NCBI RefSeq assembly: GCF_011927765.1
Contig: NZ_JAATJG010000001.1
Coordinates: forward strand, 282,792 to 346,791
Reading direction: 5' to 3'
Length of the DNA stretch: 64,000 bases
Origin: Wenyingzhuangia aestuarii
Lineage (GTDB): Bacteria; Bacteroidota; Bacteroidia; Flavobacteriales; Flavobacteriaceae
Shown here: piece by piece, positions 1 to 64,000 of the stretch
How the letters are laid out: every line of letters starts with the position of its first letter
Numbering within the stretch: the stretch's first letter is position 1
The notes under the pieces: model-generated
Seen by the model: only the letters and a program-made list of their open reading frames with translations
What the model was told of the DNA's origin: nothing
Databases searched by the model: none
Program-made: the position numbers and the translations under genes

Positions 1-34
1 GGATTTTTTTGCGTTCATAGGATGTTTTAAAAAA

Positions 35-62
35 AAAGTTTGCAATGGGTATTGCAAACTTT
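35..62 (-). terminator. Intrinsic terminator after the DksA-like gene
   Basis: A perfect 12-bp stem (35-46 with 51-62, core AGTTTGCAAT) closes a GGGT loop. It is followed on the minus strand by a run of T (A-run at 29-37 on the plus strand). It would end the leftward ileS to DksA-like transcript. Nothing recognisable lies in bases 1-34. Confidence 0.8.
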
Positions 63-97
63 TATTATATGGCAATTAAAAGGATAGCGTCCTTTTG

Positions 98-484
98 TTA
101 TTTTCTTTCTGCGTTTTTTGCGTCAATACTTAAAGTTGCATGAGGAACCAATCTTAAACGTTGTTTTTGGATTAATTTTCCTGTTGCACGGCAAATTCCG
201 TAAGTTTTGTTTTCTATACGTAACAAAGCATTTTTTAAATCACGGATGAATTTCTCTTGACGAATTGCCAACTGTACATTCGCTTCTTTAGACATGGTTT
301 CAGAACCTTCTTCAAAAGCTTTAAACTGAGGAGAAGTATCGTCTGTATTGTTAGAACTTCCGTTCTTATATGAGCTTTGTAGAATTTCTAAATCTACTTT
401 AGCCTTCTCAATTTTCTTTAAAATAATTTCTTTAAATTCTGCTAGATCAGCATCGCTGTATACTACTTTTTCATCTGTTGCCAT
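98..484 (-). CDS. TraR/DksA-family protein with degenerate zinc finger
   Basis: 128 aa. An N-terminal coiled-coil-like half is rich in Glu and Lys and carries a DDTSPQFKAFEEGSET segment. The C-terminal half has the DksA-type core YGICRATGKLI followed by RLRLVPHATLS. DksA and TraR proteins bind the RNA polymerase secondary channel and tune the stringent response. A standard finger has four cysteines; here only the Cys of GICRATG remains and the others are Arg, Ser or Ala, so zinc binding is not expected. As I recall it, this cysteine-poor form is common in flavobacteria. The gene lies 5 bp downstream of ileS and is probably cotranscribed with it. The family is clear, the exact role is not. Confidence 0.85.
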   Translation of the reverse strand: MATDEKVVYSDADLAEFKEIILKKIEKAKVDLEILQSSYKNGSSNNTDDTSPQFKAFEEGSETMSKEANVQLAIRQEKFIRDLKNALLRIENKTYGICRATGKLIQKQRLRLVPHATLSIDAKNAERK

Positions 485-489
485 AACAC

Positions 490-3400
490 TTAGATTTTAT
501 GTATAAATATTTTACTTTTAATATCGTCAAATTCAATTTCTAAACCATCATTAAGTTCAGCTACAAATTCTAACTCGTTTGTTAATGTTTCACTTTTAAT
601 GTATTCTTGATTGGTGTTTACTGCATTGTTTAAAACTTCGTTATCAAGAATAGATAATTTAATTTTATCAGTAACTTCTAAACCAGAATCTTTACGTAAG
701 TTTTGTACTCTGTTTACCAATTCTCTTGCTACTCCTTCGTTTCTTAATTCATCAGAAATAGTAACATCTAAAGCAACGGTTAAACCTCCTTGGTTTACAA
801 CCAACCAACCCTCAATATCTTGTGAGCTAATCTCTACTTCATCTAGTGTTAAATCTACTAAATTTTCTTCAATTTTAACAGAAATTTTACCTTCACGCTC
901 TAATTTAGCGATGTCTTCTTGCGTAAATTTTTGAATTTCAGCACCTACGAATCTCATGTTTTTTCCAAAACGAGGTCCTAAAACTTTAAAATTAGGTTTG
1001 ATATTCTTAATCAATACCCCAGAAGCATCGTCTAACAATTCAATTTCTTTAATATTTACCTCAGATAAGATTAAACTTTTAACAGCTTCAATATCTTCTC
1101 TTTGTTGATCGTCTAATACAGGAATCATAATTTTTTGTAACGGTTGACGTACTTTAATCATTTCCTTTTTACGTAAAGACAATACCATAGATGATATTTG
1201 TTGTGCTTTTTGCATTTTACGCTCTAAGTCACTGTCAATAGCTGTTTTATCTGCCTTTGGAAACTCGGCCAAATGTACAGATTCAAAGTTTTCAGTTTGT
1301 GTAGCTGTTGTTAAATCTTTGTAAAGGTTGTCCATAAAAAACGGTGCAACAGGAGCTCCTAATTTAGCTACAGTTAACATACAAGTGTATAGGGTTTGGT
1401 AAGCTGATATTTTATCAGTTCCATAATCTCCTTTCCAAAAACGTCTTCTACTTAAACGTACAAACCAGTTTGATAAATTTTCGGTAACAAAATTCTGAAT
1501 TTCACGAGTTGCTTTGGTTGCTTCGTATTCATTGTAAAATTTGTCAACTTTCTCTATCAATGTATTTAATTCAGATAAAATCCAACGATCAATTTCTGGT
1601 CTATCTTCAAATTTAATATCTGCTTCTGCATATTTAAATCCATCAATATTGGCATATAAAGTAAAGAAAGAGTACGTGTTGTATAAAGTTCCAAAGAACT
1701 TACGTCTTACTTCATCAATTCCATCTAAATCAAACTTAAGGTTGTCCCAAGGGTTTGCGTTAGAAATCATGTACCAACGCGTAGCATCGGGTCCATATTG
1801 ATCCATAGTTGTAAATGGGTCTATTCCGTTTCCTAAACGTTTAGACATTTTTTTACCGTGTTTGTCTAAAACCAATCCGTTAGAGACTACATTTTTATAA
1901 GCAACATTGTCAAAAACCATGGTACTAATCGCGTGTAAAGTATAGAACCATCCACGAGTTTGATCTACTCCTTCTGCAATAAAATCAGCAGGATAGAATT
2001 CTCTATTGTCAATTAATTCCTTGTTTTCAAAAGGATAATGTTGTTGAGCATAGGGCATAGCACCAGAATCAAACCAAACATCAATAAGGTCTGCTTCACG
2101 TTTCATAGGTTGTCCTTTAGGAGAAACTAACGTAATAGCATCTACTACATTTTTATGTAAATCGATGTTGTCATAGTTTTCTTCAGACATGTTTCCAACT
2201 TCAAAAGCATCAAAACTAGCAGGGTTTTCAATTCCAGCAGCTCTTGCTTTTTCAATTTCAACTTTTAATTCTGCTACAGAACTAATTAAAATTTCTTCTG
2301 TACCATCTTCGGTTCTCCAAATAGGTAATGGAATTCCCCAGTAACGAGAACGAGATAAATTCCAATCGTTCGCATTTTTTAACCAGTTTCCAAAACGACC
2401 TGTTCCGGTAGATTCGGGTTTCCAGTTAATGGTTTCGTTTAGTTCGTGCATACGGTCTTTAACCTCCGTAACTTTTATAAACCAAGAGTCTAATGGGTAA
2501 TACAAAATAGGTTTATCGGTTCTCCAACAATGTGGATAACTGTGCTTGTATTTTTCTACATTAAACGCTTTGTTTTCTTCTTTTAACTGAATGGCAATTT
2601 CTACATCAATAGATCTTTCTGGAGCTTCACCATCGTTATAATATTCGTTCTTTACATATTTTCCTGCATGAGGACCTACGTGTTTGGTGAATTTTCCTTG
2701 TAAATCTACCAAAGGAACTGGATTTTCATTGTCATCTAATACCAACATTGGTGGTACTTCTGGTGTTGCATTTTTGGCTACAAAAGCATCATCTGCACCA
2801 AAAGTAGGAGCGGTGTGTACAATACCTGTCCCATCTTCTGTAGTTACAAAATCACCAGTAATAACTCTAAATGCATTTTCTGCATTTTCAAAAGGCAATG
2901 CCCATGGTAATAATTGCTCGTATTTAATTCCTTCTAAATCTTTACCTATGAAAGTTTCTCCAACTAAGAAAGGAATTTTTTTATCACCTTGTTGGTAAGC
3001 TTGGATTTCCTCTTGAGTAGTTACAGCAGTAAACTTTTTACCAAATTGTTTTCCAACTAAGTTTTTAGCTAAAATTACATGGATAGGTTCAAACGTATAT
3101 TGATTGTAAGAGGATACCAATACGTATTCAATTTTTGGACCTACAGTTAATGCGGTGTTACTTGGTAAGGTCCAAGGAGTGGTTGTCCATGCTAATAAAT
3201 GTACTTCAGCTAAGTTTTGTAAACTTGTAGGCAATGTTTCTTTAACAGCTTTAAACTGAGCAACAATAGTAGTGTCGGTCACATCTTGATACGCTCCAGG
3301 TTGATTAATTTCGTGAGAACTTAACCCTGTTCCAGCTTTAGGTGAATAAGGCTGAATGGTATATCCTTTGTAGATTAAATCTTTTTTGTAAATCTGACCC

Positions 3401-3894
3401 AACAACCACCAAACAGTTTCCATGTATTTGGGTTTGTAGGTTACATACGGATCTTCCATATCTACCCAGTAACCAATACGTTCCGTTAAGTTGTTCCAGA
3501 TATCTGTATATTTCATTACTGCTTTTTTACAAGCAATATTGTATTCTTCAATGGTAATTTTTGTACCAATATCTTCTTTGGTAATACCCAATTCTTTTTC
3601 AACACCTAATTCTACGGGTAAACCGTGTGTATCCCATCCTGCTTTACGCTGCACTTTAAATCCTTTCATGGTTTTAAAACGAGGATAAACATCTTTAATG
3701 GTTCTCCCTAAAACGTGGTGAATTCCTGGCAATCCGTTGGCCGAAGGAGGTCCTTCAAAAAACACATACGGTTCTTTACCATCTCTAGCATCAATACTTT
3801 TCTGAAAGATGTTGTTTTCTTGCCAAAACGCTAAGGTTTCTTTAGCAATGTTTGTTAAACTTAATCCTTTGTGTTCTTTAAAATTTGCACTCAT
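490..3894 (-). CDS. ileS: Isoleucine--tRNA ligase, long form
   Basis: 1134 aa class I aminoacyl-tRNA synthetase that charges tRNA-Ile. Visible: the nucleotide-binding motif near residues 51-64 (SANGLPGIHHVLGR), GWDTHGLPVE, the CP1 editing signatures TTPWTLPSNTALTV and GTGIVHTAPTFGADD, and KMSKR at 682-686. The long C-terminal region has a tRNA anticodon-binding section (WFVRLSRRRFW) and an extra tail, as in the long, eukaryote-like IleS type. The usual HIGH box reads GIHH, with His and Gly exchanged in position; from memory this is typical of Bacteroidota IleS. A minus-strand TATTTTCG promoter-like box lies at 3920-3927, about 25 bp upstream of the ATG. Confidence 0.97.
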   Translation of the reverse strand: MSANFKEHKGLSLTNIAKETLAFWQENNIFQKSIDARDGKEPYVFFEGPPSANGLPGIHHVLGRTIKDVYPRFKTMKGFKVQRKAGWDTHGLPVELGVEKELGITKEDIGTKITIEEYNIACKKAVMKYTDIWNNLTERIGYWVDMEDPYVTYKPKYMETVWWLLGQIYKKDLIYKGYTIQPYSPKAGTGLSSHEINQPGAYQDVTDTTIVAQFKAVKETLPTSLQNLAEVHLLAWTTTPWTLPSNTALTVGPKIEYVLVSSYNQYTFEPIHVILAKNLVGKQFGKKFTAVTTQEEIQAYQQGDKKIPFLVGETFIGKDLEGIKYEQLLPWALPFENAENAFRVITGDFVTTEDGTGIVHTAPTFGADDAFVAKNATPEVPPMLVLDDNENPVPLVDLQGKFTKHVGPHAGKYVKNEYYNDGEAPERSIDVEIAIQLKEENKAFNVEKYKHSYPHCWRTDKPILYYPLDSWFIKVTEVKDRMHELNETINWKPESTGTGRFGNWLKNANDWNLSRSRYWGIPLPIWRTEDGTEEILISSVAELKVEIEKARAAGIENPASFDAFEVGNMSEENYDNIDLHKNVVDAITLVSPKGQPMKREADLIDVWFDSGAMPYAQQHYPFENKELIDNREFYPADFIAEGVDQTRGWFYTLHAISTMVFDNVAYKNVVSNGLVLDKHGKKMSKRLGNGIDPFTTMDQYGPDATRWYMISNANPWDNLKFDLDGIDEVRRKFFGTLYNTYSFFTLYANIDGFKYAEADIKFEDRPEIDRWILSELNTLIEKVDKFYNEYEATKATREIQNFVTENLSNWFVRLSRRRFWKGDYGTDKISAYQTLYTCMLTVAKLGAPVAPFFMDNLYKDLTTATQTENFESVHLAEFPKADKTAIDSDLERKMQKAQQISSMVLSLRKKEMIKVRQPLQKIMIPVLDDQQREDIEAVKSLILSEVNIKEIELLDDASGVLIKNIKPNFKVLGPRFGKNMRFVGAEIQKFTQEDIAKLEREGKISVKIEENLVDLTLDEVEISSQDIEGWLVVNQGGLTVALDVTISDELRNEGVARELVNRVQNLRKDSGLEVTDKIKLSILDNEVLNNAVNTNQEYIKSETLTNELEFVAELNDGLEIEFDDIKSKIFIHKI

Positions 3895-4123
3895 TTTATT
3901 GGGTATTCATTTAGGTTTGCGAAAATACGCTTTTAATTGATGAATCACAATAGGTATTTTTGCTTGTATTTGAGGTTTTTAGAGGATAATAATAAGTGCG
4001 TATTGAACTTAATTTTAGGATGTAGGTGATGATCTTGAATTTTTAACAAAGGTTTGAAAAAATATTACTGAAAAGAACTTATTTTGGTACAAGGTTAGAT
4101 GAGTAAATAATCTAAAATTTAGA

Positions 4124-4979
4124 ATGATGAATGTAAAATATGGAGCTTCTTTATTATCGTGGATAAAACCTTTATGGACAAATGAAGCGGGACTTTATGC
4201 AATTGAAAAAACGGCAGAAGCAGGTTTTGATTTGATAGAGATTTTGTTACCACATACCATGAATGTTGATGCTGTAGCTGTAAAAAAACATTTAAAAAAA
4301 CACAATCTACAGCTTGTTTGTTCTTTAAATCTAAATAAAGAAATGCATTTGCCATTACATCCCAAAAAAAGGATTGTCTAGAATAAAAGAGGCTTTAGAT
4401 AAAACGGCTGAGTTAGATACTGATTTTTTAGCAGGAGTTTTGCATTCGGGAATTGGATGTTTTAGTGGAAACCCGATCACAAACCAAGAAAAAGAAATTG
4501 TAGTGAATGTATTGGGAGAAGCGGCAAGTTATGCTCAAAAACTTGGAATAACGATGGCAATAGAGCCTATTAATAGGTATGAGAGTTATGTGTGTAATAC
4601 TGCTGAGAATGCTTTAGAGCTAATTGATAAAACAGGAGCTAGCAATCTTAAATTACATTTAGATACTTTTCATATGAATATAGAGGAGGCTAATTTTAAA
4701 ACTCCTATTCTAAAGGCGGGAACTCAATTAAAACATATTCATATTACTGAAAGTCATAGAGGTATGTTGGGAGAAGGAACTGTAAATTGGGTTGAGTTGT
4801 TTGCTGCTTTACAGGTTATAAATTTTGAGGGGAATTTGGTTTTAGAAAATTTTTCGTCTTCTATTACAGGTATGCAACAAGCGGTGTCTCTATGGCAAAA
4901 ATCTCCTTACCAAGCAGAAGAATTAGCAGTGGAGAGTTTAGCGTTTATGCAAAAAATGGCAAGTTCATACAATTCCTAA
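4124..4979 (+). pseudogene. Sugar phosphate isomerase/epimerase, frameshifted at an A7 tract
   Basis: TIM-barrel protein of the D-tagatose/D-psicose 3-epimerase and hydroxypyruvate-isomerase type. Frame 1 (4124-4381) gives MMNVKYGASLLSW and the first 85 residues, then stops just after the run of seven A at 4364-4370. The rest (to 4979) continues in another frame from ..KKGLSRIKEALDK. Removing one A restores one ORF of about 284 aa. All four expected metal or catalytic residues survive downstream: Glu in AIEPINRYE, Asp in HLDTFHM, His in HIHITES and Glu in VLENFSS. That suggests a recent lesion, a sequencing error, or expression by slippage on the A-tract. The gene stands alone, so the substrate cannot be read from context. 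Confidence 0.85.
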
Positions 4980-5003
4980 AAGTTAGAGATATCGCAAAAA
5001 AAA

Positions 5004-5038
5004 GGAGAAAATCGTAATTAAGATTTTCTCCTTTTTTT
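5004..5038. terminator. Bidirectional terminator between convergent genes
   Basis: The stem GGAGAAAATC (5004-5013) pairs with GATTTTCTCC (5022-5031). It is flanked by an A-run on the left and a T-run on the right, so it can serve both the epimerase gene on plus and the J-domain gene on minus. Confidence 0.85.
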
Positions 5039-5041
5039 ATT

Positions 5042-5782
5042 TTACAACCCTCTTTCCTTTTTAATAATATCGTAAGCTTCTTGAATTTTCTGGAATTTTT
5101 CTTGTGCTCCTTTCAAGTGCTCTTCACCTAAATGACTTAATTTATCAGGGTGATGTTGTTTTACCAATCTTCTGTATGCTTTTTTAAGCTCATCATCTGT
5201 AGCGGTTTTATTAATTTCTAAAATCTGGTAAGCAGATTCTGTATCATCATAAAACATTGCCTTTATAGAATCAAAACTAGCCTGGTTAATATCTAAATAA
5301 GTAGCGATGGATCTTATGGTGTTTATTTCTACATCTGCTACATGTCCGTCAGATTTTGCAATGGCAAATAAGAAGTGTACTAATTGAGCTCTAGACTCTG
5401 GAGCCATATGACTTCTAATTTGTACGCATACTTCTTGAGCAGACAGTGTGGTGTCGTTAATAATTCCTTTAAATAATTTAAAGGCATTGTTAGCTCTATC
5501 TTTTCCGTACATCTGTACAAAATAGTTGCGAACGTAGTCCAATTCTTTTTGAAGAATTTTTCCGTCGGCTTTAATGACTACTGCGGCCAGGAATAGCAAA
5601 CTAATTTCAAAGTCACCCGCTTGAGTTGTTTTGTTAGTGTAGTTGTTGTCGGTTTGAAATTCAGAATAATCTGTAGCGGCTCCTTTAATTACAGATCCTA
5701 TTAAATAACCCAAAGCAGCACCAATAGGTCCTCCAGCAGCCCATCCAATTCCGGCACCAATCCAACTTGCAAATTTTTTCAT
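5042..5782 (-). CDS. TerB-J domain co-chaperone (DjlA-like)
   Basis: 246 aa in three parts. First is a Gly/Ala-rich N-terminal segment (WIGAGIGWAAGGPIGAALGYLIG), probably a membrane hairpin or anchor. Next is a TerB-like helical domain (about 55-175; DGKILQKELDYVR and SDGHVADVEINTIR acidic motifs). Last is a C-terminal J domain (about 180-246) with the diagnostic HPD in VKQHHPDKL. The architecture matches DjlA, a membrane-anchored DnaJ that stimulates the ATPase of DnaK. There is no operon partner; it converges with the epimerase gene. Confidence 0.85.
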   Translation of the reverse strand: MKKFASWIGAGIGWAAGGPIGAALGYLIGSVIKGAATDYSEFQTDNNYTNKTTQAGDFEISLLFLAAVVIKADGKILQKELDYVRNYFVQMYGKDRANNAFKLFKGIINDTTLSAQEVCVQIRSHMAPESRAQLVHFLFAIAKSDGHVADVEINTIRSIATYLDINQASFDSIKAMFYDDTESAYQILEINKTATDDELKKAYRRLVKQHHPDKLSHLGEEHLKGAQEKFQKIQEAYDIIKKERGL

Positions 5783-5932
5783 ATTTGTTTTTATTTTAAA
5801 GTAAGTGTTAAAACAAGAATCTTGCCTTAATTAGAATCGGAAGTATTGTCAGAGTTTTACAAGTTGTTTTAAAGATGAATTATGAATAACTGTTTAAATG
5901 TCACCTTGTAAGGTTTTGGAATATTTATTGTC

Positions 5933-5940
5933 TAAATTTG
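5933..5940 (+). promoter_or_regulatory. Promoter -7 box for the bacilliredoxin gene
   Basis: TAAATTTG fits the Bacteroidota sigma-A consensus TAnnTTTG. It lies about 59 bp before the ATG at 5999, and TTG triplets occur upstream at 5906 and 5916. Confidence 0.55.
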
Positions 5941-5998
5941 CATAACGATTCAAAAGAATTGAATCAATTATTTATTGAATTTAAAAAAGTATATACAT

Positions 5999-6412
5999 AT
6001 GTATCCACAAGAATTAACGGCTCCAATGGAGGCTCAATTAGTACAAGCAGGAGTAGAGGCTTTAAAATCTCCAGCAGATGTTGAATCATTTATTGCAAAA
6101 GAAGGAACTGCGTTAGTAGTAGTAAATTCTGTTTGTGGTTGTGCTGCAGGAACTGCAAGACCAGGAGTAATTGCTTCTTTACAAAATGCAAAATTACCAA
6201 CAAGCTTAGGAACTGTGTTTGCAGGAGTTGATGGGCCAGCGGTTCAAAAAGCTCGTGAATTTATGATTCCTTTTCCTCCATCTTCACCAGCGGTAGCGTT
6301 GTTTAAGGACGGACAATTGGTACACATGTTAGAACGTCATCACATTGAAGGGCATTCGGCAGAAGCTATTGCAGCTAACTTGTCTGGAGCTTATGATGAG
6401 TATTGTTCTTAA
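5999..6412 (+). CDS. BrxA/BrxB (YphP/YqiW) family bacilliredoxin
   Basis: 137 aa. The family N-terminus [18 protein letters not shown] sets the start at the ATG at 5999 rather than the in-frame TTG at 5975. The active site is Cys-Gly-Cys in [15 protein letters not shown], typical of bacilliredoxins, which reduce mixed disulfides between proteins and low-molecular-weight thiols. The thioredoxin-like fold continues through [11 protein letters not shown] and [12 protein letters not shown]. Whether this organism makes bacillithiol cannot be told here. Monocistronic, with a terminator directly downstream. Confidence 0.92.
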
Positions 6413-6435
6413 TATTTTAGAATAAGATAATAACG

Positions 6436-6464
6436 AAAAGCCTGATTTTATATCAGGCTTTTTT
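6436..6464 (+). terminator. Terminator after the bacilliredoxin gene
   Basis: The stem AAAAGCCTGAT (6436-6446) pairs with ATCAGGCTTTT (6452-6462) and is followed by T. Its 3' end overlaps the promoter of the next gene. Confidence 0.85.
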
Positions 6465-6471
6465 ATTTTTG
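6464..6471 (+). promoter_or_regulatory. Promoter -7 box for the Lys-rich secreted protein gene
   Basis: TATTTTTG matches TAnnTTTG. The ATG at 6485 is 14 bp past its end, so the leader would be very short. The box reuses the T-run of the preceding terminator. Confidence 0.5.
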
Positions 6472-6484
6472 AAAAAAAATAAAA

Positions 6485-6889
6485 ATGAAAAAGTGGTTTA
6501 TAGTTGTTGTCTTGTTTAATAGTTTTTTTGGTTTTTCGCAAAGTTTTAAAAACCAGAAACGGACATCTGTAAAATTAAAGAGTGAAATAGGTCAAAAAAA
6601 AGTGCTAAAAGATTCTGTGGTTTTAAAGAGTAGTGCTTTTTTTAAATTAAAAGATACTGTTGGTAAAACACTTGAATTGAAAATTCCTGGAGTGGAAGTA
6701 TCAAAGGATTTGACAGTTTATTCCAAAAAGAAGAGGAAAGAAAAAAAGAAGAAAAAGAAAAGAGAGCTTGATTCTTGGTTTGTAAATCAGTTTCATCAAA
6801 ATTTATTTCAAGAACAACAAAATTATCAAAATCAGATAATGCAACAGCAGATGCAGCGAGCTCAAAATAATATGATGAGAATTCCTTAA
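6485..6889 (+). CDS. Secreted lysine- and glutamine-rich protein, unknown function
   Basis: 134 aa that I do not recognise. Residues 1-19 (MKKWFIVVVLFNSFFGFSQ) form a clear Sec signal peptide with a flavobacterial FSQ cleavage region. The mature part has a run of basic residues near 80-93 (KKKRKEKKKKKKRE). It ends in a Gln/Asn/Met-rich tail (QNQIMQQQMQRAQNNMMRIP). Charge and low complexity suggest an extended periplasmic protein that could bind peptidoglycan, nucleic acid or anionic polymers; that is speculation. It converges with the pseudouridine synthase gene with only 3 bp between stop codons. Confidence 0.65.
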   Translation: MKKWFIVVVLFNSFFGFSQSFKNQKRTSVKLKSEIGQKKVLKDSVVLKSSAFFKLKDTVGKTLELKIPGVEVSKDLTVYSKKKRKEKKKKKKRELDSWFVNQFHQNLFQEQQNYQNQIMQQQMQRAQNNMMRIP

Positions 6890-6892
6890 GGT

Positions 6893-7582
6893 TTAAGCTT
6901 CACAAGCTTTCCAAATAGCATCATCAGGAACCGGAGCAATTATTGTTACCAGTTCTTTTTTTACCGGATGTATAAATTCTATTCTACGAGCGTGTAAGTG
7001 AATGCTTCCGTCTTTGTTACTTCGCTTAGCACCATATTTTAAATCTCCTTTAATAGTGCATCCTAAAGAAGAAAGTTGTACTCTAATTTGGTGGTGTCTC
7101 CCTGTTTCTAATTCAATTTCTAACAACTGAAAATTATCCAATTTCTTTACTATATGGTAGTGAAGTATAGCGTGTTTAGCTCCTTGTGTAGTAGCTTTGC
7201 AAATAATGGATTTGTTATTCTTAGGGTTTTTAACCAAATGATGAGATAAGGTTTGTTTTGCAAGAATATCAATTTTGTTTACAACAGCCCAATAGGTTTT
7301 GTGAATTTTTTTATCACGTAACGCTTTGTTTAATCTTTCTAAAGCTTTAGAGGTTTTTGCAAAAATTACAATTCCAGAAGTAGGTCTATCTAATCGGTGT
7401 ACCACACCTAAATAAACATTACCAGGTTTGTTTTCTTTGTCTTTTATATATTCTTTAACAACATCACTTAAAGGTTTATCGCCTGTTTTATCACCTTGTG
7501 TAATATCGCCAGAGCGTTTGTTAATCACTATAATGTGATTGTCTTCAAATAAAACCTGTAAATTTTGTTTTGTAGAATGCAT
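6893..7582 (-). CDS. RluA-family RNA pseudouridine synthase
   Basis: 229 aa. The catalytic motif is HRLDRPTSG at 62-70, with Asp65 the expected nucleophile. The family signature GRHHQIRVQLSSLGCTIKGD follows in the C-terminal half. There is no N-terminal S4 domain, so it is a short RluA-type enzyme, like RluA or TruC, that converts uridines in rRNA or tRNA; the target base cannot be predicted. It is 15 bp downstream of engB on the same strand, probably in one transcript with engB and the hydrolase gene. Confidence 0.92.
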   Translation of the reverse strand: MHSTKQNLQVLFEDNHIIVINKRSGDITQGDKTGDKPLSDVVKEYIKDKENKPGNVYLGVVHRLDRPTSGIVIFAKTSKALERLNKALRDKKIHKTYWAVVNKIDILAKQTLSHHLVKNPKNNKSIICKATTQGAKHAILHYHIVKKLDNFQLLEIELETGRHHQIRVQLSSLGCTIKGDLKYGAKRSNKDGSIHLHARRIEFIHPVKKELVTIIAPVPDDAIWKACEA

Positions 7583-7597
7583 AACTAATAGTGCTAG

Positions 7598-8212
7598 TTA
7601 TATATTTCCAGCATTAAAATCTTTATTGATAGAATCAATAAAATTTAAGATTTCCTCTTTTCCGTTTTTATTACTAGACGATGATGTGAAATAAGTAGGA
7701 AAGTAAGCCCAATTACTTTTTAACATTCCCTCTTTGTATTTGGTAATGTTTTGCGTAATTGCTTTAGGTTTTAACTTATCAGTCTTGGTGAATATAATGG
7801 CAAAAGGAATTTCGTTTTCTGCTAAAAACTCCATAAAATCAACGTCAATCTTTTGTGGAGTATGACGAGAATCAATTAGTACAAACGTACAAACCAATTC
7901 TTTACGTTGCTTAAAGTAATCTGTAATAAAACTTTGAAATTCTTTTTTAGTAGATTTAGATACACGAGCGTATCCGTATCCAGGTAAATCTACCAAGAAC
8001 CAGTTTTTATTAATCTTAAAATGATTAATTAATTGTGTTTTACCAGGAGTTCCCGAAGTTTTGGCAAGTTTGTTTCTTCCTGTAAGCATGTTAATTAAAG
8101 AAGATTTACCTACGTTAGATCTTCCAATAAATGCATATTCAGGAAGTTTTTCTGTAGGGCACTTTGCAACCTCAGAATTACTTACAATAAACTCGGCAGA
8201 TTTGATCTGCAT
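7598..8212 (-). CDS. engB: Ribosome biogenesis GTP-binding protein EngB/YsxC
   Basis: 204 aa GTPase needed for 50S subunit assembly. G1 is GRSNVGKSS at 30-38, G3 is DLPGYGYA, G4 is TKTDKLKP, and G5 is in the SSSSNKNG segment. The length matches the family. The ATG overlaps the TAA of the upstream hydrolase gene by one base, so translational coupling is likely. Confidence 0.96.
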   Translation of the reverse strand: MQIKSAEFIVSNSEVAKCPTEKLPEYAFIGRSNVGKSSLINMLTGRNKLAKTSGTPGKTQLINHFKINKNWFLVDLPGYGYARVSKSTKKEFQSFITDYFKQRKELVCTFVLIDSRHTPQKIDVDFMEFLAENEIPFAIIFTKTDKLKPKAITQNITKYKEGMLKSNWAYFPTYFTSSSSNKNGKEEILNFIDSINKDFNAGNI

Positions 8213-8979
8213 TACTTTATGTTGTTTTTGTCAAACCAAGCGTTTACTATTTCGTTAAATAAATCTGGGTGTTCCATCATAGGAGCATGTCCACATTTAT
8301 CAATCCAAAATAATTCAGAATTTGGCATTAGTCTGTTAAATTCATCAGCTACATCAGGAGGAGTAACATCATCTTGTTTTCCCCATACTAAACATGTAGG
8401 AATTTTCATATCTGGCAAGTCTTTAGCCATGTTGTGTCTAATAGCACTTTTGGCTAAAGCTAAAATTCTAATAGCGCAATTACGATCGTTTACAACTTTA
8501 AATAAATCGTCTACCATTTTTTTACTTGCCGTTTTAGGGTCGTAAAAAACAGCTTCTGTTTTTGTTTTAATATAATCGTAGTCTCCTCTTTTAGGGTATG
8601 TATCACCCATTGCTTTTTCATACAAACCAGAACTTCCAGTAAGTACTAAAGAGTTAACCAATTCTGGGAATGCTTTTGTAATGTATAAACTAACGTGTCC
8701 ACCTAAAGAATTACCTAACAAAGTAGCTTGAGGAACATTTTTATATTCCATAAAATTCTTTACAAATTTAGCTAAGTTTTTAACGTTGGTTTTAATTATA
8801 GGTAGCGTATATATTGGTAACTCAGGTACCAGTACTTTATATCCGTTTTTAGAAAAGTGCTTTACCACACCCGCAAAATCATCAAGGGTTCCCATTAAGC
8901 CATGTAAAACAATAATTGTTTTACCTTCTCCGGCTTCAATGTATTTAAACTCTCCTTCTGTTTTAACGTTATATTCCAT
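8212..8979 (-). CDS. Alpha/beta hydrolase
   Basis: 255 aa single-domain hydrolase. It has the oxyanion segment LHGLMGTLDD, the nucleophile elbow GNSLGG (Ser91), a candidate acid in WGKQDDVTPP and the catalytic His in CGHAPMMEHP. No signal peptide, so probably cytoplasmic. The family covers esterases, C-C hydrolases and others, and no substrate can be assigned. It heads the leftward unit hydrolase-engB-pseudouridine synthase. Confidence 0.88.
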   Translation of the reverse strand: MEYNVKTEGEFKYIEAGEGKTIIVLHGLMGTLDDFAGVVKHFSKNGYKVLVPELPIYTLPIIKTNVKNLAKFVKNFMEYKNVPQATLLGNSLGGHVSLYITKAFPELVNSLVLTGSSGLYEKAMGDTYPKRGDYDYIKTKTEAVFYDPKTASKKMVDDLFKVVNDRNCAIRILALAKSAIRHNMAKDLPDMKIPTCLVWGKQDDVTPPDVADEFNRLMPNSELFWIDKCGHAPMMEHPDLFNEIVNAWFDKNNIK

Positions 8980-9110
8980 GCTTAATTTTCTAGGCTTAGG
9001 TTTGGCACAAATGTAAACTTTTTTTGATAAAAAACCATGTATTGTTAAATATAGCTGTTTTATAGAGGTTTAAGATCTTAACTAGTTGATATTTAAAATA
9101 TAAGCATTTA

Positions 9111-9165
9111 TGGGCTTTGTGGGAAAACTTATTAACAATGTGGGGGAAAGTGGTAAAAGGTGGTA
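9111..9165 (+). promoter_or_regulatory. Candidate MraZ operator boxes upstream of mraZ
   Basis: TGG-type pentamers occur at 9111 (TGGGC), 9120 (TGGGA), 9141 (TGGGG), 9151 (TGGTA) and 9161 (TGGTA). The last three are exactly 10 bp apart and belong to near-identical decamers. E. coli MraZ is known to bind TGGGN repeats spaced by 5 bp upstream of its own operon, and mycoplasma MraZ binds AAAGTG-type boxes; this array resembles both. It lies just upstream of the -7 box, so binding would be expected to autorepress the dcw operon. Confidence 0.7.
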
Positions 9166-9175
9166 AAATATTTTA

Positions 9176-9183
9176 TATTTTTG
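9176..9183 (+). promoter_or_regulatory. dcw operon promoter -7 box
   Basis: TATTTTTG, a perfect TAnnTTTG. Transcription would start near 9188, giving a leader of about 14 nt before the GTG start at 9202. The -33 region falls within the TGG repeats. Confidence 0.6.
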
Positions 9184-9201
9184 AAAAATAGAACTGAATA
9201 C

Positions 9202-9675
9202 GTGGAATCATTAATAGGGACATACGAATGTAAAACTGATGCGAAGGGTCGTGTTATGCTTGCTGTTGGATTAAAAAAACAGCTAGAAAGTATTGTGCAT
9301 GAGGGTTTTGTGTTAAAACGTTCTGTGTTTCAGCCTTGTTTAGAGTTGTATCCAATGAAAGAATGGAACAAGGTAATGGGGCAAGTGGGGAAACTAAATC
9401 GTTTTGTAAAAAAGAACAATGATTTTATAAGATTGTTTACTGCAGGAGTAAAAAATGTAGAATTAGATGCTTCGGGTAGGTTGTTATTACCAAAAGATTT
9501 GTTGGCTTATTCTAAAATTCAGAAAGAAGTAGTGTTGTCGTCGGCAGTGTCTATTATAGAAATATGGGATAAGGAATTGTATGAAAATGCAATTAATGGT
9601 GCGTTGGATGATTTTGCTGAATTGGCAGAACAAGTAATGGGTGGTTTAAATACAGAAGAAGATGAGTTATCATAG
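9202..9675 (+). CDS. mraZ: Transcriptional regulator MraZ
   Basis: 157 aa from a GTG start at 9202, chosen because the conserved family N-terminus (ESLIGTYECKTDAKGRVMLA) begins there. The upstream in-frame GTG at 9160 lies inside the operator and promoter. Two AbrB/SpoVT-like halves are visible: DAKGRVMLAVGLKKQL and DASGRLLLPKDLLAYS. MraZ forms rings that bind repeated DNA boxes and represses the dcw cluster in E. coli. The 3' end overlaps rsmH by 14 bp. Confidence 0.95.
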   Translation: MESLIGTYECKTDAKGRVMLAVGLKKQLESIVHEGFVLKRSVFQPCLELYPMKEWNKVMGQVGKLNRFVKKNNDFIRLFTAGVKNVELDASGRLLLPKDLLAYSKIQKEVVLSSAVSIIEIWDKELYENAINGALDDFAELAEQVMGGLNTEEDELS

Positions 9676-10561
9676 TCCAGTGTTGTTAAAGGAAAGTGTA
9701 GATGCTTTAGAAATAAAGCCTGATGGAATATATGTAGATGTAACTTTTGGTGGAGGCGGACATTCCAAAGAAATTTTATCTCGTTTGGGAGAAAACGGAA
9801 AGTTGTTTGCGTTTGACCAGGACCCAGATGCGCATAAAAATGCTTTGGAGGATGAGCGTTTTACTTTAATCCCTCAAAATTTTAGATACATTCAACGTTT
9901 TTTAAGATTCTATGGAGCTAAAAAAGTGGATGGTGTTTTGGGTGATTTTGGAGTTTCTTCTCATCAGTTTGATCAGGCAGAAAGAGGTTTTTCTACTCGT
10001 TTTGATGCGCAATTAGATATGCGTATGGATCAAAAAGCAGAAGTAAGTGCTCAACATATTGTTAATTATTATTCGCAAGATGATATTGCAAATATTTTGT
10101 TTCAATATGGAGACTTAAGAAATGGTAGGGCTATGGCAAAAGTAATTGTGGCGGCTCGTGAAGAAAAGAAAATAGAAACAAGTTTTGATTTAAAGGAGGT
10201 GTTAGCAGCCTTTTTACCAAAAGCAAAAGAACATAAAATTTTAGCTCAAATTTTTCAAGCATTAAGAATTGAGGTGAATCAAGAGTTAGAGGTTTTAAAA
10301 GAATTTTTAACGCAAATTCCAGAAATTTTAACAGAAGATGGAAGGTTAAGTGTTATTTCTTATCACTCTTTAGAAGATAGATTGGTCAAACGATTTATAC
10401 AAAAAGGAATGTTTGAAGGAGAGCCTGAAAAAGATTTTTATGGAAACTTTAGTGTACCTATGGCAAAAGTAGGGGGCTTAATAGTACCAACTAAAGAAGA
10501 AATAAAAAACAATAATAGAGCAAGAAGTGCAAAGTTGAGAATTGCAAAACTTAAAAACTAA
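9662..10561 (+). CDS. rsmH: 16S rRNA (cytosine(1402)-N(4))-methyltransferase
   Basis: 299 aa. The SAM-binding motif is YVDVTFGGGGHSKEIL, followed by FDQDPDA, the catalytic-region VLGDFGVSSHQFD and the C-terminal YHSLEDRLVKRF, all typical of RsmH (MraW). It methylates N4 of C1402 in 16S rRNA. It overlaps mraZ by 14 bp and ftsL by 1 bp (TAATG). Confidence 0.97.
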   Translation: MSYHSPVLLKESVDALEIKPDGIYVDVTFGGGGHSKEILSRLGENGKLFAFDQDPDAHKNALEDERFTLIPQNFRYIQRFLRFYGAKKVDGVLGDFGVSSHQFDQAERGFSTRFDAQLDMRMDQKAEVSAQHIVNYYSQDDIANILFQYGDLRNGRAMAKVIVAAREEKKIETSFDLKEVLAAFLPKAKEHKILAQIFQALRIEVNQELEVLKEFLTQIPEILTEDGRLSVISYHSLEDRLVKRFIQKGMFEGEPEKDFYGNFSVPMAKVGGLIVPTKEEIKNNNRARSAKLRIAKLKN

Positions 10562-10887
10562 TGATAGGAGTTGGAGAGTTTTTTTCTGGAGTATTAAAAG
10601 GAGATTTTTTAATTAAAACGGACTCCTTTAAGAACTGGAAAGTAATTTTTGTGATTTTAGGAATGTCTATCGTGATGATTACATGTGCACACAAAACGGA
10701 CGAGAAGGTAATTAAGATTGCTTCTTTAAATAAGCAAATTAGAGCTTTAAAAGCTGAGTATATAGATAGTGCAACAAAAGTGACTCATTTAAAAATGGAG
10801 TCTACCATTAAAGAAAAAGTAGAAAGTCAAGGCTTAGAAACATCCAAAGAGCCTCCTGTAAAAATAGTAGTGAAAATACCTAAATAA
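10561..10887 (+). CDS. ftsL: FtsL-like cell division protein
   Basis: 108 aa. A cytoplasmic N-terminus of about 27 aa leads to one transmembrane helix (WKVIFVILGMSIVMITCA) and a coiled-coil periplasmic stretch (IASLNKQIRALKAEYIDS). The call rests on topology, size and position between rsmH and ftsI, where FtsL is always found. Sequence similarity within FtsL is weak across phyla. FtsL works with FtsQ and FtsB to activate FtsWI. Confidence 0.85.
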   Translation: MIGVGEFFSGVLKGDFLIKTDSFKNWKVIFVILGMSIVMITCAHKTDEKVIKIASLNKQIRALKAEYIDSATKVTHLKMESTIKEKVESQGLETSKEPPVKIVVKIPK

Positions 10888-10895
10888 ATTAAACC

Positions 10896-12890
10896 TTGAG
10901 TACCACAAAAAAAAGCATAATAGACAGATTGGGCTGGTTAGTATTAATGCTAACTGTGCTTTTTGTTGTTTTGGCGGTACGTGTAGGTTATATTCAGTCA
11001 GTAGAAGGAGCTCATTACAGAAAAATTTCTGCACAGCGTACTATAAAGACAGATACTGTATTTGCGAACAGAGGAAATATTTACGCAACTAGCGGAGATT
11101 TGTTAGCAACAACCATGTCTAAATACACTGTTAGATTAGATATGGTGTCTATTCAAAATGATGTGTTTGAAAAAAACATCAATGCTCTAAGTGATTCTTT
11201 ATCTGTTCTGTTTGGAAAACCATCTTCTTATTATAACAAGTACTTACGCACAGCTAAAAGACGTAGAAATAGATATTTATTTTTAGCAAGAGATTTAGGG
11301 TATATAGATTATGCTAGGCTAAAAACTTTCCCAATTTTAAAATTAGGGCAGTATAGAGGTGGATTAATTACAGAGCAAAGAAATGTAAGAGCTAGACCTT
11401 TAGGAGAAATGGGAGTAAGAACCATTGGTTATGCTGATTATAGAGGAAATGTAGGAGTAGAAGGAGCTTATATAAAATATTTAAGAGAGCATCACGGTTG
11501 GCGAAAAAAACAAAAAATTGCCAAAGGACAGTGGAAACCTATCAATGATAAAAACGAACAAGAGCCACAAGATGGTAGCGATGTAATTACAACGATTGAT
11601 GTGAATATTCAAGATGTTGCGCATCATGCTTTGTTGGAGCAATTAGAAAGTTTTGAAGCAGATCATGGTTGTGTGGTGGTCATGGAAACCAAAACAGGAG
11701 AAATTAGAGCTATTGCAAATTTGGGTAAAAATGGTCCAAATGGTGGGTATTACGAAAAAAGAAATTACGCAATTTACGAAGCACAAGAGCCAGGGTCTAC
11801 ATTTAAATTAGCTAGTTTATTAGTTGGGTTAGAAGATAAAAAAGTAGATACAGGAGATGTTATAGATACTGAAAAAGGAAGAATAAAAGTCTACGGAAGA
11901 AGTATTATAGATTCTCATAGAGGAGGTTATGGAAAAATATCTTTAGCAAGAGCTATAGAGGTTTCTTCTAATGTTGGAATTGCTAAAATGGTTATGGAAT
12001 CTTATAGTAGCAATCCACAGCAATTTGTAAATGGAATTAATAAGTTAGGTTTTGGTAGTAAAATAGGGGTTCCTATTAAAGGAGAAGGAAAACCATTTAT
12101 ACCCGATCCTAAATATGTAAAGAGAGGAGATCCAAAAAGTTGGAACGGACTTTCTTTGCCTTGGATGGCTTGGGGATATGGAGTAAAAGTAACGGCTTTA
12201 CAATTAATTACTTTTTACAATGCTATTGCTAATGATGGGGTTATGGTAAAACCAAAATTCATCAAAGAATTAAGAAACAATGGAGAGGTAGAGAAATCTT
12301 TTGATCCTGTAGTTTTAAATTCTAAAATAGCTTCAAAAGAAACCATTAACAAACTACAAACCATTTTAGGAAACGTAGTAAAAAGAGGAACAGGAGAAGG
12401 TTTGTATTCTCCAAATTTTTCTATGGCGGGTAAAACAGGAACTTGTCAAACAGAATATTGGACGGACAACACACAGTATGTTTCGTCTTTTGCAGGGTTT
12501 TTTCCAGCAGAAAATCCTAAGTATTCTTGTATTGTGGTGGTAAATAAACCCAATAAAAGAAAAGGATATTACGGAGCAACAGTGGCAGCTCCTGTGTTTA
12601 AAGCTATTGCTCAAAAAATTTACACTAGTGAAATGCAAGAGCAAGAAGTGATGTTAGATACACCTGTGTTAGCTACGGTAGAAAAATCAAACAAACAGTT
12701 TCAAAAAGAAAATTTAAATACAGAAAGCAAAATGCCAAATGTTAGTGGTATGCCTGTTATGGATGCGGTTTCTGTATTAGAAAATAAAGGATTAAAAGTG
12801 GCTCTTAATGGAGATTTAGGATTTGTTAAAAAACAATCTATAAGACAAGGAGTTGCAATTAAAAAAGGACAACAAGTAGTATTGTACTAA
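10896..12890 (+). CDS. ftsI: Division transpeptidase FtsI (PBP3) with C-terminal PASTA domain
   Basis: 664 aa from a TTG start. One N-terminal transmembrane helix (LGWLVLMLTVLFVVLAVRVGYIQ) precedes a PBP dimerisation domain and a transpeptidase domain with STFK (catalytic Ser301), SSN and KTG (513-515). A single PASTA domain closes the protein (PNVSGMPVMDAVSVLENKGLKV). It cross-links septal peptidoglycan as partner of FtsW. The PASTA domain makes it resemble SpoVD-type PBPs; E. coli FtsI lacks one. There is an 8-bp gap from ftsL. Confidence 0.96.
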   Translation: MSTTKKSIIDRLGWLVLMLTVLFVVLAVRVGYIQSVEGAHYRKISAQRTIKTDTVFANRGNIYATSGDLLATTMSKYTVRLDMVSIQNDVFEKNINALSDSLSVLFGKPSSYYNKYLRTAKRRRNRYLFLARDLGYIDYARLKTFPILKLGQYRGGLITEQRNVRARPLGEMGVRTIGYADYRGNVGVEGAYIKYLREHHGWRKKQKIAKGQWKPINDKNEQEPQDGSDVITTIDVNIQDVAHHALLEQLESFEADHGCVVVMETKTGEIRAIANLGKNGPNGGYYEKRNYAIYEAQEPGSTFKLASLLVGLEDKKVDTGDVIDTEKGRIKVYGRSIIDSHRGGYGKISLARAIEVSSNVGIAKMVMESYSSNPQQFVNGINKLGFGSKIGVPIKGEGKPFIPDPKYVKRGDPKSWNGLSLPWMAWGYGVKVTALQLITFYNAIANDGVMVKPKFIKELRNNGEVEKSFDPVVLNSKIASKETINKLQTILGNVVKRGTGEGLYSPNFSMAGKTGTCQTEYWTDNTQYVSSFAGFFPAENPKYSCIVVVNKPNKRKGYYGATVAAPVFKAIAQKIYTSEMQEQEVMLDTPVLATVEKSNKQFQKENLNTESKMPNVSGMPVMDAVSVLENKGLKVALNGDLGFVKKQSIRQGVAIKKGQQVVLY

Positions 12891-12891
12891 A

Positions 12892-14358
12892 ATGGAATTA
12901 AATAAAATTTTACATAAGGTAAAAGTGCTAGCTTCTAAAAACTGGAACCAACAGTTGTTAGAGGTAACAGCTATTGCTTTTGATTCTAGAAAAGTGGTAG
13001 CAGGTACTTTGTTTGTAGCTCAAAAAGGAGTGCATGTTGATGGGCATTTATATATAGACAAAGCTATAGCTTTGGGGGCAAATGTTATTGTTTGTCAAGA
13101 ATTACCAGAAAAAATTCATTCATCCATAGTATATATAGTTGTGAATAATGCCAATATAGCTTTGGCTCAATTGGCAGCTAATTTTTACGAGCATCCCTCA
13201 GAAAAAATAAAATTAGTAGGAGTTACAGGTACTAACGGAAAAACAACCGTTGCAAGTTTGTTGTGTCAGTTATTTCAAGTATTAGGGTACAAAACAGGAT
13301 TGTTATCTACGGTAAAAGTAGTGATAGATCAAGAGGTTTTTCCTGCTACGCATACTACACCAGATTCGTTAGCAATCAATCAGTTTATGGCTCAAATGGT
13401 GAAAAGTGGAGTGGAGTATTGCTTTATGGAGGTGAGTTCTCACGGAATTCATCAGTCTAGAACTTATGGGTTAGATTTTAATGGTGGAGTTTTTACCAAT
13501 ATTACACATGATCATTTAGATTATCACAAAACGTTTAGCGAGTACAGAGATGTTAAAAAAGCATTTTTTGATGAGTTGCCTAAAACAGGATTTGCTTTAA
13601 CTAATGTAGATGATAAGAATGGGAATATTATGTTGCAAAATACAAAGGCAACTAAAAAATCGTATTCACAAAAAACATTGGCAGATTATAAAGTAAGAAT
13701 TTTAGAAAAAAGTTTTTCTGGAATGTTGTTACAAATCAATAATCAAGAAGTTTGGGTGCAGTTGGTTGGAGGTTTTAACGCTTCTAACTTAGCAGCTATT
13801 TATGGAGTAGCTAAAGAATTAGGTGTTGATGATTTGGAATTGTTAACAGCCTTAAGTCAATTAAAAAGTGTTGATGGTAGATTTCAATATCAAGTATCTA
13901 ATACAGGTATTGTAAGCGTGGTAGATTATGCACACACTCCCGATGCTTTAAAAAATATACTAAGTACTATAAAAGATATTGCAGAGCCTAACGTGAATTT
14001 AATTACGGTAGTAGGTTGTGGTGGTGATAGAGATAAAACCAAAAGACCTAAAATGGCAGCGATTGCTGCTGAATTAAGTACGCAAGTTATTTTAACATCA
14101 GACAATCCCAGAACAGAAAATCCTACTGCTATTTTAGAAGATATGGAGGCTGGAATTACAAACGAATTTGCAGCCAAAGTTTTAACAATAGAAGATAGAA
14201 AACAAGCCATTAAAACAGCTTGTAAGTTGGCAAAAAAGAACGATGTGGTTTTGGTGGCTGGAAAAGGACACGAAACCTATCAAGAAATTAATGGAGAGCG
14301 CTCTTATTTTAACGATAAAGAAACACTAATAGAAACCTTTGAAATACTAAAAAAATAA
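12892..14358 (+). CDS. murE: UDP-MurNAc-tripeptide ligase MurE
   Basis: 488 aa ATP-dependent Mur ligase. It has the P-loop [10 protein letters not shown], the central-domain [12 protein letters not shown], and the third-residue selectivity motif [12 protein letters not shown] is the form associated with meso-diaminopimelate addition, so the peptidoglycan is predicted to be the mDAP type. It starts 1 bp after the ftsI stop and overlaps mraY by 1 bp. Confidence 0.96.
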
Positions 14359-15572
14359 TGTTGTATTACTTGTTCGATTTTTTAGAAAATGAATATCAAT
14401 TAACAGGAGCTAGTTTGTTTCAGTTTATCACATTCCGTTCTGCTTTGGCATTTATGGTTTCATTACTATTGTCTACTATTTACGGAAAAAGATTAATCAA
14501 CTATTTAAGAAAACAACAAATAGGAGAAACGGTTAGAGATTTAGGTTTAGATGGACAAGTGCAAAAAGCAGGTACTCCTACCATGGGGGGAATCATTATT
14601 ATTTTGGCCACCTTAATTCCGGTGTTCTTATTTGCAAAGTTGGATAATATATATGTGATTATTCTAATAATAACCACTTTGTGGATGGGGGTTATTGGAT
14701 TTATAGATGATTATATCAAAGTATTTAAAAAAGATAAAGAAGGGTTAAAAGGAAAATTTAAAGTTTTGGGTCAGGTTGGTCTAGGATTGTTTGTAGGGGT
14801 AATGTTTTATTTTCATCCAGCAGTAACCATGAAATCTGAATTGCCTTTTTCTGAAAAAATTGCCAATACACATTTGTTTGGAGAAGCTCATAAATCTGTA
14901 AAAACAACCATTCCATTTTTAAAAGGAAACGAATTTGATTACACCTCTGTTTTAGGTTGGACGGGAGACAATGCTGCAGATTATGCGTGGCTTATTTTTA
15001 TACCAGTAGTTATTTTTATTGTAACAGGGGTTTCTAATGGAGCCAATCTAACAGATGGGATTGATGGTTTGGCTGCAGGAACATCTACCATTATTGTAGC
15101 GGTTCTGGGGGTTTTTGCATGGGTGTCTGGAAACATTGTTTTTTCAGATTATTTAAATGTAATGTACATTCCAAATTCAGGAGAAATGACAGTTTATATT
15201 AGTGCTTTTGCAGGAGGATTGATAGGGTTTTTATGGTATAATACCTATCCAGCACAAGTATTTATGGGAGATACAGGTAGTTTAACTATTGGAGGAATTA
15301 TAGCGGTAATTGCCATTGCAGTTCGTAAAGAATTGTTAATTCCCGTATTGGCAGGAATCTTTTTTGCAGAAAATATGTCTGTAATTCTGCAAGTAGGATG
15401 GTTTAAATACACAAAGAAAAAGTTTGGTGAAGGTAGAAGAATATTTAAAATGGCTCCTTTACATCATCATTATCAAAAGAAAGGATATCACGAAAGTAAA
15501 ATAGTTGCAAGATTTTTAATTATAGGAATTTTGTTGGCTGTATTGTCTGTTGTAACCTTAAAAATGAGATAG
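14358..15572 (+). CDS. mraY: Phospho-MurNAc-pentapeptide transferase MraY
   Basis: 404 aa polytopic membrane enzyme that moves phospho-MurNAc-pentapeptide onto undecaprenyl phosphate to give lipid I. Conserved parts: GTPTMGG, the Asp-rich [29 protein letters not shown] with catalytic Asp residues, GDTGSL and HHHYQKKG. A loop of about 50 aa after the fourth helix is longer than in E. coli, which as far as I recall is usual for Bacteroidota. Confidence 0.97.
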
Positions 15573-16907
15573 ATGAATAGAGTTGTTGTTTTAGGAGCAG
15601 GAGAAAGCGGAGTAGGAGCAGCCATTTTAGCAAAAAAGCTAGGAATGGATGTTTTTGTATCTGATAAATCTGTAATTAAAGAAAAGTATTCAAAGCAACT
15701 AGAAAAAGAAGGAATTGCTTTTGAGTCTGGACAACACACAACTAATTTGATTTTGAATGCCAATGTGGTAGTAAAAAGCCCAGGAATTCCAGATCATATT
15801 CCATTCATCAAAAATATAATAGCAGCAGGAATTCCCGTGATATCAGAAATAGAATTTGCAGCTACTTATAGTAGTGCAGAGGTTATTGGAATTACTGGTT
15901 CAAACGGAAAAACAACCACCACAATGCTAACACATCACCTGTTAAAACAAGCAGGGTATAATGTTGGGATTGGAGGAAACATAGGAGATAGTTATGCGGA
16001 ACAAGTAGCCAACCAAAATTTTGATAAATACGTTTTGGAGTTGAGTAGTTTTCAGTTAGATGGTATTGAGTCTTTTAGACCTCATATTGCTATGATTACG
16101 AATATTACTCCAGATCATTTAGATAGATATGAATACGATTTTGAACAATACATCGCTTCAAAATTTAGAATTACCAAAAATCAAAAATCATCAGATTATT
16201 TAATCTATGATGCCGATGACCCTGTGGTTGTGGAGGGAATAAAAAAACACAAACCCAAGGCTCAATTAGTACCCTTTTCTCTAGTTACAAAACAAGAATT
16301 TGGTGCCTATGTTGACCAAAATGATATAGTGATTAATATAAATAAAGAAGAATTAAGAATGAGCATTTCAAAATTATCGTTACAAGGTAAACACAACACT
16401 AAGAATGCCATGGCAGCTACTTTAGCAGCACAATTGCTTAAAGCAAGAAAAAAAACAATTTTAGAGTCTCTTGAAAACTTTGAGGGTGCAGAACATAGAT
16501 TAGAGCATGTATTAAAAGTAAATGGAGTAGAATATATTAACGACTCTAAAGCAACCAACGTAAATGCTACATTTTACGCTTTGGAATGCATGAACAATCC
16601 TACGGTTTGGATTGTAGGTGGAGTTGATAAAGGGAATGATTACGCAGAATTGTATCCGTTGGTAAGAGAAAAAGTAAAAGCAATTATTTGTTTAGGGTTA
16701 GATAATACCAAAATTAAAGCTGCTTTTGGAAGCATTGTAGATTTTATAGAAGAAGTTGAAAGTGCCGATGCTGCTGTAAAAATTGCTTACAAGTTAGCTG
16801 ATAAAGGTGAAACAGTTTTATTGTCTCCTGCTTGTGCTAGTTTTGATTTGTTTGAAAGCTACGAAGACAGAGGTCGTAAATTTAAAGATGCAGTAAGAAA
16901 TTTATAA
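15573..16907 (+). CDS. murD: UDP-MurNAc-L-alanine--D-glutamate ligase MurD
   Basis: 444 aa. The N-terminal nucleotide-binding motif is VVLGAGESGVGAAILA, the ATP P-loop GITGSNGKTTTT, then ELSSFQLDGI, the hinge DSKATN, and the C-terminal LLSPACASFDLFESYEDRG. It adds D-Glu to UDP-MurNAc-L-Ala. The ATG directly follows the mraY stop with no gap. Confidence 0.97.
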   Translation: MNRVVVLGAGESGVGAAILAKKLGMDVFVSDKSVIKEKYSKQLEKEGIAFESGQHTTNLILNANVVVKSPGIPDHIPFIKNIIAAGIPVISEIEFAATYSSAEVIGITGSNGKTTTTMLTHHLLKQAGYNVGIGGNIGDSYAEQVANQNFDKYVLELSSFQLDGIESFRPHIAMITNITPDHLDRYEYDFEQYIASKFRITKNQKSSDYLIYDADDPVVVEGIKKHKPKAQLVPFSLVTKQEFGAYVDQNDIVININKEELRMSISKLSLQGKHNTKNAMAATLAAQLLKARKKTILESLENFEGAEHRLEHVLKVNGVEYINDSKATNVNATFYALECMNNPTVWIVGGVDKGNDYAELYPLVREKVKAIICLGLDNTKIKAAFGSIVDFIEEVESADAAVKIAYKLADKGETVLLSPACASFDLFESYEDRGRKFKDAVRNL

Positions 16908-16911
16908 ACTA

Positions 16912-18129
16912 ATGAAGTTGTTAACCTATATAAAATCATACATCAAAGGTGACCTATTTATATGGGCACTAGTTGCTGTGTTGGCATTGTTTTCTTTTAT
17001 GCCCGTATACAGTGCAAGTACTAATTTGGTATATGTAGCAGGTAACGGAACAACCATAGGTATTTTAATTAAGCATGCAGTATTGCTGTTAATGGGGTTT
17101 GGAATTATGTTCTTTATTCACAGAGTTCCTTATCGTTATTTTAGTGGGGTTTCTGTAGTAATGATTCCAATAGTAATTGTCTTATTAATTGTAACACTAG
17201 CGCAAGGAACCACTATTGGAGGGGCTAATGCAGCTAGGTGGATTCGTATTCCTATTATTGGTGTAGGTTTTCAAACATCAACCTTAGCCGGTTTGGTGAT
17301 TATGGTGTACACAGCTAGGTATTTAGCTAGACATAAGGATGTTGAAATTAATTTAAAAGAAAGTTTGTTAAAGCTTTGGACTCCTATAGCCTTAGTTTTG
17401 ATGTTTATTTTACCAGCCAATTTTTCTACCACAGCCATTGTGTTTTTAATGGTGTTAATGGTGTGTTTTGTAGGCGGATATCCTATAAAATATTTAGCAG
17501 GAATTGTAGGGGCTGGAATTCTAATTTTACTCTTGTTTGTATTGTCGGCAAAAGCTTTTCCAGGATTAATGCCAAACAGGGTAGATACTTGGATGAGTAG
17601 AATAGAGTCTTTTTCAGACAAAGATTCAAAAGAAGGGTATCAGGTAGAAAATGCAAAAATAGCCATAGCTACAGGAGGATTAACGGGAAAAGGACCGGGT
17701 AAAAGTGTTCAAAAAAACTTTTTACCTCAATCTTCTTCGGATTTTATTTTTGCCATTATTGTTGAGGAGTATGGGTTAATTGGAGCTAGTATGGTTTTGT
17801 TGGCTTATTTTATGTTGACTTTTAGAATGTATGTGGCAACCAAAAAATCGGGAACGGTGTTTGGAAAGTTGCTGGTTGTTGGAGTAGGATTTCCAATTGT
17901 ATTTCAATCGGTTATTAACATGATGGTGGCAACCAACCTAGGGCCTGTAACGGGACAAACTTTACCGCTTATAAGTAGTGGAGGTACATCTATTTGGATG
18001 ACTTGTTTGGCGGTTGGAATGGTCTTAAGTGTAACAGCTTCTACAGAAGTTACAGAAGAAGAATTGGAGTTAAAAAGTGAAGATCCGTTAGAAAATTTAT
18101 ATCCTAAAGAAGAATTAGAAGAAGAATAA
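16912..18129 (+). CDS. ftsW: Septal peptidoglycan polymerase FtsW (SEDS)
   Basis: 405 aa with about ten transmembrane helices. SEDS signatures are visible: [11 protein letters not shown], the loop after [29 protein letters not shown], and [10 protein letters not shown]. It makes glycan strands for FtsI. The C-terminus ends in an acidic cytoplasmic tail ([20 protein letters not shown]). Confidence 0.96.
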
Positions 18130-18133
18130 AAGT

Positions 18134-19231
18134 ATGAGCAACATAAAGAGAATATTAATTAGTGGAGGAGGAACAGGTGGACATATCTATCCTGCTATTG
18201 CCATTGCTAACGAATTAAAAGTTCGTTATCCAGATGCTGAATTTTTATTTGTGGGAGCTCAAGATAAAATGGAAATGGAAAAAGTTCCACAAGCAGGATA
18301 TCAAATTAAAGGGTTGTGGATTGCTGGTTTACAAAGAAATTTAACCATTAAGAATTTAATGTTCCCTTTTAAATTATTTGATAGTGTTAGAAGAGCAAGA
18401 GGAATTGTTCGTGCTTTTAAACCTGATGTGGCTATTGGAACGGGTGGTTTTGCAAGTGGACCTACATTGTATGTAGCTGTTAAAAGAGGAGTACCAGCCT
18501 TAATACAAGAACAGAATTCGTATGCTGGAATTACCAATAAATTATTAGCGAAAAGGGTAGATAAAGTATGTGTAGCTTACGAAGGATTAGAATCGTCTTT
18601 TCCTGCGCATAAAATAGTATTTACAGGAAATCCGGTAAGGCAAGATTTGTTGACAATTTCATCAAAAAGAGAAGAGGGAGTTCAGCATTTTAAACTAGAT
18701 ACTTCTAAAAAAACATTGTTGGTCTTAGGGGGGAGTTTGGGAGCGAGAGCCATCAATCAAATCATAGAAACCAATTTAAGAGATTTGTTAGGTCAGGAGT
18801 TACAGATTATATGGCAAACAGGTAAGTTTTATATAGAAGAGTATAAAAAACACAATAGTTTAGAAGGAGTTCAAACTCATGCCTATTTATCTCAAATGGA
18901 TTTAGCGTATGCGGCTGCAGATATCATTGTCTCAAGAGCAGGAGCAAGTTCGGTGTCAGAATTATGTATTGTAGGAAAACCAGTAGTGTTTATTCCGTCT
19001 CCTAACGTAGCAGAAGATCATCAAACTAAAAACGCAGCAGCTATTGTAAATAAAAATGCAGCTGTTTTGTTAAAAGAATCAGAAAAGGAGCATTTTATGA
19101 CAAAAATAAAGTGTTTGCTTCAAAAAGAAGAAAAGGCAACTCAGTTGTCAGAAAATATAAAAGCATTGGCTAGGCCAGATGCAACCATTAGAATTGTAGA
19201 AGAAATAGAAAAAATAGCCAAGTGGAGTTAA
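18134..19231 (+). CDS. murG: UDP-GlcNAc transferase MurG
   Basis: 365 aa GT-B glycosyltransferase forming lipid II. Motifs: [17 protein letters not shown] at the N-terminus, GTGGFASGP, and the donor-binding [20 protein letters not shown] followed by EDHQTKNA. The gene overlaps murC by 10 bp. Confidence 0.97.
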
Positions 19232-20565
19232 AAGAAATACAGAACATATATTTTGTGGGGATTGGTGGTATTGGAATGAGTGCCATTGCTAGTTATTTTG
19301 TGAAAAATGGCAAGCAAGTAGCAGGTTATGATAAAACTCCATCTGTGGTAACCAATGCTTTGGAAGATCAAGGTGTGGCTATTTCTTTTGTTGATGAAAT
19401 TGAAACTATTGATACCTCTTTTTTAAAGATAGAAAATACGTTGGTGGTGTATACACCTGCCATTCCAAAGGATAGTAAAATATTAGCGTATTTTAATCAG
19501 AATGGCTTTAAAGTAATAAAGCGTGCGGCTATTTTAGGAGAAATTACCAAGAGTACTAAATGTTATGCAGTAGCAGGTACGCATGGTAAAACAACAACTT
19601 CTTCTATTTTAGGACATATTATGCATGTGTGTAAAACGGGAGCAACTTCTTTTTTAGGTGGAATTACAGAAAACTATAATTCCAACTTAATTTTAGGAGG
19701 TGATCAAATATCGGTGGTAGAGGCAGACGAATTTGATCGTTCATTTTTACAATTGGCACCCAATGTGGCTTGCATTACCAATATGGATGCAGATCATTTA
19801 GATATATATGGAGAAAAAGAAGCTTTAGAAACTTCTTTTAGAGAGTTTGCTAATAAGGTAACAGAATTATTAATTGTAAAAAAAGGATTACCTGTTGATG
19901 GCTTGACTTATGGAGTTGAAGAAGAGGCAGATTATCAGGCTTTAAACGTAAAAATAGAAAATGGATCTTTTGTGTTTGATGTAAAAACACCTAGTGGTTT
20001 TGTGCAGAATGTAGTGTTTCATTTGCCTGGTAGACACAATGTGTCTAATGCGTTGGTTTCTATTGCAATGGCAGAAAAACACGGGTTGTCTTTAGAGGAA
20101 ATTAAGGAGGCTTTAGCTTCTTATAGAGGGGTAAAAAGACGTTTTTCGTATAAAATTAAAGAAGATAATTTTGTATTGATTGATGATTATGCACATCATC
20201 CAACAGAAATAGCAGCTGTAGAAAGTGCGGTTAGAGAAATGTATCCAGGGCAAAAAATATTAGCAGTGTTTCAGCCACATTTGTTTTCTAGAACTCGTGA
20301 TTTTATAGATGATTTTGCAAGTAGCCTTTCTAAGTTTGATGAGGTTGTGTTGTTAGATATTTATCCTGCAAGAGAATTACCTATTGAAGGTGTGAATTCT
20401 GCTTGGTTATTGGGTAAAATCACGAATAATAACAGATATTTGCAAACCAAAAAAGAAGTAATTCATACCGTTAAAAACACAGATGCTACGGTGGTAGTAA
20501 TGTTAGGTGCTGGAGATATTGGAGTATTGGTAGAAGAAGTAACCAAAGAATTGTTAATCGCGTAA
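19222..20565 (+). CDS. murC: UDP-MurNAc--L-alanine ligase MurC
   Basis: 447 aa from a GTG start inside murG. The N-terminal motif is [13 protein letters not shown], the P-loop [10 protein letters not shown], then [20 protein letters not shown] and [12 protein letters not shown]. It adds L-Ala to UDP-MurNAc, the first peptide step. It shares one base with ftsQ (TAATG). Confidence 0.97.
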
Positions 20566-21281
20566 TGAAAAAATATTTTGTTTACATAAAAACAATTTTG
20601 TTCCTACTGTTAGTTGGGCTTATTTTGGGGTTTACCTCCAAAAGAAATGCTATGCGAACGGTTTCTGAGGTAACAATTACGTTTAGCAATGAAGACAATT
20701 TATTCTTAACGCATCAAATGGTTAATAACTTGTTGATACAAAAAAGCAAACACGTTGTAAACCAAGCAAAAACCTTAATAAATTTACAAGAATTAGAAAA
20801 TAAAGTGCAGGCACACCCAATGGTCTCATCTGCACAAGTTTCTGTTGGGGTTACAGGAGAATTAGAAGTAAGTGTAAAACAAAGAAAGCCGTTGGCTAGA
20901 ATGTTTAATGCGCAGAATGTGGTTTATTTAGATGCTAAAGGTTTAGAAATGCCTTTGTCTAGCAACTATTCAGCAAGAGTTCCCGTTATCAATAATAAAA
21001 ATGGTTTTATAAAACCAAAAGAAGTGTTTCCGTTAATTCAGAAAATCGAAGCAGATGATTTTTTGAAAAAATTAGTGGTTTCAGTTCAAAAGGATCAAGA
21101 AGGATATTGGTTTCAAACTCGTTACAATCAGCAAAAAGTATTGTTAGGCGATTTAAATAAAATCAATCAAAAGTTAAAAAAATTAAAAGTGTTTTACACC
21201 TTTATGGAAAAGGATAGTTTGTCTGGCACTTTTAGAAAAATAGATTTACAGTACAACAATCAAGTTGTTTGCTCAAAATAA
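20565..21281 (+). CDS. ftsQ: Cell division protein FtsQ/DivIB
   Basis: 238 aa. A short cytoplasmic tail, one transmembrane helix (TILFLLLVGLILGFTSK) and a POTRA-like segment (HPMVSSAQVSVGVTGELEVSVKQRKPLARM) followed by a beta domain. Position between murC and ftsA is diagnostic. It links FtsL and FtsB to the divisome. Confidence 0.93.
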   Translation: MKKYFVYIKTILFLLLVGLILGFTSKRNAMRTVSEVTITFSNEDNLFLTHQMVNNLLIQKSKHVVNQAKTLINLQELENKVQAHPMVSSAQVSVGVTGELEVSVKQRKPLARMFNAQNVVYLDAKGLEMPLSSNYSARVPVINNKNGFIKPKEVFPLIQKIEADDFLKKLVVSVQKDQEGYWFQTRYNQQKVLLGDLNKINQKLKKLKVFYTFMEKDSLSGTFRKIDLQYNNQVVCSK

Positions 21282-21287
21282 GTAAGA

Positions 21288-22655
21288 ATGGAAAATAACC
21301 GTATTGCTATAGGATTAGATATTGGTACGACTAAGATTGCTGCCATGATTGGTCGTGAAAACGAGTATGGTAAAATTGAAGTTTTAGGAATAGGTAAAGC
21401 AAAAAGCCTAGGAGTAAAACGTGGAGTTGTAAACAATATTACTCAAACAATTCAATCAATTCAACAAGCTGTTGAAGAGGCTGAAAATGTTTCGGGTTTA
21501 AAAATTGATACGGTAACTGTAGGGATTGCAGGACATCATATAAGAAGCATTCACCATAGTGATTATATTACAAGACAAGATCCAGAGGAGGTAATTGATG
21601 AGCAAGACATAGAGAACTTAATCAATCAAGTACACAAATTGGTAATGTTACCTGGTGAAGAAATTATTCATGTACTGCCACAAGAGTTTAAGGTAGATAG
21701 TCAATCGGATGTAACAGAGCCTATAGGAATGTACGGAGGTAGATTAGAAGCAAACTTTCATGTTGTAGTAGGACAAGTATCTCAAATTAAAAATATTGGG
21801 AGATGTGTGACTAGTTCTGGTTTAGGTTTGTCTGCCATAACATTAGAACCTTTAGCATCTGCAGAAGCAGTGTTAAATGCAGAAGAAAAAGAAGCAGGAG
21901 TCGCTTTAATTGACATTGGAGGTGGAACTACGGATTTAGCTATTTTTAAAGATGGTATTATTCGTCACACAGCAGTAATTCCTTTTGGAGGAAATGTAAT
22001 TACAGAAGATATTAAAGAAGGTTTTTCTATTATAGAAAAACAAGCAGAGTTGTTAAAAGTAAAATTTGGATCTGCTTGGCCAGGAGAAAATAAAGACAAC
22101 GAGATTGTTTCTATTCCTGGATTAAGAGGTAGAGAACCTAAAGAAATTACTTTAAAAAGTTTGTCTCAAGTAATCCACGCACGAATTACAGAAATTGTAG
22201 AGCAAGTATATGTAGAAATTAAAAACTACGGACACGATACGCAAAACGGAAAACTAATAGCAGGAATTGTATTAACCGGAGGAGGTGCTCAGGTAAAACA
22301 TTTAAAGCAATTGGTAGAATATATTACAGGAATGGATACTCGTATAGGATATCCTAACGAGCATTTAGCAGGAGGTTCTGATGAAGCTTTGTCTAGTCCT
22401 ATTTTTGCAACCACAGTTGGGTTGTTAATGAAAGGATTGGAAAAATTACCTGAAGAAGTAAAAGAAGAAGAGGTAGAAGAAGCTCCCGTTTTTGAAAGAG
22501 TAGAACCAAAAGAAGAGGAAATAATTCAAGAGATACCTGTTGAAGAAGAACCAGAAATGGTGCAAAAAGAAGAAGTAAAGAAAAAAGAAGTTAAAAAATC
22601 GTTTTTTGAAAGATTTGCATCTGGATTAAAAGATTTTTTAAACGAAGCAGAATAA
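21288..22655 (+). CDS. ftsA: Cell division protein FtsA with acidic linker
   Basis: 455 aa actin-like ATPase that tethers FtsZ to the membrane. Phosphate-1 motif is GLDIGTTKIAAMIG, phosphate-2 is LIDIGGGTTDLAIF, adenosine motif is GIVLTGGGAQ. After about residue 385 comes an acidic linker (Glu, Val, Pro and Lys), then a C-terminal amphipathic helix KSFFERFASGLKDFLNEAE that fits a membrane-targeting sequence. The linker makes it longer than the usual FtsA of about 420 aa. Confidence 0.96.
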   Translation: MENNRIAIGLDIGTTKIAAMIGRENEYGKIEVLGIGKAKSLGVKRGVVNNITQTIQSIQQAVEEAENVSGLKIDTVTVGIAGHHIRSIHHSDYITRQDPEEVIDEQDIENLINQVHKLVMLPGEEIIHVLPQEFKVDSQSDVTEPIGMYGGRLEANFHVVVGQVSQIKNIGRCVTSSGLGLSAITLEPLASAEAVLNAEEKEAGVALIDIGGGTTDLAIFKDGIIRHTAVIPFGGNVITEDIKEGFSIIEKQAELLKVKFGSAWPGENKDNEIVSIPGLRGREPKEITLKSLSQVIHARITEIVEQVYVEIKNYGHDTQNGKLIAGIVLTGGGAQVKHLKQLVEYITGMDTRIGYPNEHLAGGSDEALSSPIFATTVGLLMKGLEKLPEEVKEEEVEEAPVFERVEPKEEEIIQEIPVEEEPEMVQKEEVKKKEVKKSFFERFASGLKDFLNEAE

Positions 22656-22680
22656 AAATTGACCCATAAATCCCATAATT

Positions 22681-24819
22681 ATGAGTGATACATCATTTAA
22701 CAATGTTGCTTTTGACATGCCAAAGTCTCAATCAAATTCTATTAAAGTAATAGGAGTTGGAGGAGGTGGTAGCAACGCAGTAAACCACATGTTTACACAG
22801 GATATTAAAGGAGTAGACTTTGTCATCTGTAATACAGATGCGCAAGCTTTACAAAATAGTCCTGTCCCTAATAAAATTCAATTAGGAGTTAGTTTAACTT
22901 CTGGATTAGGAGCTGGAGCAAATCCAGATGTAGGTGAAAAAGCAGCCGAAGAAAGCATTGACGAAATCAAAAAAGTATTGACTTCTCAAACAAAAATGGT
23001 ATTTATTACTGCTGGTATGGGAGGTGGTACAGGTACTGGAGCTGCTCCAATTATTGCAGGTATTGCCAAAAAAATGGACATTTTAACAGTTGGGATTGTT
23101 ACTATGCCATTTCAGTTTGAGGGAAGAATGCGTTCTAAACAAGCTCAAAAAGGAGTAGATGAACTTAGAGATAATGTAGATTCTTTAATTGTTATTAATA
23201 ACAACAAACTAAGAGAGGTTTACGGGAATTTAGGATTCAAAGCTGGTTTCTCTAAAGCAGATGAGGTTTTGTCTACGGCATCTAGAGGAATAGCAGAGGT
23301 AATTACACACCACTACAAACAAAATATAGATTTACACGATGCTAAAACAGTACTGTCTAACAGTGGTACTGCTATTATGGGGTCTGCTAAAGAAGCAGGA
23401 GAAAATAGAGCAAAGAGTGCTATTATGAAAGCATTGGATTCTCCATTGTTGAATGATAATAAAATTAGAGGTGCCAAAAACGTATTGTTGTTAATTGTTT
23501 CTGGAGCCGAAGAAGTTACTTTGGATGAGATTGGAGAAATTAACGATTTTATTCAGGAAGAAGCTGGGTACGAAGCCAACATTATTATGGGGGTGGGTGA
23601 AGATGATGAATTAGGAGATGCTATTGCAGTAACTGTAGTTGCTACCGGATTTGCTATTGATCAGCAAAGAGATATTACCAATACAGAGGTTAAAAAAGTA
23701 TATCATACTTTAAATACAGAACAAACTGCTCATTACAATTTTGAGGAAGAACAATCTGTAGTAAGACCAAGAATGACACGTATTGTTGATGAACCTATTG
23801 TAGAAGAAAAAAAGGTAGTTCATCAATTGTTAGAAGAGGAAGAGCCAGAAATGTTTGCTACTCCTAAAAAAGATGTCACTAAAGATTTAGTTTCAACTAC
23901 ATCGGCAATAGAACAAATAGATGTTGTTTTTGAAGAGGTAAATTCTACTGTAGAAGAAAAAATAGAAGAAGTATCAGAAGATGATTTTATTATTAATGAT
24001 GTTACACCAGATTTATTTTCTGCAATAGAAGAAGAGCCTAAAGCCAAAGTAAATGTTTTTGATTTGCCTGTAAAACAAGCTGTAGAGGTTAAAAACGAAG
24101 AAATTAACGTTTTTGATTTACCTGTAGTAGATGCTCAAGAAGTAAAAGTAGAAGCTGTAGCAAAGAAAATTAAAGAAGAGGTTTTTGATATTTTTGAATT
24201 GCCTGTAATAGATGTAGAAGAGGTTGTTTTTGAGAAAAAAGAAGAAGCTCCAAAAAGAACGGTATTTGTTTTAGAAGAAGAGGAAGAAGATATTGATGAT
24301 GAAGTTGAAGTTGTTGCTAAGAAACAAGCAGAACCAGAAGTAAGAGTTGAAAACACTCCTAATGGTGGAAAAAAATATACTCTAGACAGTTTTGATTATC
24401 AGCCAACAATTAGCAAATCATCATCTTTACAGATGGATAGAAAAGTTGCTGCAATTGAGGTAAACGAACCTGAAGAAATTAAGTTTGAAGTAAGAGAAAA
24501 ATCTGTAGCAAGAACCGTTCTAGATGAGGATTGTGATGACAAAGTTTCTCCGTTAAACGTAACGATTTCTGAGTTGCAAAGAAGTGCAGAAAAAAGAAAG
24601 AGTACCTTTAAAAAGTACAGTCATCGTTTTAAAACAGCTAGGCTAAATGAGGATGTAATAGACGATATTGAAAGAGAACCTGCTTATAAGAGATTAGGAG
24701 TAGAATTACACAGCAAACAAGATGTGGATAAAATTTCTAGAACCTCTATAGATATTTCTAACGATAATGAAGTGACTATTAGAAAGAACAATTCTTTTTT
24801 ACATGACAATGTAGATTAG
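22681..24819 (+). CDS. ftsZ: Cell division protein FtsZ with about 380-residue C-terminal extension
   Basis: 712 aa tubulin-like GTPase. The core (about 1-330) has IKVIGVGGGGSNAVNHM, the tubulin signature GGGTGTGAAP and NNNKLREVYG. The remainder is a very acidic, low-complexity linker holding three copies of [ND][VI]F[DE]LPV (458-464, 476-482, 503-509). It ends in a more conserved terminal section (AYKRLGVELH ... NNSFLHDNVD) that should be the partner-binding tail. Typical FtsZ is about 380 aa; from memory, long linkers are common in Flavobacteriia. Last gene of the dcw operon, with a terminator 21 bp downstream. Confidence 0.97.
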   Translation: MSDTSFNNVAFDMPKSQSNSIKVIGVGGGGSNAVNHMFTQDIKGVDFVICNTDAQALQNSPVPNKIQLGVSLTSGLGAGANPDVGEKAAEESIDEIKKVLTSQTKMVFITAGMGGGTGTGAAPIIAGIAKKMDILTVGIVTMPFQFEGRMRSKQAQKGVDELRDNVDSLIVINNNKLREVYGNLGFKAGFSKADEVLSTASRGIAEVITHHYKQNIDLHDAKTVLSNSGTAIMGSAKEAGENRAKSAIMKALDSPLLNDNKIRGAKNVLLLIVSGAEEVTLDEIGEINDFIQEEAGYEANIIMGVGEDDELGDAIAVTVVATGFAIDQQRDITNTEVKKVYHTLNTEQTAHYNFEEEQSVVRPRMTRIVDEPIVEEKKVVHQLLEEEEPEMFATPKKDVTKDLVSTTSAIEQIDVVFEEVNSTVEEKIEEVSEDDFIINDVTPDLFSAIEEEPKAKVNVFDLPVKQAVEVKNEEINVFDLPVVDAQEVKVEAVAKKIKEEVFDIFELPVIDVEEVVFEKKEEAPKRTVFVLEEEEEDIDDEVEVVAKKQAEPEVRVENTPNGGKKYTLDSFDYQPTISKSSSLQMDRKVAAIEVNEPEEIKFEVREKSVARTVLDEDCDDKVSPLNVTISELQRSAEKRKSTFKKYSHRFKTARLNEDVIDDIEREPAYKRLGVELHSKQDVDKISRTSIDISNDNEVTIRKNNSFLHDNVD
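24052..24207 (+). repeat. Three in-frame VFDLPV-type motif repeats in the FtsZ linker
   Basis: The heptads NVFDLPV (residues 458-464), NVFDLPV (476-482) and DIFELPV (503-509) are spaced 18 and 27 residues apart. Each is followed by an acidic stretch with Glu-Val pairs. They look like reiterated short linear motifs in a disordered linker. Confidence 0.8.
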
Positions 24820-24840
24820 TAAAGTATAACATTAAGTATT

Positions 24841-24872
24841 AAAAACCCAATCCTAATAGATTGGGTTTTTTT
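24841..24872 (+). terminator. dcw operon terminator
   Basis: The stem AAAAACCCAATC (24841-24852) pairs with GATTGGGTTTTT (24859-24870) around CTAATA, then a T-run. Ends the mraZ-ftsZ operon. Confidence 0.9.
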
Positions 24873-24874
24873 AA

Positions 24875-24882
24875 TACTTTTG
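24875..24882 (+). promoter_or_regulatory. Promoter -7 box for yqeY
   Basis: TACTTTTG matches TAnnTTTG. It lies immediately after the dcw terminator and 27 bp before the yqeY ATG, so yqeY is likely independent of the dcw operon. Confidence 0.6.
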
Positions 24883-24908
24883 TATTCCAATCATCTAAAC
24901 AGAATAAA

Positions 24909-25358
24909 ATGAGTTTATCAAAAAAAATCATGGTTAAAATGAAAGAAGCCATGAAAGCCAAAGATACAGTAGCATTAGAATCATTAAGAGCGGTTAAGTC
25001 TGCTATTTTGTTAGCTCAGACAGAAAGTGGAGCTAAAGAAGAATTAACAGAAGATGCAGAGCTTAAAATTTTACAGAAGTTGGTAAAACAACGTAAAGAT
25101 TCTGCTACTTTATATACAGAACAAGGAAGAGCAGATTTAGCAGAACCAGAATTGGCTCAGGCTGAGGTAATTTCTCAGTTTTTACCTGCTCAAATGACAG
25201 AGAATGAGTTAAAAGCGGCTTTAAGTAAGTTAATTTCTGAAACTGGAGCATCATCTATTAAAGATATGGGAAAGTTAATGGGAGTAGCTTCTAAAGAGTT
25301 TGCAGGAAAAGCAGATGGAAAAGCAATTTCGGTAGTAATTAAGCAACTATTGTCTTAA
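24909..25358 (+). CDS. GatB/YqeY domain protein
   Basis: 149 aa from the ATG at 24909; the longer in-frame option begins inside the dcw terminator. The sequence (MSLSKKIMVKMKEAMKAKD ... LVKQRKDSATLYTEQGRADLA ... MGKLMGVASKEFAGKADGKAIS) is a typical stand-alone YqeY, related to the tRNA-binding tail of GatB. Its biochemical role is not settled; a link to tRNA amidotransferase has been proposed. Confidence 0.93.
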   Translation: MSLSKKIMVKMKEAMKAKDTVALESLRAVKSAILLAQTESGAKEELTEDAELKILQKLVKQRKDSATLYTEQGRADLAEPELAQAEVISQFLPAQMTENELKAALSKLISETGASSIKDMGKLMGVASKEFAGKADGKAISVVIKQLLS

Positions 25359-25380
25359 GAACTAGTAGATTATAGTATAA

Positions 25381-25410
25381 AAAAACCGACTCATTTGAGT
25401 CGGTTTTTTT
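25381..25410. terminator. Bidirectional terminator between yqeY and the thioesterase gene
   Basis: AAAAACCGACTC (25381-25392) pairs with GAGTCGGTTTTT around ATTT. The runs of A and T on each side allow use by both convergent genes. Confidence 0.88.
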
Positions 25411-25431
25411 ATGTAGGAATTAGATCTGAAA

Positions 25432-25830
25432 TTAATCGTTAGTCGCTGCTAATCGGTCTTTTACAAATTCTATTTCTGTTTTTCCGTGTGGTTTTGGTTT
25501 ACCATCATCACCTAAATTAACCATAATAATATTGTCAACTTTTATAATGGTTTCTCTGGTCATTTTATTTCTTACCTCGCAATTTAGTGTTAAAGATGAT
25601 TTTCCAAATTTAACAACTTCAATTCCTATTTCAATAATATCACCTTGCCTGGCAGAACTTAAAAAGTTTATTTCTGACATGAATTTGGTAACAACTCTAC
25701 TGTTCTCTAATTGAATGATAGAATACAAAGCAGCTTCTTCATCAATCCAAGCTAAGAGTTTACCTCCAAACAAAGTTCCGTTTGCGTTTAAATCTTCGGG
25801 TTTTACCCATTTTCTTGTATGAAATCTCAT
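25432..25830 (-). CDS. Acyl-CoA thioesterase (hotdog fold, YciA-like)
   Basis: 132 aa single hotdog domain. The signature NANGTLFGGKLLAWIDEEAAL is seen near residues 15-35, with the Asn/Gly-Gly/Asp pattern of YciA and acyl-CoA hydrolases. SEINFLSSARQGDIIEI follows. Predicted to hydrolyse acyl-CoA esters in the cytoplasm; chain-length preference is unknown. Confidence 0.88.
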   Translation of the reverse strand: MRFHTRKWVKPEDLNANGTLFGGKLLAWIDEEAALYSIIQLENSRVVTKFMSEINFLSSARQGDIIEIGIEVVKFGKSSLTLNCEVRNKMTRETIIKVDNIIMVNLGDDGKPKPHGKTEIEFVKDRLAATND

Positions 25831-25916
25831 ATGTTCTGAATCTTTATATAAAGATACGTTTCATAGTATACAAAACAATACTTATGTAATAGATATAAAC
25901 TGTAGGAGTAGTTGTG

Positions 25917-26963
25917 TTACTTATAGTTTAGTTTTAAGAAAGATTTGGTAGAACTTCTCATGACTAAATCTGTCTTAATAATTTTGGTTTCGTATTCTGG
26001 TTTTTCTACGTCTTCTTCTATTCGCTGAATTAAAAGTTTAGCAGCTTTAGCTCCCATTTTTTCTCCATGCTGACTAATAGTGGTCATTTGAGGACTAGCG
26101 TGTCTTGCTAAAATTCCGTTAGAAAAGGCAATTACAGAAAAGTTGCCAGGAATGTTGTATCCTAATTTTTGTGCTACTTTTTGAATGGCAATACCTGTGG
26201 CCTCGTTGGTTGTAATAACACCATCAATTTGATGTTGTTCCAACATGGGTGTTAAAGCTTTTTCGTATTCTTTATAGTTAATTTCTGTTAAATCAACCAT
26301 AATGTCTTGGTTAATAGGAAGGTTAAATTCTTCCAAAGCTTTTAAGTATCCTTTTTTTCTTTTTTTAGTACTTGTTAATTTGTTGTTGGTAGATATAAAA
26401 GCAATGTTGGTACACCCTGTGTTTTTTAAATGTTCCACAGCGTTGTAAGTTGCTTTATGATCCTTAATCATTACTTTGTCACAATCTAATTCTTTAGGAA
26501 TTCTATCAAACATTACAATAGGGAAACCTTCATCTAAAACATCTTGAAAATGACTATATTCTTTGTTAATGCTTGTTTCTAAAGCTGGGGAAATAATAAA
26601 ACCATCAATACTACCGTTAGATAGCATTTCTAAAATTTCTATTTCTTTACTAGTTTTTTCGTTAGATACACAAGTAATAATTTTGTACCCAAGGTCATTA
26701 GCAACCTGTTCAATTCCATTAAAAACTTGTGCGTAAATATATTTAAGCATGTTAGGAATTAATACGGCAATAGTTTTTGTTTTTTTGTTTTTTAAACTTA
26801 GTGCATTAAAATTGGGTTTGTAATTAAACTCTTTGGCATATGCCTGAATGCGTTTTTTGGTAACCTCGGCAATTTCATGACTGTCATTCAGTGCCTTAGA
26901 AACTGTAGAGATAGAAACGTTCAGTTCTTTCGCTATGTCTTTAATTGTAAGTTTTTTTCTCAT
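25917..26963 (-). CDS. LacI-family transcriptional regulator
   Basis: 348 aa. The N-terminal HTH and hinge helix are LTIKDIAKELNVSISTVSKALNDSHEIAEVTKKRI and NFNALSLKNKKT. A periplasmic-binding-protein-like effector domain follows, with the C-terminal GEKMGAKAAKLLIQRIE. CcpA/GalR-like in layout. It is divergent from the FAD oxidoreductase gene and no sugar operon adjoins it, so neither effector nor regulon can be stated. Confidence 0.93.
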   Translation of the reverse strand: MRKKLTIKDIAKELNVSISTVSKALNDSHEIAEVTKKRIQAYAKEFNYKPNFNALSLKNKKTKTIAVLIPNMLKYIYAQVFNGIEQVANDLGYKIITCVSNEKTSKEIEILEMLSNGSIDGFIISPALETSINKEYSHFQDVLDEGFPIVMFDRIPKELDCDKVMIKDHKATYNAVEHLKNTGCTNIAFISTNNKLTSTKKRKKGYLKALEEFNLPINQDIMVDLTEINYKEYEKALTPMLEQHQIDGVITTNEATGIAIQKVAQKLGYNIPGNFSVIAFSNGILARHASPQMTTISQHGEKMGAKAAKLLIQRIEEDVEKPEYETKIIKTDLVMRSSTKSFLKLNYK

Positions 26964-27009
26964 AAATTTTATATCCCCAAAAAAATAGTGAATTTTTAGA
27001 TTCTAAAAG

Positions 27010-27017
27010 CAAATATA
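27010..27017 (-). promoter_or_regulatory. Promoter -7 box for the LacI-family gene
   Basis: On the minus strand the sequence is TATATTTG, matching TAnnTTTG, about 47 bp upstream of the ATG. Confidence 0.5.
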
Positions 27018-27066
27018 CTCATAATTAATAAGTTGTATTTTAATATCCTTCAATTTCTTAAAATTG

Positions 27067-27074
27067 TAAATTTG
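27067..27074 (+). promoter_or_regulatory. Promoter -7 box, apparently leaderless gene
   Basis: TAAATTTG is followed by only four bases (CCAC) before the ATG at 27079. With the usual distance from box to start site, transcription would begin at or near the A of the ATG. Confidence 0.5.
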
Positions 27075-27078
27075 CCAC

Positions 27079-28119
27079 ATGCAAGTAGATTATATTATTG
27101 TTGGTTTTGGATTGGCTGGAATGGCTATTTCAAAAGAATTAGAAGATAAAGGACACTCAATTGTAGTGTTAGATAACGCTTCACAAGTGTCATCGCGAGT
27201 AGCGGCAGGAGTTTTTAATCCTGTAATTTTAAAGCGTTTTACTCCTGTTTGGAATGCCGATGAGCAATTGGATTGTTTGTTCCCTTTTTACAAAGAGGTA
27301 TCAGAAAAATTTGGGGGTGAATATTTAACTTTTTTTGAAACTTTAAAAGTTTTTAAATCTATAGAAGATCAGAACAATTGGTTTATGGCTTGCGACAATC
27401 CTTTGTTGGAAAAATATATGAATCCTAAAATTTTAAAAGATGAAATTAAGGGGATTCATTATTTTGAAGGTTTTGGAGAGGTAAAGGGTACCGGAAGGGT
27501 TTTGGTTAAAAAAGTATTAGATGATTATATTTTATATTTAAAAAATAAGAATCAATTTTTAGAAATCCCTTTTGTTCATGATGAGTTGGAAATTAACGAG
27601 GAATCGGTTGTCTACAAAGATATTACTGCCAAAAAAATAATATTTGCAGAAGGCTACGGCTTAAAAGAAAATCCATTTTTTAATTACTTGCCATTAACAG
27701 GTACCAAAGGAGAAATGCTGTTTATTAAAGCTCCTGAGTTAAAATTAACACAACAAATAAAATCGGCTTTGTTTGTATTGCCCGTTGGAGATGATACTTA
27801 TTGGATAGGTGCTACTTTTAATTGGAATGATAAAACTTTAGACCCTACCCAAGGAGGAAGAAAAGAATTGGTAGATAAGTTAAATACGATGATTGATGTT
27901 CCTTACGAAATTGTAAATCAGTTTGGAGGAATTAGACCTACCGTAAAAGATAGAAGACCTTTGGTAGGAAAACATCCTGTACATAAAAATTTAATTGTTT
28001 TTAATGGAATGGGAACACGTGGAGTAATGATTGCTCCTATGGTAGCAAAACAACTCTATAATTATTTAGAAAATAAGGAGCCTTTACCTAAAGAGATTGA
28101 CATAGAAAGATTTAAATAA
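27079..28119 (+). CDS. FAD-dependent oxidoreductase (DAO family)
   Basis: 346 aa. The N-terminal dinucleotide-binding motif is DYIIVGFGLAGMAISKELEDKG with an acidic end at VVLD. The DAO-type body ends in GGIRPTVKDRRPLVGKHP and GMGTRGVMIAPMVA. Related to D-amino-acid and glycine oxidases and to the oxidase part of MnmC; the substrate is unknown. It precedes the SPOR lipoprotein gene by 34 bp and may share its transcript. Confidence 0.88.
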   Translation: MQVDYIIVGFGLAGMAISKELEDKGHSIVVLDNASQVSSRVAAGVFNPVILKRFTPVWNADEQLDCLFPFYKEVSEKFGGEYLTFFETLKVFKSIEDQNNWFMACDNPLLEKYMNPKILKDEIKGIHYFEGFGEVKGTGRVLVKKVLDDYILYLKNKNQFLEIPFVHDELEINEESVVYKDITAKKIIFAEGYGLKENPFFNYLPLTGTKGEMLFIKAPELKLTQQIKSALFVLPVGDDTYWIGATFNWNDKTLDPTQGGRKELVDKLNTMIDVPYEIVNQFGGIRPTVKDRRPLVGKHPVHKNLIVFNGMGTRGVMIAPMVAKQLYNYLENKEPLPKEIDIERFK

Positions 28120-28153
28120 AAAACAGATGCTTATCTTTAAAGAAAAAAACGCA

Positions 28154-28534
28154 ATGCAGTTCAAAATAAGTAAAATAGTTTGTGCACAATATGTATTTTT
28201 AGCAGCTATATTTTTGATAGGTTGTTCATCAAAACAAGAAGAAACCTCTAAAGAAAAAGTAGTAACACCCGTTACACAAAAAGTGGTAGAAAAAGAAACT
28301 ACTAAAGTTGTGAATACCGTTTCTTACGGAGTGCAAATAGGTGCTTATAAAAAGTTTGATGCTGAATTTACTTCTACCGTAAAAAAAGTAGAAGTAAACG
28401 GTTTACAGCATTATGTTTTAGGTAATTTTGCAACGGTTAAAGAAGCAAATAATCTTCAAAAAATCCTGATGGATTTAGGAGTAAAAGATGCGTTTGTGGT
28501 AAAGTTAGAAAATAATAAAATTGTAAAGTTTTAA
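28154..28534 (+). CDS. SPOR-domain lipoprotein
   Basis: 126 aa from the second in-frame ATG (28154), chosen because it gives a normal lipoprotein signal with lipobox LIGC; an ATG at 28127 would add nine polar residues. After a short Lys/Glu/Thr-rich linker a SPOR-like domain follows (VSYGVQIGAYKKFDAEF ... VLGNFATVKEANNLQKILMDLG). SPOR domains bind denuded glycan at septa. Its stop codon abuts the convergent DUF983 gene with no spacer. Confidence 0.8.
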   Translation: MQFKISKIVCAQYVFLAAIFLIGCSSKQEETSKEKVVTPVTQKVVEKETTKVVNTVSYGVQIGAYKKFDAEFTSTVKKVEVNGLQHYVLGNFATVKEANNLQKILMDLGVKDAFVVKLENNKIVKF

Positions 28535-28924
28535 TTATTTTACTCTCTTGTTTGGGTCTTTTTGATAGCTTACAAATAAGTGAATCCATAGAACTCTAGA
28601 AAGTCTTAAGGTCCATGGAGCTAAGGTAAACAAACCTATGGCAATAGCCACAAGGCTTTCTCTCATGGTAAGTCCAAAAAACAATGTGCTAATTACATAA
28701 ATAGCAATAGCCAAACCAACACTTAGTCCGTAACCTACATACATAGCTCCGTAAAAAAAAGAAGGTTCTCTCATGTACTTTAAGTTGCATTTTGGGCAGT
28801 GAGTTTTAGTAATTGTAGTTTTTAAAACATTAAAAGAAAATTTGTTTTCAAAAAACGCTCCTTCTCTACATTGTGGACATTTAGAAGTAAATATGCTATA
28901 TAGTTTGCTTTTATTTGTAGACAT
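28535..28924 (-). CDS. DUF983 family protein
   Basis: 129 aa. Two CxxC pairs (CPQC and CPKC) suggest a small zinc ribbon. Two transmembrane helices follow (YVGYGLSVGLAIAIYVIS and ESLVAIAIGLFTLAPW). Typical of DUF983, a membrane family of unknown function. Confidence 0.88.
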   Translation of the reverse strand: MSTNKSKLYSIFTSKCPQCREGAFFENKFSFNVLKTTITKTHCPKCNLKYMREPSFFYGAMYVGYGLSVGLAIAIYVISTLFFGLTMRESLVAIAIGLFTLAPWTLRLSRVLWIHLFVSYQKDPNKRVK

Positions 28925-28941
28925 GGTCTATTTATTTATGG

Positions 28942-28949
28942 TATTTTTG
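28942..28949 (+). promoter_or_regulatory. Promoter -7 box for the ABC-F gene
   Basis: TATTTTTG on plus, about 93 bp before the ATG at 29043. It faces the DUF983 promoter (28998-29005, minus), so the two 5' leaders would overlap as antisense RNAs over roughly 40 bp. Confidence 0.5.
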
Positions 28950-28997
28950 CGGAACCTTTAAAAAAAGGAAATGCATTAAGGTTCTAGTTGTTACAAG

Positions 28998-29005
28998 CAA
29001 ATATA
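28998..29005 (-). promoter_or_regulatory. Promoter -7 box for the DUF983 gene
   Basis: The minus strand reads TATATTTG, matching TAnnTTTG, about 74 bp upstream of the start codon. Confidence 0.5.
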
Positions 29006-29042
29006 GTTCCAATTTAATAGATATAAGCAACAAAAGTTACAT

Positions 29043-30962
29043 ATGGTTAACGTACATAATTTAACAGTTACATTTAATGGTGAAGATCTTTTTTCGGGAA
29101 TAACTTTTAAGTTAGAAAAAGGAAATAGAGTAGGATTGGTAGGTAAAAACGGAGCAGGAAAATCTACACTATTAAAAGTATTGTCTAAAGATATTCCTAG
29201 TGATGGAGGTACCTTAGCTTTTGATAAAGATATTCAGATTGGTTTTTTACGTCAGGATATAGATTTTATTCCGGGCAGAACTATTTTAGAAGAGGCTTAT
29301 CAAGCTTTTGAAGAAATAAAACAAATTGAAGTTGAATTAGAACAAATTAATACGGAATTAGCAGAACGTACCGATTATGAAAGCGAATATTATGTAGAAT
29401 TAATGCATAGTTTGGAAGAAAAAACAACTCGTTATGAGTTGTTAGGGGGATACAATTACCAAGGAGAAACCGAAAAGATTTTACAAGGATTAGGTTTTAA
29501 TAGAGAAGATTTTGGAAAGTTAACCGATACCTTTTCTGGAGGATGGAGAATGCGTATTGAATTGGCCAAATTGCTATTGCAACAAAACGATATTTTGTTG
29601 TTAGATGAGCCTACCAACCACTTAGATATTGAATCTATTATTTGGTTAGAAAACTTTTTAAGAGGATATGCTGGAGCCGTGGTTTTAGTGTCTCACGATA
29701 AAATGTTTTTGGATAATGTAACCAACCGAACTATAGAAATTTCTTTAGGTCAGATTTATGACTATAAAAAACCGTATTCAGAGTTTTTATTGTTGAGAGA
29801 TGAGATTAGAGAAAAGCAATTGCAGGCTCAAAAAAATCAAGAAAAAGAAATAAAAGCCAAAGAAGAGTTAATAGAGCGTTTTAGATACAAGGCTACTAAA
29901 GCTTCTTTAGCACAATCGTTAATTAAACAGTTAGATAAAGTTCAGCGTATTGAGGTAGATGGAGAAGACAATGCGGTTATGAATGTTCGTTTTCCATTGT
30001 CTAAAGAGCCAGGGAAAATTGTGGTAGAGGCCGAAAAATTATCTAAAAGTTACGGAAATAAACACGTGCTGTCTAATGTAGAATTGATGATTGAACGTGG
30101 TTCTAAAATTGCATTTGTAGGTCAAAACGGTCAAGGAAAATCAACCTTAGCTAAAATGATGGTGGGTGACACAGATTATTCAGGTCATTTAAAATTAGGA
30201 CACAATGTAGAAATTGGATATTTCGCTCAGAATCAGGCAGAACATTTAGATGGTGAAGTTACCTTGTTAGAAACCATGGAAAATGCTGCTAACGATGGAA
30301 ACAGAGCTAAGGTAAGAGACATGTTAGGTTCTTTTTTATTTAGAGGTGATGATGTAGATAAAAAAGTAAAAGTATTGTCTGGGGGAGAAAGAAACCGATT
30401 GGCTTTGTGTAAAATGTTATTAGAACCTTTTAATGTTTTAATCATGGATGAGCCTACCAACCACTTAGATATTGCTTCTAAAAATGTACTAAAAAAAGCC
30501 TTGGAAAATTTTGAAGGAACGTTGATTTTAGTTTCTCACGATAGAGATTTTTTACAAGGTTTAACTGAAAAAGTATTCTACTTTAAAGACAAAGTGATTA
30601 AGGAATATTTAGGGGATTTAGATTATTTCTTAGCAGAGCATAAGTTAGAAGATATGCGTGCTGCAGAAATGAAAACCGTAGTTGAAACGGAAAAACCTGT
30701 GGAGAAAAAAGCGGGAAAATTAAGTAGAGAAGAAGAAAAGGAATTAAAGAGAATTAAAAACAGATTTAGCAAAGTAGAAAGATCTATTGCGGATTTGGAA
30801 AAAGAAATAAAAAAGTTAGACAATCAACTGGCAGAAGATTACGAGAAACACGCTGCTGATGGAACTTTCTTTGAAAAATACCAAGCTAAAAAAGACGAGC
30901 TAGATGCTTTAATGGAAGAACTGTTTGAGTTGGATGATGAAATTTCAACCAAAGAAGGATAG
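29043..30962 (+). CDS. ABC-F family ATPase
   Basis: 639 aa soluble protein with two ABC domains and no transmembrane segments. Walker A motifs are GKNGAGKST and GQNGQGKST, signatures FSGGWRMRIEL and LSGGERNRLAL, and both Walker B regions read LLDEPTNHLDI or IMDEPTNHLDI. A charged linker joins the domains, and a C-terminal coiled coil (residues about 560-639) resembles Uup. ABC-F proteins act on the ribosome E site; the subfamily is not certain. Confidence 0.93.
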   Translation: MVNVHNLTVTFNGEDLFSGITFKLEKGNRVGLVGKNGAGKSTLLKVLSKDIPSDGGTLAFDKDIQIGFLRQDIDFIPGRTILEEAYQAFEEIKQIEVELEQINTELAERTDYESEYYVELMHSLEEKTTRYELLGGYNYQGETEKILQGLGFNREDFGKLTDTFSGGWRMRIELAKLLLQQNDILLLDEPTNHLDIESIIWLENFLRGYAGAVVLVSHDKMFLDNVTNRTIEISLGQIYDYKKPYSEFLLLRDEIREKQLQAQKNQEKEIKAKEELIERFRYKATKASLAQSLIKQLDKVQRIEVDGEDNAVMNVRFPLSKEPGKIVVEAEKLSKSYGNKHVLSNVELMIERGSKIAFVGQNGQGKSTLAKMMVGDTDYSGHLKLGHNVEIGYFAQNQAEHLDGEVTLLETMENAANDGNRAKVRDMLGSFLFRGDDVDKKVKVLSGGERNRLALCKMLLEPFNVLIMDEPTNHLDIASKNVLKKALENFEGTLILVSHDRDFLQGLTEKVFYFKDKVIKEYLGDLDYFLAEHKLEDMRAAEMKTVVETEKPVEKKAGKLSREEEKELKRIKNRFSKVERSIADLEKEIKKLDNQLAEDYEKHAADGTFFEKYQAKKDELDALMEELFELDDEISTKEG

Positions 30963-30971
30963 TTAATATGT

Positions 30972-31018
30972 TCTCTACTCCGCTCGAACACCATCAAGGT
31001 CATCGAGCGGAGTAGAGA
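30972..31018. repeat. REP-like inverted repeat with 16-bp arms
   Basis: TCTCTACTCCGCTCGA (30972-30987) is a perfect inverted repeat of TCGAGCGGAGTAGAGA (31003-31018). The intervening bases can add an ACC/GGT inner pairing. There is no T-run, so it is not a canonical terminator. The right arm aligns with a sequence at 41485-41503. Confidence 0.8.
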
Positions 31019-31034
31019 TGTAAATACAAAATTT

Positions 31035-31952
31035 ATGATTTCTCAAAACATACAAATCAACCTTCCTCTTTTACAAGAAAAAGAAGTAGTGCTGTATGTA
31101 AAAAGAGAAGATCTATTGCACCCTTTTATTTCCGGGAACAAATTCAGAAAATTAAAATACAATTTAGCAGAAGCTAAAAAACAAAAGAAAGAAGCTTTAC
31201 TCACTTTTGGGGGGGCATATTCTAATCATATATTGGCTACTGCTGCTGCGGGAAAAGAATTTGGCTTTAACACCATTGGAGTTATTCGGGGTGAAGAATT
31301 GGGAGCTAATTTGCAAAAAACGCTCACTCAAAATCCAACTTTACGTCAAGCACATGCGTTTGGTATGGAGTTTTTGTTTGTTTCTCGTTCGGATTATCAA
31401 CAAAAAAAAGAGTCTGATTTTTTAGCAAAATTAGAGCACCAATATCCCAATAGTTATTTTGTTCCCGAAGGAGGAACAAATAATTTGGCAATCAAAGGCT
31501 GTGAAGAAATTTTATCAGAAAAAGATAAAGAATTTACACATGTTTGCTGCGCTATGGGAACAGGAGGAACCGTTACGGGAATTATAAACAGCAGTAACAT
31601 TCATCAAAATATTTTAGTCTTTCCTGCGTTAAAAGGAAGTTGGATTCAAGATGAAATTAATAGTTTACAGCCCAATAAAGAAAATTGGAAAATGGTTTCG
31701 GACTATCATTTTGGTGGCTATGGAAAAATATCCGACGAATTAATTACTTTTATCAATCAGTTTAAAGAAGAAACGAGTATTCCTTTAGATCCTATTTACA
31801 CAGGAAAAATGATGTTTGGTTTGTTAAAAATGATTGTCAATCATCAATTTAAAAAAGGAAGTACAATTTTAGCAATTCATACAGGAGGACTTCAGGGAAT
31901 TGAAGGAATGAATGTATTGTTAAAACAAAAAAACAAACAAATTATTTTATGA
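31035..31952 (+). CDS. PLP-dependent D-cysteine desulfhydrase / ACC deaminase-like enzyme
   Basis: 305 aa fold-type II PLP enzyme. SGNKFRKLKYNL contains the expected Schiff-base Lys. TFGGAYSNHILATAAAGKEFG is the substrate-contact region and CAMGTGGTVTGII the phosphate-binding loop. The family includes D-cysteine desulfhydrases and ACC deaminases; which activity applies cannot be told by eye. The 3' end overlaps the glucosaminidase gene by 4 bp (ATGA). Confidence 0.88.
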   Translation: MISQNIQINLPLLQEKEVVLYVKREDLLHPFISGNKFRKLKYNLAEAKKQKKEALLTFGGAYSNHILATAAAGKEFGFNTIGVIRGEELGANLQKTLTQNPTLRQAHAFGMEFLFVSRSDYQQKKESDFLAKLEHQYPNSYFVPEGGTNNLAIKGCEEILSEKDKEFTHVCCAMGTGGTVTGIINSSNIHQNILVFPALKGSWIQDEINSLQPNKENWKMVSDYHFGGYGKISDELITFINQFKEETSIPLDPIYTGKMMFGLLKMIVNHQFKKGSTILAIHTGGLQGIEGMNVLLKQKNKQIIL

Positions 31953-32983
31953 GGAAATTTTTAGTTTTAGGAGTTGTATTGTTGGTAATTTCTTGTGGGT
32001 CTAGTAAAAAAGTAACACAAAAAAGCAATGCCAAAAACATAAATACTCGTCAGGAAGTAATGGTGGTTCCTAGCAAAGAAGCTTTAAAAGAAGTAGAAAA
32101 GGCAGTTAAAGAAACTAAAAAAGATGCACATAGTAATTTAAACGAAACAACCTTGGCTTACATAGCGCAATACGCTCCCTTGGCTATGGATGAAATGCGA
32201 AAATTTAAAATTCCTGCAAGTATTACTTTAGCTCAAGGAATTTTAGAATCGGGAAGTGGAAAAAGTCAGTTGTCGGCAAAATCCAATAACCATTTTGGAA
32301 TTAAATGTCACACAGGTTGGAAAGGAGAAAAGGTATATCATGATGATGATGCCAAAGGAGAGTGCTTTAGAAAATATCAATATCCAGCAACTTCGTATCA
32401 AGATCATTCTTTGTTCTTAACCACTCGTTTTAGATATGCAAGTTTGTTTAAACTTAAAAAAGATGATTATAAATCTTGGGCTAAAGGTTTAAAAAAAGCA
32501 GGTTATGCTACCGATCCAAAATACCCAAACAAGCTGGTTGCTTTTATTGAAAAATACGAATTGTATAAGTACGATAAAATGGTGTTAAAAGGAAAAATAG
32601 ATACAGACCATTTAACTCAAAAAGCCGAAGTAGCAGAAATTGTAGACGATTTAAAACATGAAGCTAAGAGAAGAAAAAAACTAAATAGAAAAGGAGTACA
32701 CACCGTAAAAAATGAGGATACTTTGTATTCTATTTCTAGAGAATACAACATTTCTGTAGAGGAACTAAAAGCTTTAAATAATTTATCAGATCATATCATT
32801 CATAAAGGAGATGAATTAAAATTAAGAAGCAATGCAAAAAGAGAACATTATCATACGGTAGAGAAAAAAGAAACTTTATATTCTATTTCTAAGGAATACG
32901 ATACAACGGTAGAGGAGTTGAAAAAGATGAATAATTTAAGAACAAATGATTTATCAATAGGTCAGGAGTTAAGAGTGGAGTAG
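31949..32983 (+). CDS. Glucosaminidase lipoprotein with two LysM domains
   Basis: 344 aa. Lipobox VISC (MRKFLVLGVVLLVISCGSS). A GH73-type glucosaminidase domain (about 70-200) has the catalytic-region ASITLAQGILESGSGKSQLS and NNHFGIKCH. Two C-terminal LysM domains (HTVKNEDTLYSISREYNIS and HTVEKKETLYSISKEYDTT) would bind peptidoglycan. Predicted to act on glycan strands from the outer membrane's inner face. Translationally coupled to the upstream PLP enzyme gene, which may reflect only compact packing. Confidence 0.92.
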   Translation: MRKFLVLGVVLLVISCGSSKKVTQKSNAKNINTRQEVMVVPSKEALKEVEKAVKETKKDAHSNLNETTLAYIAQYAPLAMDEMRKFKIPASITLAQGILESGSGKSQLSAKSNNHFGIKCHTGWKGEKVYHDDDAKGECFRKYQYPATSYQDHSLFLTTRFRYASLFKLKKDDYKSWAKGLKKAGYATDPKYPNKLVAFIEKYELYKYDKMVLKGKIDTDHLTQKAEVAEIVDDLKHEAKRRKKLNRKGVHTVKNEDTLYSISREYNISVEELKALNNLSDHIIHKGDELKLRSNAKREHYHTVEKKETLYSISKEYDTTVEELKKMNNLRTNDLSIGQELRVE

Positions 32984-33002
32984 TTTTTACGTATATAATT
33001 TA

Positions 33003-33045
33003 ACATCCATAGTTAAACAATATTTGTTTTTATGGGTGTTTTTTT
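33003..33045 (+). terminator. Terminator after the glucosaminidase gene
   Basis: ACATCCATA (33003-33011) pairs with TATGGGTGT (33031-33039, one G-T pair) and an inner AAACAA/TTGTTT stem continues it. A run of T follows. Confidence 0.75.
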
Positions 33046-33051
33046 ATTTCC

Positions 33052-33088
33052 AAACATTCAAATGCAACATTGTTGCATTTGAATGTTT
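33052..33088. promoter_or_regulatory. Perfect 37-bp palindromic operator (Fur/Zur-like)
   Basis: Arms of 18 bp (33052-33069 and 33071-33088) are perfectly complementary around a single central T; the core reads TGCAACATTGTTGCA. It overlaps the -33 region of the promoter at 33095-33102, so a bound protein should repress. The downstream gene looks like a zinc chaperone, so a zinc-responsive Fur-family repressor is the natural candidate. That is inference; the motif itself is seen directly. Confidence 0.75.
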
Positions 33089-33094
33089 TTATTT

Positions 33095-33102
33095 TATATT
33101 TG
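33095..33102 (+). promoter_or_regulatory. Promoter -7 box for the AztD-like gene
   Basis: TATATTTG matches TAnnTTTG. A TTG at 33070-33072, the centre of the palindrome, is placed 22 bp upstream and could serve as the -33 element. Confidence 0.6.
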
Positions 33103-33126
33103 CCGTGTATTTATAAAAAAATAAAA

Positions 33127-34338
33127 ATGAAATCTTTTAAAATTTTAGGCTACGCGCTAGCCATTTCTACAATGTTATCTTGTTCAGATGATGAAAACGG
33201 AATCACTGAAAAAACAATTCTTGAAGAAGAAAACACAGCTTTGTTAATTTCTGATGTCAATTCAACAAAGTTAAATCTTTTAAAACCTTTTGATAAAACG
33301 GTTCAGAGTTTTGAGGCTAGTTATAGTGGAGGAAGTGTTTATGTAACGGAGTCAGGTAGCTATGGTGTTATTACGCATAGAGATCATAACTTTACAGAAA
33401 CCTTTAGTTTGGGTGGAGAAATTCCTCACGGAGACCATAGTCACAATCTTGGAGAAGTAGGAATGGGAGCTATTAGTTTTGAGAGTGAAAAACCTACACA
33501 TTTTAAATCTGAGCAGGGGTTTGTACTTGTTTATAATGATGGAGATGCTACTTTAAACTTATTTAATGAAAACAGTATTCATAACAATGCTTCTCTGGTA
33601 AGGTCTATAGGTACAGGTTCTGTTGCTCATCATGGAGCTATGGTTGTTTTTAACAATGGAACAATTGCGGTTACAGCATTGGGTAATGGTGTTGGATTGC
33701 CAGAAAAAGTGCAGATAATAAATCAAAGTGGAGAGGTAGTTTATGGAGGTGAATCAAGCGTTGTCACTTCTGGAATTCATGGAAGTGCCGGAAATGGAAC
33801 GGTGGCTGTTTTTGGTTCTAACACAGGTGTTTTGGTTGTAAAAAGTACTGGAGAGCAAAGCTTGATTGATTATCCTAATGATTTTGAAGAGAATGTGTGG
33901 TTTGGGAGTTTGTTAAGTACCAATGTTGCTAATGTATTTGTTGGGTATACAGCTAGTAAAGGAGTTTATTTTATAAATATAGATAGCAAAAAAATAACTC
34001 CTGTTTTTGAAAACACAAACTTGTTTAAATGTATGATGTCAAAAGAAGGTGATCTTGTAGCAGGATTGTCTAAAGAAGGAAACTTTAGTGTTACAGATGT
34101 AGTTAGTGGAGTAGTACAATACCAGGGAAAATTAAATATTACTATGGATACAGAATCTACAGATCATGGTTCGGTAATTAGTAATATGGCCATAACAGAT
34201 AGTTTTCTATATATTTCTATTCCGTCAAATAAAAAAATAGTTCAAATAGACTTAGCGGATTTAACTATTCAAAATGAGTTTAATTTAGAAATTACACCTT
34301 ATCAGTTTCAAGTATTAAAACACGATTTGGATCACTAA
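33127..34338 (+). CDS. AztD-like zinc-chaperone lipoprotein
   Basis: 403 aa from the ATG at 33127; the longer in-frame ORF starts inside the operator. The lipobox is MLSC (MKSFKILGYALAISTMLSCSDDE). A His-rich loop (HRDHNF, then EIPHGDHSHNLGE) leads into a beta-propeller-like body with PTHFKSEQGFVLVYNDGDA, VAHHGAMVVF and SGIHGSAGNGTVAVFG. This order of motifs matches my memory of AztD, a periplasmic zinc metallochaperone serving an ABC importer in Paracoccus. No importer genes are adjacent. Assignment is by eye; confident on zinc or metal binding, less on partner. Confidence 0.75.
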   Translation: MKSFKILGYALAISTMLSCSDDENGITEKTILEEENTALLISDVNSTKLNLLKPFDKTVQSFEASYSGGSVYVTESGSYGVITHRDHNFTETFSLGGEIPHGDHSHNLGEVGMGAISFESEKPTHFKSEQGFVLVYNDGDATLNLFNENSIHNNASLVRSIGTGSVAHHGAMVVFNNGTIAVTALGNGVGLPEKVQIINQSGEVVYGGESSVVTSGIHGSAGNGTVAVFGSNTGVLVVKSTGEQSLIDYPNDFEENVWFGSLLSTNVANVFVGYTASKGVYFINIDSKKITPVFENTNLFKCMMSKEGDLVAGLSKEGNFSVTDVVSGVVQYQGKLNITMDTESTDHGSVISNMAITDSFLYISIPSNKKIVQIDLADLTIQNEFNLEITPYQFQVLKHDLDH

Positions 34339-34361
34339 ATAGATTAGAATCTTATTGTAAA

Positions 34362-34394
34362 AAAAGCCTCTTAAATTATTTTAAGAGGCTTTTT
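34362..34394. terminator. Terminator between convergent genes
   Basis: AAAAGCCTCTTAAA (34362-34375) pairs with TTTAAGAGGCTTTT around TTAT; A- and T-runs flank it on both sides. Confidence 0.85.
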
Positions 34395-34414
34395 CTGTTT
34401 GATAGCGATAGTAT

Positions 34415-34897
34415 TTAAGCAGCAGATTTATCACATTTCTGATCTCTTTTACCATTGCATCCTTTGTGGCCTTTTTTCTTGTGGCTAAACATTGCTTTTC
34501 TTTTTTGTCCATGTTTTTTATGCATTTCTTTCCAAGTAGCATATTGGTCTTTGTTTAAAATGTTTTTCATTTTATTTTGAAAAGCTTCTTGTTCTTCTAT
34601 GTGAGCCATAGCCATTTTAAACTTATCATCACTAGAAAGTATTTTTCTATCTTGCTTGTGTTCTCCTCTTTTAGATTTAAATTCAGCTTTTTTAGCTTCC
34701 ATTTTAGTTGCTTTATCAACCATGATAGGTGTAATCTTAGCAATTTGTTTAGAACTTAAATCTAAATCAATGCTTAGTTTTTTAATCATTAACTGAGTTT
34801 TTTGTTCGGTGCTTAATTCATTTTTTTGATGCTGTCTTTTTTGAGAAAAAACAGTTGATGAGATAATGAATACGGCTAATAAAAGTATTTTTTTCAT
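34415..34897 (-). CDS. Spy/CpxP-like periplasmic protein
   Basis: 160 aa. Signal peptide (MKKILLLAVFIISSTVFSQ), then a helical, Lys-rich protein with two LTxxQ-like motifs (LSSKQIAKI and LNKDQYATW), as in Spy and CpxP periplasmic chaperones. The C-terminus is very basic with HKKKGHKGCNGKRDQKC, where His and Cys could bind metal. No two-component partner adjoins it. Confidence 0.7.
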   Translation of the reverse strand: MKKILLLAVFIISSTVFSQKRQHQKNELSTEQKTQLMIKKLSIDLDLSSKQIAKITPIMVDKATKMEAKKAEFKSKRGEHKQDRKILSSDDKFKMAMAHIEEQEAFQNKMKNILNKDQYATWKEMHKKHGQKRKAMFSHKKKGHKGCNGKRDQKCDKSAA

Positions 34898-35026
34898 GAT
34901 ATAAGTTTTTAGAATTACTATTACTTTAGACCTTAGCTTTTTAAAAAAGTTTTAAAACCTTTAAGTTTTTGTGCTTATCAGCAAGTACTGTTTTGTTCTA
35001 AAGGCTTACAATTCACTTTTTCCCCG

Positions 35027-35034
35027 TATCTTTG
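35027..35034 (+). promoter_or_regulatory. Promoter -7 box for ygiQ, apparently leaderless
   Basis: TATCTTTG is followed by four bases (CGCT) and then the ATG at 35039, the same spacing as at 27067-27079. Confidence 0.5.
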
Positions 35035-35038
35035 CGCT

Positions 35039-37075
35039 ATGGAACAAGAGTTAAGACTATCAAGCTGGTTGCCAACCACTAAGAAAGAATGTAAGATTAG
35101 AGGATGGGATGAATTAGATGTAATTCTATTTAGTGGAGATGCCTATGTGGATCATCCATCATTTGGACCTGCAGTAATTGGTCGTTTGTTAGAGAGTTAC
35201 GGGTTACGTGTAGCTATTGTACCACAGCCAAGTGTTACAGATAACTTACAGGATTTTGAAAAACTAGGAAAGCCAAGATTGTTTTTTGGAGTGACTTCTG
35301 GGGTAATGGATTCTATGGTAAGTAACTACACAGCTAGTAAACGTAGAAGAGATAAAGATGCTTATACACCAAATGGAGATAAAGGTTTACGTCCTGATTA
35401 TGCCACTATTGTATATTCTAAAATTTTAAAAGAAAAATATCCAGATACTCCTGTATTAATTGGAGGGATAGAGGCTTCTTTAAGAAGAGTTACGCATTAT
35501 GATTATTGGTCCGATAAATTAAAGCCTAGTATTTTAAAAGAATCGGGTGCTGATATTTTGGTGTACGGAATGGGAGAGCAACCTTTAAAAGAGATTGTAA
35601 CTTTAATGCAAAAAGGAGTTCCGTTTAGTTCTTTAAAAACAATTAAGCAAACCGCTTATTTACAGCCTAAAGAGGAGCCTTTACAAAAAAATAAAAATTG
35701 GGTAGATAAAAGATTAAGCTCTCATGAAGCTTGTTTGGCAGATAAAAAAACATTTGCAGCCAATTTTAAAACCATAGAACAAGAATCTAATAAAACCTAC
35801 GGAGGTAGAATTTTACAAGATATAGATGATGAGGTTTTGGTTATCAATCCACCGTATCCAACCATGTTGGAAAAAGAGATAGATGCTTCTTTTGATTTGC
35901 CTTATACAAGGTTGCCACATCCAAAGTACAGCAAGCGTGGACCTATTCCTGCGTTTGAAATGATAAAGTTTTCTATCAACACGCATAGAGGCTGTTTTGG
36001 AGGATGTAGTTTTTGTACCATTTCGGCACATCAAGGAAAATTTATAGCTAGTAGAAGTAAAGAGTCTATTTTAAAAGAAGTAGATCAGGTAGCTAGTATG
36101 CCAGATTTTAAAGGGTATTTGTCTGATATTGGTGGGCCATCAGCCAATATGTATCAAATGAAAGGAAAGGTGCAAGAAATTTGCGACAAGTGTGTAGCTC
36201 CTTCTTGTATCAACCCAGTAATTTGTTCAAACTTAGATACTTCTCATGCTCCTATGACAGATTTGTATCAGGCAGTAGACAAGCATCCAAAAATTAAAAA
36301 ATCTTTTATTGGTTCTGGAATTCGTTACGATATGTTAGTGCCAGATTTTAATAAAAATGCAGATCCTCAGGAGTTAGAAGATTACACAGAAGAGGTAATT
36401 ACCAATCACGTATCGGGTCGTTTAAAAGTGGCTCCAGAACATACTTCAGATAAGGTTTTAAAGTTAATGCGTAAGCCATCGTTCTCAAACTTTCACGACT
36501 TTAAAAAGATTTTTGATAAAATCAATTTAAGAAAGAAGTTAAATCTGCAATTGATTCCTTATTTTATTTCAAGTCATCCACAGTCCGAAATTGAAGACAT
36601 GGCAAACATGGCTGCAGAAACTAAAGATATGGGATTCCAATTAGAGCAAGTACAAGGGTTTACACCAACACCTATGACAGTAGCTACGGTTATTTATTAT
36701 AGTGGATACCATCCTTATACTTTAGAAAAAATGGACACTCCTAAAACAGCTCAAGAAAAAGAAGAGCAACACCGATTTTTCTTTTGGTATAAAAAAGAAA
36801 ATCAAGCTTGGATTCGTAAATCGTTAACCAAAATAGGAAGACACGATTTGTTAAACAAGTTGTTACCTAAAGGAGGAACCAATACGTATAAAAAAGATTT
36901 TAAATCTAAAAATACTTTTGATGATACGGTAGATGTTCCTAAGGGAATCATTAATAAAAAATCCAAACCTACTAGAGGAAAAAGAAATCAAGATGGGTTT
37001 GTAAGTGTTTTAGATAAGAACAAAAAAACAGAAGAACCTTTTAAAAAGCGAAAGCCTAAAAAAAGAAGAAGATAG
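35039..37075 (+). CDS. YgiQ-family radical SAM protein
   Basis: 678 aa. An N-terminal B12-binding-like region (YVDHPSFGPAVIGRLLESYG, then GGIEASLRRVTHYDYW) precedes the radical SAM domain, whose 4Fe-4S motif is HRGCFGGCSFCTI (C-x3-C-x2-C). The C-terminal domain (QGFTPTPMTVATVIYYSG) is characteristic, followed by a basic, disordered tail (KKRKPKKRRR). YgiQ function is unknown despite wide conservation. Confidence 0.93.
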   Translation: MEQELRLSSWLPTTKKECKIRGWDELDVILFSGDAYVDHPSFGPAVIGRLLESYGLRVAIVPQPSVTDNLQDFEKLGKPRLFFGVTSGVMDSMVSNYTASKRRRDKDAYTPNGDKGLRPDYATIVYSKILKEKYPDTPVLIGGIEASLRRVTHYDYWSDKLKPSILKESGADILVYGMGEQPLKEIVTLMQKGVPFSSLKTIKQTAYLQPKEEPLQKNKNWVDKRLSSHEACLADKKTFAANFKTIEQESNKTYGGRILQDIDDEVLVINPPYPTMLEKEIDASFDLPYTRLPHPKYSKRGPIPAFEMIKFSINTHRGCFGGCSFCTISAHQGKFIASRSKESILKEVDQVASMPDFKGYLSDIGGPSANMYQMKGKVQEICDKCVAPSCINPVICSNLDTSHAPMTDLYQAVDKHPKIKKSFIGSGIRYDMLVPDFNKNADPQELEDYTEEVITNHVSGRLKVAPEHTSDKVLKLMRKPSFSNFHDFKKIFDKINLRKKLNLQLIPYFISSHPQSEIEDMANMAAETKDMGFQLEQVQGFTPTPMTVATVIYYSGYHPYTLEKMDTPKTAQEKEEQHRFFFWYKKENQAWIRKSLTKIGRHDLLNKLLPKGGTNTYKKDFKSKNTFDDTVDVPKGIINKKSKPTRGKRNQDGFVSVLDKNKKTEEPFKKRKPKKRRR

Positions 37076-37080
37076 AAAGA

Positions 37081-37112
37081 ATGCTTTGTGAATATCACAA
37101 GGCATTTTTTTT
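37081..37112 (+). terminator. Terminator after ygiQ
   Basis: ATGCTTTGTGA (37081-37091) pairs with TCACAAGGCAT (37095-37105) with one G-T pair, and a T-run follows. Confidence 0.85.
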
Positions 37113-37188
37113 CGACTTTTTTTAAATGAGAATTAAACCTTTTGTATCTGTTTGGGTCTTAGAATAGATTACAAAGTTTTTTGGTTAG

Positions 37189-37277
37189 TAAATTTGTAAT
37201 TTTTTAATCATACTTAAGATAATTGATTAAAGATTTGGTTAGTTTAAAGCTCCTAGCATTTGTTAGGAGCTTTTTTT
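37189..37277 (+). ncRNA. Candidate short leader or small RNA ending in an intrinsic terminator
   Basis: A TAAATTTG box (37189-37196) is followed about 50 bp later by a terminator hairpin: AAAGCTCCTA (37246-37255) pairs with TAGGAGCTTT (37264-37273) and a T-run follows. No ORF lies between, and the preceding ygiQ terminator is more than 130 bp upstream. It is either a small RNA of about 75 nt or an attenuator in front of the MscS gene. Confidence 0.4.
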
Positions 37278-37333
37278 ATTGTAATCAGAAGCAAATGGCT
37301 ATTTTTGAATATCTAAAAATAGACCCATTGATT

Positions 37334-38947
37334 ATGAAAAGAATAGTATTGTTTTTCTTGTTGATAAGTGCATCGTTAATAGCACAAAATGACGAAGTTA
37401 AAGTAGACTTGTCTAGTCCTTATAAAACAATTTTTACTCACTTACATTTTTTACAAGCAGAAAGCTATAATGAACAAAAGGCTGCGGCTACCATTAATGG
37501 AGAGTCGCTAGAGAAATCTATTCAGATTGCTATAAAAATTAAGCAAGTTTTAGACGGAAAAGGATTAAAGGTAAATATGAAAAATTTGCCAACCAATCCA
37601 AAATATAAGGATACCATTTCTGAGGTTGAAATTAGAAGTCAATACGTTTTGTTTCCTAAGCAATTACCAGAAGTGTATTTAGAAAGAGTAAACGGTAAAT
37701 GGTACTATAGTCAAGATACCAATGAGCAGATTTTTTCAATTTACAAACAAGTGTTTCCTGCAGGTACAGAATTCATCAAAAAAATAATTCCTAATGTAGG
37801 ACACAAGGTTTTTTTAACAATTGAATTGTGGCAATATGTTGGAATTTTCATTTTTATCCTTCTAGGAGTTTTGTTGTTTTGGCTATTAAACAAGACTATT
37901 TTCTTTGTGTTAAAAAGGTTGGAGAATTTTTTCATGCGTTTTTCTCATGACTCTTTAAATAAAACTTTAGATAAGTTGTCTAGACCGGCTGCCTTGTTAA
38001 TTGTGTTCTATTTAATAGAGGTTTATATTCCTGTTTTACAATTTAATATTGATATCAATTCTTTTTTGATTAAAGGATTAGAGATTGGACAAATTGTTTT
38101 GTGGATATACGTTTTCTTAGAAATTGTAAGTGTACTAATAGAGGTGTATGTTTCTTATACATCAAGAACAGATAGCAAGTTAGATGATCAATTAGCTCCT
38201 ATTTTAAGTAGATTGTTAAAAGTGTTGGTGGTTTTTCTTGGGGTTTTAAAAATGCTAACCATTTTTGGAGTAAACACAACTACGGTTATTGCAGGGGCTT
38301 CTATAGGAGGTTTGGCTGTTGCTTTGGCATCTCAAGACACGGTTAAGAATTTAATAGGTACGTTTATGATTTTCTTAGACAAACCTTTTCAAATTGGAGA
38401 TTGGATAGAAGGTGGTGGTGTAGAAGGAACGGTGGAAGAAGTTGGTTTTAGATCTACAAGAATTAGAGCTGTAGACACTTCAATTTTTACCATTCCTAAC
38501 AGTAAGTTGTCAGAAATTGTGATTAATAATAAAGGATTAAGACAGTATAGAAGGTATCAAACCAAATTAGGAATTAGATACGATACTCCTCCAGAATTAA
38601 TAGAGGCTTTTGTGGTAGGAGTTAGAAGAATTATTGAGTTACATCCAGAAACTTTAACAAAATCTTACAATGTAGAGTTTGTTGGTTTTGGAGATTCCGC
38701 TTTAGAGGTATTAGTAAACACCTATTTTGTGTCTTTAGAGTGGGGAGTAGAACAATCGTCAAAACATAGATTGCATATGACTATTCTAACCTTGGCAGCA
38801 GAATTAGGAGTAGATTTTGCTTTCCCATCACAAACAGTCATGATAGAGCAGTTTCCAGAAAAGAGTAATGCCAATGGAAAATATGAAACAAATCAAGAAA
38901 AAATAAACGAAATTCTAAAAAACATAGAAAACGGATTTAGAGATTAG
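37334..38947 (+). CDS. MscS-family mechanosensitive ion channel
   Basis: 537 aa from the ATG at 37334, which gives a proper signal peptide (MKRIVLFFLLISASLIAQ); longer in-frame starts run through the terminator hairpin. A periplasmic domain of about 150 aa precedes four or five transmembrane helices, then the MscS pore helix and beta domain (GASIGGLAVALASQDTVKN, FLDKPFQIGDWIE). Predicted to release solutes on membrane tension. The N-terminal periplasmic part is an addition over E. coli MscS. Confidence 0.92.
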   Translation: MKRIVLFFLLISASLIAQNDEVKVDLSSPYKTIFTHLHFLQAESYNEQKAAATINGESLEKSIQIAIKIKQVLDGKGLKVNMKNLPTNPKYKDTISEVEIRSQYVLFPKQLPEVYLERVNGKWYYSQDTNEQIFSIYKQVFPAGTEFIKKIIPNVGHKVFLTIELWQYVGIFIFILLGVLLFWLLNKTIFFVLKRLENFFMRFSHDSLNKTLDKLSRPAALLIVFYLIEVYIPVLQFNIDINSFLIKGLEIGQIVLWIYVFLEIVSVLIEVYVSYTSRTDSKLDDQLAPILSRLLKVLVVFLGVLKMLTIFGVNTTTVIAGASIGGLAVALASQDTVKNLIGTFMIFLDKPFQIGDWIEGGGVEGTVEEVGFRSTRIRAVDTSIFTIPNSKLSEIVINNKGLRQYRRYQTKLGIRYDTPPELIEAFVVGVRRIIELHPETLTKSYNVEFVGFGDSALEVLVNTYFVSLEWGVEQSSKHRLHMTILTLAAELGVDFAFPSQTVMIEQFPEKSNANGKYETNQEKINEILKNIENGFRD

Positions 38948-39184
38948 TATGTTTTTTTGATTGTTTATTGATTATTTAATAAAAAAATATATCTATATTT
39001 GAGGATATTGGAAATAGATAGATTTTGTTTTGTTAAAGTCATTGTTTCATAATTAATTGATTTAATTATATTCATGTTGATTATTTTTTCGCTGTTGAGC
39101 TGGTTACTCAACAGCGATTTTTTTTTTGTTGCTGTTTTTTAAGTGATTAGCAATAAATCTTTTCTCTATATTAATTTATAATTG
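38948..39184. other. Noncoding stretch between the MscS gene and the arginine leader
   Basis: No supported ORF. The only structured element is the hairpin at 39089-39117. The rest is AT-rich without repeats or motifs that I recognise. With the leader region it forms a gap of 445 bp before the next full-length gene. Confidence 0.6.
39089..39127 (+). terminator. Intrinsic terminator upstream of the arginine region
   Basis: TCGCTGTTGAG (39089-39099) pairs perfectly with CTCAACAGCGA (39107-39117), then a long T-run. It lies about 140 bp after the MscS stop and insulates the arginine leader. Confidence 0.88.
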
Positions 39185-39192
39185 TATTTTTG
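39185..39192 (+). promoter_or_regulatory. Promoter -7 box of the arginine leader transcript
   Basis: TATTTTTG, a perfect TAnnTTTG. A start near 39198 would give a leader of about 195 nt before the acyltransferase gene, with the leader ORF starting about 18 nt into the RNA. Confidence 0.65.
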
Positions 39193-39215
39193 CACCCTAT
39201 TTTTTATTAATAACT

Positions 39216-39314
39216 ATGCATCAGGCAGTTAATATATTATTTTCATATGCTTCAGGTAAAATTACCTGCAGTACTGCTATTGTGTTTATTCGTAGGCGAC
39301 GAATTAGAGAATAG
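39216..39314 (+). CDS. Putative arginine-rich leader peptide (attenuator)
   Basis: A 32-codon ORF running ATG at 39216 to TAG at 39312-39314. It begins MHQAVNILFSYASGK and ends I-R-R-R-R-I-R-E. Five of the last seven residues are Arg, encoded by CGT, AGG, CGA, CGA (39291-39302) and AGA (39306-39308). AGG and CGA should be uncommon in so AT-rich a genome. It directly precedes genes for arginine synthesis and its stop codon lies inside a hairpin, the layout of a ribosome-stalling leader as in trp and his operons. Too short for normal gene calling. Translation is not proven. Confidence 0.7.
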   Translation: MHQAVNILFSYASGKITCSTAIVFIRRRRIRE

Positions 39315-39357
39315 CCTGTTGTTACAGGGTATTCAAAATTTTTAACACCTAATTTTT
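39309..39357 (+). promoter_or_regulatory. Candidate arginine attenuator hairpins
   Basis: Segment 2 (39309-39319) pairs with segment 3 (39324-39334): GAATA-g-CCTGT against ACAGG-g-TATTC around TGTT. Segment 3 can instead pair with segment 4 (about 39341-39350), a weaker fold of GGT.TT.AA with TT.AA.ACC. That fold is followed by TTTTT at 39353-39357. The two folds exclude each other. A ribosome stalled on the Arg codons leaves 2:3 free to form; one at the TAG covers segment 2 and favours 3:4, which would terminate. Pairings were worked out by eye. Confidence 0.55.
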
Positions 39358-39392
39358 AGCTAAAACGAAACAAAACTTATAAAAACACAATA

Positions 39393-40013
39393 ATGAAAAT
39401 TGTATCTGCCAACAAATCACATTTTAAATACGCTGACATCATATGCGATACCATAGAGACTTCTGCAAGAGTTAGAGGAACGGGTATTGCTAAGAGAACT
39501 CCAGAGTATATTAAAAAGAAACTAGAAAGTGGTGATGCTGTTATTGCTTTAGATGGAGTTAAATTTGCAGGTTTTTGTTATATAGAAACTTGGGAGAACA
39601 AATCTTATGTAGTTCACTCAGGACTAATTGTACATCCGGATTACAGAAATCAAGGATTGGCAAAAAAAATAAAAACAAAAGTTTTTAATCACTCTAAAGA
39701 AAAGTATCCTGATGCTAAAATTTTTGGAATCACTACTGGTTTGGCAGTGATGAAAATAAATTACGAGTTAGGATATAAGCCTGTTACTTTTTCAGAGCTT
39801 ACTAGAGATGAAGCTTTTTGGAATGGATGTAGATCTTGTAAAAACTTTGACATCTTAGAGCGTAACGAACGCAAAATGTGTTTGTGTACAGGAATGTTAC
39901 ACGATCCTAAAGAAGCGGAACGCAAAAACTTAAACAAAACAAAGGAGCCTAGTTTTGAGTTTAAAGCGAAGTTGGCTAGATTGAAAGATAAATTCTTTCA
40001 TAAAAAAAGCTAA
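39393..40013 (+). CDS. GNAT acyltransferase, candidate N-acylglutamate synthase
   Basis: 206 aa. GNAT fold with the acyl-CoA loop HPDYRNQGLAKKI (81-93). The C-terminus carries four cysteines (C146, C149, C163, C165), a likely metal site not found in ordinary GNATs. It is the first gene of the arginine region and sits directly behind the Arg-rich leader, yet no argA or argJ is present. The committed step, acylation of glutamate, is therefore the obvious role. I recall genetic evidence for a homologue upstream of argG in Bacteroides thetaiotaomicron. Succinyl or acetyl donor is unresolved; the argF' gene suggests succinyl. Confidence 0.75.
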   Translation: MKIVSANKSHFKYADIICDTIETSARVRGTGIAKRTPEYIKKKLESGDAVIALDGVKFAGFCYIETWENKSYVVHSGLIVHPDYRNQGLAKKIKTKVFNHSKEKYPDAKIFGITTGLAVMKINYELGYKPVTFSELTRDEAFWNGCRSCKNFDILERNERKMCLCTGMLHDPKEAERKNLNKTKEPSFEFKAKLARLKDKFFHKKS

Positions 40014-40090
40014 AACTTGTTAAAAAAATCTAATTCAAATCTGAATTAGTGTTTTCATTCGTTAATTTTTAATGTTTCATTCACATTCCG

Positions 40091-40098
40091 TATTTTTG
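40091..40098 (+). promoter_or_regulatory. argG promoter -7 box
   Basis: TATTTTTG matches TAnnTTTG. It lies about 108 bp before the argG ATG and downstream of a weak hairpin (CTAATTC/GAATTAG at about 40030-40049), so argG can be expressed separately from the acyltransferase gene. Confidence 0.6.
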
Positions 40099-40127
40099 CG
40101 GACTGAATATTAAATCATTACTGTTTA

Positions 40128-40187
40128 AGGTAAAGTGGTCTTCGATGGTAGTCAAGATGAATTGTTCTTGACTAGGCTCGAATACCT
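40128..40187 (+). promoter_or_regulatory. Structured 5' leader of argG
   Basis: A long imperfect hairpin. AGGTA (40128-40132) pairs with TACCT (40183-40187), TTCGA (40141-40145) with TCGAA (40178-40182), and TAGTCAAGA (40149-40157) with TCTTGACTA (40166-40174). The helices total 19 pairs, with an 8-nt one-sided bulge, a 3x3 internal loop and an 8-nt apical loop. No T-run follows and the ATG is 20 nt downstream. It contains no Arg-rich ORF, so it differs from the first leader. Confidence 0.6.
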
Positions 40188-40206
40188 ATTAAAATATATA
40201 AATATC

Positions 40207-41403
40207 ATGGAAAAAGTAGTATTGGCATATAGTGGAGGTTTAGATACTTCGTATTGTGTAAAATATTTAATCAACGAACTAAACTTAGAAGTGCATTCAG
40301 TTTTGGTAAACACAGGTGGTTTTACCAAAGAAGAATTGGCTGTTGTTGAGAAAAAAGCATACGAAATGGGAGTTACCTCTCATGCTAGTAAAGATATTAT
40401 TGAAAAATACTACGATAAAGCTATTAAATACATGGTATACGGTAACGTGTTAAAAAACAATACCTATCCATTATCTGTATCAGCAGAGCGTGTGTTTCAA
40501 TCTATAGAGGTTGTAAAATATGCAAAGTCAATAGGAGCAAAATACATTGCACATGGTTCTACAGGAGCAGGAAATGATCAAGTTCGTTTTGATATGATTT
40601 TCCAAACCATCGCACCAGAAATTGAAATTATTACTCCTATTCGTGATTTAAAATTAGCTCGTCAAACGGAGATTGATTATTTAAAATCTCACGGAGTAGA
40701 TATGAACTGGGAAAAATCTAAATACTCGGTTAATAAAGGTATTTGGGGAACATCAGTAGGTGGAGTAGAGACTTTAAAATCTCAAAAAGCATTACCTAGC
40801 GAAGCGTACCCAAGTCAATTACAACGTAATGATGAAGAAGAAGTAACCTTAACTTTTGACAAAGGTCAGTTAGTGGCTTTTAATGGAGTAAAAGATACTC
40901 CGGTAAACAATATTTTAAAGCTAGAAGATGTAGCAACTCAATTTGCTATTGGTAGAGATATTCACGTTGGAGATACCATTGTAGGAATTAAAGGACGTGT
41001 AGGTTTTGAAGCTGCTGCTGCAACGGTTATTATCAAAGCGCATCACTTATTAGAAAAGCATACTTTGTCTAAAGCACAACAAATTACCAAAGAAGGATTG
41101 GCAACTACTTATGGAACATTTTTCCATGATGGTCAGTACTTAGAGCCTTTAATGCGTAACATAGAAAAGTTTTTAGAAGATTCTCAAAAAACAGTATCGG
41201 GTGATGTATATGTAACCTTACGTCCATATCATTTTATTGTAACAGGAATAGATTCTAAATACGATTTAATGGCTTCTGGATTTGCAGACTACGGTGAAGA
41301 AAACAACGCTTGGTCTAGTCAAGATGCTAAAGGGTTTATAAAAATATACGGTATGCAAAATAAAATCTTTTACCACGTAAATAAAGATTTGTTAGATGCA
41401 TAG
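40207..41403 (+). CDS. argG: Argininosuccinate synthase
   Basis: 398 aa. The start at 40207 gives MEKVVLAYSGGLDTSYCVKYL, the PP-loop N-terminus of ArgG; the longer in-frame ORF from GTG 40135 runs through the leader hairpin. AHGSTGAGNDQVRF and the citrulline/aspartate region KSKYSVNKGIWGTSVGG are conserved. Joins citrulline and aspartate with ATP. First of a run of arg genes on the plus strand. Confidence 0.97.
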   Translation: MEKVVLAYSGGLDTSYCVKYLINELNLEVHSVLVNTGGFTKEELAVVEKKAYEMGVTSHASKDIIEKYYDKAIKYMVYGNVLKNNTYPLSVSAERVFQSIEVVKYAKSIGAKYIAHGSTGAGNDQVRFDMIFQTIAPEIEIITPIRDLKLARQTEIDYLKSHGVDMNWEKSKYSVNKGIWGTSVGGVETLKSQKALPSEAYPSQLQRNDEEEVTLTFDKGQLVAFNGVKDTPVNNILKLEDVATQFAIGRDIHVGDTIVGIKGRVGFEAAAATVIIKAHHLLEKHTLSKAQQITKEGLATTYGTFFHDGQYLEPLMRNIEKFLEDSQKTVSGDVYVTLRPYHFIVTGIDSKYDLMASGFADYGEENNAWSSQDAKGFIKIYGMQNKIFYHVNKDLLDA

Positions 41404-41484
41404 TTAAAAAGTTGTTTATAGGATGAATCGTTTATTTGTTTAATCGATTTAACTAAAAACAAGAACGTTTAAAAGTTGTTAGGT

Positions 41485-41503
41485 GATCGAGCGTAGTCGA
41501 GAT
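41485..41503. repeat. REP-like element between argG and argC
   Basis: GATCGAGCGTAGTCGAGAT closely matches the right arm of the inverted repeat at 31002-31019 (ATCGAGCGGAGTAGAGAT). Flanking AAAGTT and AACTTT can pair around it. A dispersed noncoding repeat. Confidence 0.6.
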
Positions 41504-41529
41504 TATATAACTTTAAAAACTAAAATGAA

Positions 41530-42507
41530 ATGATAAAAGCAGGAATAGTAGGAGGAGCAGGATATACAGCAGGAGAATTAATCAGATTGATTTTAAATCA
41601 TCCTGAATTAACATTGGATTTTGTGTACAGTACTTCTAATGCTGGAAACAAATTATACAAAGTACATGTAGATTTGTTAGGGGATACCGAACAAGATTTT
41701 ACAGATACCATTAACCCAGAGGTTGATGTGTTGTTTTTGTGCTTAGGACACGGAAATTCTACTACTTTTTTACAAAATAATACGTTTTCTGACAACACTA
41801 AAATCATCGATTTAAGCAACGATTTCCGTTTGAATGCAGATATGGTTTTTGAAGGAAAAGAATTTGTATACGGATTGCCAGAAGTAAGCAGAAAAGAAAT
41901 TAAGAAAGCAAAATACATTGCCAATCCTGGTTGTTTTGCTACTTGTATTCAGTTTGCTTTGTTGCCTTTAGCAAAAGCTAAAAAATTAGAAAACGATATT
42001 CATATCAACGCTACTACAGGAGCTACAGGAGCGGGAGTTTCGCCAACGGCAACATCTCACTTTCCTTGGAGAGATAACAACTTTTCTGTGTACAAACCTT
42101 TTACACACCAGCATTTGGGTGAAATAGGAGAAACGTTAGAAGCTTTACAAGGTTCTAAAGCAGGAGAATTGTTCTTTATTCCAAATAGAGGAAACTTTAG
42201 TCGTGGAATTTTTGCATCAGTCTATACCAAGTTTGATGGAACTTTAGAAGAAGCTAAAGAGATTTTTACACGGTTTTATGCAGATGCACCTTTTGTTCAC
42301 ATTACGGATGCACCTGTGAATATGAAACAAGTTGTGAATACAAACAAATGTGCCATTTCCTTAATCAAACACGGAGACCAAATTTTAATTTACTCTGCCA
42401 TCGATAATTTATTAAAGGGAGCTTCAGGACAAGCGATTCAGAACTTAAATTTAATGTATGGTTTTGAAGAAACTTTAGGGTTGAATTTAAAAGGAAGTGC
42501 ATTTTAA
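41530..42507 (+). CDS. argC: N-acetyl-gamma-glutamyl-phosphate reductase
   Basis: 325 aa. N-terminal NADP motif GIVGGAGYTAGELIRL, the catalytic cysteine in YIANPGCFATC, and TTGATGAG and HRH-like FTHQHLGEIGE. Reduces N-acylglutamyl phosphate to the semialdehyde. If the pathway runs on succinylated intermediates, it would accept those. Confidence 0.96.
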   Translation: MIKAGIVGGAGYTAGELIRLILNHPELTLDFVYSTSNAGNKLYKVHVDLLGDTEQDFTDTINPEVDVLFLCLGHGNSTTFLQNNTFSDNTKIIDLSNDFRLNADMVFEGKEFVYGLPEVSRKEIKKAKYIANPGCFATCIQFALLPLAKAKKLENDIHINATTGATGAGVSPTATSHFPWRDNNFSVYKPFTHQHLGEIGETLEALQGSKAGELFFIPNRGNFSRGIFASVYTKFDGTLEEAKEIFTRFYADAPFVHITDAPVNMKQVVNTNKCAISLIKHGDQILIYSAIDNLLKGASGQAIQNLNLMYGFEETLGLNLKGSAF

Positions 42508-42523
42508 ATAGTACAAAGTATAC

Positions 42524-42552
42524 AGTACAAAGTATTAAGAATACTCTGTACT
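42524..42552. repeat. AGTAC-word inverted repeat between argC and argD
   Basis: AGTACA-a-AGTATT (42524-42536) pairs with AATACT-c-TGTACT (42540-42552) around AAG. Additional AGTAC or GTACT words flank it from 42510 to 42568. No coding content. Confidence 0.65.
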
Positions 42553-42581
42553 CTGTACTCAGTACTTAATACTAAGAAAAA

Positions 42582-43709
42582 ATGAAATTATTTGACGTTT
42601 ACCCATTATACAACGTGACTCCTGTAAAAGCAGAAGGAGCTTATGTTTGGGACAATAAAGGAGATAAATATTTAGACTTATACGGAGGTCACGGAGTGAT
42701 TTCTATTGGTCATACACATCCACATTACAAAGCTGCGTTAGAAAATCAATTAAGTCAAATTGCTTTTTATTCTAATGCTATTCAAAATCCATTACAACAA
42801 GAATTGTCTGATAAATTAGGAGAATTATCAGGTTGTGGAGAAGAGTATGCTTTGTTTTTGTGTTCTACAGGAGCAGAAGCAAACGAGAATGCTATTAAAG
42901 TAGCTTCTTTTTACAATCAGAAGTCTAGAGTAATTGCGTTTCAAAATGGATTTCACGGACGTACTTCGGCAGCTGTATCGGTAACAGACAATAAAAAAAT
43001 TATTGCTCCGGTAAATGCGCACAATCCTGTGACTATTTTACCTTTAAATGATATTGAAGCTGTAAAAGCTGAAATTGAAAAAGGAGACGTAACAGCAGTT
43101 ATTGTAGAACCAATTCAGGGAGTTGGAGGATTAGATATGCCAACCACGGAGTTTTTAACGGAGCTACGCTCAATTACAAAACAACACAATGTGTTGTTAA
43201 TCTTAGATGAGGTTCAGTCTGGTTACGGACGTTCTGGTAAATTCTTTGCGCACCAACATCACGGAATCAAAGCAGATATTATTCCAATGGCAAAAGGTAT
43301 GGGGAATGGTTTTCCTATTGGAGGAGTGTTAATTGCCAATCATATTGAACCTTGGTACGGAATGTTAGGGACTACTTTTGGAGGTTCTCACTTAGCTTGT
43401 GCTGCGGGTATTGCGGTGTTAGATGTGATGAAACAAGAAAACCTAATGCAAAATGTTCAGGATGTAAATGCTTATTTTCAAGAACAAGTAAAAGATTTGC
43501 CAGGTGTAAAACAAGTAAAAGGAAAAGGATTAATGCTTGGGTTAGAATTTAACTACGAAGTAGGAGAATTGCGCAAGAAATTAATTTACGACTATAAAAT
43601 ATTTACAGGAGGAGCCAACAACAAAAACTTGTTGCGTATTTTACCACCTTTAAATGTAACTAAAGCAGATATTGATGTGTTTGTGAAAGCATTGAAAGAA
43701 TTATTATAA
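42582..43709 (+). CDS. argD: Acetylornithine/succinylornithine aminotransferase
   Basis: 375 aa class III PLP aminotransferase. CSTGAEANENAIKVA, the PLP-aspartate LDEVQSGYGRSG, and the Schiff-base lysine in IPMAKGMGNGFPIGG. Converts N-acylglutamate semialdehyde to N-acylornithine. A terminator directly follows. Confidence 0.95.
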   Translation: MKLFDVYPLYNVTPVKAEGAYVWDNKGDKYLDLYGGHGVISIGHTHPHYKAALENQLSQIAFYSNAIQNPLQQELSDKLGELSGCGEEYALFLCSTGAEANENAIKVASFYNQKSRVIAFQNGFHGRTSAAVSVTDNKKIIAPVNAHNPVTILPLNDIEAVKAEIEKGDVTAVIVEPIQGVGGLDMPTTEFLTELRSITKQHNVLLILDEVQSGYGRSGKFFAHQHHGIKADIIPMAKGMGNGFPIGGVLIANHIEPWYGMLGTTFGGSHLACAAGIAVLDVMKQENLMQNVQDVNAYFQEQVKDLPGVKQVKGKGLMLGLEFNYEVGELRKKLIYDYKIFTGGANNKNLLRILPPLNVTKADIDVFVKALKELL

Positions 43710-43734
43710 GATATTTATTATTAGTAATTTTACA

Positions 43735-43765
43735 GAGTTCTTGAGCAATCAAGAACTCTTTTTTG
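43735..43765 (+). terminator. Terminator between argD and argF'
   Basis: AGAGTTCTTGA (43735-43745) pairs perfectly with TCAAGAACTCT (43750-43760) around GCAA, then TTTTT. It divides the arg region into separate transcripts or sets a readthrough level. Confidence 0.88.
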
Positions 43766-43816
43766 TTAAGAAGAAACAAATAAACAATTACACGATTCAA
43801 AGAATCCCATATTTAT

Positions 43817-44776
43817 ATGAAACACTACTTATCCATTCACGATTTACCAAGTATTAAAGACACGGTAAAAGAAGCGATTGAAATCAAAAAGAATCCATTA
43901 AAAGACCAGACTTTAGGAAAAGATAAAACCATTGGTTTGTTGTTTTTTAATAACAGTTTGCGTACGCGTTTAAGTACTCAAAAAGCAGCGTTAAACTTAG
44001 GAATGGAGCCTATTGTAATGAATTTTGGTTCAGAAGGATGGCAGTTAGAGTTCGAAGATGGAACCATTATGGATCAAGGAAAATCTGAACATGTAAAAGA
44101 AGCGGCTGAGGTAATTTCTCAATATTGTGATATTATCGCTATTCGTGCATTTGCAGGATTAGAAGACAAAGAAAAAGACGAAGCAGAAGAAGTGTTGTCT
44201 GCCTTTGTAAAATATGCTACTGTGCCTATTTTAAATATGGAATCTTCTGTGGGGCATCCATTGCAAGCCTTGGCAGATGCTATTACGATTGAAGAGCACA
44301 GACCAGCTAAAAAGAAATTAAAAGTGGTATTGTCTTGGGCACCGCATCCACGTGCTTTGCCTCATGCAGTAGGGAATTCTTTTGCAGAAATGGCTTTGGC
44401 TCACGAAGATGATTTTGAAGTAGTCATTACCCATCCAAAAGGATATGAATTAAACCCGGAAAGAACCAAAGGAGCAACTATTGAATACGATCAAAAGAAA
44501 GCTTTTGAAGGAGCAGACTTTATTTATACTAAAAACTGGTCGTCTTATAACGATTATGGAAAAGTTGCAAATACAGATAAATCTTGGACAATTACAGCAG
44601 ATAAAATGGCCGTAACAGACAATGCCAAATTTATGCACTGTTTACCGGTTCGTAGAAATGTAATTGTGGCTGATGAGGTAATTGATTCTGAAAATTCAAT
44701 CGTTATCAAACAAGCAAATAACAGAACTTATTCTGCGCAAGTTGTATTAAAAAAGATTTTAGAGAATTTAAAATAA
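43817..44776 (+). CDS. argF': N-succinyl/N-acetylornithine carbamoyltransferase
   Basis: 319 aa transcarbamylase of the Bacteroides and Xanthomonas type rather than a standard ornithine carbamoyltransferase. SLRTRLS is the carbamoyl-phosphate motif, HCLPVRR the C-terminal signature, and APHPRALPHAVGNSF and HPKGYELNP fit this subgroup. As I recall, residue 90 or 92 in the loop before EH sets specificity: Pro in the B. fragilis succinylornithine enzyme, Glu in acetylornithine enzymes. Here it is Ser90 (DQGKSEH). Small residues at that site gave succinyl preference in published mutants, so N-succinylornithine is my prediction. Confidence 0.85.
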   Translation: MKHYLSIHDLPSIKDTVKEAIEIKKNPLKDQTLGKDKTIGLLFFNNSLRTRLSTQKAALNLGMEPIVMNFGSEGWQLEFEDGTIMDQGKSEHVKEAAEVISQYCDIIAIRAFAGLEDKEKDEAEEVLSAFVKYATVPILNMESSVGHPLQALADAITIEEHRPAKKKLKVVLSWAPHPRALPHAVGNSFAEMALAHEDDFEVVITHPKGYELNPERTKGATIEYDQKKAFEGADFIYTKNWSSYNDYGKVANTDKSWTITADKMAVTDNAKFMHCLPVRRNVIVADEVIDSENSIVIKQANNRTYSAQVVLKKILENLK

Positions 44777-44803
44777 GGTCATCGATAGGTGGTTACAGAA
44801 CGT

Positions 44804-44834
44804 AGTCGAAGTATATTTGTTATATACCTCGACT
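44804..44834. repeat. Hairpin/REP-like remnant after argF'
   Basis: AGTCGA-a-GTATAT (44804-44816) pairs with ATATAC-c-TCGACT (44822-44834) around TTGTT. Upstream GTCATCGA and ACGTAGTCGA echo the elements at 31001 and 41485. It separates argF' from the convergent cassette. Confidence 0.6.
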
Positions 44835-44850
44835 GTGTTTGTGTACCAAT

Positions 44851-45450
44851 TTAATAAATGGAATTTTTGTTAATTTCCTTTAAAATTTTTTTTGCTAAAT
44901 AGTGGGTGTTAAAATTACTTATAAAATTATTTTTTTTATCAGAAGATTCAACTTCTACAGCAAAGCATGAAAGGTTGTATATTAACTTTGAATTGGCTAA
45001 ATCATAAATACGAATATTAAACTGAATCTCATTGGAACGAGTTTCATGAATTCCTATTTTTTGCTTCGTAATATTTTGGTTGAAAATGTTTTTAACGGAA
45101 GGTACAATGATATAATCATGTTTTGTTAGTTCTCTAATTATTTTAAGATCTTTTTTAGATAGCTTTTCTTTGATAGGAAAGGGAAAAACATATTGACCTT
45201 TGTTGTTCTTTAATGTCTCAATTTGCATTAATCGACCCTTTAAAAAAGAATTTAAAGGGTGATTTTTAAATAAGTTATCAGAATCAGTATTAATGATTTT
45301 TTGATTTGAAATCAACCATTTTCCTTGTCTAAAATCAATAGTTTTATTGTTACTATTATAATCAAAAGAAGTGTATATGTTTTTTTGAAAAAAACAGGAA
45401 ATTAAACAATTAATGATTATTGTGTAGATGAATATTTTTTTTATTACCAT
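44851..45450 (-). CDS. Putative lipoprotein of unknown function
   Basis: 199 aa, not recognised. The N-terminus MVIKKIFIYTIIINCLISCFFQK contains a lipobox-like LISC. The mature part is rich in Asn, Lys and Ile, with a region (HDYIIVPSVKNIFNQNITKQK) recalling periplasmic beta domains, but I cannot place it. It overlaps the upstream barrel gene by 7 bp. More AT-rich than the arg genes on either side. Confidence 0.65.
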   Translation of the reverse strand: MVIKKIFIYTIIINCLISCFFQKNIYTSFDYNSNNKTIDFRQGKWLISNQKIINTDSDNLFKNHPLNSFLKGRLMQIETLKNNKGQYVFPFPIKEKLSKKDLKIIRELTKHDYIIVPSVKNIFNQNITKQKIGIHETRSNEIQFNIRIYDLANSKLIYNLSCFAVEVESSDKKNNFISNFNTHYLAKKILKEINKNSIY

Positions 45451-45977
45451 CCTAACCCAAATCTTAAGTGAATATTGATTGAAGATTCGAAATTGTTAGT
45501 CTTAAAATTACGTTGAATACCAAGTCCAAAACCTGTTTCATAGTTTAGGGAATTGTTAATATTTCTTCTAATTCCCCAAGTGATATTACTTTTTAGAATA
45601 TTGTTTAGGTTGTATTCTTCTCTTTGATTGTTTTTAATAATATTATCTAAATAATATTTAGTCTGAAGACTTATAAAATTAGCACTATTGTTTTTAATGT
45701 CTTTTCCTTTGATTTGTCTTTTCTTAATATTATAGTACCATTTAGGCTCAATAGTTATAGATGGATTTGCTATAAAAAAGTTTTTACCAAAACCAATATC
45801 TGTTCCTATTTCTGTTCTTAATACTGTATTGTGTATAAGTTGAGTTTCATTGTATGCCCATATTCCGTATACACCTATTTGACCTCCATAAATATTTTTT
45901 TCAACTTTGCTTTCTTGTGAGTAAGAAAGCAAAGTGAAAAAACATAAAATAAATGTAATTTTATTATAGTTTTTCAT
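45444..45977 (-). CDS. Putative small outer-membrane beta-barrel protein
   Basis: 177 aa. Signal peptide MKNYNKITFILCFFTLLSYSQ, then alternating strands with Gly and aromatic residues (GGQIGVYGIWAYNETQLIHN, YETGFGLGIQRNF). The terminal segment HLRFGLGW ends in Trp, as in barrels recognised by BAM. No family recognised. Middle gene of a three-gene minus-strand cassette inside the arginine region. Confidence 0.65.
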   Translation of the reverse strand: MKNYNKITFILCFFTLLSYSQESKVEKNIYGGQIGVYGIWAYNETQLIHNTVLRTEIGTDIGFGKNFFIANPSITIEPKWYYNIKKRQIKGKDIKNNSANFISLQTKYYLDNIIKNNQREEYNLNNILKSNITWGIRRNINNSLNYETGFGLGIQRNFKTNNFESSINIHLRFGLGW

Positions 45978-45989
45978 GATAATTTAAAA

Positions 45990-47519
45990 TTAATTTGAAC
46001 CAATAATTCTTTTACCGTACCACCTACCATTATATAAAGCTGCACCATAAATATCAAAACTTTTTATTTCTTGAATTGTTTTGTAATTTGAAAAAGAAAA
46101 ATTACTAAAACTAAAATTACCTCCTAGGGTGTGAGAATATCCAATCATAAATCCTAAGTCTATATATTTTTTAATACTATTGTCGCCAGATTTAATATGT
46201 TTTATATTACCAATAGTATATAGTTGATTCCAACTATCTTGATTACGTATTTTAAAAGCTGGTTCAGATGTGTTTTTTAAGACATTAGATAGTTGCTTTA
46301 TCCCATTTTTTAATTGCTGTTGAGCTAAATTATTAATGGATTTATATAAATCTATTTTTGTATAATCTAAATGAATTTCATTAAAAAGAGGGACTTTAAG
46401 ATTGATGTTAATGATGTTGTTCGGGATATCTACATTTGCTGTATTTAAAGGAAAACTATATATTCTTTCTTTGGAGACTTCTTTACCATAAGAGTCATAA
46501 TATCTATTATAATACTCAAATTGATATGTATCGTTACTCCAATCGTTGTTGAAGTTATATATGGATGGTTTTTTTCTAATAAGACTCATGTTGTTGATAC
46601 CTAACTGGACTTTTGAAGGGTATGATTTTTCCCAAAAAGTCCATCTCCAAACTTTTCTTTTTTTCTGAAATCTAACCTCCATTCCAGTAGAGTTAAATAA
46701 AAGATAGTTGTTGTCCCAATATTTTATTTTAACTCTTCTATTGTTTGGTGTGTAAACATATGTTGTGTGATTAATTCCTATTTTTTTCTCCCATAAACTA
46801 TTTCTTCTTTCCTCGTCATAATCTAAATTGGATGAGTTTTCAAATGTCATTTCACTATCATTACTATTTCTCATAGATGTTAATGGATGCTTAGTCTCAT
46901 TCTTAATCTCGCCTATTTGGCTGTAATCGGAAATTATATTATTTTGAAGATTAAGTTTAATAAAAGTTACATTATTTTTAGCCTCTTTAATTAAAGATTT
47001 TCTAGAATTATTATGGTCTACTATTGGTTGTATATATACACCTTCAGATGTGTAACGGTATAGTTTATTGTCAATTATTAATTCTCTATTTTTATTTAGT
47101 AAAACTTGAAAATTTGGATCAAGTATGATTGTTTCTTCAAAGACTATTTCATCTTCGTTGTTTAAATAGAATTTTTCAAGATATTTTAATCTTTCATCAT
47201 CGTTTTCAAAATACGGCTTAAGTGGTATAAAGCCAGATTGTATATTAGGTTTTACATATTGATTATAATATTTCTCTGGAGTTAATAGTTTTATAGATTC
47301 TATTTCTTTAAGGAATTCATTTTTATTATTAAAAGAAATTTTGTTGTCTACAAATTGTAAGTTTTTTATACTTGATACTTTTGTAGGTTTACCTTCTATC
47401 AATTCATTGTTTTTAGAACAGGAGGTACTAAATAAAAAATGACTGAGTATTAGTAAATGTATAAGATACCACGTTCTTTGTTTCTTTGTTTCTTTGTTTC
47501 TTTGTTTCTTTGTTTTCAT
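45990..47519 (-). CDS. Large putative lipoprotein with tandem-repeat N-terminus
   Basis: 509 aa, function unknown. The N-terminus MKTKKQRNKETKKQRTW is encoded by five copies of an 8-bp repeat (47474-47513). A hydrophobic stretch and lipobox STSC follow (LIHLLILSHFLFSTSCSKNN). The mature part is Asn-, Lys- and Tyr-rich without a domain I know; WRWTFWEKSYPSKVQLGINN and a C-terminal GYSHTLGG section stand out. The 8-bp unit is not a multiple of three, so copy-number change would break or restore the frame. First gene of the cassette. Confidence 0.65.
   Translation of the reverse strand: MKTKKQRNKETKKQRTWYLIHLLILSHFLFSTSCSKNNELIEGKPTKVSSIKNLQFVDNKISFNNKNEFLKEIESIKLLTPEKYYNQYVKPNIQSGFIPLKPYFENDDERLKYLEKFYLNNEDEIVFEETIILDPNFQVLLNKNRELIIDNKLYRYTSEGVYIQPIVDHNNSRKSLIKEAKNNVTFIKLNLQNNIISDYSQIGEIKNETKHPLTSMRNSNDSEMTFENSSNLDYDEERRNSLWEKKIGINHTTYVYTPNNRRVKIKYWDNNYLLFNSTGMEVRFQKKRKVWRWTFWEKSYPSKVQLGINNMSLIRKKPSIYNFNNDWSNDTYQFEYYNRYYDSYGKEVSKERIYSFPLNTANVDIPNNIININLKVPLFNEIHLDYTKIDLYKSINNLAQQQLKNGIKQLSNVLKNTSEPAFKIRNQDSWNQLYTIGNIKHIKSGDNSIKKYIDLGFMIGYSHTLGGNFSFSNFSFSNYKTIQEIKSFDIYGAALYNGRWYGKRIIGSN
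47474..47513 (-). repeat. Five tandem TTCTTTGT octamers in an ORF 5' end
   Basis: Five exact 8-bp copies at 47474-47481, 47482-47489, 47490-47497, 47498-47505 and 47506-47513, beginning 4 bp inside the start codon of the lipoprotein gene. Typical of a slipped-strand phase-variation tract. Confidence 0.85.
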
Positions 47520-47589
47520 AACAATTTTAAATTTTAGTTAAAATTTTTTTCTACGAATATATAAATCAATTAATAATTTTACCATCAAT

Positions 47590-48369
47590 ATGAAAAAAAA
47601 ACTAACCATCGTAAAAGTAGGAGGAAACGTAATTAACAATGCAGAGGCATTGGAAAATTTTTTAACGGATTTTGCTGCTTTAGAAGGAAATAAAATATTG
47701 GTTCACGGAGGTGGAAAACGTGCTACTCAATTGGCAGGTGATTTAGGTATAGAAGCCAAAATGATCAACGGACGTAGAGTGACTGATGAAGCAACTATTG
47801 AAATTGTAACCATGGTCTATGCAGGTTTGTTAAACAAAAACATCGTAGCTACGTTGCAAAGTAAAAACTGTAATGCCTTGGGATTGTCGGGTGCGGATGG
47901 GAATTCTATCCAGGCTCACAAACGCGTGGTGGTAGATGTAGATTACGGTTTTGCTGGAGATGTTGATGGTATCAACGCACAAAACATTGCTACGTTTATC
48001 AATGGAAAAATGACTCCTGTTTTTTGTGCCATTACGCATGATGGAAAAGGGCAGTTGTTAAATACCAATGCAGATACGATTGCAAGTACCATTGCTGTAG
48101 GAATGTCAGATTTATATGATGTTTCTTTGGTGTATACATTCGAGAAAAATGGAGTGTTGACTTCTGTAGAGGATGATGATTCTGTTATTACAGACATCAA
48201 CTCAGAAAAATATGCACAGTTAAAAGCAGATGGAATTATTGCAGATGGAATGTTGCCTAAAATGGAAAACTGTTTCAATGCTTTACAACAAGGAGTGTCA
48301 GAAGTAATTATAGGCAACCCAACGGTAATTAAAAATAAAAAACAATTGTTTACAACGTTGACTATGTAG
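47590..48369 (+). CDS. argB: N-acetylglutamate (N-acylglutamate) kinase
   Basis: 259 aa amino acid kinase. TIVKVGGNVINN, LVHGGGKRAT and the C-terminal IADGMLPKMENCFNALQQG are typical. Phosphorylates N-acylglutamate. The upstream gap (47520-47589) shows no TAnnTTTG box, so its promoter is unclear now that the minus-strand cassette separates it from argF'. Confidence 0.95.
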   Translation: MKKKLTIVKVGGNVINNAEALENFLTDFAALEGNKILVHGGGKRATQLAGDLGIEAKMINGRRVTDEATIEIVTMVYAGLLNKNIVATLQSKNCNALGLSGADGNSIQAHKRVVVDVDYGFAGDVDGINAQNIATFINGKMTPVFCAITHDGKGQLLNTNADTIASTIAVGMSDLYDVSLVYTFEKNGVLTSVEDDDSVITDINSEKYAQLKADGIIADGMLPKMENCFNALQQGVSEVIIGNPTVIKNKKQLFTTLTM

Positions 48370-48465
48370 TTTTTAGTTCATAGTTCTTGGTTCATGGAGG
48401 TTTATTTTAGTTGAACAAAGAACCACTGTGTCATTTCTAAGAACTAAAAACTAATAGCCAAGAAC
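48367..48465. repeat. Word-like inverted repeats between argB and argE
   Basis: TAGTTTTTAGTTC (48367-48379, overlapping the argB stop) is perfectly complementary to GAACTAAAAACTA (48441-48453). GTTCTTGG (48383-48390) is complementary to CCAAGAAC (48458-48465). Several GGTTC and GAACC words lie between. Confidence 0.65.
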
Positions 48466-48474
48466 CAAAAGAAA

Positions 48475-49536
48475 ATGATAGAAACATTACAAAAAGAAGC
48501 TTTAGAATTATTACAAACCTTAATTCAAACCCAATCTTTTTCCAAGGAAGAAGAACCTACTGCCGAAATTTTATCAAATTGGTTAACGGCTAGAGGAGTG
48601 GAGGTAAAAAGAGATTTGAATAATATTTGGGCTACCAACAAATATTTTGACGAGAGCAAACCTACTGTTTTATTAAACTCACATCACGATACGGTAAAAC
48701 CCAATCAAGCATATACAAGAGATCCTTTTGAAGCCAAAATAGAAGGAGATAAATTATACGGATTAGGTTCTAATGATGCTGGAGGCTGTTTGGTAGGATT
48801 AATGTCTGCTTTTGTGTATTTCTACAATCAAGAAAATTTAAAATACAATTTTGTATTGGCTGCTACGGCCGAGGAAGAAATTTCTGGTGAGAACGGAATT
48901 GCCTACATGCAAAACATCATGCCTAAAATAGATGTGGCTATTGTGGGAGAACCTACCTTGTTAGATTTGGCTATTGCAGAAAAAGGATTGGTGGTTTTTG
49001 ATGGAAAAGTAACGGGAACTCCTGGGCATGCTGCGCATATTCCAAATCATCAAAACCCAATATTTAAGGCTTTAAAGGATTTAGAGTGGATCAATTCTTA
49101 TAAATTTCCCAAAGTATCTCCTTTTTTAGGAGAGGTAAAAATGACGGTTTCTCAAATCAATGCAGGGAATCAACACAATGTAGTCCCTTCAGAATTAACT
49201 TTTGTGGTAGATTGTAGGGTTACAGATCAATATACCAATGCAGAAATTGCAGAAATTATTGCTGAACATACCGAGTGTGATGTTATTCCTCGTTCTTTAC
49301 GATTAAACTCCTCATCTATAGATCCAAATCACGACATCGTAAAATCGGGTATTGCTTTAGGGAAAAATACTTATGGTTCTCCAACCTTGTCAGATCAGTG
49401 TAGGTTAACTTGCCAATCTGTAAAAGTAGGACCAGGAGACTCTTTACGTTCTCATTCAGCAGATGAATTTATTTATGTACAAGAAGTTTATGATGGTGTG
49501 GCGTTTTATATTGATTTACTAACTAGAATAGTATAA
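48475..49536 (+). CDS. argE: M20 deacylase (N-acylcitrulline/acetylornithine deacetylase type)
   Basis: 353 aa M20 metallopeptidase-fold enzyme. Metal ligands appear in LLNSHHDTVKP, GLGSNDAGG and ATAEEEISG (catalytic Glu), with a dimerisation domain from about 165 and SHSADEFIYVQE near the end. In pathways that use an acylornithine carbamoyltransferase the deacylase acts on N-acylcitrulline, so that substrate is expected here. Followed by a strong terminator. Confidence 0.9.
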   Translation: MIETLQKEALELLQTLIQTQSFSKEEEPTAEILSNWLTARGVEVKRDLNNIWATNKYFDESKPTVLLNSHHDTVKPNQAYTRDPFEAKIEGDKLYGLGSNDAGGCLVGLMSAFVYFYNQENLKYNFVLAATAEEEISGENGIAYMQNIMPKIDVAIVGEPTLLDLAIAEKGLVVFDGKVTGTPGHAAHIPNHQNPIFKALKDLEWINSYKFPKVSPFLGEVKMTVSQINAGNQHNVVPSELTFVVDCRVTDQYTNAEIAEIIAEHTECDVIPRSLRLNSSSIDPNHDIVKSGIALGKNTYGSPTLSDQCRLTCQSVKVGPGDSLRSHSADEFIYVQEVYDGVAFYIDLLTRIV

Positions 49537-49555
49537 TCAATAACTAACAGAATGC

Positions 49556-49586
49556 AAAAGCCCAAACAGTAAATGTTTGGGCTTTT
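49556..49586 (+). terminator. Terminator after argE
   Basis: AAAAGCCCAAACA (49556-49568) pairs with TGTTTGGGCTTTT (49574-49586) around GTAAA. Confidence 0.9.
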
Positions 49587-49621
49587 GTGTTTATAGTAAA
49601 AATGAATCATCAAGTGTTGGT

Positions 49622-50341
49622 CTAAACATATTCAATTTCCTTTTCTAGGGCAATGGCTTTTGGAAATAAAATGTTGTTTTCTAAATGAATGTGCATATGC
49701 AAATCTTCTTCAAATTCTTTGAGCATTGCAAATACCACTTTGTATGTATTACAGGCTTCTTTAGGTGGTGTATAATCATTACTTAAAGCGGCAATTTTTC
49801 TAAAGCGTTCCCCTTCATTGTCGTGTTCGTGTTTCATACAATCAATAGGGTTTTCTAAAGTTTCAAAAAAAGGTTTTTCAATAGGATTTCCTTTAACCAT
49901 AGCAATCTGTTTGGCAAACGGAAATACAATCGCTTCTTCTTTTTGCATGTGAGCGGTTAATTCTTCTGCAGAGGCTAAAAATAAATCTCTAATTTCTAAC
50001 AATTCAGGATGATGTTGCCCGTGTACAGTAGCTACTTTTTTAAGGTATTGACTAATTTCTGGAATTTTAGCAACTACATATCGGTGATGTTTTTTCTGAA
50101 TATAATCAGCTAACAAATCAAGATCCCAGGATTGAAAATCTGTAATGTGATCAACATTAGAGTTGGGTAGGTTGTTTAATTCCTCTAGAATTTTTTTAAC
50201 ATTCAGTCTTTTTTTCTCACAAGCCTGTGCAATGGTTCTGTCTCCGTTGCAACAAAAATCTATTTTATGAGCTTTAAAAACAGAGGCTGTTCGGTAGTTT
50301 TGAGCGACCAATTCTCCTATAATTTGATGTGCTAGTATCAT
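49622..50341 (-). CDS. ric: Iron-sulfur cluster repair di-iron protein (RIC/ScdA/YtfE)
   Basis: 239 aa. The N-terminal ScdA domain motif DFCCNGDRT is followed by a hemerythrin-like domain with His and Glu ligands (KHHRYVVAKIPE, HGQHHPELLE, HMQKEEAIVFPF, KHEHDNEGE, HIHLENNILFPKA). Repairs Fe-S clusters after nitric oxide or oxidative damage. Directly downstream of the NsrR-like regulator gene. Confidence 0.94.
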   Translation of the reverse strand: MILAHQIIGELVAQNYRTASVFKAHKIDFCCNGDRTIAQACEKKRLNVKKILEELNNLPNSNVDHITDFQSWDLDLLADYIQKKHHRYVVAKIPEISQYLKKVATVHGQHHPELLEIRDLFLASAEELTAHMQKEEAIVFPFAKQIAMVKGNPIEKPFFETLENPIDCMKHEHDNEGERFRKIAALSNDYTPPKEACNTYKVVFAMLKEFEEDLHMHIHLENNILFPKAIALEKEIEYV

Positions 50342-50391
50342 ATGGTTTTATTTTAATTGGATGTTTTTATCCGATTTATATTCAAATTTTT

Positions 50392-50826
50392 TTAAATCTT
50401 TAAATGAGTTAATCCTTCCGCTAAGCCTAAACTTAATTTCAGGATACTGGTATTCTCTAACATTTCTTTTAAATTAGCTCTTATGGCTTTAAATTCATGA
50501 TGGATAGGACAAGGTTTATTTTCGTTACATTGATGCAAGCCCAACCCACAACCACTATATATTTTAGGGCCGTCTATGGCGGTTACAATTTCTAAAAGAG
50601 TTACGTTTTTTTGTTTTTCAGCATCTAAAACATAACCACCATTAGCTCCTTTAATAGAAGTTACAATTTTACCTTTGGCTAAGGATTGTAAAATTTTAGC
50701 AGTAAAAGCTTCGGGAGATGCTATAGCTTGTGCAATATCTTTTACACTACATCTACCTCCAGCATTGGTTTGTTTGGCAATATGTAATGTGGCTTTAATA
50801 CCGTATTCGCAAGCTTTTGAAAACAT
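50392..50826 (-). CDS. Rrf2-family regulator, NsrR-like
   Basis: 144 aa. Winged-helix N-terminus (ACEYGIKATLHIAKQ ... SVKDIAQAIASPEAFTAKILQSLAKGKIV) and three cysteines spaced C-x5-C-x5-C (CGLGLHQCNENKPC), as in Fe-S-binding NsrR and IscR. Its neighbour ric is a classic nitric-oxide defence gene, so nitric-oxide sensing NsrR is the best guess; IscR-like function is not excluded. Confidence 0.9.
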   Translation of the reverse strand: MFSKACEYGIKATLHIAKQTNAGGRCSVKDIAQAIASPEAFTAKILQSLAKGKIVTSIKGANGGYVLDAEKQKNVTLLEIVTAIDGPKIYSGCGLGLHQCNENKPCPIHHEFKAIRANLKEMLENTSILKLSLGLAEGLTHLKI

Positions 50827-50934
50827 AATTTTCTTTTTAAGTAGTACAAATATACGAATAAAATCAATAGAGGACTAAATCATCCGATATTAAATTTTAA
50901 ATCCTCTCACTTTTAACATTACAACCTAAAAGAG

Positions 50935-50942
50935 TATCTTTG
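50935..50942 (+). promoter_or_regulatory. argH promoter -7 box
   Basis: TATCTTTG matches TAnnTTTG, 23 bp before the argH ATG at 50965, giving a leader of about 16 nt with no room for an attenuator. Confidence 0.6.
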
Positions 50943-50964
50943 CGCTCATACAAAAAGAACCATT

Positions 50965-52245
50965 ATGAAACTTTGGGACAAAGGATATGCTACCGATAAA
51001 AAAATTGACATTTTTACTGTAGGAAACGATAGAGAATTGGATTTGCAACTAGCTAAGTACGATGTGCTTGGAAACATTGCACAGTCTAGAATGTTAAACG
51101 CTATTGGAACCATTACAGATGAAGAATTAGAAGGATTAGTAGCAGAGTTAAACAATATTTTAAAAACAGTTGAAGGCGGTACGTTTACCATTGAAGACAG
51201 TTTTGAAGATGTACACTCAAAAGTAGAGTGGTTGTTAACAGAAAAATTAGGAGATGCAGGAAAGAAAATCCACACAGCACGTTCTCGTAATGATCAAGTT
51301 TTGTTAGATGTGCATTTGTATTCAAAAGATGCCCTTTTAGAATTAAAAGATTGGACAAAAAAATTGTTTGATTTGTTAATTGAATTGGCAGAAAAATATA
51401 AAAATCACTTATTACCTGGTTACACACATTTACAAGTAGCCATGCCTTCTTCTTTTGGAATGTGGTTTTCTGCTTATGCAGAAAGTTTAATTGATGATGT
51501 GTACTTTTTAGATGCTGCTTACAAAGTGGCGGATCAAAATCCATTAGGTTCTGCAGCAGGATATGGTTCTTCTTTTCCTATTGATAGAGAAATGACGACC
51601 AAAGAACTTGGGTTTTCTGCTTTAAAAGTAAACTCAGTAGCAGCTCAAATGGGACGTGGTAAATTAGAAAAATCTATTTCTTTTGCCATTGCAAGTGTAT
51701 CGGCAACTTTGGCAAAAATGAGTATGGATATTTGTTTGTATATGAGTCAGAATTTTGGTTTTGTTACCTTTCCTGATGAGTTAACAACAGGTTCTAGTAT
51801 TATGCCTCACAAGAAAAATCCAGATGTTTTTGAATTGATTCGTGGAAAGTGCAACAAGTTACAAGCATTACCTTACGAATTAACTTTAATCACCAACAAT
51901 TTACCAAGTGGATATCACAGAGATTTACAATTGGTGAAGGAAGGATTAATTCCATCGGTATCTACCTTAAAATCTTGTTTAGACATGATGGTGTTTTCTT
52001 TAGAAAATATTATTGTAACAGAAAATATTGTACAAGATGATAAGTACAAATACATTTTTAGTGTAGAAGAAGTAAATGCATTGGTACAAGCGGGAACTCC
52101 GTTTAGAGATGCTTATAAAATTGTAGGTGCTAAAATTCAGAACGGTGAATTTAAGCCGAACTTAGAAGTAAAACACACACATATTGGTTCTGTTGGAAAC
52201 TTAGGTTTAGACAGAATTGTAGCTAAAATGGAGGCTTGTTTTTAG
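50965..52245 (+). CDS. argH: Argininosuccinate lyase
   Basis: 426 aa fumarase/aspartase superfamily. Signature GSSIMPHKKNPDVFELIRGK; ARSRNDQVLLDVHLY and the catalytic-region PGYTHLQVAMPSSFG are also clear. Splits argininosuccinate into arginine and fumarate, the last step of the pathway. Separated from argE by the ric and nsrR-like pair. Confidence 0.96.
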   Translation: MKLWDKGYATDKKIDIFTVGNDRELDLQLAKYDVLGNIAQSRMLNAIGTITDEELEGLVAELNNILKTVEGGTFTIEDSFEDVHSKVEWLLTEKLGDAGKKIHTARSRNDQVLLDVHLYSKDALLELKDWTKKLFDLLIELAEKYKNHLLPGYTHLQVAMPSSFGMWFSAYAESLIDDVYFLDAAYKVADQNPLGSAAGYGSSFPIDREMTTKELGFSALKVNSVAAQMGRGKLEKSISFAIASVSATLAKMSMDICLYMSQNFGFVTFPDELTTGSSIMPHKKNPDVFELIRGKCNKLQALPYELTLITNNLPSGYHRDLQLVKEGLIPSVSTLKSCLDMMVFSLENIIVTENIVQDDKYKYIFSVEEVNALVQAGTPFRDAYKIVGAKIQNGEFKPNLEVKHTHIGSVGNLGLDRIVAKMEACF

Positions 52246-52271
52246 AATAAGCATTTAAAACAACATTTGTT

Positions 52272-52307
52272 AAAAAGAGGAAGATGGTTTATCTTCCTCT
52301 TTTTTTG
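52272..52307 (+). terminator. Terminator after argH
   Basis: AAAAAGAGGAAGAT (52272-52285) pairs with ATCTTCCTCTTTTT (52291-52304) around GGTTT, then more T. It ends only 5 bp before the next start codon. Confidence 0.9.
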
Positions 52308-52311
52308 ATTT

Positions 52312-53427
52312 ATGGAATTTTTAAATAGCATAGCAAGCATTCAAATTTTGTTTTTCTTTTTTCTATTATTTAGGAAAGAGAATATATTGAATAGACTTTT
52401 GGCTCTTATTATTTTAATACCAGGGTTTAATTTTATTTCTAATACAATTAATCTGTTAGGGGGTAGTGCCAATGCTCCTTTTTTATACGGAAGCCTTTTC
52501 TTTTTTGTGCAAGGAACTTCTATGTTGTTTGCACCCTTAGTGTTTTACTATACAAGCTTAATGTGTGGTAAAAAAGTAAAACTAACCTATGGCTTGTTTT
52601 GGGTAACAGGATTGATTATTTGCTATAATTTTTATCAGTTTTTAGAGTTTTTTAGTTTGCCTGAAAACTTAAAGATTCAATTTCTAGAAGGCCTTAAAAA
52701 CGAAGAGTTCCCTATGGGGCAATTGGTGATTAATTTGTTGTTTATTATAATGCAACAAGTTTATTTCACAATAGCTGCTATTAGAGTTTTTAAGTTTAAG
52801 AATAAAATAAAAGATGTGTTTTCTACAAGAAGTACGCTTAAAGTAGGCTTTGTTCAAAATTTTATTACCCTAGTTTGGGTGTTAAACATTATAAGTTTGA
52901 TTTTATATGCGACAATTCCAATGTATTTGGTAGAGTATATTGTACTGCCTTTGGTAATTATTTGCATCAACTTTTTTATTGTTTATTTTGCTTTTGAATA
53001 CCGAGTAATTTTTAACAAAGACACCTATGCCATTTTTTTAAAAGATTTAAAATTATTGGATTTAAACAACATACAAGACTCCAAAATAGAAATTAGCAAA
53101 CGAGAGTTACACGCAAATGATATTATGGAGTTTTTAAAAAGTAATAAAACGTATTTAAATCCAGATTATACCATTTTTGATTTGGCAAAAGATTTAAATA
53201 CCTCTCAGCAATTAGTTTCTTCAATTATTAATAAAGAAATGCAACAATCTTTTTCTAGATTGATAAATCATTACAGAGTAGAAGAGTCTAAAGTTCTTTT
53301 AAAAGAAAAATCAGATACAATTACTATAGAAGCTATCTCTGAACTTTCTGGATTTAAAAGTAGAGCTTCTTTTTACAGAGCTTTTAAAAATGAGACACAA
53401 CAGACTCCTTCTCAGTATTTATCGTAG
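52312..53427 (+). CDS. Membrane-anchored AraC-family regulator
   Basis: 371 aa. The first about 225 residues contain roughly seven hydrophobic helices (SIQILFFFFLLF, FGLFWVTGLIICY-like stretches, IVLPLVIICINFFIVYFAF). The C-terminal about 100 residues form an AraC HTH pair (FDLAKDLNTSQQLVSSIINKE and EAISELSGFKSRASFYRAFK). A one-component membrane sensor type common in Bacteroidota; signal and targets unknown. It precedes a two-component pair on the same strand. Confidence 0.9.
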   Translation: MEFLNSIASIQILFFFFLLFRKENILNRLLALIILIPGFNFISNTINLLGGSANAPFLYGSLFFFVQGTSMLFAPLVFYYTSLMCGKKVKLTYGLFWVTGLIICYNFYQFLEFFSLPENLKIQFLEGLKNEEFPMGQLVINLLFIIMQQVYFTIAAIRVFKFKNKIKDVFSTRSTLKVGFVQNFITLVWVLNIISLILYATIPMYLVEYIVLPLVIICINFFIVYFAFEYRVIFNKDTYAIFLKDLKLLDLNNIQDSKIEISKRELHANDIMEFLKSNKTYLNPDYTIFDLAKDLNTSQQLVSSIINKEMQQSFSRLINHYRVEESKVLLKEKSDTITIEAISELSGFKSRASFYRAFKNETQQTPSQYLS

Positions 53428-53433
53428 TTTAAC

Positions 53434-53465
53434 TGTCTCAATCCTATTTTTTGAGACATCTTTTT
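53434..53465 (+). terminator. Terminator after the AraC gene
   Basis: TGTCTCAA (53434-53441) pairs with TTGAGACA (53451-53458), followed by TCTTTTT. Confidence 0.75.
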
Positions 53466-53523
53466 CTAACTTTTGTAAATAGGATTATTTTTCATAAAAT
53501 ACTTTTACCATTCATTGTATTTT

Positions 53524-54849
53524 ATGAATTTGGTAGAGCTACTTAGTCATCCTAATGAAAACGGTATTTTAGAATTTGTTCTAGGAGTACTTTTCATATT
53601 ATCTATTTATCATTTGTTTTTGTTTTTTCAGAACAAAGACAAGGCTTATTTGTATTATTCGTTATATACGTTCTTAACCATTTTTGGTTACATCTGTTTG
53701 GCCAAAAACAATATTACTTCACAAATTATAGCTCCAATTCAAAGTAGTTTAGAAAAATTTGATGTGTATTCTAAGTTTCTTTACAATGCTATGTATTTTG
53801 TGTTTGCGTTTGAATTTGTAGGAATTAGCAGCAAATCTAAAAAATGGACTCAATACATTTTTTATCCCTTAATTTTTATTGTTTTTGTGGGAACTGTAGC
53901 ACAAGTTATTTCTTTAATAACCCAGAATAATAGCTATATTTTTAACACGTTTCATCTGTTTTTTATACCCGCCATTTTTGTGCCTACAATTATTGGGTAT
54001 ATAGCTTTGTTTAAGTTTTCATTTATAGGTAAAAGTTATATTATTTGGGGTTCTTTTATTTTGTTCATAAGTTCTATGACAGGGGTTTTGTTGCATCATG
54101 TTCTAGGGAGCGATGAAACAAATGAAATACGATTTACAGTTTTTTACATAGGTTTAATTTTAGAAAACATTTGTTTTTCACTAGCCATAGGTTACAAGCA
54201 CAAATTGGTTTTAGAACAGAACCAAAAAAGAGAGCAATTGTATTTGCAAAAAATGTTAAACAGCCAAGAAGAAGAAAGAATACGAATAGCCAAAGAACTA
54301 CACGATGGTATTGTGCAAAAAATAGGAACGGTTATTTTGTGCATGAGAAATAATGTAAAAAATTTATCCGAAGAAAAACGAACAACCATTGTTTCTGAAT
54401 TGTCTTACATAAACCAAGATTTAAGAAACGTATCTCATAGAATGATGCCAAAAGCATTGACAGATCTAGGGTTGAAATTTGCATTGATGGATTTGCTAGA
54501 ATCTAGTTTTCAGTATACCGATATTGGTTTTGAGTTTAATGATTTTAACGTAGATCATAGATTCGATTCTAAAATAGAACACAATTTATACAGAATATCT
54601 CAAGAACTTATTCAAAATATCATCAAACACAGCAAAGCCAAAAGAGTTTCTTTTTTGTTGTTAAAAAACAAAACTAATGTGCTGCTAAAGGTAGAAGATG
54701 ATGGAGTAGGTTTTCCTGTTTTAGAATTAAAAAAAGGAGTAGGATTAGACAATATTCAAACAAGAGCAACCTTGTTACAAGGAAAAGTTTCAATAGAGTC
54801 TAATCTTGAAAAAGGAACAATAATAACGGTTAAAATTCCATGGAAATGA
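53524..54849 (+). CDS. Sensor histidine kinase (7TM plus HisKA_3)
   Basis: 441 aa from the ATG at 53524. Seven hydrophobic helices in the first 225 residues, a short coiled coil, the HisKA_3 phosphoacceptor ERIRIAKELHDGIVQKIG, and an HATPase domain with NIIKHSKAKRV (N box), EDDGVGFP (G1) and GVGLDNIQTRA (G2). This is the NarX/DesK-type kinase that pairs with LuxR-type regulators. It overlaps the response regulator gene by 10 bp. Confidence 0.93.
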   Translation: MNLVELLSHPNENGILEFVLGVLFILSIYHLFLFFQNKDKAYLYYSLYTFLTIFGYICLAKNNITSQIIAPIQSSLEKFDVYSKFLYNAMYFVFAFEFVGISSKSKKWTQYIFYPLIFIVFVGTVAQVISLITQNNSYIFNTFHLFFIPAIFVPTIIGYIALFKFSFIGKSYIIWGSFILFISSMTGVLLHHVLGSDETNEIRFTVFYIGLILENICFSLAIGYKHKLVLEQNQKREQLYLQKMLNSQEEERIRIAKELHDGIVQKIGTVILCMRNNVKNLSEEKRTTIVSELSYINQDLRNVSHRMMPKALTDLGLKFALMDLLESSFQYTDIGFEFNDFNVDHRFDSKIEHNLYRISQELIQNIIKHSKAKRVSFLLLKNKTNVLLKVEDDGVGFPVLELKKGVGLDNIQTRATLLQGKVSIESNLEKGTIITVKIPWK

Positions 54850-55487
54850 TAAAAGTTTTAGTAGCCGATGATCATCCGTTAATGGCACAAGGTATTAAAA
54901 ATAGCTTAGCAACAACAGCAGAAATACAGGTAGTAGCCATTGTTAGCAACGGAAAAGAAGCAATTGATTTTTTAGAGCAAAATAAGGTTGATGTTATTTT
55001 GTTAGACATTGAAATGCCCGAAATAAATGGAATCGATTGTGCAAAATATATTTTAAAACACAACATTTCTACTAAAGTTATTATGTTGTCTATGTATCAA
55101 GAAAAATCAATTGTAAAAATGTTGTACGATGTTGGAGTAAATGGTTATTTGTTAAAAACAACCACATCATCTGTATTAATAGATGCAATTATAGAAGTAC
55201 AAAAAGGAGATAAAATTTTTGAACAAAATTTTACAGATTCTACATCTAGTCAATCAAAAATACTGAATACAGCCAATCAAAATCAAAAAATAGTAAAAGA
55301 GTTGTCTAAAAGAGAAATAGAGGTTTTAAAAGAACTTTCTAAAGGGTTTACCAATAAAGAAATAGGAGAAAACCTTTGCATAAGCCCAAGAACTGTAGAT
55401 ACGCACAGAACCAATTTAATGAAAAAAATAAATGTACATAACGTAGCAGGTCTTATAAGGTTTACTTATGAAATGGGCTTGTATTAA
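54840..55487 (+). CDS. LuxR-type response regulator
   Basis: 215 aa. Receiver domain with VADDHP acidic pair, phospho-Asp in VDVILLDIEMPEING, and Lys in GYLLKTTT. C-terminal GerE/LuxR HTH (LSKREIEVLKELSKGFTNKEIGENLCISPRTVDTHR, broken here only by the helix turn). Cognate of the kinase encoded upstream by overlap. A likely target site is the palindrome just after its stop codon. Confidence 0.94.
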   Translation: MEMIKVLVADDHPLMAQGIKNSLATTAEIQVVAIVSNGKEAIDFLEQNKVDVILLDIEMPEINGIDCAKYILKHNISTKVIMLSMYQEKSIVKMLYDVGVNGYLLKTTTSSVLIDAIIEVQKGDKIFEQNFTDSTSSQSKILNTANQNQKIVKELSKREIEVLKELSKGFTNKEIGENLCISPRTVDTHRTNLMKKINVHNVAGLIRFTYEMGLY

Positions 55488-55509
55488 AAATACGGTAAAT
55501 ACCGTATTT
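55488..55509. promoter_or_regulatory. 7-2-7 palindrome, candidate response-regulator site
   Basis: AAATACGGTA-AA-TACCGTATTT is a perfect inverted repeat placed directly after the response regulator stop and 47 bp upstream of the secreted lipoprotein start. TAC...GTA half-sites in a 7-2-7 layout recall those used by NarL-type proteins. No T-run follows, so it is a poor terminator. Confidence 0.5.
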
Positions 55510-55555
55510 ACAAACGTTGTTTTAAGCCATTCCTTTGTTTCTAAAATTAACTATT

Positions 55556-56449
55556 ATGATGAAAAAACCATTTTTTTTTAAACTATTTTTATTCTTAAGT
55601 CTATTTTTAAGTGTGTTAACAAGTTGTTCATCTGATGAATCTGACAACTCCATAGACACCAAAGAATTAACTACTGCACAAACAGAGTTTATGGACCTTT
55701 TAAAATCTAAATATCCTACCCAAGTAGTTCAGTTTAACACAGAAACGGCCATAGAAAATGCTCCTTTTGTAACCAATCAAAAATTAACGTTTACATTTTC
55801 AAGTTCTGGAATGTTGTTTATAGATACCAATCCAGCAAAAAATGATGGAGATGAAATTGAGTTGCTTGTTTTTACTATAAGCGGAAAAGAATATGTTTGG
55901 AAAGATGCTAAAAACGATGTGTCTTATGCGTTGTCTTTAACCACAGAAAATTTTATAAATGAAGTCAATGTTTTTAAAACATCAACCAATACGTTATATG
56001 CTTCTTTAATAACTGTAGTAACAGATATTGTAACAGAAAATCCTGGAGAAAACAAAATAGAATCTTATTACTTTTTTACAGATGATAATATAGAATGTGC
56101 ACCAGTATCACAAAGCAAACCCTTGGTATCTACTGTGCATATTATTTCCAAGCCATGTCAATCAAGCAGTGCTGCTTTAACCTTTTATTTCGATTTAATG
56201 AAATCGATCAATACAGGAACTTACACAGTTTTAGCATCTGAAGGAATTAATGTAACCCCAGGAGCTGGAAAAGTAACCATTGTTTTTTATAGCCACGATT
56301 CTAAAACTTGGTTTGCACAATCGGGAACTGTTACGGTAACCACTAATAGTAACGATGAATCTAAAATAGATGTAACGTTTAAAGACTTGGTAATGAAAGC
56401 AGAAGATGGAACAGAAACTACATTTACAGGTCAGATTATAGGGGTGTAA
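55556..56449 (+). CDS. Putative lipoprotein of unknown function
   Basis: 297 aa from the ATG at 55556 (adjacent ATG at 55559 equally possible). Signal with lipobox LTSC (FLSLFLSVLTSCSSDES). The mature part looks like beta-rich domains (FSSSGMLFIDTNPAKNDGDE; VTTNSNDESKIDVTFKD) similar in flavour to Bacteroidota cell-surface lipoproteins. Not recognised. Probably expressed with the next gene, 33 bp downstream, and perhaps controlled by the two-component pair. Confidence 0.7.
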   Translation: MMKKPFFFKLFLFLSLFLSVLTSCSSDESDNSIDTKELTTAQTEFMDLLKSKYPTQVVQFNTETAIENAPFVTNQKLTFTFSSSGMLFIDTNPAKNDGDEIELLVFTISGKEYVWKDAKNDVSYALSLTTENFINEVNVFKTSTNTLYASLITVVTDIVTENPGENKIESYYFFTDDNIECAPVSQSKPLVSTVHIISKPCQSSSAALTFYFDLMKSINTGTYTVLASEGINVTPGAGKVTIVFYSHDSKTWFAQSGTVTVTTNSNDESKIDVTFKDLVMKAEDGTETTFTGQIIGV

Positions 56450-56482
56450 AAACAACAATAAGCAACAACTAAAACTAAAAAC

Positions 56483-57586
56483 ATGAAAACAAGATTACTA
56501 TTAATTGCTATGTTGACTATTTCATTAGCAAATGCTCAACAAATTTCAGAGGTAAAACTAAAAACCAGAGAGTTTGGATTAAAGAAAGCAAAAAAAGAAA
56601 CTAAAAAAGTATTTATAAAATCGTTTAATATTTACTATGAAGTTTATAAAGAAGCCGTTGATTATAAAAACGGATACAATGGAACCAGAGGTAAAAAAGT
56701 AGGATCTGCTACAGCAAGAGCCGCTGTTGGATTAGATGGTGTTCAAAAAGATGACATTCAGGAAAAAACAGATTTATTATACAAGGAATTTGTAAATGAT
56801 TTTACATCTAAAGGTTATGAAATAATTACTGCTGATGAAGCAAGCAAAATAGAAACTTTTGAGGGGTGGGAAAAAGCAACAGGACCTTTTGTAAGAGAAT
56901 CTGAATTGCCAGGAGTGCTAACTTGTGTTCCTAATGGATATTCATATTTATTTAAAAACAGATCTAAGGTATCAAAAAAGTTAAATCAAATTTTTAAAGG
57001 TCTTAAAACTCCCGTTATTTCTAAAGAGTTAGACAATGCTTTGGTAATAGATGTTAACGTGTATATTATGTTTTCTGAAATTGCATCTAAAGGTTTTAAT
57101 TTAGGAAGTTTAGACAAAGTAGCCAAAGTAAAAATAAATACAAATTTAAGATTGGCTAATAATTACACAGTACAATCACCTAAAGAACCAACCAAATTAG
57201 GAGTGTTTGGGAGTATAGGTATTAAAGGAGCTATGACATCAAAAAATATTACTTCTTCTGTAGATGTTGTTTACGGAAAAGCAAAAATAGCAGCAAGTGC
57301 TATAGGTCAATATAACGGAGGAATTAAAAAGTCTATCGAGATTCAAGGAGTGATGAAAAAAGACAAGATAAGAGCTTACCAAAAACAACAAACCGTAGTG
57401 CCAACTTCTTTTTCTAATAACTATCAGCAAATAGGGGGAATGACTTTAGTAACTGTGGAAAACAGATTTTCTAAAAATGCAACCTGGATAAAAGTAGACA
57501 GTAAAAAATACGCAGAAGGATTGTACAATGCAAGTAGTGCATTTTTAAAGGCAAATACAGAGGAAATTTTAGATAAAGTTAATTAA
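56483..57586 (+). CDS. Secreted protein of unknown function
   Basis: 367 aa. Signal peptide MKTRLLLIAMLTISLANAQQ, then a basic helical section (KLKTREFGLKKAKKETKKVFIKSFNIYYEVYKEAV) and an alpha/beta body with GSATARAAVGLDGVQ. No domain recognised. Lipoprotein neighbour and shared orientation suggest a functional pair at the envelope. Confidence 0.7.
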   Translation: MKTRLLLIAMLTISLANAQQISEVKLKTREFGLKKAKKETKKVFIKSFNIYYEVYKEAVDYKNGYNGTRGKKVGSATARAAVGLDGVQKDDIQEKTDLLYKEFVNDFTSKGYEIITADEASKIETFEGWEKATGPFVRESELPGVLTCVPNGYSYLFKNRSKVSKKLNQIFKGLKTPVISKELDNALVIDVNVYIMFSEIASKGFNLGSLDKVAKVKINTNLRLANNYTVQSPKEPTKLGVFGSIGIKGAMTSKNITSSVDVVYGKAKIAASAIGQYNGGIKKSIEIQGVMKKDKIRAYQKQQTVVPTSFSNNYQQIGGMTLVTVENRFSKNATWIKVDSKKYAEGLYNASSAFLKANTEEILDKVN

Positions 57587-57608
57587 TGTTTTAGGTGAAC
57601 AAGGGAAC

Positions 57609-57643
57609 AAAAAGCCTATGAAGTTTTCTTCATAGGCTTTTTT
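57609..57643. terminator. Bidirectional terminator
   Basis: AAAAAGCCTATGAAG (57609-57623) pairs with CTTCATAGGCTTTTT around TTTT. It lies between the secreted protein gene on plus and the CDGSH gene on minus. Confidence 0.88.
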
Positions 57644-57645
57644 AT

Positions 57646-57855
57646 TTATGAGTTGTGACTTCCATCACAATAGGGTTTGTTACTGCTTTTACCACATCCA
57701 CACAAAGCAACATCACCATCTTCTTCGGGTGTAAATAAAATAGGTTTTCCTCCGCCTTTGGTTGCATGAGCACTATCACAAAATGGCATTACTTGTGAAT
57801 GTCCACAAGTACAATATTTATACGTTTTTCCTTTTTTTAATTCTATTACAGGCAT
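57646..57855 (-). CDS. CDGSH iron-sulfur domain protein, two motifs
   Basis: 69 aa. Two C-x-C-x(n)-C-x3-H cluster motifs: CTCGHSQVMPFCDSAH and CGCGKSSNKPYCDGSH. Each should hold a 2Fe-2S cluster with three Cys and one His, as in CISD3/MiNT-type proteins. Function in bacteria is open: electron transfer or cluster transfer. A paralogue lies immediately upstream. Confidence 0.92.
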   Translation of the reverse strand: MPVIELKKGKTYKYCTCGHSQVMPFCDSAHATKGGGKPILFTPEEDGDVALCGCGKSSNKPYCDGSHNS

Positions 57856-57916
57856 TTATAAGTTGTTTTTGTTAAGTATTAAAACTAACCAGAAATAACT
57901 TTAGAAAGACTATAAA

Positions 57917-58138
57917 TTAATGCGATCCATCACAGTAAGGAGCATCTTTAGTACTACCACAGGTGCATAAAAATGTCTTTTCATTTTTAGGTACTTTAAA
58001 CAGCAAAGGTTTGTGTTGTGTTCCTTTATGGCTACCATCACAATAAGGTTTGGTTATGCTGTGATTACAAGTACAATATGCATAGGTTTTATCTTTAATA
58101 AGATAACAGGCTTTGGGTGTGGGAATAGGTTTGTTCAT
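57917..58138 (-). CDS. CDGSH iron-sulfur domain protein, two motifs (paralogue)
   Basis: 73 aa. Motifs CTCNHSITKPYCDGSH and CTCGSTKDAPYCDGSH, the second ending at the C-terminus itself. Same architecture as its neighbour, with 61 bp between the genes; a tandem duplication that has diverged. Confidence 0.92.
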   Translation of the reverse strand: MNKPIPTPKACYLIKDKTYAYCTCNHSITKPYCDGSHKGTQHKPLLFKVPKNEKTFLCTCGSTKDAPYCDGSH

Positions 58139-58214
58139 ATAGGAATAATATAAAACACAAATTTAGGACTGTTTCTTAAGGATTACTAACTTTAGGGAAC
58201 TAAAATAAAATCAT

Positions 58215-58766
58215 ATGAAACTAAAATTATATCAATTTAGTCTTGTTTTGTTCTTGTTAGGAAGCACTTTGTTTGCTCAAAAAACATTTACATTAACAAG
58301 TAAAACATTGGGAGGGCAAGGAACCATTACAGAAGAATTTAATGGGTTTGGATGTACGGGTAAAAATGAATCGCCACAATTGTCTTGGAGTAATGCTCCA
58401 GAAGGAACTAAAAGTTTTGCAGTTACCATGTACGATCCTGATGCTCCTACGGGAAGTGGATGGTGGCATTGGGTAGTATTTGATATTCCTGCAAATGTAA
58501 ACGAGTTGGTGAGCAATGCTGGAAATATAGCGTTAAAATTAGCTCCCAAAGGTGCTGTGCAAAGTATTACAGATTATGGAAAACCTGGTTATGGTGGTCC
58601 TTGTCCGCCAGAAGGACATGGAGTGCATCAGTATATAATTACAGTCCACGCTTTAAAAACAGATACATTAGGTTTAGATACAAATACAAACCCTGCTACA
58701 GTTGGTTTTTATTTGTGGAACAACACGCTTGCCAAAGCTAGTATAGTGACGTATTATAAAAGATAA
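58215..58766 (+). CDS. YbhB/YbcL PEBP-family protein, secreted
   Basis: 183 aa. Signal peptide MKLKLYQFSLVLFLLGSTLFAQ, then a phosphatidylethanolamine-binding-like fold with the ligand-pocket motif MYDPDAPTGSGWWHWVVFDIP and GPCPPEGHGVHQYIITVHAL. Raf-kinase-inhibitor-like bacterial proteins of unknown ligand; secreted forms are common. Confidence 0.92.
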   Translation: MKLKLYQFSLVLFLLGSTLFAQKTFTLTSKTLGGQGTITEEFNGFGCTGKNESPQLSWSNAPEGTKSFAVTMYDPDAPTGSGWWHWVVFDIPANVNELVSNAGNIALKLAPKGAVQSITDYGKPGYGGPCPPEGHGVHQYIITVHALKTDTLGLDTNTNPATVGFYLWNNTLAKASIVTYYKR

Positions 58767-58783
58767 TTACGAGTTATTCGTAT

Positions 58784-58820
58784 AAAAAATCCCTCTTGAA
58801 TTTTCAAGAGGGATTTTTTT
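58784..58820. terminator. Bidirectional terminator between the PEBP gene and lpdA
   Basis: AAAAAATCCCTCTTGAA pairs with TTCAAGAGGGATTTTTT with flanking A- and T-runs. Confidence 0.9.
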
Positions 58821-58840
58821 AGGTTTGTATTTTAAATTTT

Positions 58841-60244
58841 TTAAGCATGAATAGCTCTGTCTGCAGTAGCAGCCAAACAAGCTTCTTTGATAGCTTCTGT
58901 ATAGGTAGGGTGTGCATGGGACATTCTAGCAACATCTTCTGCCGATGCTCTAAATTCCATAGCAACCACGGCTTCTGCAATCATATCTGCAGCACGCGCA
59001 CCAATCATGTGAACTCCTAAGATTTCATCGGTAGTGGCATCTGCTAAAACTTTTACTTGTCCATCCGTATCCATAGAAGCTCTTGCTCTACCCAAAGCTC
59101 TCATGTTAAAAGAACCCGATTTGTAAGCAATACCCTCTTCTTTTAATTGCTCTTCTGTTTTACCAACAGCGGCAACTTCTGGCCAAGTATACACAACACC
59201 TGGGATTAAGTTGTAGTTAATATGTGGCTTTTCACCAGCAATAATTTCCGCAACCATGGTTCCTTCTTCTTCTGCTTTGTGAGCCAACATAGCACCTTTT
59301 ACTACATCACCAATGGCATAAATGTTCTCGATGTTGGTTTGCAAATGGTCATTAGTTTCTATTTGTCCTCTTTGAGTGGTTTTAATTCCAATATTGTTCA
59401 ATCCTAATCCTTTGGTAAAAGGAACACGACCTACAGAAATTAAAGTATAATCTCCTTCAAAAACAACTTCTTCTCCTTTTTTGTTGTCAGCTGTTACTTT
59501 TACACCATCTCCTGTATTGGTTACCGATGTTACTTTGTGGCTTACAAAGAATTTAAGTCCTTGTTTCTTTAAAGATTTTTGCAATTCTTTAGATAACATA
59601 GCATCCATTCCAGGAACAATTTTAGGCATGTATTCTATCACAGAAACTTCTGCTCCTAAACGTTTGTAAACTTGTCCTAATTCCAGTCCAATGACTCCAC
59701 CACCAATCACGATTAAGTGTTTTGGGACTTCTTTTAATTTTAAAGCTTCGGTAGATGTAATGACTCTTTCTTTATCAATATTAATGAAAGGTAAAGATCC
59801 TGGTTTAGATCCTGTAGCAATAATGGTTTTTGCAGATTCAATTTTTTCCACAGAACCATCATTTTTATGAATGTTGATGTGTGTCGTATCAAAAAACTCT
59901 CCACGACCTTCGTACACATCAATTTTATTTTTATCCATTAAGAAATTGATTCCAGATGAAGTTTGAGAAACAACCTCAGCTTTACGTTCAATCATCTTAG
60001 GAAAATCTAAGGTAATATTGTCAACCCCAATTCCGTGTTTGTCAAAATGAGACAAGGCATCGTGGTAGTGGTGAGACGAATCTAATAATGCTTTAGATGG
60101 AATACATCCTACATTTAAACAAGTACCACCCATAGTGCTGTACTTTTCTATAATAGCAGTTTTTAATCCTAATTGTGCGCAACGTATAGCTGCTACATAT
60201 CCTCCGGGTCCAGAACCGATTACGGTTACATCGTACTTGTTCAT
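58841..60244 (-). CDS. lpdA: Dihydrolipoyl dehydrogenase
   Basis: 467 aa flavoprotein disulfide reductase. FAD motif VIGSGPGGYVAAIRCAQLG, redox-active GGTCLNVGCIPSKALL, NAD motif VIGGGVIGLELGQVYKRLG, and the C-terminal catalytic HAHPTYTEAIKEA. E3 of 2-oxoacid dehydrogenase complexes and of glycine cleavage. It stands alone, so it may serve several complexes. A minus-strand TACTTTTG box at 60270-60277 is its likely promoter. Confidence 0.96.
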   Translation of the reverse strand: MNKYDVTVIGSGPGGYVAAIRCAQLGLKTAIIEKYSTMGGTCLNVGCIPSKALLDSSHHYHDALSHFDKHGIGVDNITLDFPKMIERKAEVVSQTSSGINFLMDKNKIDVYEGRGEFFDTTHINIHKNDGSVEKIESAKTIIATGSKPGSLPFINIDKERVITSTEALKLKEVPKHLIVIGGGVIGLELGQVYKRLGAEVSVIEYMPKIVPGMDAMLSKELQKSLKKQGLKFFVSHKVTSVTNTGDGVKVTADNKKGEEVVFEGDYTLISVGRVPFTKGLGLNNIGIKTTQRGQIETNDHLQTNIENIYAIGDVVKGAMLAHKAEEEGTMVAEIIAGEKPHINYNLIPGVVYTWPEVAAVGKTEEQLKEEGIAYKSGSFNMRALGRARASMDTDGQVKVLADATTDEILGVHMIGARAADMIAEAVVAMEFRASAEDVARMSHAHPTYTEAIKEACLAATADRAIHA

Positions 60245-60353
60245 GAAAGTTTTTTTTTCTTATGAATAACAAAAGTAAATAAAAGAGCGCAAGAGTTTTA
60301 ATCAAACATCATCAAATAACGTTTTTCTGCTTTTTGTTGATTTTTTAGTTATT

Positions 60354-60989
60354 TTAAATAGGAAAGCCTAACATTTTTCCCATACCTACAGTAAATAACC
60401 AGCCTCCGTAAATAAGATGTTCTACACTAACCCAAAACATAGATTTGGTTTTGTGGTAGGTATATGCAAATAAATAACCTCCAATAAAGGTAATTCCTAA
60501 AACTAAAAAGCTTTGAAACATAAGGTGAGCAATAGAAAAAACAAAAGCATTTACCAAAAAGAAAATTGGTGAGTTTTTAAAAAGAAATCTATATCGTTGG
60601 AAATAAAAAATCCGATAGAGGAATTCTTGAGGAATTACAGATAAAAAAGTATAGATAAAAATCATCTCGATCCATAAAATTGGACGGGTTAAAATAGATT
60701 TAAACAATAAGTTTGGATCCATAGATAGCACATACAAAATAGTTGCAATAGCTATTATAAGCCAACGTAAACTTACTTTGTACCAAAACTGACGAGGTTT
60801 AACTTGTTTTCTTTTTTTAAAGAGTTTTTTTCGGTGTTTATAACTTAGATAAATAATATAGATGGCAACAAACGGAGCAAAACTAAGTCTAATGCTTAAA
60901 GGAATACTGTTAATTCCCAATAAAATAGGATAGAGAATAAAGAGTAGAATTAGTTCTATACTTCTTTTTAAACGTTTAGTTAGTTTCAT
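60354..60989 (-). CDS. CPBP-family intramembrane protein (Abi/Rce1-like)
   Basis: 211 aa from the ATG at 60989; an in-frame ATG at 61010 would overlap the upstream gene by 11 bp. Six or more transmembrane helices. The CPBP motifs read VIPQEFLYRIFYF, FVFSIAHLMF and FWVSVEHLIYGG. The first motif normally begins Glu-Glu; here it is Gln-Glu, so one of the paired catalytic Glu residues is absent. Either a variant active site or a non-proteolytic member. Confidence 0.8.
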   Translation of the reverse strand: MKLTKRLKRSIELILLFILYPILLGINSIPLSIRLSFAPFVAIYIIYLSYKHRKKLFKKRKQVKPRQFWYKVSLRWLIIAIATILYVLSMDPNLLFKSILTRPILWIEMIFIYTFLSVIPQEFLYRIFYFQRYRFLFKNSPIFFLVNAFVFSIAHLMFQSFLVLGITFIGGYLFAYTYHKTKSMFWVSVEHLIYGGWLFTVGMGKMLGFPI

Positions 60990-60999
60990 AAACAATGCT

Positions 61000-61434
61000 T
61001 TACTTGGCATTGGATAAGTTTTGACGATACTTTTGTTGAAAATATAGAAAGTAGTTGTAAAGCAAATAATTAACCTCGTAGCCATAATTAATGTTAGAGT
61101 CGTAATTTATTTGCATAGTATACAAATCTGAAGAGTAAGTTAAGGGTTGACTAGCTCGTATATTCCAAGTAGTCACAAATTGAAGGTTTTTATTTTCTAA
61201 ATAAGCTTGATTGTAAAACCCTCTTTGTTTGGCGGTACTGAGTAACCAAAAATTAAAACCAGGGTCTATAATAATAATTTCATAGTTAGATGCTTTATGA
61301 ACAATTTTAATGGTGTCTGTTACACTAATATCTTTGGGAATCTGTTTTTGGCTAGTTGGTTGATAAGAACTGCAATGAAATGCAGTAATTAACAAAATAA
61401 ATACACAAAGAGTTTTTAAAATTTTAGAAAACAT
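61000..61434 (-). CDS. DUF6146-family lipoprotein
   Basis: 144 aa. Signal with lipobox-like AFHC (FILLITAFHCSSY). The conserved stretches DTIKIVHKASNYEIIIIDPGF, RGFYNQAYLENKN, TTWNIRA and INYGYEVNYLLYNYFLYFQQ match my memory of DUF6146, a flavobacterial family of unknown function. It lies next to the CPBP gene in the same direction and is probably cotranscribed with it. Confidence 0.8.
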   Translation of the reverse strand: MFSKILKTLCVFILLITAFHCSSYQPTSQKQIPKDISVTDTIKIVHKASNYEIIIIDPGFNFWLLSTAKQRGFYNQAYLENKNLQFVTTWNIRASQPLTYSSDLYTMQINYDSNINYGYEVNYLLYNYFLYFQQKYRQNLSNAK

Positions 61435-61464
61435 AATCTACGATTTTCTTTAAAATTACAAAAA

Positions 61465-61497
61465 AAGAGCTGTTTATCAATTGGATAAACAGCTCTT
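61465..61497 (-). terminator. Terminator after the T9SS cargo gene
   Basis: AAGAGCTGTTTATC (61465-61478) pairs with GATAAACAGCTCTT (61484-61497) around AATTG. An A-run just left of it gives the T-run on the minus strand. Confidence 0.85.
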
Positions 61498-61524
61498 AAG
61501 GTTGATTTATTGTATAAGTAAAAA

Positions 61525-62340
61525 TTACTCTTTAACAATTTTAAAAATAGCTTTTTTATTGTTTTTAGTAGAGATAGTAACAAAATAGATTCCAGAATTC
61601 AAAGACTCAGTATTTAAAGTAGTTGAGTTACCTTCTAATATTTTTTGTCCTGAAATATTATGAACAACTACATTTGTAATTTTATTTTTACTCTCAATGT
61701 TAAGAGTATTGTTTATAGGGTTGTTGTAGCTAAAACTACCTGGTTCTAAAGTATTGTTATTTAATGTAGTTGGATCTACAAGGGTTAATGATGCTAAGGT
61801 GCTTCCCGCTGTATCAGTTAATCCGTTAAGACGAAAATAATATGTGGTGTTGATAGCATCCTCTGTAGGTTTTATAACAAATTCAAGTTCTGTGTATGTT
61901 GCATATGATAAAGAGTAGCCACGAGTAATATTAGAGCCTGCAGGAGGGGCTTCTTTAACACCAGCAGGCTGGAAAGATTCAGTACCAAATTGTTGGGTTG
62001 TAGCTTCTCCGTCTGTTAGGTTTGGAGAGTCTACATAAATAAAATGACTATCCGTATTATCTAATTCTTTCGTTGTGGAGTTTAAGTCTGTGGAGTATAT
62101 AATTTTTGGATTAAAACCAGCATTACGTTTAGCATTATCATAATTATATATTTGAACTCGAAGCCTTATAATTGAGTTTCCATCATTGGCAATGGTTATA
62201 GGGGCATTCATATTAGCTTTCCAGGTAGCAGTTGTTTCATTTCCATCATCGTTTCTCCAACGGTAAGCTGTTTGTCTAATGTCAGCACTGGCAGTGTAAA
62301 TACCAATAAAAAATAGTAAATAAAGTAATTTTGTTTTCAT
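61525..62340 (-). CDS. Secreted protein with T9SS type A sorting domain
   Basis: 271 aa. Signal peptide MKTKLLYLLFFIGIYTASA, a beta-rich passenger (TAYRWRNDDGNETTATWKANMNAP; RVQIYNYDNAKRNAG), and a C-terminal type IX sorting domain (LNIESKNKITNVVVHNISGQKIL ... LNSGIYFVTISTKNNKKAIFKIVKE, seen as separate beta strands). Exported across the outer membrane by T9SS. Passenger function unknown. It overlaps the upstream lnt gene by 4 bp, an unusual pairing. Confidence 0.88.
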   Translation of the reverse strand: MKTKLLYLLFFIGIYTASADIRQTAYRWRNDDGNETTATWKANMNAPITIANDGNSIIRLRVQIYNYDNAKRNAGFNPKIIYSTDLNSTTKELDNTDSHFIYVDSPNLTDGEATTQQFGTESFQPAGVKEAPPAGSNITRGYSLSYATYTELEFVIKPTEDAINTTYYFRLNGLTDTAGSTLASLTLVDPTTLNNNTLEPGSFSYNNPINNTLNIESKNKITNVVVHNISGQKILEGNSTTLNTESLNSGIYFVTISTKNNKKAIFKIVKE

Positions 62341-63842
62341 AACTGTAAAAATTTAAAGTGAATAGAATAATTGATTATTAATAAGGCAATCAATAAGTAA
62401 ATAAATCCTAAAGGATGTTTACTCATTAAGGTTTTGTTGCTGTTTGCCTGTAAGGTTCCATGTATTACGGTAGGTTTATTTCTTTGGGTGTATTGAGGAA
62501 TATTTCCATTGCTTTTAATAATAGCATTGTAGCCACAATTGTTGCTAATAGCCATGTCTTTTCTATACTCAACAGCAAGTAATCGGTTGTAATAAAAATG
62601 ATGTTTGGCAACATAAGAATCTTTAAACCAACCATCGTTGCTAAGGTTAAAGAAGAAATGAACATTGTTAGTTTTGATTTGTTTTAAAGCAGCTTGTTCT
62701 ATAGTAGATTCGTTACATATTAACGTACCTGCATTGCCAAAGGGAGTGTTAATAATATGATTTGTTAATGCTTTTTTTACAGTAAACTCGTTACCATTAG
62801 CCATGGGAAGTAGAAAACCTAAGAAAGGAACTTCGGTTCCTTTTACAGGAGTTTCCTTATGGTATTTTCCTGTAATCTTTTCTTGCTTAAAATAATATGC
62901 AGAATTGTAGACTTCTTTTTGGTTGGCGGTTGTTAATATTCCTAAAACATTAGTGGTGTTTGTGTTTTTAGAAATTTTTAATATTTCATTTAACAAATCA
63001 TCTTTTTCACTATAAGTCCATGGTATCGTAGACTCTGGCCAAATAATAAAATCAGGACTACTTTTGATAGCTTCTCTACTAATGGAAAAATAATCTTTAG
63101 CCATTTGGTTCACCTTAGCTTGGCTCCAATTTGTGTTAGGGTCTGTGTTGGCAGATACAGATGCTACTTTAAAAGGCTGTTTTATATTTTGTGGTTGATA
63201 GCTTTTGTAGGTAATAAAACTAATAGCAAAACAAATGAAAGGAATAGTGATACCTTTTAATAAAGAGATTTTTGTTTTTAACAATAAAAAATCTGCGAAC
63301 AATATATTGGTTAATATTACAACAAAGGTTAATAGGGAAAGTCCTCCAATAGGAGCTAATTGAATTAGATAAATGTTTTCACATAAAGGAAATCCTATAC
63401 GATAGCTATGAAATGGGAACCCTTTAAGAACTAAGGCTAAAATAAATTCTCCTAATACCCAGATAGCAGCAATAGTTATGCGATTTATGAAACAGTAGCA
63501 TTGAGAAGTGCTGTTATTAAACCATGTAAACTGGCTTATCCAAAAGAGGAGTGAGAAATAGACTCCTGAAAAAGAACAACTAAAAAACAAAAATAAAATA
63601 GCCAATCCTATAGCTTTACTAGAGTAGTTTATAAAGCCATTTGTCATCCAAAAATAGAGACATAAAGAATATAGAAAACCAAAAACAAACCCTAGTAATA
63701 TCGCTTTTCTCTTTGTTAGAGATGTTAAGCAATAAAAAACAGGAACAAAACTAATAAAGGATAACAAATAGTGCATCTTCATAAGTGTGAAAGCACTAAA
63801 TACTGCGGAAAAAAGAATTAATAATATTTTATGTCTTAGCAT
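62337..63842 (-). CDS. lnt: Apolipoprotein N-acyltransferase
   Basis: 501 aa. Seven or eight transmembrane helices in the first 220 residues, then a nitrilase-like domain with the three catalytic residues in order: Glu in IIWPESTIPW, Lys in GKYHKETPVKG, and Cys in GTLICNEST. Adds the third acyl chain to lipoproteins. The loop around the Lys differs from the E. coli consensus, but the overall layout fits Lnt. Overlaps the T9SS cargo gene by 4 bp (ATGA). Confidence 0.88.
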   Translation of the reverse strand: MLRHKILLILFSAVFSAFTLMKMHYLLSFISFVPVFYCLTSLTKRKAILLGFVFGFLYSLCLYFWMTNGFINYSSKAIGLAILFLFFSCSFSGVYFSLLFWISQFTWFNNSTSQCYCFINRITIAAIWVLGEFILALVLKGFPFHSYRIGFPLCENIYLIQLAPIGGLSLLTFVVILTNILFADFLLLKTKISLLKGITIPFICFAISFITYKSYQPQNIKQPFKVASVSANTDPNTNWSQAKVNQMAKDYFSISREAIKSSPDFIIWPESTIPWTYSEKDDLLNEILKISKNTNTTNVLGILTTANQKEVYNSAYYFKQEKITGKYHKETPVKGTEVPFLGFLLPMANGNEFTVKKALTNHIINTPFGNAGTLICNESTIEQAALKQIKTNNVHFFFNLSNDGWFKDSYVAKHHFYYNRLLAVEYRKDMAISNNCGYNAIIKSNGNIPQYTQRNKPTVIHGTLQANSNKTLMSKHPLGFIYLLIALLIINYSIHFKFLQL

Positions 63843-63938
63843 AATGAATGTCTTTTTTGAAAAGATCCTTTTCTAATTGAAATCACCAAACATGAAATTT
63901 AATAATTCATAAATGTATTTGATTTTTTTTTTCTTGAA

Positions 63939-63980
63939 TAGCCCAATCGGGTATATCATTAGCCCAATCGGATATTTTTG
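63939..63980 (+). promoter_or_regulatory. Tandem operator repeats with rightward promoter at window edge
   Basis: Two direct repeats, TAGCCCAATCGGGTAT (63939-63954) and TAGCCCAATCGGATAT (63960-63975), differ at one base and start 21 bp apart. A TATTTTTG -7 box at 63973-63980 overlaps the end of the second. The regulated gene lies beyond the window. The spacing, two helical turns, resembles sites bound by LytTR-type regulators. Confidence 0.6.
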
Positions 63981-64000
63981 TGTTTTAACTTGTTTTTTAA

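Follow-up and report, generated by a model that had tools for sequence, protein, structure and literature searches.

Ribosome-mediated attenuators control the trp, his, and leu operons of Proteobacteria, and in these systems the leader open reading frame (ORF) is rich in codons for the end-product amino acid. Bacterial arginine biosynthesis is a classic example of control by repressors, here the arginine-responsive ArgR and AhrC, and in fungi the arginine attenuator peptide is the product of an arginine-responsive upstream ORF. In Salmonella, Arg codons of orf34 in the speF leader sense arginine, with outputs that involve Rho, a hairpin downstream of the stop codon, and mRNA decay (RNase G) (PMC6386406). 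Staphylococcus aureus rbfL is a leader peptide whose Arg codons sense arginine restriction (PMC13009471). For Flavobacterium psychrophilum, leader-peptide attenuation before amino acid operons was suggested in 2021, and the conserved structured leaders named there include those of pheA and hisG (PMC9723704). Among the papers listed in a literature search, none pointed by its title or the opening of its abstract to a leader peptide of an arginine operon in Bacteroidetes, and passages on the P. aeruginosa carA leader (PMC4997734) and on leader reinitiation (PMC4833913) held no precedent for one. The original prediction had called attenuation by an Arg-coding leader hardly described in bacteria; among the papers listed this holds for arginine operons of Bacteroidetes. 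Arginine-sensing leaders are known on other genes (orf34 and rbfL), and flavobacterial attenuation had already been suggested.

The locus described here lies in a 64,000-nucleotide stretch of DNA from Wenyingzhuangia aestuarii (the window), of the family Flavobacteriaceae, order Flavobacteriales, and class Bacteroidia; the leader and the arginine genes are all on the forward strand. It resembles the trp, his, and leu attenuators in having a short ORF rich in end-product codons before a biosynthetic operon and a hairpin at the leader stop codon. It differs from them in its amino acid, arginine, and in the lack of a conserved U-tract terminator in the window; most loci of the family differ further in a hairpin, P2, with a conserved apex that is absent from the window. 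The likeness to speF orf34 is one of anatomy alone, namely, a leader ORF with Arg codons: orf34 controls ornithine decarboxylase and senses arginine at codons 12 and 13 of 34, away from the stop codon. Also unlike the window leader, rbfL responds to limiting arginine by lowering the translation of a biofilm regulator. F. psychrophilum belongs to the same family as the window, and pheA and hisG, named for it, are not arginine genes. The fungal ORF is arginine-responsive, as is proposed here for the window leader, and encodes a eukaryotic arrest peptide.

The leader ORF, read in the sequence and by family comparison, occupies 39216-39314 (ATG start, 32 codons plus TAG). Its translation, MHQAVNILFSYASGKITCSTAIVFIRRRRIRE-stop, has the 32 residues and the five Arg among the last seven that were originally predicted, with the C terminus RRRRIRE. 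The Arg run, CGT AGG CGA CGA ATT AGA (RRRRIR), lies at 39291-39308. When both strands of the window were scanned for ORFs of 12 to 60 amino acids with an ATG, GTG, or TTG start, the ORF was the only one with at least five Arg in its last seven residues; the same 12- to 60-amino-acid scan of 929,029 bases of related named loci returned 10 ORFs, 8 of them at the leader position. The occurrence of the Arg-rich ORF is more than chance. About 23 nt before the leader ATG, at 39185-39192, lies the box TATTTTTG, a presumptive promoter element of the form TAnnTTTG that is kept in all six genus members compared; TAnnTTTG is the consensus stated for the flavobacterial -7 box in PMC9723704. Upstream of the leader, a strong terminator-like site was found at 39089-39117.

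The operon behind the leader makes the end product whose codons the leader contains. Its first gene (39393-40013) encodes a GNAT acetyltransferase, with Pfam matches to Acetyltransf_7 and Acetyltransf_1 over the cut-off. No NCBIfam model scored over its cut-off and phmmer found no PDB match at an E value of 0.01, so this GNAT stays a likely but putative committed enzyme. It is followed by argG, encoding argininosuccinate synthase (40210-41403; NCBIfam argG models strong but below their cut-offs); argC (41530-42507; TIGR01850 over the cut-off); an argD-like aminotransferase gene (42582-43709; Aminotran_3 over the cut-off, with TIGR00707, argD, best but below its cut-off); an argF'-like N-acylornithine carbamoyltransferase gene (43817-44776; NF003384 over the cut-off); and, beyond three ORFs on the other strand, argB (47590-48369; TIGR00761 over the cut-off). 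The three opposite-strand ORFs, at 44851-47519, separate argF' from argB within the arginine cluster. The GNAT itself carries a C-terminal cysteine cluster, CRSC...CLC, and a similar GCEGC stretch was seen in class relatives.

Comparison with relatives gives strong support to a leader that senses arginine: its Arg-rich ORF is conserved across flavobacteria and, more weakly, in the wider class, and it probably serves as an arginine gauge in bacteria lacking ArgR. GNAT was present in 57 of 99 genomes, the window's own counted. ORFs whose last 10 residues include at least three Arg, and whose stop codon lies 40 to 360 nt upstream of GNAT, were found at 48 of the 57 loci (again counting the window's own); the opposite strand had them at 2 of 57. 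A stricter threshold of at least four Arg gave 38 of 57 versus 2 of 57. By kinship, the three-Arg ORF was found at 40 of 41 loci in the family (a count that includes the window) and at 8 of 16 order loci outside it; conserved Arg codons at homologous GNAT-argG loci had been proposed as a check. Nine of the 57 loci, eight of them outside the family, had no such ORF, which weighs against an arginine-sensing leader, as does a signal that is weaker in the wider class than in the family and order. Class-wide sampling added 29 loci (six being of the same family); the leader was found at 17 of the 29, compared with 3 for the opposite strand. With a looser criterion, the counts were 50 of 75 versus 17 of 75, in a set that includes the 29, has an antisense control with a slightly different position range, and groups L283 (genome G450, with a weak and distant ArgR match) with the ArgR-lacking loci. 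Four members of one same-family genus (g152; L228, L229, L230, and L254) also failed the Arg-leader criterion. By eye, three of these four show an ORF with scattered Arg codons.

The Arg codons follow the reading frame. At 147 loci with the frame fixed by the stop codon, codons -4 to -15 before the stop contained 309 Arg among 1,764 in frame versus 92 and 73 among 1,764 in the shifted frames, and 0 stops in frame versus 46 and 86; most of these loci came from a search pattern fixing the last codons, which lie outside the tested range. By these counts, the Arg excess is frame-specific, and the relatives share a small leader ORF in which codons for the operon's end product abound.

No match to the ArgR C-terminal domain (PF02863) was found in 60 genomes or in 148 genomes of the order, the window's own included in both sets, and 8 of 14 controls, one of them a Bacteroides, were positive. 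The pathway is the one under ArgR/AhrC control elsewhere, and the arginine response proposed for it is the same, but 148 of 148 order genomes lack the domain; with no ArgR-type repressor found in its genome, the locus was not classed as an ArgR-controlled operon. In the class, an ArgR match was found in 11 of 247 genomes, and 7 of these 11 also have GNAT. In six of the seven (L255 to L260; the argR start of L256 was placed by hand for the folding profile described below), the gene immediately before GNAT, on the same strand, is argR-like and occupies the place where the leader would lie. At this one locus, a protein repressor has apparently been swapped for a translation-based sensor. The seventh genome (G450), with a weak ArgR match far from GNAT, does not fit this exchange. 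The four remaining ArgR-positive class genomes had no GNAT match. Upstream of the six argR genes, no convincing Arg leader was seen; at two of them, an ORF passed a loose criterion, one of these being the tail of a longer reading frame. If conserved in the repressor's place, a leader peptide would show how the pathway is controlled in an order without ArgR.

Sequence comparison shows that the Arg-rich frame is conserved before arginine genes, that conserved hairpins accompany it, and that ArgR is absent. The leader of the GNAT-argG operon is probably translated and senses charged tRNA-Arg, so that expression would be high under arginine scarcity. Translation of the 32-codon ORF would begin shortly after the start of transcription. 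A ribosome supplied with enough arginine would pass the Arg codons, reach the stop codon, and leave; with scarce arginine, it would stall on CGU-AGG-CGA-CGA. The stalled ribosome would open a hairpin over the Arg codons and P2 would stay free, while a ribosome at the stop codon would cover the 5' arm of P2, and this difference in RNA state would decide expression of the arginine genes. A ribosome footprint reaches about 13 nt beyond the A site, so a stall at 39291 would leave P2 free and a ribosome at the stop codon would cover that arm. The P2 of most relatives is more distant from the stop codon; there, P2 would be free in both states and the ribosome would instead disturb P1. We infer that the ORF is translated, that the ribosome stalls on it, and that control runs in this direction. 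The nearly invariant nucleotide sequence of the Arg stretch within the genus, where a single synonymous change (AGG to AGA, in L004) was found, is a point against codon sensing.

The leader at 39198-39395 folded better than shuffled sequences (z of -3.36), with three predicted hairpins. P0 (39253-39268) lies within the ORF, ahead of the Arg codons; over six genus members, 97.2% of its cells were paired and three pairs had changed on both sides. A P1-like hairpin covers the Arg codons at 39288-39304 (-3.8 kcal/mol); in the genus, 90% of its cells were paired, and three of its five pairs never vary. P2 (39309-39334; -13.6 kcal/mol with 3-nt flanks) holds the stop codon, TAG at 39312-39314, in its 5' arm, in keeping with the original prediction. 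A hairpin at the P2 position was predicted in all six genus members; in the counted register, 88.3% of its cells were paired and no pair had changes on both sides, which weakens the case for P2 in the window's own genus. GNAT was present in six of seven genus genomes, and all six keep the Arg run and the three predicted hairpins. In 39 family and order loci outside the window's genus, a folding profile showed structured spots near -40, at 0 to +10, and at +30 to +40 relative to the leader stop; the same profile was less sharp in 48 class loci. A window-pair scan likewise pointed to a hairpin within the ORF before the Arg codons, with a z of -6.5 in loci with tandem leaders and of -4.1 to -4.6 in the others.

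The stop codon in the P2 arm, and the run of five T at 39353-39357 that follows P2 as predicted, would suit classical attenuation of the trp/his kind, in which P2 is an antiterminator whose 3' arm can otherwise join a U-tract terminator ending at 39357. This reading is improbable. The weaker terminator-like fold that was to use the other arm of P2 reached -1.4 kcal/mol in the window and was not predicted in any of the five genus relatives; the five-T run was missing in three of six genus members, and no terminator was conserved. No mutually exclusive antiterminator and U-tract terminator was thus found before the first gene. The idea of an Arg-codon leader before arginine genes has strong support from its conservation, frame-specific Arg codons, operon content, and the lack of ArgR; the trp/his switch geometry first attached to it finds no support in the window. 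P2 as an intrinsic terminator was likewise rejected for the window and most relatives; were it one, stalling, which leaves P2 free, would cause termination, the wrong direction.

Most relatives in the family share an RNA element made up of two hairpins: a short one, P1, at the stop codon that closes the leader, and downstream of it P2, with a GGUGNGUCC-type apex. The apex motif (GTGNGTCC or GTGCGCCC) was found within 130 nt of GNAT at 33 of 41 family loci and at none of 16 loci outside the family. The 33 rows of alignment A1 were taken from the 57 GNAT loci for holding this motif, so the invariance of the apex in A1 is partly by choice. P2 of the element covaries, with changes on both sides in six of its eight pairs and 94.3% of cells paired, and P1 had little informative variation; for P1 and P2 together, 92.7% of cells were paired versus 24 to 62% in slid controls, and 30 cells had changes on both sides versus 8.4 in shuffles. 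Compensatory changes, which had been named as a check on both folds, were seen in P0 of the genus and in P2 of the family element, and none was seen in the counted register of P2 in the window's genus. A P2-only alignment, A4, was left out of modeling because its stem was misaligned.

A covariance model of the element, R1, found it in 185 of 299 family genomes, or 161 of the 249 good ones. The window matched R1 nowhere in its leader (best E value, 0.8, elsewhere in the window); its genus lacks the GGUGNGUCC-type apex, and the missing family element counts against the proposed sensor. No Rfam family matched the window at its gathering score, nor did any approach that score within 38900-39700 or in seven relatives. 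Named genomes were scanned with a pattern that fixes P1 and the apex sequence; this returned at least 119 stretches, and 80 names among the matches listed carried Flavobacteriaceae or wider Bacteroidetes labels. Downstream of 117 of the 119 matches listed lay GNAT (116) or only argG (1); at the two others, the end of the locus was cut there. At the best-scoring 39 model loci, argG was in the locus in all 39. L068, L083, and L120 have the element and then argG, with GNAT unrecognized between them. In nine genomes, extra matches to the element (L097 to L106) were judged spurious by sequence and context. After reduction of 189 element loci to distinct ones and omission of a chance match (L042), 165 remained.

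The apex motif at 33 of 41 family loci, which codon sensing alone leaves unexplained, and the CGYCGCCC stretch that doubles as a hairpin arm raise the reading that arginine or a protein is bound by the RNA itself, with the Arg codons arising as a side effect of C- and G-rich hairpin sequence. We consider this very improbable: Arg is enriched in the frame only, also outside the hairpin arm, and leaders rich in Arg remain at loci that have no apex motif, for example in the window's genus. The P2 apex may be complementary to the 16S 3' end. Pairing of the apex with P1 seemed possible by eye but was lost where P1 varies, and it was not counted. The element offers a strongly conserved RNA hairpin to which a partner may bind.

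Further evidence against a terminator at P2 came from the 165 element loci. Directly behind P2, where classical attenuation would require one, a T-rich stretch was found at only 27, versus 43 and 111 at two control offsets further downstream. Between P1 and the GNAT start, a custom-made detector allowing loops of up to 13 nt found terminator-like sites at 93 of the 165 loci versus 30.0 in shuffles. In 40 listed loci, these sites were mostly P1 with a U-rich spacer. The positions richest in T, however, began about 8 to 9 nt past the P1 stem, and P1, considered as an intrinsic terminator, is perhaps a pause hairpin. By eye, class-level loci had no U-rich spacer after P1.

How a sensing leader acts on the operon is less settled than the sensing, which is likely. 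The stretch between P2 and GNAT has 6.1% G and 17.0% C, versus 13.2% and 12.5%, respectively, upstream of the 58 mechanical ORFs of the window, a composition that fits Rho loading or open translation initiation. Premature termination needing no canonical terminator in the window, for example by Rho, is somewhat favored as the output. Control of GNAT translation is a less probable one: the leader and its hairpins would govern how readily ribosomes reach the start of GNAT, 55 to 80 nt or so downstream, as in erm and rbfL. The G-poor stretch between P2 and the ATG, as expected of an open initiation region, and the lack of a conserved terminator would agree with this, but low G with higher C suits Rho equally, and no strong pairing between leader and pre-GNAT sequence emerged from 171 window pairs, where single-leader loci reached a z of -2.8 at the lowest; on balance, we regard translational control as rather unlikely. 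An effect on mRNA stability is a shade less probable again. Whatever its output, a leader that senses arginine makes attenuation testable in bacteria whose ribosomes do not depend on Shine-Dalgarno pairing.

A second Arg-rich ORF further upstream was found at 49 of the 162 element loci with enough upstream sequence (L018, L027, and L030 among them), after 5 of 54 candidates (L007, L008, L015, L084, and L156) were dropped by eye; none was found at the window locus. A broader account, put forward tentatively and with rather less than even confidence, is that in ArgR-lacking lineages across much of the class an arginine-counting leader stands at the place of argR without a canonical terminator, that P2 acts through a Rho-linked or RNA-binding factor, and that some lineages stack two leaders, the first with its own long-range terminator. 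In the tandem loci, the opening codons of the upstream ORF pair with a segment that immediately precedes a U tract (10.2 T in 14 nt). The resulting helix resembles a terminator with the Arg codons in its loop, which makes classical transcription attenuation plausible in those relatives, and the apparent coevolution of the ORF start with the pre-U-tract segment at the 49 loci counts in favor of that reading; the window, with no second ORF found, does not share it. In swap tests whose statistics ignore kinship, which limits this support, the helix scored -9.33 kcal/mol for own pairs versus -7.60 for swapped partners (z of -5.8) and was, in the expected register, the best of 49 window pairs (z of -7.8). 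RNAalifold found no structure in the tandem alignment A3 (43 of the 49 loci; the six omitted were kept in both swap tests), and the helix emerged from the alignment-free swap test. Within 32 nt of the ATG of the upstream ORF, a loosely promoter-like box was found at 43 of the 49 loci, and it matched TAnnTTTG strictly at 16.
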